Shown here: piece by piece, positions 1 through 24,044 of the stretch
Layout: each line of letters begins with the position of its first letter
Numbering within the stretch: the first letter of the stretch is position 1
Source of the DNA: a virus
Virus record (IMG/VR): IMGVR_UViG_3300042569_001681
Span: 1 to 24,044 of that record
Length of the DNA stretch: 24,044 bases
Reading direction: 5' to 3' (one strand)
Position numbers and translations under genes: made by a program
The notes under the pieces: model-generated
Seen by the model: the letters and a program-made list of their open reading frames with translations, nothing else
Told to the model about the DNA's origin: nothing
Database searches by the model: none

Positions 1-758
1 CGTGGATGGCAAGCACCTGCATCTCCCATGCCGGCTGTCATGTACTTGGGCCCCATGATACGCATGGTTGAACGTGCCAACGCATCAGTCACAACATCAA
101 CGTTGATGTGTCCAATCTTCATGGCAAAATCTTGAATCATGTTCACAAGACCAACTTTGGCTGAGATAAAGGTGTTGTAGAAGATCTTGATAGCTTCGCA
201 CTCGTCCCAGGTGCCAATCTCATAGCGTGGATTGTTCTGCATCACTGTGTCATACAGTGCGCGAAGTTCGCCAGCTAATGCGTTAGGGTTGCCGTCTTCA
301 GTGCCAATCATGATCATTTCAGGATTCACCATGTCCCACTTAACCGATCCCATGGCAATAAGGTAAGGGTTGTACAAGAACTGATGTTTTTTATCCAACA
401 ACGGATAAAAATATTTGCGTGTGGTGCCCGGTAGTACTGTGGAAATTAACACAACTTTCTTAGATGTTGTTGCGTACTTGTTGACATTCTTAATTGCATC
501 AATTACAGCATCATGCCCAAAGTCTCGAGGTTCCATATGCGAACTGGGAATTGATCCATCATAGCCTTGTGCATGTGGCGTTGGTACAGCAATAAAAATC
601 CACTCACTTTCGGTTACTAGTTCTTCAATCCCACATACTTTTACCGAGTCACTTGTTCGTGGGTAAATATCATATCCCCACACTTGATGTTTTTCTGCCA
701 TTACTTCGGCACAGTCTAACCCAAGTTTACCAATTCCAATAAAACCAATTTTTGCCAT
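1..758 (-). CDS. UDP-glucose/GDP-mannose dehydrogenase family protein (partial, C-terminus outside window)
   Basis: The family makes nucleotide-sugar uronic acids by two NAD-dependent oxidations, supplying surface polysaccharide synthesis. The 252 visible residues begin MAKIGFIGIGKLGLD, a Rossmann GxGxxG NAD site. They continue with VPTPH, STVLPGTTRKY and YNPYLIAMGSVKWDMVNPE, which correspond to the family's conserved blocks, then EAIKIFYNTFISAKVGLVN, the Glu/Lys/Asn helix. The last visible residues, MGDAGACHP, match the GxGxxCxPKD loop that carries the catalytic cysteine. The start at 758 has a good ribosome site (AAAGGAA, 6-7 bases upstream). Its ATG shares bases with the ATG of the divergent gene at 757 (CATG at 756-759). 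The C-terminal substrate domain lies beyond the window, so the sugar is unknown. Confidence 0.88.
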   Translation of the reverse strand, partial: MAKIGFIGIGKLGLDCAEVMAEKHQVWGYDIYPRTSDSVKVCGIEELVTESEWIFIAVPTPHAQGYDGSIPSSHMEPRDFGHDAVIDAIKNVNKYATTSKKVVLISTVLPGTTRKYFYPLLDKKHQFLYNPYLIAMGSVKWDMVNPEMIMIGTEDGNPNALAGELRALYDTVMQNNPRYEIGTWDECEAIKIFYNTFISAKVGLVNMIQDFAMKIGHINVDVVTDALARSTMRIMGPKYMTAGMGDAGACHP

Positions 759-2043
759 GAGCGTTCCTTTAGATAGATTATATAATTTTTTGCACGACTT
801 GTGCAAGCACGATATCATAATTTATGGCTTTAAACCATATGGCTCAAAAAAATTGGCTGATTTAAAGTTTTACTTTACGGACCACGTTGCCTGGTTTTAC
901 GGGCAGACAACTCCGGCTATAATCTTTCACGATCAAGAACCTTTACAATTTGATTTGTATAGTAACGATAGTATTTCTGCTTTGGCCTTTGAAAGATTTA
1001 ATCAACAAGCTCATTCCGAAATGTTAGCACAATTGTCTCAAATGCACATTAGAGGAGTTATTCCTACTGCATATTCTGGCTATGATCTAATGATGTTATG
1101 CCACAGTGAAAAAAACAGCCCAGAAGTGGAAAAATATCAGGCTGTAGGATTTGTACCTGTTTATTACTGGAGTCATGCACTGATAGCTAGAGATTGGTTT
1201 AGATTTGCCGAGCATGACCCTTTACTAAAGCACAAAAACATTCAAACAGATTTTTTAATATACAATCGTGCTTGGTCCGGCACTAGAGAATACAGACTTA
1301 AATTTGCAGAATTATTGTGCGCAAATAGTCTAACAACCTATTGCAAAACAAGTTTCAATCCAATTGATTCAGACACACATTATCAAGATCACAAATATCA
1401 AAATGCCAATTTTAAAATTTCAACAGCATTGGAATCTCACCTGCCATTAAACACACATTCTTCCGCAGCTAGTGCAGACTACAACCACGATGATTATGGT
1501 AGTGCAGGCATCGAAGTAGTTTTAGAAACGTTGTTTGATGATCAACGAAATCACCTTACAGAAAAAATGTTAAGACCCATAGCATGTGGTATGCCGTTTA
1601 TTGCAGTAGCTACACCAGGAAGTTTAGCGTATTTAAAAGACTATGGGTTTAAAACATTCAGTCCAATCATAAACGAAGATTACGATCAAGAAACAGATTC
1701 GGCAACGCGACTGCACATGATCATTGCAGAAATGAATAGGATAGCCAAATTAGATCGTGCTGACAAAACTTTGTTATGGGAGAAACTTTATGAAATTGCC
1801 GACTACAACAAAAAATGGTTTTTTTCATCCAACTTTCATGACATGGTTGTTGATGAGTATCAACACAATCTCAATCAAGCAATTGACATAATGAATCAAA
1901 ACCGAACTGGAATGTGGTACAAAAAACTGGGAGAAATTGCCAGCCTAAATCCTGAGATGGGAAAATACTATAACAATGTCAAACCAGGCAGAACACAACA
2001 AGACATAGACGATTTTTACAAGTGGATCAATCAGAATTCTTGA
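757..2043 (+). CDS. Putative glycosyltransferase-like protein
   Basis: 428 residues, on the strand opposite to most neighbours. No catalytic domain is certain. The block at about residues 255-302 (LETLFDDQR, LTEKMLRPIACGMPF, PGSLAYLKDYGFKTF) resembles the C-terminal nucleotide-sugar-binding half of GT-B, fucosyltransferase or exostosin-like enzymes, where a Glu-Lys pair precedes a 'G.PfI..' turn. No signal peptide or membrane segment is seen. It lies head to head with the nucleotide-sugar dehydrogenase, which supports a role in glycan or surface modification; this is inference. The ATG at 757 lies inside the neighbour's start codon and has no Shine-Dalgarno sequence. No better in-frame start was found, so the true start could be a little downstream. 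Its 3' end overlaps the convergent gene by 17 bases. Confidence 0.6.
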   Translation: MSVPLDRLYNFLHDLCKHDIIIYGFKPYGSKKLADLKFYFTDHVAWFYGQTTPAIIFHDQEPLQFDLYSNDSISALAFERFNQQAHSEMLAQLSQMHIRGVIPTAYSGYDLMMLCHSEKNSPEVEKYQAVGFVPVYYWSHALIARDWFRFAEHDPLLKHKNIQTDFLIYNRAWSGTREYRLKFAELLCANSLTTYCKTSFNPIDSDTHYQDHKYQNANFKISTALESHLPLNTHSSAASADYNHDDYGSAGIEVVLETLFDDQRNHLTEKMLRPIACGMPFIAVATPGSLAYLKDYGFKTFSPIINEDYDQETDSATRLHMIIAEMNRIAKLDRADKTLLWEKLYEIADYNKKWFFSSNFHDMVVDEYQHNLNQAIDIMNQNRTGMWYKKLGEIASLNPEMGKYYNNVKPGRTQQDIDDFYKWINQNS

Positions 2044-2383
2044 CAATCCAGTAGTACCAACTGTCATCCGGAGCTTCTTGGCATTTAGTCATTCTCTCTA
2101 GTAGATGTTGATAAAAAGTATCTAGTTCACCGTTCCAACTGCCCAGCAATGCAGTTGCTGCACTTTTGCAAAATTCCCAGTTTTGTTGTTGATACTGTGT
2201 TATCAGTTGTTGATGTATTTTTTTATTATTTTCTAAGATTGAAAATTCTGTCAATGGTATTGTATCAACAACACAATAGGCTTTTATTAGTTGTTCAGAC
2301 GGCATTAGTTTAAATGTATCCAATTCCAAAACAGTGTGAGTGGTTGCAATTTGTTCAATAGCATCGCCAAATATTATGTTCAT
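2027..2383 (-). CDS. Conserved phage hypothetical protein
   Basis: 118 residues, beginning MNIIFGDAIEQI and containing TVLELDTFKL and LLGSWNGELDTFYQHLLERM. I do not recognise a functional domain; the style matches small soluble helical proteins common in T4-like aquatic phages. The start is supported by AAAAGGAA eight bases upstream. The 25 bases between its start and the divergent phosphoesterase gene leave almost no room for separate promoters. Its C-terminal 17 bases overlap the end of the convergent glycosyltransferase-like gene. Confidence 0.75.
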   Translation of the reverse strand: MNIIFGDAIEQIATTHTVLELDTFKLMPSEQLIKAYCVVDTIPLTEFSILENNKKIHQQLITQYQQQNWEFCKSAATALLGSWNGELDTFYQHLLERMTKCQEAPDDSWYYWIVKNSD

Positions 2384-2408
2384 GTTGTGTTCCTTTTAAA
2401 TATGTATC

Positions 2409-3200
2409 ATGCAACTTGCCTTTGATTTAATTTCTGATTTACACATTGACACTTGGGATGGTGAGTTTGATTGGACCGGCTGTGCTACCAGCCCGCACTG
2501 TGTGGTCATTGGTGACGTATGTAAAAACAGATCCTTACTGTATAAGACACTAACACATCTTGGGCAATGCTATCAAGCAGTATTTTATGTTGATGGCAAT
2601 GACGAACATGTAAATTCTATTGATAATCTTAGCAGCAGCTATCGAGAAATGACTCGGCAAATTGGAAAAATATCCAATGTGGTGTATCTACAAGACAATG
2701 TGGTGGTAATCAATGGCGTGGCTATTTTGGGCACAAACGGTTGGTGGGGTTTTGATTTTGACAACACTATTGATCCTGAAGAAGTCAGAGATTGGTGGTG
2801 TGAGCAGTACTCCTACACACACGACAATTATGATGCCATACGCCGAGCCAGCACCATTGATGCCAATTACTTGATAGCCAGTGTAAAGAAATTACAAACT
2901 CATAGAGATGTAAAAAAAATTGTCATAGTCAGCCACACTGTGCCCATGCCTGAGTTGATTGCACATGATATTGATTTAGCTAATAAACTTAAATTCAATG
3001 TTATGGGCAACAGGCACATGCTGAATGCCTTAGACGTAGATACTGAACGAAAGATTGACACCTGGTGCTTTGGGCACTATCATGGCAAAGTTGACCAGTA
3101 TCGAGATGGTGTTCGTTATGTCAACAACTGCCGTGGCCGCAATAATACGCAATGGTCACAATATGTGTACCATCCATTGCGTATAATCATTGATTATTGA
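2409..3200 (+). CDS. Calcineurin-like metallophosphoesterase
   Basis: 263 residues with the full metal-ligand pattern of the superfamily: SDLHID (D10, H12), IGDV (D36), GNDEH (N64, H67), SHTVP near residue 178 and GHYHGK near residue 222. These residues normally bind two divalent metals and hydrolyse phosphomonoesters or phosphodiesters; the substrate cannot be told from sequence. The DxH motif is so close to the N-terminus that the ATG at 2409 must be near the true start. There is no Shine-Dalgarno sequence before it. It is plus-stranded, divergent from the gene at 2383 and convergent with clpS, overlapping it by 7 bases. Phages use such enzymes in nucleic acid or nucleotide metabolism, but that assignment is only a guess here. 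Confidence 0.88.
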   Translation: MQLAFDLISDLHIDTWDGEFDWTGCATSPHCVVIGDVCKNRSLLYKTLTHLGQCYQAVFYVDGNDEHVNSIDNLSSSYREMTRQIGKISNVVYLQDNVVVINGVAILGTNGWWGFDFDNTIDPEEVRDWWCEQYSYTHDNYDAIRRASTIDANYLIASVKKLQTHRDVKKIVIVSHTVPMPELIAHDIDLANKLKFNVMGNRHMLNALDVDTERKIDTWCFGHYHGKVDQYRDGVRYVNNCRGRNNTQWSQYVYHPLRIIIDY

Positions 3201-3505
3201 ACTGTTTCAGGTTCCAGTTTGATTTGAAGCGGATAGTTTTGTGATCTAGCACTCACAGTAACTTCAACACCTTTTTGTTCAGCAATCTCATAAGGCAACA
3301 CTGCCACACAAGCAGAGCCTTCTTCGTGAATGTCAATGGTGATTTGTTCTGCGGTTTCGGGGGTGTATTCAAAATATTCAACCAAACTTTCAACCACAAA
3401 TTCCATGGAAGTTGTGTTGTCGTTCAAGTAAACCACGCGAAACATAGGTGGCTCTTTTACGGCCTCTGATGGTTTGATTCGTGTGCGGGTGTCGCTCTGT
3501 GCCAT
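3194..3505 (-). CDS. clpS: ClpS-like protease adaptor
   Basis: 103 residues, close to the usual 100-110 of ClpS. Bacterial ClpS brings proteins with N-degrons (N-terminal Leu, Phe, Tyr, Trp) to the ClpAP protease. Visible conserved parts are PPMFRVVYLND (core strand), the degron-pocket residues in LNDNTTSMEFV (N, D, T and M of the E. coli NDDYTPM segment) and IDIHEEG, which holds the pocket histidine. The C-terminus YPLQIKLEPE also fits. The first 20 residues are a flexible tail, as in the family. A start-proximal AAGGAA site is present. It stands with Hsp20, bS21 and ClpX on the same strand. No clpA or clpP is in the window, so the host enzyme may be the partner (inference). Confidence 0.92.
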   Translation of the reverse strand: MAQSDTRTRIKPSEAVKEPPMFRVVYLNDNTTSMEFVVESLVEYFEYTPETAEQITIDIHEEGSACVAVLPYEIAEQKGVEVTVSARSQNYPLQIKLEPETVQ

Positions 3506-3531
3506 TTCTATTCCTTGCTTTGCTATACAAT

Positions 3532-3557
3532 CAGTGGCAGCAGGATTGCTGCCACTG
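3532..3557 (-). terminator. Perfect 10-bp hairpin between hsp20 and clpS
   Basis: CAGTGGCAGC is followed by a 6-base loop and its exact complement GCTGCCACTG. It lies between the hsp20 stop and the clpS start on the minus-strand transcript. Neither side has a strong T run, so it may be a weak terminator, an RNA-stabilising stem or a processing site rather than a classic rho-independent terminator. Confidence 0.45.
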
Positions 3558-3573
3558 TATTTACACTATTATA

Positions 3574-4026
3574 TTAGGAAGTGTAGGTGATCGCAATGGT
3601 CTTTGGCTTAGCGTCTTCCGGCACTTCACGCTTTAGGTAAACGCTTAAGATACCCAGTTCAAGATGAGCATTGCTGATCTCCACATGGTCTGCAAGTTGG
3701 AATTCACGACGGAAATCTCTATTGCTGATGCCTTTGTGCAGATAGTTTGGCACGATCTTGTCGCTATCAGGTTGATACTCTTTGCCTTCAATGATCAAGA
3801 ATTTTTTGTCCTTGGTTACTGAAAGATTATCCAATCCAAAACCAGCCACAGCAAGACTGATCATGTACTCATCTTCATTGATTTGCACAATGTTGTAAGG
3901 TGGATAGTTTGTTGAGGATTGTTGAGCACTCACACGCATGAGTTCATCAAACATGTTATCGAAACCGATACCAAATTTGTGAATTGATGGAATGTCGAAG
4001 CCGCGAAGGGTGAGAGTTTTTGTCAT
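3574..4026 (-). CDS. Small heat-shock protein, Hsp20/alpha-crystallin family
   Basis: 150 residues, an IbpA-like ATP-independent holdase that binds unfolding proteins. The alpha-crystallin domain runs from about residue 43 (YNIVQINEDEY) through LAVAGFGLDNLSV, FLIIEGKE, YLHKGISNRDFRREFQLADHV and LELGILSVYLKREVPE. The C-terminal KTIAIT contains the I-x-I motif that docks neighbouring subunits in the oligomer. Start at 4026 is fixed by AAAGGAG (4034-4040). Hsp20 genes are frequent in T4-like cyanophages and are thought to help virion scaffolding or protect proteins during infection; that role is not shown here. It may be transcribed from its own late-type promoter at 4091-4098. Confidence 0.95.
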   Translation of the reverse strand: MTKTLTLRGFDIPSIHKFGIGFDNMFDELMRVSAQQSSTNYPPYNIVQINEDEYMISLAVAGFGLDNLSVTKDKKFLIIEGKEYQPDSDKIVPNYLHKGISNRDFRREFQLADHVEISNAHLELGILSVYLKREVPEDAKPKTIAITYTS

Positions 4027-4090
4027 TTGTTTTCTCCTTTATATAAGCAAGATGACTTGTAATGTAGCCCCACTATGGGCACTACACTGT

Positions 4091-4098
4091 TATTTATT
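4091..4098 (-). promoter_or_regulatory. Candidate T4-type late promoter before hsp20
   Basis: The minus strand reads AATAAATA, one base from the T4 late consensus TATAAATA, about 65 bases before the hsp20 start. It overlaps TATAAT (minus strand), so a sigma70 -10 element is also possible, but no matching -35 was found. Confidence 0.35.
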
Positions 4099-4113
4099 AT
4101 ACACGAAGAAAAA

Positions 4114-4341
4114 TTATATTTTATTATTTAGGTCAGTTACCAAGCGGTAAGTTGTCCATTCTGGATGTTCTGGGTGTGGCACCCACGTCATTGCAAATAG
4201 TGTGTAAGATTCGTCTGAATCAAATGTAACCCGCAAGGTGTATTTGAATACTTTAGTACGGTATTTGATATTGTATTTTATTGCCCATGCATTCAGTTTG
4301 TTTCGAACTAAGTCTGAGGACAACTGGAACTCAATGTACAT
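4114..4341 (-). CDS. Small hypothetical protein coupled to bS21 gene
   Basis: 75 residues: MYIEFQLSSDLVRNKLNAW at the start, then alternating polar and hydrophobic strands (YRTKVFKYTLRVTF, YTLFAMTWVP). No known domain was recognised. Its ATG overlaps the TGA of the bS21 gene by one base (TGATG at 4339-4343), which suggests translational coupling. A small alpha/beta fold is likely from the pattern, but no function can be given. Confidence 0.7.
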   Translation of the reverse strand: MYIEFQLSSDLVRNKLNAWAIKYNIKYRTKVFKYTLRVTFDSDESYTLFAMTWVPHPEHPEWTTYRLVTDLNNKI

Positions 4342-4568
4342 CAGTACATTTTTTTAGGCAGTGCTTGCTCGGCCAGTTGTCTGCGCCAGCGATTTTTAGC
4401 AGCACTGCGTTTGAGCTTGCGAGCAGTAGTAGGCTTGGTGTAGAATTCACGATCACGCAGGTCGTTAAGAATACCAGATGTCTGGATTTTTTTCTTGAAT
4501 TTACGTAGAGCTTTTTCTACATTACCATCAGCGACTATTACCGACCTTCCTCGCAATTTGTTCATCAT
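4341..4568 (-). CDS. rpsU: Ribosomal protein bS21 homologue
   Basis: 75 residues, close to the 71 of E. coli bS21. The pattern is that of the family: N-terminal [18 protein letters not shown], then GILNDLRDREFYTKPTTARKLK, and a lysine/arginine-rich helical tail. bS21 sits near the mRNA exit and anti-Shine-Dalgarno region of the 30S subunit and is needed for initiation on many mRNAs. Phage copies are known from cultured and uncultured aquatic phages and are believed to replace the host protein. The first 41 bases overlap the end of clpX, so the two are read from one mRNA. AAAGG upstream of the start is a plausible ribosome site; ATG at 4565 is an alternative start. Confidence 0.93.
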   Translation of the reverse strand: MMNKLRGRSVIVADGNVEKALRKFKKKIQTSGILNDLRDREFYTKPTTARKLKRSAAKNRWRRQLAEQALPKKMY

Positions 4569-5760
4569 GTACCTTTAGTTCTGTAGGAGTATTTACCAGG
4601 TCATTAGTGATTTTTACTTGGTCAATGCCTTGTTCTTTATAACGTGCTAGATTAAACATGTGTGGCAATAGCACACGTTCCAGTTCGCTATGCAGGCCAC
4701 GTGCTCCTGTTTTGTTTTTTAGAGTATTTTTAGCCACCTGTTCCAGTGCTGTTTTATCAAAGTCTAATGCAACTTGATCTTGTGCAAACAACCACTGATA
4801 TTGGTCCACATAACTATGCTTGATTTCTGTCAGGATAGATATCAAATCTTCCAGTGCAAGTTCATTTAGTGCAACCCAGCTTGGAAAACGTCCCACAAAC
4901 TCTGGAATCATACCAAATCTAACCAAGTCGTCGGGTGTTACTTGGTCAAGGTCACCAGCACGGTCTACTGACACTTCAGCTTGAAATCCAATAGCAGTAC
5001 CACGTATGCGATTGCGCACAATGTTGTCTAGACCCACAAATGCACCACCAGCGATAAACAAGATGTTTGTGGTGTCAATCTCTACTGTTTCCCCATTGGG
5101 ATGTTTGCGGCCGCCGGTTGGTGTGATTCTGCACTTGGTGCCTTCTACCAACTTGAGCAGAGCTTGCTGTACACCTTCTCCTGACACATCTCGTGTGATA
5201 CTTTGACTTTCACTGCGGCGACTGATCTTGTCTATTTCATCCACAAACACAATACCTTGTTGTGTTTTTTCAACGTCATTGCCTGAAGCGGCATACAAGC
5301 GAGAAATTAAACTTTCAACGTCGTCGCCCACATAACCTGCTTCGGTAAGGCTAGTGGCATCAGCAATCACAAAAGGCACATCTAAATATCTAGCCACTGA
5401 TCGTGCCAACAATGTTTTGCCTGAGCCTGTAGGGCCCAACATCAAGATGTTGACTTTTTCAATTTCAGTATTTTTGTCTTGGTTGCGTATGCGTTTGTAG
5501 TGATTGGCAATGGCCACACTCAGCACCATTTTGGCACGATCTTGTCCTATAACGTACTGGTCAAGATGTTTTAAGATGGCTCTTGGATCAAGGCTAACAT
5601 GTTCTACAGGTTTAACCACTGGATCATCTATCAAGAGCGTTTGGCAAAGATCCACACACTCATTGCAAATAGCGACATCCTGGCCCACTATCAATTTAAC
5701 CACTGCATCCTTGTGTTTGCCACAAAAACTGCAATTATCTAAATTTTCGGTTTGTTTCAT
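4528..5760 (-). CDS. clpX: ATP-dependent Clp protease ATPase subunit ClpX
   Basis: 410 residues, near full length (E. coli 424). It has the N-terminal C4 zinc-binding domain (C10, C13, C32, C35), Walker A GPTGSGKT (109-116), pore loop GYVG (142-145), Walker B IVFVDEID (170-177), RKH pore loop (218-220), arginine finger region EFVGRFP (about 287-293) and sensor 2 GARG (352-355). The IGF tripeptide (257-259) that docks ClpX onto ClpP is kept. All motifs for unfolding and ClpP binding therefore look intact, so it could act with host ClpP or alone as an unfoldase. Its ATG overlaps the stop of the upstream membrane-protein gene (ATGA), and its end overlaps the bS21 gene. Confidence 0.97.
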
Positions 5761-7256
5761 AAATTGTTGGGTTGTTTAAGACGCTCTGCAACTTGTTCTC
5801 GTTCGATATCACTCAGTAAGTCCGGTTCATACTCACCTGTAGTAATCTTATCAATAAGATGATCAATGTATGCTGTGTCGTAAGTATAGTTATCTGTAGA
5901 GTTTTTGTCAATAATAATCCACTCGTCTCCGTTGAATTTATACAACTGTGGTGGCATGCGATCAGTTTTTACAAAGGTGTCACCACGCCCGGGATTTGCA
6001 GGAAATTGACTGCCAAAACTTGAGTGTGTGTATTTTGGATCATGCCAAGGCAATCGATCAATATAGCCTCGGGCTAGTTTGTTTCGTTGACTTTTAATAG
6101 TATCATCTGGATGATCCATTTTCCAGCGACGTATGGCTTCTTTGTCAATTTCATCTTCGTCTGGTTGATTTAACGCTTCAATTTCTTTGTCAGTCCAAGG
6201 ACGTATTTCCACACCAGGTATTTCTTCCGGGGGCCGAATAGCCATTGCAGCCTTATCTTCTCGGACAGGATCTGGCGCAACCATGGGCTTGAGATTTTTA
6301 AAATGTTCAAACGGCCAAGCAAGATAAGGATAACGTTCGTTCCATGGACGTTCATCTTCTTTTTTATCAAACATCCAACCTGGTGGATGCGGATCTTTTG
6401 GTAGTTCCACACTGGCCTGAATCTGTTCTAGTTGTTGTTCAGTGAGAGGCCCATCGTCTGGTTCGTATTTGGGTTCGTCGTGTACAAAGCCGCCTGTGCC
6501 TTGTCGTGCCCATTCAAACTGTTTGTTGGATGCAAGGATAAGTGTGAGAGCAAGTGGATCAAACACCAACACAATCATAATGATCATCCAACGCACTGCA
6601 CGTTCTAACAGATTGGAATCAGGATTGTCTCCGTAAAGCAAGGCCGCAATGTATTTGATTGGTCCTACTTCTGCTTCGACCTTGCGTACCTCTGCGGCAA
6701 TCGGCGCACGTTCTTCGCTAATGGCGGCAATAGTTTTCTGTTCGGCCGCAATCTCAGATTGAAGTCTTGCTCGTTCTTTCTGCTGTGAGCGACGGATTTG
6801 TACCGCCTTATCCGCACCTTTTTCATCACTGCTTCGACCCATAACTTGGTCCACAGCTTCATCCATCTGTTTAAGCGCCTTCCGGTTCGCATCTATATTA
6901 TCCTTGGCTGTTCGAATCTTTTCGTCGTAGATGGCAATTTTACTTTGCACATCACCCGACACTAGACTTTGATCCGAGTGTGCCTTTGACAAATAGCCAA
7001 AGATACCCATGCTGGTCAGTATCATTAGGAATGCTATGGCCGGTACCAAATATAATTTGAACACAATACCGGCACGGCGCCAGTTGTTGTGCAACCATAC
7101 AGTGGCAACAATTTTGCCCAATTCCAACGAGCCGCCCATGATGATCACGGGTATTGTGGCCGCCGAGAATATAGCAGTAAGACCTGCCACTGAGTAGTAG
7201 GCAGCTACGGCGCTTAGGAGTAATGCGGTGGCGAGAATTCCAAATCCAAATATCAT
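5757..7256 (-). CDS. Multi-spanning membrane protein with central coiled coil
   Basis: 499 residues. Hydrophobic segments lie at about 2-30, 33-55, 64-88 and 222-243. Between the third and fourth is a long charged helix (about 100-205) rich in Lys, Glu, Gln and Ala that looks like a coiled coil. The C-terminal half is soluble and rich in Pro, Asp and Trp. No enzyme motif is seen. Similar membrane/coiled-coil proteins occur in aquatic T4-like phages without a known role; an inner-membrane location is inferred. The start at 7256 has only a weak ribosome site and lies 5 bases after the upstream gene, so translation is probably coupled. It overlaps the clpX start by ATGA. Confidence 0.8.
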   Translation of the reverse strand: MIFGFGILATALLLSAVAAYYSVAGLTAIFSAATIPVIIMGGSLELGKIVATVWLHNNWRRAGIVFKLYLVPAIAFLMILTSMGIFGYLSKAHSDQSLVSGDVQSKIAIYDEKIRTAKDNIDANRKALKQMDEAVDQVMGRSSDEKGADKAVQIRRSQQKERARLQSEIAAEQKTIAAISEERAPIAAEVRKVEAEVGPIKYIAALLYGDNPDSNLLERAVRWMIIMIVLVFDPLALTLILASNKQFEWARQGTGGFVHDEPKYEPDDGPLTEQQLEQIQASVELPKDPHPPGWMFDKKEDERPWNERYPYLAWPFEHFKNLKPMVAPDPVREDKAAMAIRPPEEIPGVEIRPWTDKEIEALNQPDEDEIDKEAIRRWKMDHPDDTIKSQRNKLARGYIDRLPWHDPKYTHSSFGSQFPANPGRGDTFVKTDRMPPQLYKFNGDEWIIIDKNSTDNYTYDTAYIDHLIDKITTGEYEPDLLSDIEREQVAERLKQPNNL

Positions 7257-7261
7257 AAAAA

Positions 7262-7582
7262 TTATTTACCAGGCGGTGGCATGGCAATCACCGCATGCTT
7301 TACTGCCACCCATGTGGCAAAGGTCTGATCTGGCACTTCAAACCAAACCGGCACAGGTTGCAATGAAACTCCCCACAATGCAGTGTGCTCCAATCTGCGT
7401 TTTACCCTGCTTTGAGTGCGCCAATTTGTTCCAAACATGGTTCTAGCTTCTTTCATGACTGCATACCATTCTTTAGTAGTATGCAATCGAAACCAAATAC
7501 GGTGCATGACCAAAGGCGTTACTTTAAGCGAGTCAAGTGACTCAGGGATACTCAACGCAGAGCCCTCAATTTTGACAGTCAT
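7262..7582 (-). CDS. Small hypothetical protein
   Basis: 106 residues, basic and Trp-rich (WFRLHTTKEWYAVMKEAR, FGTNWRTQSRVKRRLEHT, ALWGVSLQPVPVWFEVPDQ). No signal peptide, membrane segment or known domain was recognised. The start at 7582 is supported by GGAAAGG six to seven bases upstream. This ATG follows a 186-base untranslated leader or separate RNA, and is the first gene behind the perfect promoter at 7774-7802, so it is likely transcribed early and strongly together with the membrane-protein gene and clpX. Confidence 0.7.
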   Translation of the reverse strand: MTVKIEGSALSIPESLDSLKVTPLVMHRIWFRLHTTKEWYAVMKEARTMFGTNWRTQSRVKRRLEHTALWGVSLQPVPVWFEVPDQTFATWVAVKHAVIAMPPPGK

Positions 7583-7769
7583 TTCTAACCTTTCCAGATT
7601 TTATCCTCTCGGCATACTCCCAGGGTACCAGCCCAGGTTTTGATCCTAAGATCGAGGTCCTTGTCGCAACCTATAGGATTTACGTCTAACTTGCCACGGA
7701 ACGCCGCAGGCCCGGGCGATCGATCACCCCACAGCGCCATTAGTCTACCCCATCTCTTTGATCATGCCC
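7583..7769 (-). ncRNA. Candidate structured RNA or structured 5' leader
   Basis: About 186 bases without a convincing reading frame, visibly more GC-rich than its surroundings, begin right after a perfect promoter. Possible helices in the minus-strand RNA: GGCAU/AUGCC closing the element (7764-7768 with 7611-7615), GGGGU/ACCCU (7747-7751 with 7622-7626), CUAAU/GUUAG (7739-7743 with 7686-7690), GCGCUG/CGGCGU (7732-7737 with 7701-7706), a 6-bp stem with UCGA loop (7714-7729), and AUCCUA/UAGGAU (7674-7679 with 7643-7648). They nest without conflict. No known RNA family was recognised. It may be an independent small RNA or a regulatory leader of the gene at 7582. Confidence 0.5.
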
Positions 7770-7773
7770 TGTA

Positions 7774-7802
7774 ATTATAACAACACTTGACCACATTGTC
7801 AA
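7774..7802 (-). promoter_or_regulatory. Perfect sigma70-type promoter
   Basis: The minus strand has TTGACA (7797-7802), a spacer of exactly 17 bases and TATAAT (7774-7779). All twelve consensus bases and the ideal spacing are present. Transcription would start near 7767-7769, just before the structured RNA. T4-like phages use host-type promoters of this strength for early genes. Confidence 0.85.
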
Positions 7803-7807
7803 GTGTT
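7782..7807. repeat. Perfect 10-bp inverted repeat over the promoter -35 region
   Basis: AACACTTGAC, a 6-base loop and GTCAAGTGTT. One arm contains most of the -35 element, so it could be an operator. Read on the plus strand it is followed by TTGTTTTTGTTT, which also resembles a rho-independent terminator, though no plus-strand gene lies upstream. Confidence 0.7.
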
Positions 7808-8260
7808 TTGTTTTTGTTTGACAAGATTGCACACAGTTTGAAACTGTTCGTATGCATCCCGCACAGCCGGATGTGTCATGAGTTTGTCTGCTTCCGCAAT
7901 CATAGCATTGACCCCTGCTTCGGCATGATCTCGCGCACTGCCCATGGTCAGTGTGGCCAGGTCATCACCAAACTCTTTTGCCAATTTTTCCCAGGCTTTC
8001 TTTTGTCCAGGAGTAATAGGTGTACGCTGTGGCCGCATCTCACTGGCCTTGTGCATGGCTTCACAAATGCCATCTTCGGCCAGTCGCCCTGCTGCAATCA
8101 TTGCGGCATAGTTGGGATTGATGTTGTACCGACGGCTTTGTCCCCCTGGATAGCACATCACAATGTGTGTGCCCTTGGAAAAACTGTCCAAGTACTCACT
8201 GTCGTACTCACTCACAGGCACATACCTACGGCCAATTTTTTCGTAGTAAATCTTTTTCAT
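7799..8260 (-). CDS. Hypothetical protein
   Basis: 153 residues starting MKKIYYEKIGRRYVPVSEYD. The N-terminal part is strand-like with GTHIVMCYPGGQSRRYNI; the rest is helical and charged (PGQKKAWEKLAKEFGDDLATL, HPAVRDAYEQFQTVCNLV). No known domain was recognised. I chose the start at 8260 rather than the upstream in-frame ATG at 8302, because it overlaps the stop of the lipoprotein gene (ATGA) and has GGAG seven bases upstream, while a start at 8302 would add a stretch made from the neighbour's repeated 3' end. Its C-terminal KQKQNT codons run into the promoter inverted repeat. The ending AYEQF..VCNLV resembles the end of the protein at 9600-10007 (AWNKFQMVAGL), hinting at a shared small domain. 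Confidence 0.7.
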   Translation of the reverse strand: MKKIYYEKIGRRYVPVSEYDSEYLDSFSKGTHIVMCYPGGQSRRYNINPNYAAMIAAGRLAEDGICEAMHKASEMRPQRTPITPGQKKAWEKLAKEFGDDLATLTMGSARDHAEAGVNAMIAEADKLMTHPAVRDAYEQFQTVCNLVKQKQNT

Positions 8261-9582
8261 TGAAAACTCCGTGATTGAAAATTCCATAACCGGAAACTCC
8301 ATTGTGTCCGGGCATAGTTAATGTAAAATTTGTCGCCTAATACTGCTGTTGTAACAAAATTCCATCTGTCACCAACACGGATTGGTAGCATGGGACCTGA
8401 CTTAACACTACCAAGCACTAACTTTAAACTGTCGTCTCTTAATGTTTCAAATTGAGTTTTGCCTTTTTGTGTAAAGGTGCCATTACCATTGTTGAGCCAA
8501 AGTTGGTTGCTGTTTTCAGTTTCTAAACTGCCTTCTAGAAAGATGTCAGGCCAACCATCTTGGTTGAAATCCACAATGGTAGGACGATAGCTTCCAATTG
8601 AATTTTTGTTGTATCCAGGCATAGCAGTGTCAGTTAGTTCTTCAAATTGATAGTTGCCTTGATTGATGTAGATTTGAACAATACTAGTATAACCTGTGGT
8701 GCTGGTTAGTACAACATCTAGCAATGAATCGTTATTTAAATCAGTTACCACACATCCAACATCATGGCTAACTTCGATTGTGGTGGCCCTATCATAATAT
8801 GGCATGGGCAATACTGCTGTTTTAACTGGCTTGAGATCTGCATCAAATTTAAACACCCAGGTGTCTTGTATGTGTCCTGAAATATCAGTAACTACTAGTT
8901 GCATGGTGCCAGAGTTATCTAAATCACCAGCACATATGGCACTGCCTGCAATGCTGTCGTTGACTCTCCCGTTTACCCAATTGTAATGTTCTATGTAAGA
9001 AAAGTTGCCAGTTTGATCGTTGATCCACATTGATCCAGTGCTGTTGATAACATCCAACCATCCGTCATTATTGAGATCTAAGGCCATACTGGCATGACTC
9101 CAACTCATGCCAGGTACATCCACACGCTGGTGTGCTTGGCCTGATCTGCTTAAAAACACAACAGATGGGTTAAACTCAACGTAAGGTGCATCTTTGAATC
9201 CAGGCAAAAATATATCATCTATGCCATCTTTGTTGAAGTCAGCAACTACAGGATAGTTTACAGAAAATTGTAGCTCTCCGCCTAGGATATCTGTAGTAGC
9301 ATCTTGTGTGGAGCCATCTGTATTGAGTCGATAAATTTTGACAGGCATCAAATGGTTGCCAGCACGCCATCCACTCACAACAACATATTTGATACCAGCG
9401 CCGCTAAACTCTCCGGCAGCAAGAGTTGGATTGCATCCACAATTTTCAACGTAGCCAGCGACAGTCAGGGAGGTTGTTACTATTGCATCTGCAATGTTGC
9501 TGGCGCCAGAGCTACTACTACTACCACCTCCTCCACAACCTGTTAGAGCCACTGCCAGTGCAGGGATTACAAGTTTCCACAT
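8257..9582 (-). CDS. Lipoprotein with FG-GAP/VCBS-type repeats (beta-propeller)
   Basis: 441 residues. The N-terminus is a lipoprotein signal peptide with lipobox LTGC (C16), followed by a Gly/Ser linker. The rest holds at least five calcium-binding-like repeats: DFNKDGIDDIF, DLNNDGWLDVI, DLDNSGTMQLV, DLNNDSLLDVV and DFNQDGWPDIF, spaced by about 50-80 residues, as in integrin-type beta-propellers. Such propellers bind ligands or polysaccharides rather than act as enzymes. Glycine after the lipidated cysteine suggests outer-membrane sorting in a Gram-negative host. AGGAG upstream of 9582 supports the start. A phage lipoprotein of this size is unusual; blocking receptors against superinfection is one possible role, but this is inference. 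Confidence 0.85.
   Translation of the reverse strand: MWKLVIPALAVALTGCGGGGSSSSSGASNIADAIVTTSLTVAGYVENCGCNPTLAAGEFSGAGIKYVVVSGWRAGNHLMPVKIYRLNTDGSTQDATTDILGGELQFSVNYPVVADFNKDGIDDIFLPGFKDAPYVEFNPSVVFLSRSGQAHQRVDVPGMSWSHASMALDLNNDGWLDVINSTGSMWINDQTGNFSYIEHYNWVNGRVNDSIAGSAICAGDLDNSGTMQLVVTDISGHIQDTWVFKFDADLKPVKTAVLPMPYYDRATTIEVSHDVGCVVTDLNNDSLLDVVLTSTTGYTSIVQIYINQGNYQFEELTDTAMPGYNKNSIGSYRPTIVDFNQDGWPDIFLEGSLETENSNQLWLNNGNGTFTQKGKTQFETLRDDSLKLVLGSVKSGPMLPIRVGDRWNFVTTAVLGDKFYINYARTQWSFRLWNFQSRSFQ
8267..8271 (-). promoter_or_regulatory. Ribosome binding site deciding the start at 8260
   Basis: Minus-strand CGGAG lies six bases before the ATG at 8258-8260 and inside the end of the lipoprotein gene, supporting the inner start over the ATG at 8302. 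Confidence 0.55.
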
Positions 9583-9599
9583 GTGAATCTCCTAGTCGA

Positions 9600-10007
9600 T
9601 TAATACGTTTGATCTAGTGTGACATTGGTCAAGCCAGCAACCATTTGAAATTTGTTCCAAGCATCTTTTACTGTGGGATTACGATCCAGTTCTTCACTGG
9701 GCAATACTGCTTCCAGCCAGTGATAACTGTGACGGGCAGGCCTGTACCCAAACTTTCGTGGCTGATGAAACTTGCCCTCCCGCCAAAGATCACGGCTCAC
9801 TTGCCGATAGGCATCTTCGTCCTTGTCTGTGCAGGTATACCATTCGGGATTGCTACCAAAACGATAACCCCACCAGATATCTTGCCATTGATCGTCCTCA
9901 TGTGGATCAAAATCTGTGCGAGAGATCAGCACCAACACATCGTCCATGTTCACACGACCTTCCACAATGTCGCGAACACAACGGCTATAGCTTAGACCAA
10001 TTTTCAT
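9600..10007 (-). CDS. Conserved phage hypothetical protein
   Basis: 135 residues: MKIGLSYSRCVRDIVEGRV, DDVLVLISRTDFDPHEDDQW, WWGYRFGSNPEWY, and a C-terminal part ending NPTVKDAWNKFQMVAGLTNV. It is acidic and rich in Trp and Tyr, with no membrane segment. No domain with a known role was recognised. The spacing of two bases to the gene at 10010 and its place between ligase and lipoprotein suggest one transcription unit with the ligase. Confidence 0.75.
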   Translation of the reverse strand: MKIGLSYSRCVRDIVEGRVNMDDVLVLISRTDFDPHEDDQWQDIWWGYRFGSNPEWYTCTDKDEDAYRQVSRDLWREGKFHQPRKFGYRPARHSYHWLEAVLPSEELDRNPTVKDAWNKFQMVAGLTNVTLDQTY

Positions 10008-10009
10008 GT

Positions 10010-10240
10010 TTATCCACCATAATATTTAATAACTGTAGTCAATGCTTCAACCATGCGAGTGTTGATTGCTACATCTTCAGGATGCAACCAGTATCCGCCT
10101 GGATTGGTATCCGTTTTAGGATTTTTCTTCCAGTCACTCAATTCTTTCTTGAGATAGTCTCTTTGTTCTTTAAGAGCGAGCACAGTGATTCGATCGGCTG
10201 CTTCGCCGTCAAGTGTAATGGGACCAATTCGTTTGCTCAT
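10010..10240 (-). CDS. Small conserved phage hypothetical protein
   Basis: 76 residues, MSKRIGPITLDGEAADRITV followed by a helix LKEQRDYLKKELSDWKK and LHPEDVAINTRMVEALTTVIKYYGG. This pattern (a short helix, then 'HPED..N......VIKYYGG') resembles a small protein found widely in aquatic T4-like phages as far as I recall; its function is unknown. The ATG overlaps the stop of the DNA ligase gene (ATGA at 10237-10240), so its translation is probably coupled to the ligase. Confidence 0.8.
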   Translation of the reverse strand: MSKRIGPITLDGEAADRITVLALKEQRDYLKKELSDWKKNPKTDTNPGGYWLHPEDVAINTRMVEALTTVIKYYGG

Positions 10241-11613
10241 ACTTTTTCGCCTGCTTCAAAATCACGGAATCTCAAGAACCTAGGGAATCGGAGGCTGTAT
10301 GTTCCGTCTTGGTTTTGGGTGACTGCGTCTGCTTGGACTTCAACCAAGTGACCAAGCAGGTTATCCCTATTGGCCCAATACTCATCACGAAGAGTATCAC
10401 TAAACCCACTGCCAACATTAACGCGAATTCTACGGTCATTATCATCTCCTTCACAGATTATAGCACCCAACCGGTTTTCGTTCCTACCAGTTCCTTCCTC
10501 AAAACCCACAATGTTCAAATCAACACTAATGGTGGGCTTCCATTTCATCCACGAGTCCGAACGTTTGCACTGGTAAGGTGCATCCAGGCTCTTGATCATG
10601 ATGCCTTCGAAGCCACCTTCCACAGCGGCTTCGGCATAGCGTTGCATGATATCATGCCCTTCGGCTGTGTCCAAATCTACATCCAATCCGGGCATGATAC
10701 GCAGACATGTGGTTTCTTCCAATCCAGCACGAGCCGCTTCTAACCATTCCAGTCTCTTGTACTGCTGTACATTCCAATGCCCTTCTTTGAAGGCATCAAG
10801 TGGAATGATGTCAAAAATATGATATACCATGCCTGTGGTTTCGGCATCTGATTTGCGATGTGCTTGGCGCATGAGCTGTTGGAAACTTTCGCCCACAATC
10901 TCACCATCCAACACATAATGTCTATCTGTGCCACGCCCACCGAGTTGGAAGTGCTGCCAAGCATCTTCAATGGCATCAGCAATCTGCGGAAAGTTCTCAA
11001 ACTCTTTGCCATTGCGGCTGTACAGTGTGACCGTGCGCCCACTAAGAACTGCCAACACACGCACACCATCCAACTTACATTCCAGGCGCTTGATGCCTTT
11101 CATTTTCTTGGGATGATCCGTGGAGTCCTGTGCCAGTTGGCACGAAAAAATTGGAATGCGGTAGTCAGTTTTGCCCACAACCTTGTTGATGGTCTTTTCC
11201 GAGATGCCGCATCGCAGGTCTTTGATCAACACACGGCGAGCCAACATGTTCCACTCTTCAGAGTCAAACTGCTGACTCATTTGCTCAATGGCTTCTCTAG
11301 CACGATTGCCTGTGATGTATCTAGTGCGCAGGGCTTCTAGCATGGCCCAGAACTGTGTCCAAGGATTGGCACGACCAGTCAGCCCCTCAGTTTCAGGCAC
11401 CTGGCGGATACCAAACACATAGAACGGATTGTAGGCCTGGTAGCAATTGAACAAAAAACACTGTGCATCGGCACTGCCCAACCTAGCCGCCATGAGAGCC
11501 TTTTCAATCACTTTTTCTTTGTGAATGCGGCTGTCAGAGCTTTCTAGGTCTCGGATCCATCCTGCGGCCATTATGGCATCAAATCTTGAGTGGCTGTAAT
11601 CGGTTTCATTCAT
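10237..11613 (-). CDS. ATP-dependent DNA ligase, T4 gp30-like
   Basis: 458 residues (T4 gp30 has 487). It seals nicks in DNA with ATP, as in joining Okazaki fragments. The adenylation motif CKLDGVRV puts the catalytic lysine at K180. Further nucleotidyltransferase motifs are TLYSRNGKEFENF (about 196-208), YVLDGEIVGESFQQLM, EGIMIKS and SDSWMKWKP (motif V). The N-terminal helical part (1-160), with NPFYVFGIRQVP and LIKDLRCGISEKTINKVV, corresponds to the DNA-binding region of gp30-type ligases. The start at 11613 follows the previous stop by 12 bases; a TAAGG site lies a little far upstream. All key residues are present, so it should be active. Confidence 0.95.
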   Translation of the reverse strand: MNETDYSHSRFDAIMAAGWIRDLESSDSRIHKEKVIEKALMAARLGSADAQCFLFNCYQAYNPFYVFGIRQVPETEGLTGRANPWTQFWAMLEALRTRYITGNRAREAIEQMSQQFDSEEWNMLARRVLIKDLRCGISEKTINKVVGKTDYRIPIFSCQLAQDSTDHPKKMKGIKRLECKLDGVRVLAVLSGRTVTLYSRNGKEFENFPQIADAIEDAWQHFQLGGRGTDRHYVLDGEIVGESFQQLMRQAHRKSDAETTGMVYHIFDIIPLDAFKEGHWNVQQYKRLEWLEAARAGLEETTCLRIMPGLDVDLDTAEGHDIMQRYAEAAVEGGFEGIMIKSLDAPYQCKRSDSWMKWKPTISVDLNIVGFEEGTGRNENRLGAIICEGDDNDRRIRVNVGSGFSDTLRDEYWANRDNLLGHLVEVQADAVTQNQDGTYSLRFPRFLRFRDFEAGEKV

Positions 11614-11625
11614 ATACTTAACGCC

Positions 11626-12039
11626 TTACCAGGATGAGTTATAAAACACTTTCAAGCCCATGAACATTTCTGTTCTAGCGGCTTTGATAAACGCCAGGTC
11701 ATGGTCGTAGTAGTGTTGATCTGAATTGTCGCCAAAGAAGAAACCAGTTGTAGGCGGCAGTCGACGGTGTGTGACTGCTCGTTCGAGTTCGTCCAAGTCC
11801 TCGGCAGTGAGTTCCATTTCAATGCCGTTGAAGCTGTCATAGCTTAATTTTTTTTGTTCTGCAAGCCGTTCCATCCAGCCATGCAGGTTAGGATGCTTGC
11901 GCCAGTAGGCAATTTCACGCGGCTTGTTTACCTTTGTGTTCACAAGATCTTTGGTGGTTTCGTCCCACTCAGCACCGTCGTAGTATTCGCGTTGCTGACC
12001 TTCACGGGTGGCCACATAGGCATACATATCAAGACCCAT
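11626..12039 (-). CDS. Hypothetical protein of the MGLDMYAY type
   Basis: 137 residues beginning MGLDMYAYVATR, an N-terminus shared by a family of small phage and bacterial proteins of unknown function. Other blocks are EIAYWRKHPNLHGWMERLAEQK and TTGFFFGDNSDQHYYDHDLAFI. No catalytic motif is certain. The start was placed at 12039 and not at the upstream in-frame ATG at 12096, because AAGGAG stands ideally before 12039 and the longer form would overlap most of the preceding gene. It overlaps the end of that gene by 11 bases. Confidence 0.78.
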   Translation of the reverse strand: MGLDMYAYVATREGQQREYYDGAEWDETTKDLVNTKVNKPREIAYWRKHPNLHGWMERLAEQKKLSYDSFNGIEMELTAEDLDELERAVTHRRLPPTTGFFFGDNSDQHYYDHDLAFIKAARTEMFMGLKVFYNSSW

Positions 12040-12196
12040 AGTTTTCTCCTTGTTGATGGCGGTATTCGCGTTTGAGCCAATATTTGTATTTGGCAAAATA
12101 TTCTGACATTGGATAGGGCGGCATGCGGCCAGTCCATTCTTCTATTTCGAGGCAGTGAGCATACCAACGTTGATTTAGCCAGCGTCGAAATGTCAT
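12029..12196 (-). CDS. Small conserved phage hypothetical protein
   Basis: 55 residues: MTFRRWLNQRWYAHCLEIEE, then WTGRMPPYPMSEYFAKYKYWL and KREYRHQQ. It is rich in Trp, Tyr and Arg. The pattern 'WLxQRWYxxxxEIxxWTG' with 'YFxKYKYWLKREYR' looks conserved and non-random, in the style of small T4-like phage proteins, though I know no function. The ATG at 12196 overlaps the stop of the upstream gene (ATGA at 12193-12196), which argues for coupled translation and against the longer form starting at 12229. Confidence 0.72.
   Translation of the reverse strand: MTFRRWLNQRWYAHCLEIEEWTGRMPPYPMSEYFAKYKYWLKREYRHQQGENYGS
12046..12051 (-). promoter_or_regulatory. Ribosome binding site deciding the start at 12039
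   Basis: Minus-strand AAGGAG lies six bases before the ATG at 12037-12039, fixing the start at MGLDMYAY. Confidence 0.75.
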
Positions 12197-12477
12197 GCTG
12201 CCTCCAACATGTTGGCAGGCACTTTCCACAAGCCCTGCGGGGTAGCCACTGTCACATACTTAATGGCAATCTTGCTCACGGTGCCCGACATAGTCATGCC
12301 ACGTTTGGTGCTGTGAAACTTCACTGTGTCACCTTTGGCAAATTGGCGGATATTGTGTTTACGCAGGCTGGCCTTGGCAAATTGCACTGCACTGAGGATG
12401 CTGTCAAGTTCAGTGTTTGAAAACTCACCAAACATGATTGCAGAGTTAACTTGCTGGATCTTAGACATCTGGGTCAT
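12193..12477 (-). CDS. Small hypothetical protein, possible SH3/KOW-like barrel
   Basis: 94 residues beginning MTQMSKIQQVNSAIMFGEF. The N-terminal half is helical; the C-terminal half, FAKGDTVKFHSTKRG, TMSGTVSKIAIKYVTVAT and GLWKVPANMLEAA, has the strand pattern of a small SH3-like or KOW-like barrel, which often binds nucleic acid; this is a weak structural guess. The start at 12477 is fixed by AAAGGAG (12483-12489); an upstream in-frame ATG at 12540 would need translation through the promoter. It is the first gene behind the promoter at 12508-12536. Confidence 0.75.
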   Translation of the reverse strand: MTQMSKIQQVNSAIMFGEFSNTELDSILSAVQFAKASLRKHNIRQFAKGDTVKFHSTKRGMTMSGTVSKIAIKYVTVATPQGLWKVPANMLEAA

Positions 12478-12482
12478 TGCGG

Positions 12483-12489
12483 CTCCTTT
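12483..12489 (-). promoter_or_regulatory. Ribosome binding site deciding the start at 12477
   Basis: Minus-strand AAAGGAG lies five bases before the ATG at 12475-12477 and about 20 bases after the -10 element of the promoter. Confidence 0.75.
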
Positions 12490-12503
12490 GTTGCTTACTA
12501 TGC

Positions 12504-12632
12504 CTAAATTATAGCAAAATAGGCTTTTCTGGTCAACCAAAATAATAACCCTACAATTACTAGGAGTTCTACTACCGTAAAATTAGTACGATAGTAGTAC
12601 TTCTGTATTTGGCGTTGTATTTTGGTCCACAT
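12504..12632 (-). CDS. Possible 42-residue membrane microprotein
   Basis: An ATG at 12632 opens a 42-codon frame ending at TAG 12504-12506. It reads MWTKIQRQIQKYYYRTNF, then a hydrophobic run VVELLVIVGLLFWLT and a short tail RKAYFAII: a basic N-terminus followed by one likely membrane helix. The ATG is seven bases after the -10 of the distal promoter, so the mRNA could begin at or next to the ATG and be leaderless. No ribosome site is possible. The frame runs through the proximal promoter, so it might be chance, and conservation would be needed to accept it. Confidence 0.33.
   Translation of the reverse strand: MWTKIQRQIQKYYYRTNFTVVELLVIVGLLFWLTRKAYFAII
12508..12536 (-). promoter_or_regulatory. 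Strong sigma70-type promoter (proximal copy)
   Basis: Minus-strand TTGACC (12531-12536), 17-base spacer, TATAAT (12508-12513). The -35 is embedded in TGGTTGACCA and the -10 is preceded by TTTGC. It would drive the genes from 12477 leftwards, including the ligase. Confidence 0.82.
12559..12599. repeat. 11-bp imperfect inverted repeat between the two promoters
   Basis: In the minus-strand RNA, CUACUAUCGUA pairs with UACGGUAGUAG over 11 bp with one U-G pair around a loop of about 7-8 bases. No T run follows, so it is not a clear terminator. It lies within the possible microprotein frame. Confidence 0.55.
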
Positions 12633-12638
12633 GCCCAT

Positions 12639-12667
12639 ATTATAGCAAATACGGCATTATTGGTCAA
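12639..12667 (-). promoter_or_regulatory. Strong sigma70-type promoter (distal copy)
   Basis: Minus-strand TTGACC (12662-12667), 17-base spacer, TATAAT (12639-12644). It is nearly the same as the copy at 12508-12536, sharing TGGTTGACCA, the TTTGCTATAAT block and GGCAT after it. Confidence 0.82.
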
Positions 12668-12677
12668 CCAGAAAAAT

Positions 12678-12693
12678 GTATACTTTAGTATAC
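12678..12693. repeat. Short inverted repeat at the stop of the large virion protein gene
   Basis: GTATAC, a 4-base loop and GTATAC; the loop holds the TAA stop (12685-12687). It is too short and lacks a T run, so it is at most a weak transcript-end structure. Confidence 0.3.
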
Positions 12694-14742
12694 AGGAGTC
12701 ACAGCAGGCACAGGAGTCACTGCCGGGCGCGGAGAGGCAGTGGTATCAACGTTCAATCTCGCCTCGCCCAAACACTGATTGTTTTTGCCTTCACGCATGG
12801 CACCAACTATGGCCTGGCCGGTAAGTGTGGTGGTGTTTGCCAAACTGTTCAAAAAGGCAGCAGGACCGCATGCATCTGTTTGGTTTCCATATTGTGGAAG
12901 ATTTTGCACAAAACTCATGGTGCTAATTTTATCACCTGCTGATAGTGTAAAATAATCAATGGTGGCTTCAGTGGTGTACTTGGCTGATAAATTCATTAGG
13001 TTGGCCATGTATGTCCATGCTGTGTTTAATGTGGTCACATAAGGGCTGGCACTCAGCGCACTGATGGCATTGTTGGCGTTTGTGATTTGTGTTAGTACTG
13101 CGGCATCATTAGCAGCCAATAATATATTTGTGTAAGCGGTGTTTAGTGTGGCCAATGATCCTGCTGTTTGTAATGCATTGATAGCTGTGGTGGCTGTGTT
13201 TAATTGGCTGGCAAAATTATCATGATCAATTGCTAATCCAATCACGTCACAAGTGGTTATATTACCATCTGGTCCTGTGCCAGTGGCAACTGTGTTGGCA
13301 AAATAGTCAGCTACAGAGGAATCAATGGGCGTGGTTTGTGCTTGAATCAACGGCAAATCAGCCATAGTGCTTAATCCACAACCTAACGTAGTTGGCAACC
13401 AGTAGTCAGTGTTGTTGATATCAATCCCTGTGGGCACATCTTGTTGAGCACGATAAAACACAGTGCTTGGAGTTAACTGTGCTAAATTGCCCACTGCGGG
13501 CACTCCTGGAGCATTGGCCACTACTGCGTTGGCAAGGTACGATGTATTGCTGTCCCAGGGGTTTCTTGTTACAGTGTCAATTGTGTCAGCCAAGGCAGGT
13601 ATTGTGGTATTGGTGATGTTGGTGACTTGTTCAAATGCCACTTGCACGGCTTTATTGGCCACTGCTTGTGCAGGTGGAATCACTTTGCCCAAATCTTCAC
13701 ATCCATTGGGCGATGCTAGATACACAGACACATTGTCAGCCAAGTTCATGTTCACGCTACCATCTGTGCCATACACTGGTACAGGCCCTTGGGGTGTGGG
13801 TGTCAACAGCGTGGTGTAACTGTTGGGAAATATTTTGGTTTGATCCAACAGGTCAGTCATGTTACTGATGTTTGGAGTGGTAACTTCCAATATGCTCAAC
13901 ACCTGTTGTAAATCAGTGCCAGTGACATTGGCCATACCTTGATAGGCCAATTGTTGTAATCGCAAGTATTCATTGTCTGTAACTGTGCCAGGGCCTGCTA
14001 ACAAAGTTTGTATTTCTTTGGCCGACAATCCTGCTGCCAACAATGGAGTCTGTACAGGTGCAAACACTCCACCCACCATGTTGCCTTCTGCGGCAATCTG
14101 ACGCAACAGGCCGGCAGGTGTACCATACAACTTAATATCATTCAAATTGGTTAAGTTGCCTTGGTTGGCTAAATCAGTGGCAAAATTGCCAAAGTCTGGA
14201 TTTACGTCACTGACGCTGTTTGTGGTCAACGCATTCATGTTGGTAAATGTAGGACCAAGATAAGTTTGTGCATTTACAGCAGAATTAATAAACTGATTGG
14301 TTGAGTTGATGTAACCTTGCACTGCCAGAAAGCCTTGTGCGAAACGGCCAACATCTCCGTTACCAAGGTAGGCTGCACAAGTTTGTTCAATCAGATTGCT
14401 AAATCCTGATGGGTCCAACGTAGATCCATCTGTAGCGTTGAAAGGGGTGGTTAGATATTCTGTGCTCAAATACGGATAAGTTCCCACAGGACTGGTAGGT
14501 ATGCTGTTACCCAATGCAGGACACACTGCACTTCCAATGCTTAATAATCTTTCCAATGTGCTTTGTGTGGCAAAAGACTGTGCTTTATAAAAATTAACTG
14601 CGGCAATAAAATTAGTGATAACTGTAGTGGCATTAAATGTCACAATTGCTGATATCAATGCAGGTGGAAACGGCTTTAGTCCTGTGTTGGCCAATAGTCC
14701 AGCAGCCGCTGTCAGTTGCAATGGCGTTAATATACCTGCCAT
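12685..14742 (-). CDS. Probable virion structural protein coupled to PAAR gene
   Basis: 685 residues, rich in Ala, Thr, Asn and Leu, with few Lys. It starts MAGILTPLQLTAAAGLLANTG and has many weakly repeated Asn/Thr-rich stretches (NTTIPALADTIDTV, NTATTAINALQTAG) and a C-terminal tail with two TPVPAV-like repeats. No enzyme motif was recognised and there is no signal peptide. Composition suggests an extended, stable particle protein. Its ATG overlaps the stop of the PAAR gene (TAATG at 14740-14744), so the two are made together. A tail-tip, central-spike or PAAR-carried cargo role is inferred from that context; large proteins of similar look occur in aquatic T4-like phages. Confidence 0.7.
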   Translation of the reverse strand: MAGILTPLQLTAAAGLLANTGLKPFPPALISAIVTFNATTVITNFIAAVNFYKAQSFATQSTLERLLSIGSAVCPALGNSIPTSPVGTYPYLSTEYLTTPFNATDGSTLDPSGFSNLIEQTCAAYLGNGDVGRFAQGFLAVQGYINSTNQFINSAVNAQTYLGPTFTNMNALTTNSVSDVNPDFGNFATDLANQGNLTNLNDIKLYGTPAGLLRQIAAEGNMVGGVFAPVQTPLLAAGLSAKEIQTLLAGPGTVTDNEYLRLQQLAYQGMANVTGTDLQQVLSILEVTTPNISNMTDLLDQTKIFPNSYTTLLTPTPQGPVPVYGTDGSVNMNLADNVSVYLASPNGCEDLGKVIPPAQAVANKAVQVAFEQVTNITNTTIPALADTIDTVTRNPWDSNTSYLANAVVANAPGVPAVGNLAQLTPSTVFYRAQQDVPTGIDINNTDYWLPTTLGCGLSTMADLPLIQAQTTPIDSSVADYFANTVATGTGPDGNITTCDVIGLAIDHDNFASQLNTATTAINALQTAGSLATLNTAYTNILLAANDAAVLTQITNANNAISALSASPYVTTLNTAWTYMANLMNLSAKYTTEATIDYFTLSAGDKISTMSFVQNLPQYGNQTDACGPAAFLNSLANTTTLTGQAIVGAMREGKNNQCLGEARLNVDTTASPRPAVTPVPAVTPVY

Positions 14743-15029
14743 TATCCTGCCCTAACATCGCCGCTGCCGCCAGATCGTGCATGACCACAGGTGTCTGCAT
14801 CACCAGTTAGGCTTACTGCTATTCCACTAGCGCGAACTGTGCCTGATCCACCTGCGGTGGTTGGTCCACAATGTATGCCAGGACATCCTCTTCGTCCACA
14901 ACATGGGTGGGCGCTGACACCTTTGCCGGTTGTAGCAATCGGTCTTCCGTTTATGCGTACAGAGTCAATACCCGATGTAATTACACCGCCTGCTCCGTTT
15001 GCATCGCCCACTCGTTGTATTCCTGGCAT
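14742..15029 (-). CDS. PAAR-domain tail spike tip protein
   Basis: 95 residues. PAAR proteins form a sharp cone on the tip of the phage or type VI secretion spike (T4 gp5.4 in T4). The sequence shows the family pattern: MPGIQRVGDANGAGGVI, then VRINGRPIATTGKGVSAHPC, and a second repeat SGTVRASGIAVSLTGDADTCGH. The His and Cys residues (HPCC, HCGP, DTCGH) are fitting for the metal site at the tip. AGGAT before the ATG at 15029 serves as ribosome site. The gene lies between an LSm-like gene and the large coupled protein, suggesting a small tail-tip module. Confidence 0.9.
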   Translation of the reverse strand: MPGIQRVGDANGAGGVITSGIDSVRINGRPIATTGKGVSAHPCCGRRGCPGIHCGPTTAGGSGTVRASGIAVSLTGDADTCGHARSGGSGDVRAG

Positions 15030-15030
15030 G

Positions 15031-15324
15031 TTATCCTACTAAGATTTTCTTTTCTGGCACCTTGATGCCTGTAGTTGCTTCAATGTACTTCATACGCACA
15101 TTTTCATCTGTCAATGCAGAGATAGCAACACAATTCATATTTAGCCGGGGATTTTTGTCAGGATCTGCGGTAAACATTGACGGCACTAATCCCATGCCTT
15201 GTGGGCCAGGAGCCACACTTACAGGGTCCTGTAACAGGGCATAGCCTTCGCCAGTTTCCATAACTTTGGCAATCATTTCCTCGCCAGAGTTCATTTTGAA
15301 TGTGTAAACTTTTCCAATTTCCAT
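15031..15324 (-). CDS. Small LSm-like beta-barrel protein
   Basis: 97 residues: MEIGKVYTFKMNSGEEMIAKVMETGEGYALLQDP is the pattern of an LSm-type fold (strand, 'GEEmIAKV' turn, 'gyaLLqDP'). LSm and Hfq proteins form rings that bind RNA, but many phage members of this shape have unknown roles and may be structural. The C-terminus ENVRMKYIEATTGIKVPE is helical. The ATG overlaps the stop of the glutaredoxin gene (TAATG at 15322-15326). The fold call is from pattern only. Confidence 0.65.
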   Translation of the reverse strand: MEIGKVYTFKMNSGEEMIAKVMETGEGYALLQDPVSVAPGPQGMGLVPSMFTADPDKNPRLNMNCVAISALTDENVRMKYIEATTGIKVPEKKILVG

Positions 15325-15554
15325 TATTTGCTTTCTGTTAGTTTTGTTCTGAGTTCAGTGAACCCGCCCACAAATTCATCATTTAAAAAGATCTGTGGTA
15401 CTGAGCGAGCAGTTGGTACTGCTTCTAGTAGTTGTTCTCGAGTCCAGCCATGCTGGATATTGCGTTCTTCAAATTCAATGTTTCGTGATTTCAGTAGCGC
15501 CTTGGCTTGGTCGCAGTGAGGGCACTGATCTTTCGACCATACAATTGCTTTCAT
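15324..15554 (-). CDS. Glutaredoxin
   Basis: 76 residues with the thioredoxin-fold signature: MKAIVWSKDQCPHC (C11, C14 active site), helix DQAKALLKSRNIEFEER, TARSVPQIF with the cis-proline and NDEFVGGFTEL, the glutathione-binding turn. It reduces ribonucleotide reductase after each cycle, and it is placed with nrdB and nrdA on the same strand. The start was put at 15554, where AAGGAA (15561-15566) is correctly spaced, not at the in-frame upstream ATG at 15623, which would lie inside the preceding gene and add an unrelated 23 residues. Confidence 0.93.
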   Translation of the reverse strand: MKAIVWSKDQCPHCDQAKALLKSRNIEFEERNIQHGWTREQLLEAVPTARSVPQIFLNDEFVGGFTELRTKLTESK

Positions 15555-15555
15555 T

Positions 15556-15966
15556 TTATTTTCCTTCTTTTGATTTGTCGTAAGTTTTGGCAAAGATATC
15601 TGTTTTGACAACACCGTAGTCACCTAGACCATGTCGAACAATGTAGTCATTACCTCTAGTGTATTCTAAGTTGCCCCAACTTGCTTGGACAACACCGTCA
15701 TGGTCAGCAAGTTTTGCTACCTTCATAATCTTTTTAGGTGTAGCAGTTCCATTGCCGTTATCATCATAGTAGGCTGCAAACTTGATAGGACTCACAGGAT
15801 ATCGCTCGCCTTTAGGACCAGTAATAATCTTATGACCCACTGTGTAGTTCACTGGGCCTTCAAGAGTTTCTACTGTGCCGTTGTCTGTAGCAGTTTCGTA
15901 GTTGATAGGTGTTGGATGTTTGTAGGTTTCGAACCCACCCGGTTGGAACCATTCGTCGTTAATCAT
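15556..15966 (-). CDS. PGDYG-domain protein
   Basis: 136 residues. The C-terminal block YIVRHGLGDYGVVKTDIFAKTYD fits the PGDYG protein family, whose members are small and of unknown function; the preceding GNLEYTRGNDYIVR is part of the same domain. An N-terminal region has YTVGHKIITGPKGERYPVSP, which resembles a second, degenerate copy of the same fold (G..YPV). ATG overlaps the nrdB stop (ATGA at 15963-15966). It sits between nrdB and glutaredoxin, so it may be linked to nucleotide metabolism, but nothing more can be said. Confidence 0.8.
   Translation of the reverse strand: MINDEWFQPGGFETYKHPTPINYETATDNGTVETLEGPVNYTVGHKIITGPKGERYPVSPIKFAAYYDDNGNGTATPKKIMKVAKLADHDGVVQASWGNLEYTRGNDYIVRHGLGDYGVVKTDIFAKTYDKSKEGK
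15561..15566 (-). promoter_or_regulatory. Ribosome binding site deciding the glutaredoxin start
   Basis: Minus-strand AAGGAA six bases before the ATG at 15552-15554, inside the end of the PGDYG gene. Confidence 0.7.
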
Positions 15967-17063
15967 AGGTTGGGCAGTTCCTCATAGTCAATAGCATCAC
16001 TCATCACACCAATAACATAGTTGGTTGATTCGTTTTCCTGCAGGGCCGTTTGTTTCTTGCTGGTGTCCACATGCTTGTTGAACCAGGGAATTGGTGTAGA
16101 GCGTGGTGCCGGCTCTTTATACTTGATGCCAATTTCTTTCAGCGCATTGGCTGCTGTGTAGTCCACAAAGTCTTTTAGGATCTGTGCGTTGAGACCAATC
16201 ACTGGACCCTTGTTGAACAGGTAGTCTGCCCACTCTTTTTCTTCACGGATAACATCCAAGTACAACTGATACACTTCGGCCTCGCACTCTGCTTTGGCCT
16301 GAGCAAAACGAGGGTCTTCTTTAACCACTTGATTGATCATCCAGGCAGTCCATTCCTTGTGCAGAATTTCATCTTGTAAAATTAACTGAATGATATTGCC
16401 ATTGCCAATAAAGATCTTGTTCTCAACCATTGCTAAACTAGTAGCAAAGCTCACCATAAAGCGGAATGCTTCTAGTGCGTAACTGGCATTGAGTGCCATC
16501 CAAATGGCTTTGACATGTGCGTGATCCTTGACAGGAACTTCCAATTCTTTTTCACAGTTGACCATATGCAAGTGGTCATAATACCTACCCACACTTGAAG
16601 CCATGTCCACAATCTCTTTGGTGTCGTGAATGGTGCTGAACACATCCTTGGGCACGTTGTAGATGTTGCGAATGATATGGCTGTAACTGCGGCTGTGAAT
16701 ATTGGTTTCAAAGAAACTCCAGTTATACATTAGTGCTTCCAGTTCAGGAATGCTTACCACAGGAGTAAAAACTTGTGCTGGCCCACGGCCTTGCAAGCTG
16801 TCCAGTGCGGTTTGACGCAACAGGTTTGCGGTAAAGATATGTTTGACTGTGTCTGACGCTTCTTTAAAGTCATTGGCATCCTTGCTTAATGAGATTTCTT
16901 CTGGCACCCAAAAGAACCCCCGGGCCTCTTGCTCATACTTGGCCAGTTTGTTATATTTGACTTCTTCAAATCGTTGAATGGTCACAGGACCAGCAGGATC
17001 CAAAAACATCTTGCGATGTAAGTAATCTGTTTTGGTAGAAAGATTGTATTGTGCTTGACTCAT
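15963..17063 (-). CDS. nrdB: Ribonucleotide reductase class I beta subunit
   Basis: 366 residues, close to E. coli NrdB (376). It houses the di-iron site and tyrosyl radical that starts ribonucleotide reduction. Visible ligands: D88 (ALDSLQGR), E119 and H123 (FFETNIHSRSY), E214 (AMVEN), E232 and H235 (QDEILH), with radical tyrosine Y127. One point is odd: between E119 and H123 there are three residues (T-N-I), while the common form is E-x-x-H. The other ligands keep the E. coli spacing. The start is one base after the upstream stop. It is separated from nrdA by four genes. Function is very likely intact. Confidence 0.95.
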   Translation of the reverse strand: MSQAQYNLSTKTDYLHRKMFLDPAGPVTIQRFEEVKYNKLAKYEQEARGFFWVPEEISLSKDANDFKEASDTVKHIFTANLLRQTALDSLQGRGPAQVFTPVVSIPELEALMYNWSFFETNIHSRSYSHIIRNIYNVPKDVFSTIHDTKEIVDMASSVGRYYDHLHMVNCEKELEVPVKDHAHVKAIWMALNASYALEAFRFMVSFATSLAMVENKIFIGNGNIIQLILQDEILHKEWTAWMINQVVKEDPRFAQAKAECEAEVYQLYLDVIREEKEWADYLFNKGPVIGLNAQILKDFVDYTAANALKEIGIKYKEPAPRSTPIPWFNKHVDTSKKQTALQENESTNYVIGVMSDAIDYEELPNL

Positions 17064-17064
17064 A

Positions 17065-17256
17065 TTACCAGTGCCTTATTGTATTTGCTATGATGAACCC
17101 GCAGGTCACAACATGTATTATAACCCAAAAGGTCTTGAAGAACAAGGCCAATCGAGCTTCTCTCAAGGTTAAAATGGGAACATCTGGACGGTCGTCATCT
17201 GTGTGCCCCATTAGATGCCCGGTTGCCCGCGCCCAAACTTTTTCAATGCTGTTCAT
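17065..17256 (-). CDS. Small membrane protein in the RNR cluster
   Basis: 63 residues: MNSIEKVWARATGHLMGHTD, DRPDVPILTLREARLALFF and then one long hydrophobic stretch (about 38-61, FFKTFWVIIHVVTCGFIIANTI). The N-terminus lies on the cytoplasmic side by charge. Its ATG overlaps the stop of the methyltransferase gene (ATGA at 17253-17256), which fixes the start against a longer form from 17301. Small proteins with a similar 'EKVWARATG' start occur near RNR genes in aquatic T4-like phages as far as I recall; the function is unknown. Confidence 0.75.
   Translation of the reverse strand: MNSIEKVWARATGHLMGHTDDDRPDVPILTLREARLALFFKTFWVIIHVVTCGFIIANTIRHW
17094..17122 (-). promoter_or_regulatory. Weak candidate promoter before nrdB
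   Basis: Minus-strand TATAAT (17117-17122) lies about 55 bases before nrdB, inside the small membrane-protein gene. With 17-base spacing the upstream hexamer is TTGTTC (about 17140-17145), only three of six matches. The interval given covers the -10 and expected start. Confidence 0.28.
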
Positions 17257-17996
17257 GCGTGAACAACCTCTAAATAATACAAGTGCATGTTGTTGGCACA
17301 ATTTTCAGGCTCCCAATACGCATCTTGAATTTTTAATCCGCCATCTGTAATAAACTTTTCAAAGGTCTTTGGACCACTGGCAAAAATCTGTTCTTGTAAG
17401 ATAATGACGCCATCTTTGGCTAAATTTTTCTTGATGTTGTTGAAGAACTCTTTGTGTACCAACCAGTCCGGATCGCCACTGCGTCGATCACAAAACAAGA
17501 TACTGTTAATCATGGGATGGTCATTGTTATCCCAGTGTATAGGACTGCCAATAATCAAGTCAAATTTTAGATCATCTGGAATGTCTTGTGCGCCTTTCAT
17601 GTGGATAGTATCCACACGACCCTGATATTTAGGTGGCAGTTTGTCTATGGTTTTTTGTGCCACTCGCAGTGCTGGTTTGTAAATGTCGCCAAGCCAGAGA
17701 TTCTCACAAAATCCGTGTGTTAATAAATTAAATCCCTGAAGCCCTATTCCTGAACACCATTCCATACAGTTTGTAAACTTGCGATTGCCGTGCATGGAAT
17801 AGATAAAGTCCATCATTTCTGTGCTCCATCCCATAGCACCACCTTCAAATTCTTTGTGGTTGTACACAGTTATATCATTACTGTTGCACTCAAAGAGATC
17901 GTCATCTTGTGGAATCCAATCTTCTGTAAAAAAATCTGCATTTACTATTTTAGTAACGCCAAATTCACTAATTCGATTAAAAGTTTTTTTGTTCAT
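17253..17996 (-). CDS. SAM-dependent methyltransferase-like protein
   Basis: 247 residues. The fold shows motif I MEWCSGIGLQGFNLL (about 78-92), motif II region LWLGDIYKPAL, and motif IV DLIIGSPIHW (about 146-155), in place of the NPPY of N5-glutamine or adenine methyltransferases. A following strand GVIILQEQIF and end LYYLEVVHA complete a class I Rossmann fold. The target is unknown; a protein glutamine or small-molecule substrate is as likely as nucleic acid. Start at 17996 overlaps the stop of the preceding gene (ATGA at 17993-17996), which excludes the longer start at 18020. Confidence 0.78.
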   Translation of the reverse strand: MNKKTFNRISEFGVTKIVNADFFTEDWIPQDDDLFECNSNDITVYNHKEFEGGAMGWSTEMMDFIYSMHGNRKFTNCMEWCSGIGLQGFNLLTHGFCENLWLGDIYKPALRVAQKTIDKLPPKYQGRVDTIHMKGAQDIPDDLKFDLIIGSPIHWDNNDHPMINSILFCDRRSGDPDWLVHKEFFNNIKKNLAKDGVIILQEQIFASGPKTFEKFITDGGLKIQDAYWEPENCANNMHLYYLEVVHA

Positions 17997-18688
17997 GGTT
18001 CGTATATGGGTATAGCCCAAAATGTCACTGTACCTGCTGGTATTACATGCTCTCTATGCACCGCCAACACAGTTTCAATATTGTAGTAATTGTAATTATC
18101 GTCTAAAGGAATATCCCACTTAGAATAGCTGCCAAGTCCGGTGCCTTCTGGATTGGCATGATAATTGGCTTTTGGTGCACCACTGAATGCTTGCCATTCT
18201 GTGTGCCATTCCCAGAGATTTGGGACTATCATCATGCGCCAACCAGGTGCCATTCGAGCACGCCAAGGCCAAAACAGCAACTTCATTCGATATTTGTATG
18301 GGCTCCAGTCCTTGCCACTATGTGTGTCACTAGCATCATTCCACGGACCACCGGGCTTTTCGGCCCAGGGTGTGCCATGTACCATTTCAGGATGTAGATT
18401 ACCAGATGCAAAATGCGTTTGCCATCCACCAACTGCCACAGGCAATGGCATGCTGTATCCAATGTTCATTAGCCCCTGAAAGCCCACACAATGACGTATG
18501 GTGTGATCCGACCCAAAGCCTTCAGGAAAATATTCACGCATGTTGCCGCGCATGTTTTTAAACCAGTCTGGCAAAAAATTTGCAACTGGACGTGGCGGCG
18601 GACAATCAAAATCAAACCTGGGATCGTTGCAACTTTCCCAGGTTAGATAATCTGTCTCCTGAATGCTTTGATTGACTCTGTCAAACAC
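17993..18688 (-). CDS. Conserved hypothetical protein with GTG start
   Basis: 231 residues beginning at a GTG codon (18686-18688), three bases after the lipoprotein stop. Marked blocks: RPVANFLPDWFKNMRGNMREY, SDHTIRHCVGFQGLMNIGYSMPLP, WRARMAPGWRMMIVPNLWEW and HVIPAGTVTFWAIPIYEP. Composition is strongly aromatic (Trp, Tyr, Pro), beta-rich and soluble. This arrangement ('NFLPDWFKNM..', 'RHC.GF..L...GY..PLP') is characteristic of a conserved protein seen in aquatic phages, without known function. It lies in the RNR cluster, upstream of the methyltransferase, and could be a double-stranded beta-helix-type enzyme; this is speculative. Confidence 0.75.
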   Translation of the reverse strand: MFDRVNQSIQETDYLTWESCNDPRFDFDCPPPRPVANFLPDWFKNMRGNMREYFPEGFGSDHTIRHCVGFQGLMNIGYSMPLPVAVGGWQTHFASGNLHPEMVHGTPWAEKPGGPWNDASDTHSGKDWSPYKYRMKLLFWPWRARMAPGWRMMIVPNLWEWHTEWQAFSGAPKANYHANPEGTGLGSYSKWDIPLDDNYNYYNIETVLAVHREHVIPAGTVTFWAIPIYEP

Positions 18689-18691
18689 AGT

Positions 18692-19594
18692 TTATTTCTT
18701 TGTAGAAGCAGATGTAGTTACTTGAATGTTACTGATGCTCCAGTATGAACTGGTGTTGTTGCACAATGCACCCCATGAGCAACTGCCATTCCACCATGGA
18801 GCACTACCAGGGCCGGTAGGGCTGTAACCTTGCCAGAATGAAATCACAGGCCAGTAGCCATTCTTCATGGAAGCAGTCAAGTCTGCCATGTTAACTGAAC
18901 CACTGCCTTCAGCACCGCCGGTGGATGAATCATACACCACAACACTTGTAGATCCTTGTTGATAGGTCACAACCATTTTGGGTGTGTCGTATGTGAAAGT
19001 TGCAACCATGTCAAACGGCTTGCTCATGTCAATACCAGTGATATCATGCAGTCCTTTGGCAGGATCATTTTTCATGTTTGCACTGTTGAAGCAACTGTTG
19101 TTGAGTGCTGTACCTGCATATGAGTATTCAAACTGTTGTGGCGCTGCGCTGCCGCCATCTCCCAAGTGCAAGGTAGTTTGAAACAGTTTGTTGCCATTGG
19201 TTTCCATAAAATCAATTTCTCTACAGTTCCATTGATTGCCATTGCCACCAGCATCACAGTAGTTGCTACCAATGGGTTGTACAGTTGGTTGTGCAGGATT
19301 TGATACCATGTAGATGCTGGCATTCACATAGTTGTTTGTTAGCTTGCTTAGATCCACGGTGGCTCTAAACTCAGTGATGTTGGTGTAGCTTTGTGTTGAC
19401 ACAATTCTGCCTGCTTGGCATTGAGTGCCTGCGCCAAATGTCACAGCGTTACCACTAATGGTAGGTGCACCACCTGAGGTGCAATTTGCACTGTAGTCCA
19501 ACACAAATGCTGGAGCAGAGGCGCTGGGTGCTGTTGTGGTTTTTGTGCAGGCTGCCAGAGCCAACACTGCTAAAATAACTAGTAATTTTTTCAT
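18692..19594 (-). CDS. Lipoprotein with clan GH-B (GH16/GH7-like) catalytic motif
   Basis: 300 residues. The N-terminus MKKLLVILAVLALAAC is a lipoprotein signal peptide (lipobox LAAC, C16), then a Thr/Ser/Ala linker. The mature part is beta-rich with several cysteines, and holds CREIDFMETNG, giving E126-x-D128-x-x-E131, the ExDxxE catalytic motif of GH16 and GH7 enzymes with a concanavalin-like jelly roll. The nearby NYCDAGGNGNQWNC recalls GH7-type cellulase segments. If active it would cut a beta-glucan-like polymer. AAAGGAA before 19594 supports the start. It stands between nrdA and unknown genes; outer-membrane anchoring in the host is inferred from T17 at the position after the lipidated cysteine. 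Confidence 0.78.
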   Translation of the reverse strand: MKKLLVILAVLALAACTKTTTAPSASAPAFVLDYSANCTSGGAPTISGNAVTFGAGTQCQAGRIVSTQSYTNITEFRATVDLSKLTNNYVNASIYMVSNPAQPTVQPIGSNYCDAGGNGNQWNCREIDFMETNGNKLFQTTLHLGDGGSAAPQQFEYSYAGTALNNSCFNSANMKNDPAKGLHDITGIDMSKPFDMVATFTYDTPKMVVTYQQGSTSVVVYDSSTGGAEGSGSVNMADLTASMKNGYWPVISFWQGYSPTGPGSAPWWNGSCSWGALCNNTSSYWSISNIQVTTSASTKK

Positions 19595-19603
19595 GTTTTT
19601 CCT

Positions 19604-21925
19604 TTAAAGTTTACACGATTCACAATCTTCTTCAAGATCAAAATCAATCTCAAGCGTGGGCGCAGGTGCATCTTCTTTAACCATCTTGCTACCTGCCTTA
19701 TTGATAAGGCTGTAGTAAAATGTTTTGAGTCCCCAATAGTGTGCTTGCATTAGGTTGCGAGCAATCAGTGTGGTGGGCACCTTGCGATCAGGCCAGTGCG
19801 CTGGATTGTAGAATGTGTTGGTAGAGATTGACTGATCAATATAAGCCGCCAACACACACGCGGTCTTCAAATAGCCAATGCAGTCTTTTTGTGCCCACAT
19901 CAACTGATACCGGTTTTTTAACTTGTGATATTCGGGTACTACTTGTGTGAGTGATCCTGCTTTGGATTCTTTAACAGTGATCAAACTCATGGGCATTTCA
20001 ATGCCATTGGTAGAGTTGATCACCACAGAACTTGATTCTACAGGTGCCACTGCCATCAATGTGGCATTACGTACTCCGTGAGCTTTCATTTGTTCACGCA
20101 AGGGTTCCCAGTCTAGTTCTGGTGCAAAATTTACAAGTTCGTTGACCCCGGCTGCTCGCCGTTCCCACGGAAAGATACCTTTACCATACCAGGTTCTTGC
20201 TGAGTCTTTGCAAGGACCACGCTCCTTGGCCAGCTCAACAGTGGCTTCGGTCAAGTAGTAGGCTTGGTGTTCCATCCACGTCTTGACTTCAGCCAAGGCG
20301 TCTGACTCTCCGTATTGGAGGCTGCGCTTGGCATGCCAGTAGGCAAGGTTGGTAATACCAATGCCCAGGGGCTGGATCTCATCATTTGAGAGTTTAGACT
20401 GGATGGAGAGAAAATCTTGATAGTCAAGAATGTTGCACAGGCTACGCTGCAATATACGGCAAGCACGGCGCATGTCTTCTGGATTGCGGAACGCACCCCA
20501 ATTGATTGAGCCCAAGGTGCATAGTGCAATACGACCATCGCTGTCATCCAGACGTTTAAAGGGTTTAGTAGGAAGAAGAATTTCACAGCAAAGATTACTC
20601 TGGTAAATGGTGTGATACTCAGGATCAAATGGTCCTTGATTCATCACGTTGTCAATGAACACTAGATAGATACGACCAGTGTCTGTTCGTTCCTTAAGTA
20701 TGCCTGATTTGAACACTTCTTCAGCAGACATAACTTTTTTCCGGAGGTCAGATCTAGTTTCATATTTGACATAAAGATCTTCAAAAAGTGCAGTGTTGGA
20801 GTAGAATGCCTCGTAAAGTTCCGGTACTTGGTTAGGGTCAAAGAACGTGATATTTTGTTTGTGTTTAAATCTACGCCAGAAAAAAGCAGAAAGCACCACC
20901 CCATAGTCCATGTGTCGGACACGGGTTTCTTCGGTTCCTTGATTGTTCTTGAGCACAATAAGATCATCGAATTGATGATGCCAGATGGGATAAAAAACAG
21001 TGGCACTTGCATTACGGATACCGCCTTGTGAACATGAACGTAAATCTCCAAACCATTTCTTTAAAAACGGAATCATGCCTGTGTGCATGATCTCGCCACC
21101 ACGGATGGGCGAGCCTAGTGGACGCAGTCGTCCAATTTCTAAACCAATGCCAGCACGTTTGCTGGCATACTTGGCCATCATTTCTCCTGAAGCAAATATG
21201 CTATCCAAGTCATCATCGCTACGTATAAGGACACAACTCGAAAATTGCTTTGTAGGAGTACCGAGTCCAGCAAGAACAGGAGTAGCGAGAGTAAAGAGAC
21301 CGTCGCTAGCCGCGTTGTAGTATTCTTTGATATAGCGCATTCTAGCCGTGTTAGGTTCTTCTTTATGGAACACTGTAGCCGCTGCCACCATATATCTAAC
21401 TTGAGGAGTTTCATATGTTTTTCCTGTTGAACGATTTTTTACAAGATACTTTTCGATCAACTGCTCAATGGCAGCATAAGAATACTGTTCATCTTTGGCA
21501 TGGTCAATCATGCCTTGCATGCGGTTCCAATCGTCCTCTGAGTACCACTCCAGCAGTTCAGGAGTGTACAGGCCTGTTGCCACATTTGTTTTCACAATGT
21601 CATACAAGTGCGGAGGATCGTATGAACCGTATACATCTTTTCGCAACATGCTTAGACGTTGTTTGCCTGCTACATATTGATAGTTGGTGTGCCCAATATC
21701 AGGATTTTGCTCTACATCAATCAAGTCTACAATGGCCCGCAAGGTGATGCCATCAATTTCTTTGGTAGTTATACCATCATAGAAATGTAGTTGTGTGCGG
21801 ATCTCTATCATGCTTTGGCTTACATCTGCTATACCTGCACACACTTTGGCAATTTGAGTTTGCCATTTTTCCAATGCTAATGGCTCGCGCTGTCCACTGC
21901 GCTTGACAACTGTTATATTTTTCAT
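19604..21925 (-). CDS. nrdA: Ribonucleotide reductase class I alpha subunit
   Basis: 773 residues (E. coli 761). It reduces ribonucleoside diphosphates with NrdB. An N-terminal ATP-cone is present (VVKRSGQREPLALEKWQTQI and on to about residue 90), so allosteric activity control by ATP/dATP may be kept. Active-site residues: C231 (SSCVLI) and C469 (ALCTLG) as redox pair, N444, C446 and E448 in SNLCCEI, the tyrosine dyad in TFYYSLI near the C-terminus, and the terminal CESC pair (C768, C771) for re-reduction by glutaredoxin. The start has only a weak ribosome site and follows the upstream gene by six bases. Confidence 0.97.
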   Translation of the reverse strand: MKNITVVKRSGQREPLALEKWQTQIAKVCAGIADVSQSMIEIRTQLHFYDGITTKEIDGITLRAIVDLIDVEQNPDIGHTNYQYVAGKQRLSMLRKDVYGSYDPPHLYDIVKTNVATGLYTPELLEWYSEDDWNRMQGMIDHAKDEQYSYAAIEQLIEKYLVKNRSTGKTYETPQVRYMVAAATVFHKEEPNTARMRYIKEYYNAASDGLFTLATPVLAGLGTPTKQFSSCVLIRSDDDLDSIFASGEMMAKYASKRAGIGLEIGRLRPLGSPIRGGEIMHTGMIPFLKKWFGDLRSCSQGGIRNASATVFYPIWHHQFDDLIVLKNNQGTEETRVRHMDYGVVLSAFFWRRFKHKQNITFFDPNQVPELYEAFYSNTALFEDLYVKYETRSDLRKKVMSAEEVFKSGILKERTDTGRIYLVFIDNVMNQGPFDPEYHTIYQSNLCCEILLPTKPFKRLDDSDGRIALCTLGSINWGAFRNPEDMRRACRILQRSLCNILDYQDFLSIQSKLSNDEIQPLGIGITNLAYWHAKRSLQYGESDALAEVKTWMEHQAYYLTEATVELAKERGPCKDSARTWYGKGIFPWERRAAGVNELVNFAPELDWEPLREQMKAHGVRNATLMAVAPVESSSVVINSTNGIEMPMSLITVKESKAGSLTQVVPEYHKLKNRYQLMWAQKDCIGYLKTACVLAAYIDQSISTNTFYNPAHWPDRKVPTTLIARNLMQAHYWGLKTFYYSLINKAGSKMVKEDAPAPTLEIDFDLEEDCESCKL

Positions 21926-21931
21926 TTTTCG

Positions 21932-22357
21932 CTACTTTATTTGTGTTTTTAATTGTTCTTGGCTGAGCCGGTGCCGGGAATTAAACGGCGTCAGATTGAT
22001 ATTTAACAACTGATCTCTGTCCCAATTCAGTATATATTTCTTTTGTTCCACTAGGACTAAATTGTCGCTACCTGTGTCTATTAATTCAGCATCTTGTATG
22101 TCCGGTCGATCCAGCAGAGCTATAGTATACAACATTCCCAGCCCTCTTGCAAGTCCACAGAACAAATTGTCGTCTAACAATTGCCAAGGATCAGGCCAGG
22201 TAGGTTGATCATCCCAGTGCAAATGGTATGCACGCCATGGGGTATCAAACCACCACTCATTTATAGCATGTAAACATTGATCTGCAGGCATGGCAGCAAC
22301 TGTGTTGCGCAGTTGATTCCAACTGGCCAATCTGGCATCAAAGGTGCGGGCCCACAT
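21932..22357 (-). CDS. Hypothetical protein coupled to tail spike gene
   Basis: 141 residues starting MWARTFDARLASWNQLRNTV. It continues with INEWWFDTPWRAYHLHWDD, PTWPDPWQLLDDNLFCGLARGLGMLYTIALLDR and a strand-rich end with VLVEQKKYILNWDRDQLLNI. It is very Trp-rich and soluble, with no known domain. The ATG overlaps the stop of the tail spike gene (TAATG at 22355-22359), which fixes the start against a longer form from 22423. Coupling suggests a chaperone or accessory part for the spike, but this is inference. Confidence 0.75.
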   Translation of the reverse strand: MWARTFDARLASWNQLRNTVAAMPADQCLHAINEWWFDTPWRAYHLHWDDQPTWPDPWQLLDDNLFCGLARGLGMLYTIALLDRPDIQDAELIDTGSDNLVLVEQKKYILNWDRDQLLNINLTPFNSRHRLSQEQLKTQIK

Positions 22358-24044
22358 TAGGCTAGATAGGTAACTGAGTAATTTAAAGTACCAGCAATGG
22401 TGTTGGTTGTGACATATTTCCATGACACAATACTACTGCTTTCTGTAACAGAGAATGTCACACCAGGAGATGAATTTTCTACTCCGGTGTCGCTGCCTTG
22501 AAGATTGGTACCCGATGCATCGGTACCTCTCACAATAGTATAAACACCAGTTCTAACAGTAGTACCACGAACTATAGTATAATCAATTTGCACAGCAGCA
22601 ACCGCAATGGCGTCAAATGTGAGTATTTGTGCAGCCACACTCACATTATTTGCCAAAGTAAAATTAGCACCTGACTCGCGTTTATAGGTACCTTGTTGTA
22701 AGCGATAGCCATTGTCCATGGCAATACTGGCAGTGTCGTTGAGTTCAATTCTAGCATAGGTAGTTGCCTGTGCTGTGGTTCTTTCAAACATGTCGCCCAA
22801 ACATACATTATTAGCTGTGTCAATATCAATAATTGAACTAGCTGCCAATGCAGCACCATTGAAGTGATTGCCTACATCATAGAACACGTTATTGGTTGTG
22901 GTATTGAGACTTACGCCATCAATCACAATGCCTTGTACGTAGATATTATCAAACGTATTGGTGATTATTCTCACACCAGTGGGTCCGCCGTTGACTGGAG
23001 TTGCACCACCCAAATACACGCCCTGGTATAAGGTATCAAATTTACAATTGGAAAATGTAATGCCTTCAATTTGCTGTTGGGTGTTGGTGCCATATGTAAA
23101 GCCACCAAAATTGCAATTTTCAAATGTTACGTGATTTGAAACCAATGCACTTGTGCTGGCCCAGCGTACCGCCGCAATGTTATCGGTTGCTGAAATTAAA
23201 GTAGTTTCGGTTAACGGACCTTGAATACCAACATTGGTAAACGAGCAGTCGTGCGCACGTTCAATCAATAACCCATCCATGATTTGATTGGTGACCATGT
23301 TCATGTTAGAGATCAAAATGTTTTGAGGCTCAAGCGGACTCACAATATTAATGCCAGTTTTCTGATTGTCGCTGCTGGCAGTTTGCATGATGTAACTCGG
23401 AAGTCCGTTGGGTGCATTGGTGGTTTCATCTCCCCAATAATATTTTCCACCAACTTGACCATTAAGGAGAGTTCCTGCTGGTACTGCAAAATTTGATCGG
23501 TAGTAAGAGGCGCCCGACTTTACCAACACTCCAGCAGCATAGGCCACTGTGCTGGTCCAGGTGGTCACAAAGAAATTCAAAATACTACTTTCGGGACCTT
23601 CACCATACAACATGGCATACGGAGGTACCAGGATGGTGTTGGTAATCAAATAACTGCCGGCTGGGAAAAACAAACTTCTACGTATTTGTGGATTTGCCTG
23701 AACACAATACAATTGATTGAGAGCACGGTTGATTGCCGCAGTATCGTCTGTAACACCATTTCCGGTAGCACCAAAATCACTGACCACACAATAGCTGTCC
23801 AGTCTGCTTTGTAAACTTTGACTGACAGGAGCTCCTGCACTGGGCCCAGTTTGTACAGAATATCCTGTGGCAGTTTGTCCTGTATAGGTGTATGCTGTTT
23901 GAGTGGCCAGAATATCTGAGTATTCTGTTAGAATTTCTACATTATTACGCTCGTCGGGGGAACCTTCGGCTATGGTGCCGGGACCAATATACAATTGGCG
24001 GGTGTCTACTGCCCAGCCAAGCTCAGCAGGGGCTAAGGGTTGCG
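22357..24044 (-). CDS. Tail spike or tail fibre with pectate-lyase-like beta-helix (partial, N-terminus outside window)
   Basis: About 562 visible residues; the frame stays open to the window edge, so the start is outside. The first visible part, AELGWAVDTRQLYIGPG, is a common phage fibre N-terminal pattern. VSDFGATGNGVTDDTAAINRA is the signature of pectate-lyase-3/GH28-like right-handed beta-helices used by tail spikes to bind or cut host polysaccharide. Coils with 'ISNMNMVTNQIMDGLLIE', 'VTFENCNFGGF' and 'ITFSNCKFDTLYQGVYL' follow. The C-terminal part repeats YTIVRGT twice and looks like a beta-sandwich. A TTG codon at 23992-23994 is not the start. Enzyme activity cannot be judged without the catalytic residues. 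Confidence 0.9.
   Translation of the reverse strand, partial: QPLAPAELGWAVDTRQLYIGPGTIAEGSPDERNNVEILTEYSDILATQTAYTYTGQTATGYSVQTGPSAGAPVSQSLQSRLDSYCVVSDFGATGNGVTDDTAAINRALNQLYCVQANPQIRRSLFFPAGSYLITNTILVPPYAMLYGEGPESSILNFFVTTWTSTVAYAAGVLVKSGASYYRSNFAVPAGTLLNGQVGGKYYWGDETTNAPNGLPSYIMQTASSDNQKTGINIVSPLEPQNILISNMNMVTNQIMDGLLIERAHDCSFTNVGIQGPLTETTLISATDNIAAVRWASTSALVSNHVTFENCNFGGFTYGTNTQQQIEGITFSNCKFDTLYQGVYLGGATPVNGGPTGVRIITNTFDNIYVQGIVIDGVSLNTTTNNVFYDVGNHFNGAALAASSIIDIDTANNVCLGDMFERTTAQATTYARIELNDTASIAMDNGYRLQQGTYKRESGANFTLANNVSVAAQILTFDAIAVAAVQIDYTIVRGTTVRTGVYTIVRGTDASGTNLQGSDTGVENSSPGVTFSVTESSSIVSWKYVTTNTIAGTLNYSVTYLA

Follow-up and report, generated by a model that had tools for sequence, protein, structure and literature searches.

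What does a phage transcribe from a promoter that fits the sigma70 consensus at every base and is followed by no convincing gene? The locus in question lies on the minus strand of an IMG/VR virus record, and the window, that is, the whole stretch of DNA analysed, is 24,044 bases long. The original prediction, made for 7583-7802, took the bases behind the promoter for a structured, GC-rich RNA, either a small RNA or a regulatory leader. On comparison with relatives, the answer is a conserved RNA element of about 265 nt, in which a leader of about 185 nt is joined to codons 1-27 of p106, the gene behind it; the element extends past the coordinates first assigned to it, with a 3' limit at about 7504. 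The fold encloses the start site of p106 and contains a pseudoknot, and a further helix and a hairpin use codons 3-19. The comparison supports the promoter sequence, the conserved helices, the pairing with the coding region, a constant gene linkage and occurrence in one copy (14 of 16 long contigs). We regard the RNA structure as well supported by the compared sequences and infer the function: the element is probably a switch for protein quality control genes. Its hosts are large T4-like phages, known here from metagenomes alone.

Results

Promoter and leader

Three features of the window frame the question:

7774..7802, minus strand: sigma70 promoter, TTGACA-17-TATAAT, 12 of 12 consensus bases, start expected near 7767-7769
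7262..7582, minus strand: p106, a 106-aa protein with no confident family match; structured RNA over codons 1-27
3194..7256, minus strand: genes behind p106, namely a 499-aa membrane protein, ClpX, two 75-aa proteins, Hsp20 (IbpA-like) and ClpS

The perfect promoter first described at 7802-7774 is indeed present, with all 12 consensus bases, a 17-base spacer and a TG preceding its -10 box, and transcription would start near 7767-7769. Among the 62 sequences aligned below, its best fit is 12 of 12 bases in 50, 11 in 8, 10 in 2 and 8 in 2. Perfect sigma70 promoters with spacers of 16-18 bases number 2-12 per contig in 13 contigs and lie on a single strand within each (two of these contigs, G001 and G003, have the same coordinates and probably represent a single phage), so the strength of the element's promoter is usual for these phages. 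Some close relatives (L004:385, L006:322 and similar loci) have a second promoter a few kb upstream, with the shared start CAGGGCATGAAACC and a different sequence behind it. The end of the upstream gene, which encodes a 167-aa protein, varies among relatives. A perfect 10-bp inverted repeat that overlaps with the -35 box, at 7782-7807, resembles a terminator on either strand; by eye, the perfect palindrome is lost in most relatives compared, and it is perhaps the terminator of the 167-aa gene.

The stretch had been described as richer in GC than its surroundings, which holds against the 3' side (0.53 at 7610-7789 versus 0.41-0.48) but not against the 5' side, where the value is equal (0.53 at 7880-8059). 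The expectation of a folding energy better than that of shuffled sequence failed, with z = -0.01 for the 186-nt leader and -1.04 for the 268-nt element of the window. In 20 chosen sequences, z averages -0.44 when the leader is folded alone and -1.76 once the coding part is added, and this improvement shows the location of the missing pairing partner. Since the energy of the leader is uninformative, comparison with relatives decides whether the RNA is real.

The claim that no convincing gene lies behind the promoter was borne out. A 51-aa open reading frame occupies 7740-7585, and we rejected it as a conserved gene: 53 of 62 sequences keep the aligned ATG, yet in only 4 of 62 (among them L148, which is identical to the window at this frame) does the frame stay open from there for at least 45 codons, and its spacing from p106, taken modulo 3, shows every possible value among relatives. 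To the idea that the locus holds chance structure, or a small gene for this 51-aa protein, we give next to no weight; the leader's energy, no better than that of shuffles, and the open frame in the window would agree with it, but the covariation described below contradicts the first form and the loss of the frame in relatives the second. A simple consensus scan of the minus strand between 7767 and 7583 found no terminator-like site. Because no such site precedes p106 and the structure enters the coding sequence, a free-standing small RNA is not favoured; of the two forms first proposed, the structured leader stands.

Occurrence and gene neighbourhood

Peptide patterns of p106 found 206 stretches in IMG/VR, of which the best 80 were taken. 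From 34 sequences we built R1, a covariance model for the leader, which located the RNA in all 80 of these relatives, 30 of which are in the model, and in one copy in the window. A second search was built around the protein of L139, a divergent relative, and returned 204 stretches; the RNA was present in 74 of the 80 taken, at scores down to 57 bits, and, with 34 contigs shared with the first set, in 40 of the 46 others. Two contigs (L315 and L346) start too near the gene for the RNA to be judged, and four relatives (L349, L352, L355 and L366) lack the RNA although both p106 and the membrane-protein gene are there, so that the RNA is dispensable. In L355 and L366 the RNA-less homologue, at about position 1500, seems to start at a Met matching codon 26, a few bases downstream of a promoter-like sequence, which suggests that these mRNAs are leaderless. 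A compact variant of the RNA, scoring 57-66 bits, occurs in L314, L316 and L321-L325 (at about 1315-1460); its start position differs, and no clear Shine-Dalgarno site is apparent by eye. L314 and other members of this compact group have a stop in the frame of the tail, and their translation probably starts further in.

On 16 long contigs, R1 found one strong copy in 14 and none in two, with no strong second copy; the two negative contigs (loci L122 and L133) have the 167-aa gene and no p106 match, L133 together with the membrane-protein gene. A pattern search with the RNA core, in which 80 of 84 matching stretches were taken, gave 77 with p106 behind the RNA, two that end earlier and one chance match. 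Within the collections and patterns used, the RNA is observed solely before p106.

In 38 chosen loci, with the stretches taken as they stand, the membrane protein follows p106 in 36; the counts for ClpX, Hsp20 and ClpS are 33, 27 and 21. Comparison with NCBIfam places ClpX above the cut-off (E 6.5e-158), and IbpA-like Hsp20 (E 2.7e-33) and ClpS (E 7.2e-22) both below the strict cut-offs. ClpX, Hsp20 and ClpS stand in one row at 3194-5760 of the window, and ClpP is not among the window genes examined. Of 13 long contigs, 5 carry the Gp23 of T4-like phages; for the window's nrdA, the closest sequences are those of large Xanthomonas and Stenotrophomonas phages (53-59% identity). GenBank phages, searched with the element, p106 and the 51-aa frame, gave no match, and one scan of GTDB genomes with p106 gave 21 pattern matches, none of them a relative.

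The suggestion that no known RNA family is involved, and that this may be a new phage RNA, has held: Rfam gave no match at gathering score for the window, L087 or L093, the window's two matches (E 6.9 and 9.6) being far below gathering scores, and none at E up to 5 for 12 divergent loci. A literature search over titles and the starts of abstracts brought up nothing recognisable as the element's RNA.

Conserved pairing among relatives

Alignment A3 contains 62 sequences, each with the leader and 88 coding bases. It was made from 65 unique elements, reduced to 60 under 97% identity; L169 was left out because its reading frame is without the codons that partner helix P1, and L178, L195 and L219 were added, for a total of 62. 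A structure of 58 pairs, including P7 and the pseudoknot, places standard pairs in 94.4% of cells, with 39 pairs and 421 cells changed on both sides, and none of 500 shuffles scored as high; the structure was picked on the same sequences used for counting, which favours it. Sliding it by 1-3 columns left 27-40% paired.

Kinship among sequences can imitate covariation, and for this reason a tree-based null was used, in which the substitutions of each 3' column were re-placed on a FastTree tree in 200 runs. The 421 doubly changed cells compare with a mean of 117 in this null (sd 24, maximum 180), and the 3380 paired cells with a mean of 2806 (sd 53, maximum 2966). The same tree has 87 same-branch double changes that preserve a pair. 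Taken pair by pair, 20 of the 41 pairs that vary on both sides are matched in at most 2 of 200 runs.

Without being supplied with the helices, RNAalifold drew P1, P2, P3, P4, P5, P8 and P9 from A3, and 33 of the 49 pairs in its consensus have a double change. P6, P7 and the pseudoknot (PK) were not drawn by this program, which takes no pseudoknots; P6 is poorly aligned in A3, and a 2-pair helix in conflict with PK was drawn as well. In strand-swap energies, P1, P2-P3, P4, P5, P6 and P7 were each equalled in 0 of 2000 permutations, the test for P4 covering the whole P4 arm; the result for PK was weak (62 of 2000). The conserved pairing that the original prediction expected among related phages is thus present by covariation, in a set of helices that differs in part from the one first read.

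Helix P1 joins the transcript start to codons 23-27

The element was first thought to be closed by 7764-7768 pairing with 7611-7615. This helix we rejected, its 3' strand fitting the pseudoknot; it is replaced by 7767-7756/7515-7504 and, less strongly, by 7614-7611/7692-7695. The first of these is P1:

7756..7767, minus strand: P1 5' strand, GCAUGAUCAAAG, predicted transcript 5' end; 12 bp with 7515-7504; covaries
7504..7515, minus strand: P1 3' strand, CUUUGGUCAUGC, p106 codons 23-27; covaries; low synonymous change in codons 12-26

Across 28 distinct strand combinations, strands form 11.46 of 12 pairs with their own partner and 10.01 when swapped, and none of 20000 permutations was as good. 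The second search was sampled at 54 of its 74 hits, the others being identical or near-identical rows, and the partner was the best of 109 positions, in controls likewise. With the 5' strand taken from the covariance model, P1 has 12 of 12 pairs in 35 of the 54 loci and at least 11 in 50; the remaining four, in which the model had put the start too far downstream, have 12, 12, 12 and 11 pairs when read by hand. Swapped controls have a mean of 10.1, or 9.5 for 5' strands with at least 4 differences. These loci contribute 18 additional combinations beyond the first 28, 12 pairing at 12 of 12 and 6 at 11 of 12, and even the usual GCAU core varies together with its partner (GCAC/GUGC in L317, GUAU/AUAC in L327). 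One P1 pair is A-C in 15 of the 62 A3 sequences. In the window's own 268 nt, P1 is present in both the MFE and the centroid folds.

P1 as the terminal inverted repeat of a mobile element was considered and rejected; it contains G-U pairs and its sequence is variable, both of which fit RNA pairing. Locus L169 (1501-1773) has the leader of L161 and a p106 deletion that removes the P1 partner codons, either a natural loss or an assembly fault.

Helices, loops and pseudoknot of the core

Inside P1, the conserved fold comprises the following:

7748..7750, minus strand: P2 5' strand (with 7677-7675); A3 columns 22-25/107-109, 100% of cells paired
7741..7745, minus strand: P3 5' strand (with 7688-7684); all 5 pairs changed on both sides
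7736..7740, minus strand: P4a 5' strand (with 7700-7696); 93.2% of cells paired
7728..7736, minus strand: P4b 5' strand, CGCUGUGGG in the window (with 7710-7702); inner 5 pairs 88.7% paired
7692..7695, minus strand: PK 5' side, GGCA (with 7614-7611); 99.2% of cells paired, 2 of 4 pairs doubly changed
7664..7667, minus strand: P8 5' strand, GCGA (with UCGC at 7531-7528, p106 codons 18-19); 100% of cells paired
7654..7660, minus strand: P7 5' strand (with 7608-7605 and 7598-7596); swap test, outer part 80.9% paired
7642..7653, minus strand: P5 hairpin, GAUC-UUAG-GAUC in the window; swap test and loop types
7619..7637, minus strand: P6 hairpin; swap test
7532..7576, minus strand: P9, coding-region hairpin, 7576-7572/7536-7532 and 7566-7563/7547-7544; 99.0% and 96.8% of cells paired

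The window's own sequence has one mismatch in P3. The P5 loop is of the GNRA type in 44 of the 62 sequences, UUAG in 8 and UUCG in 5. Double changes occur in 7 of the 9 pairs of P9. One pair of P8 is A-U in 35 sequences and C-G in 24, a result reached in 0 of 200 tree nulls, and it involves the third position of a Ser codon, with C facing UCG (24) and A facing UCU (35). PK is the weakest helix, its variable pairs being matched in 71 and 43 of 200 runs of the tree null. A helix CAAGG/CCUUG was rejected, being limited, by eye, to one subgroup. The core also contains long conserved unpaired stretches: UAGGnUGnGACA, AAAAC and CUGGUACC.

Such unpaired stretches, together with a pseudoknot and a fold around the start site, are what a riboswitch would offer, whose conserved core would bind a small molecule or an ion, with the P1/P8/P9 side as an expression platform at the start of p106. 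We think this unlikely, though worth keeping in mind. The element was seen with one gene family in one phage group, no strong second copy occurs in the 16 long contigs, and the core pattern matched upstream of no other gene save for the one chance match. No Rfam riboswitch was matched, and where an aptamer usually, if not obligatorily, precedes several genes of a pathway, only p106 was found behind this element in the collections searched.

The ribosome-binding site

Between P7 and P9 lies the presumed site of ribosome loading:

7589..7595, minus strand: Shine-Dalgarno site GGAAAGG, between P7 and P9; core AAAGG (A3 columns 208-212) unpaired in the consensus

The ensemble probability that the core is unpaired has a mean of 0.54 over 62 sequences and is below 0.5 in 16. 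A local 5-bp hairpin over the site can form in 14 of the 62, the window's subgroup among them, and in the MFE fold of the window the site is partly paired by this hairpin, which would compete with P7. Pairing of the site with the P1 3' strand, seen by eye in the window's subgroup, was rejected, being lost in L196, L214, L216 and L219. The architecture makes burial of the start site plausible; the Shine-Dalgarno core itself lies outside any conserved helix and appears neither buried nor free.

A start site of this kind might also respond to temperature. In the cspA cold-shock mRNA, the leader pairs with the coding region. That mRNA has been described as sensing temperature in cis and as encoding a protein that influences the translation of its own message (PMC9947658); the protein differs from p106, and the likeness is one of description rather than of compared sequences. 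An RNA temperature sensor of the cspA kind, whose leader and coding region would refold with temperature and so gate the row of proteostasis genes, would have this precedent (PMC9947658) as well as a gene row encoding Hsp20, ClpX and ClpS and, in the window's subgroup, the small hairpin that can pair with the Shine-Dalgarno site. We nevertheless hold it to be very unlikely: no Rfam thermometer family was matched, the hairpin is possible in just 14 of 62 sequences, and the conserved sequence core is larger than melting requires.

p106 and the constraint on its first codons

Codon pairs for the same amino acid differ at a frequency of 0.25 in codons 2-25 and 0.20 in codons 12-26, against 0.39-0.41 later in the gene. 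In the AlphaFold2 model of p106, residues 1-14 have pLDDT below 50, the mean rises from 48 for residues 11-20 to 81 for residues 21-30, and the first strand is at residues 27-33. We read the N-terminal tail as disordered, on this prediction, with letters that would serve the RNA; the stop in the tail frame of L314 and other members of the compact group tells against a simple form of this reading. From the Met-His of P1 onward the protein is basic (mean pI 10.1 in 44 members). Pfam, PHROGs and NCBIfam, searched with p106 and the 167-aa upstream protein, gave only weak PHROGs matches (E 0.02 and 0.31); Foldseek found no match for p106 at E 0.001, and the best VIA-align score (Z 6.9) was uninformative.

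Constrained tail codons, mutually paired ends, a strong promoter, and a size and complexity exceeding those of the T4 operators would also suit an RNA that is functional itself, as the partner in an RNP or as a cis-acting antiterminator on RNA polymerase, with a 3' part that merely shares the frame of p106. This seems to us distinctly improbable, as the 3' end is without a terminator-like site, copies lacking p106 were seen only at contig ends, and the promoter is not special among the perfect ones on these contigs.

Discussion

Structured mRNA leaders are a known kind of regulator, and several resemble this element in part. Autogenous translational operators have been described in T4, one of them, that of gene 32, with a pseudoknot (PMC3014915). 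Like the element, the operators of gene 32 and gene 43 are structured leaders near the ribosome-binding site of T4-like phage mRNAs (PMC3014915); unlike it, they are short hairpin or pseudoknot sites, whereas the element spans about 265 nt with paired ends and 27 codons, and it precedes p106, a different gene. The manA and wcaG motifs of Rfam are likewise structured leaders in T4-like phages, namely cyanophages, and ibpA chaperone genes are among those reported to lie behind the manA motif (PMC2864571). In contrast, the element was seen with one gene only, and Rfam gave no match to either motif, with an E limit of 10 for the window and of 5 for 12 relatives. Ribosomal-protein leaders such as rpsO differ in that p106 has no match among ribosomal proteins or in any other family. 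Within the reach of these searches, the RNA family and its architecture, in which the transcript start is paired to codons 23-27 around the start site, are new. A bolder reading, which we consider less likely than not, makes this a novel type of regulatory RNA in phages: the first bases of the transcript would lock onto codons 23-27 and so close a pseudoknotted domain around the start site, and the N-terminal tail of the protein would be mainly a supplier of RNA sequence. The predicted disorder of the tail, and the apparent start of two RNA-less relatives at the Met matching codon 26, would agree with this.

We propose, and give about an even chance, that the element is a cis-acting structured mRNA domain that controls translation of p106 and the genes behind it; the likeliest factor would be p106 itself. 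A strong sigma70-type promoter would start the transcript at P1, and the 5' end of the mRNA would close on p106 codons 23-27, with P8 and the P9 hairpin holding codons 3-19. The Shine-Dalgarno site and start codon would then sit in a loop of the pseudoknotted fold, flanked by P7 and P9, and the pseudoknot would lock the leader core. The folded form might restrain ribosome loading, and a bound factor or refolding could set the output of p106, the membrane protein, ClpX, Hsp20 and ClpS. Co-transcription of these genes, the translational mode and the direction of control are themselves presumed. Several observations weigh against the proposal: no conserved helix takes up the Shine-Dalgarno core, four relatives do without the RNA, L169 keeps the leader after losing the P1 partner codons, and in the compact group the stop in the tail frame probably shifts the start.

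The weakest part of this proposal is p106 as the RNA's ligand and an autogenous translational repressor, which we consider possible but doubtful even if the rest is granted. It is favoured here because RNA and p106 constantly go together, because the protein is basic beyond its tail and because T4 offers precedents. A conserved structured RNA surrounds the p106 start, as around an autogenous operator in structure and linkage, with p106 as the presumed regulator. Against an RNA-binding role, neither the family searches nor the fold comparisons gave p106 a clear match that would indicate one.

Large structured RNAs with strong covariation are seldom added to the catalogue. This one also carries a caution, in that the energy-versus-shuffle criterion, applied alone to the leader of a single sequence, would have rejected a real RNA. 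It is, moreover, a clear example of RNA pairing that shapes codons. Finally, the element couples ClpX, Hsp20 and ClpS, host-like genes of protein quality that stand in a conserved row, to a specific RNA device, and through it the control of these genes by the phage becomes a testable question.
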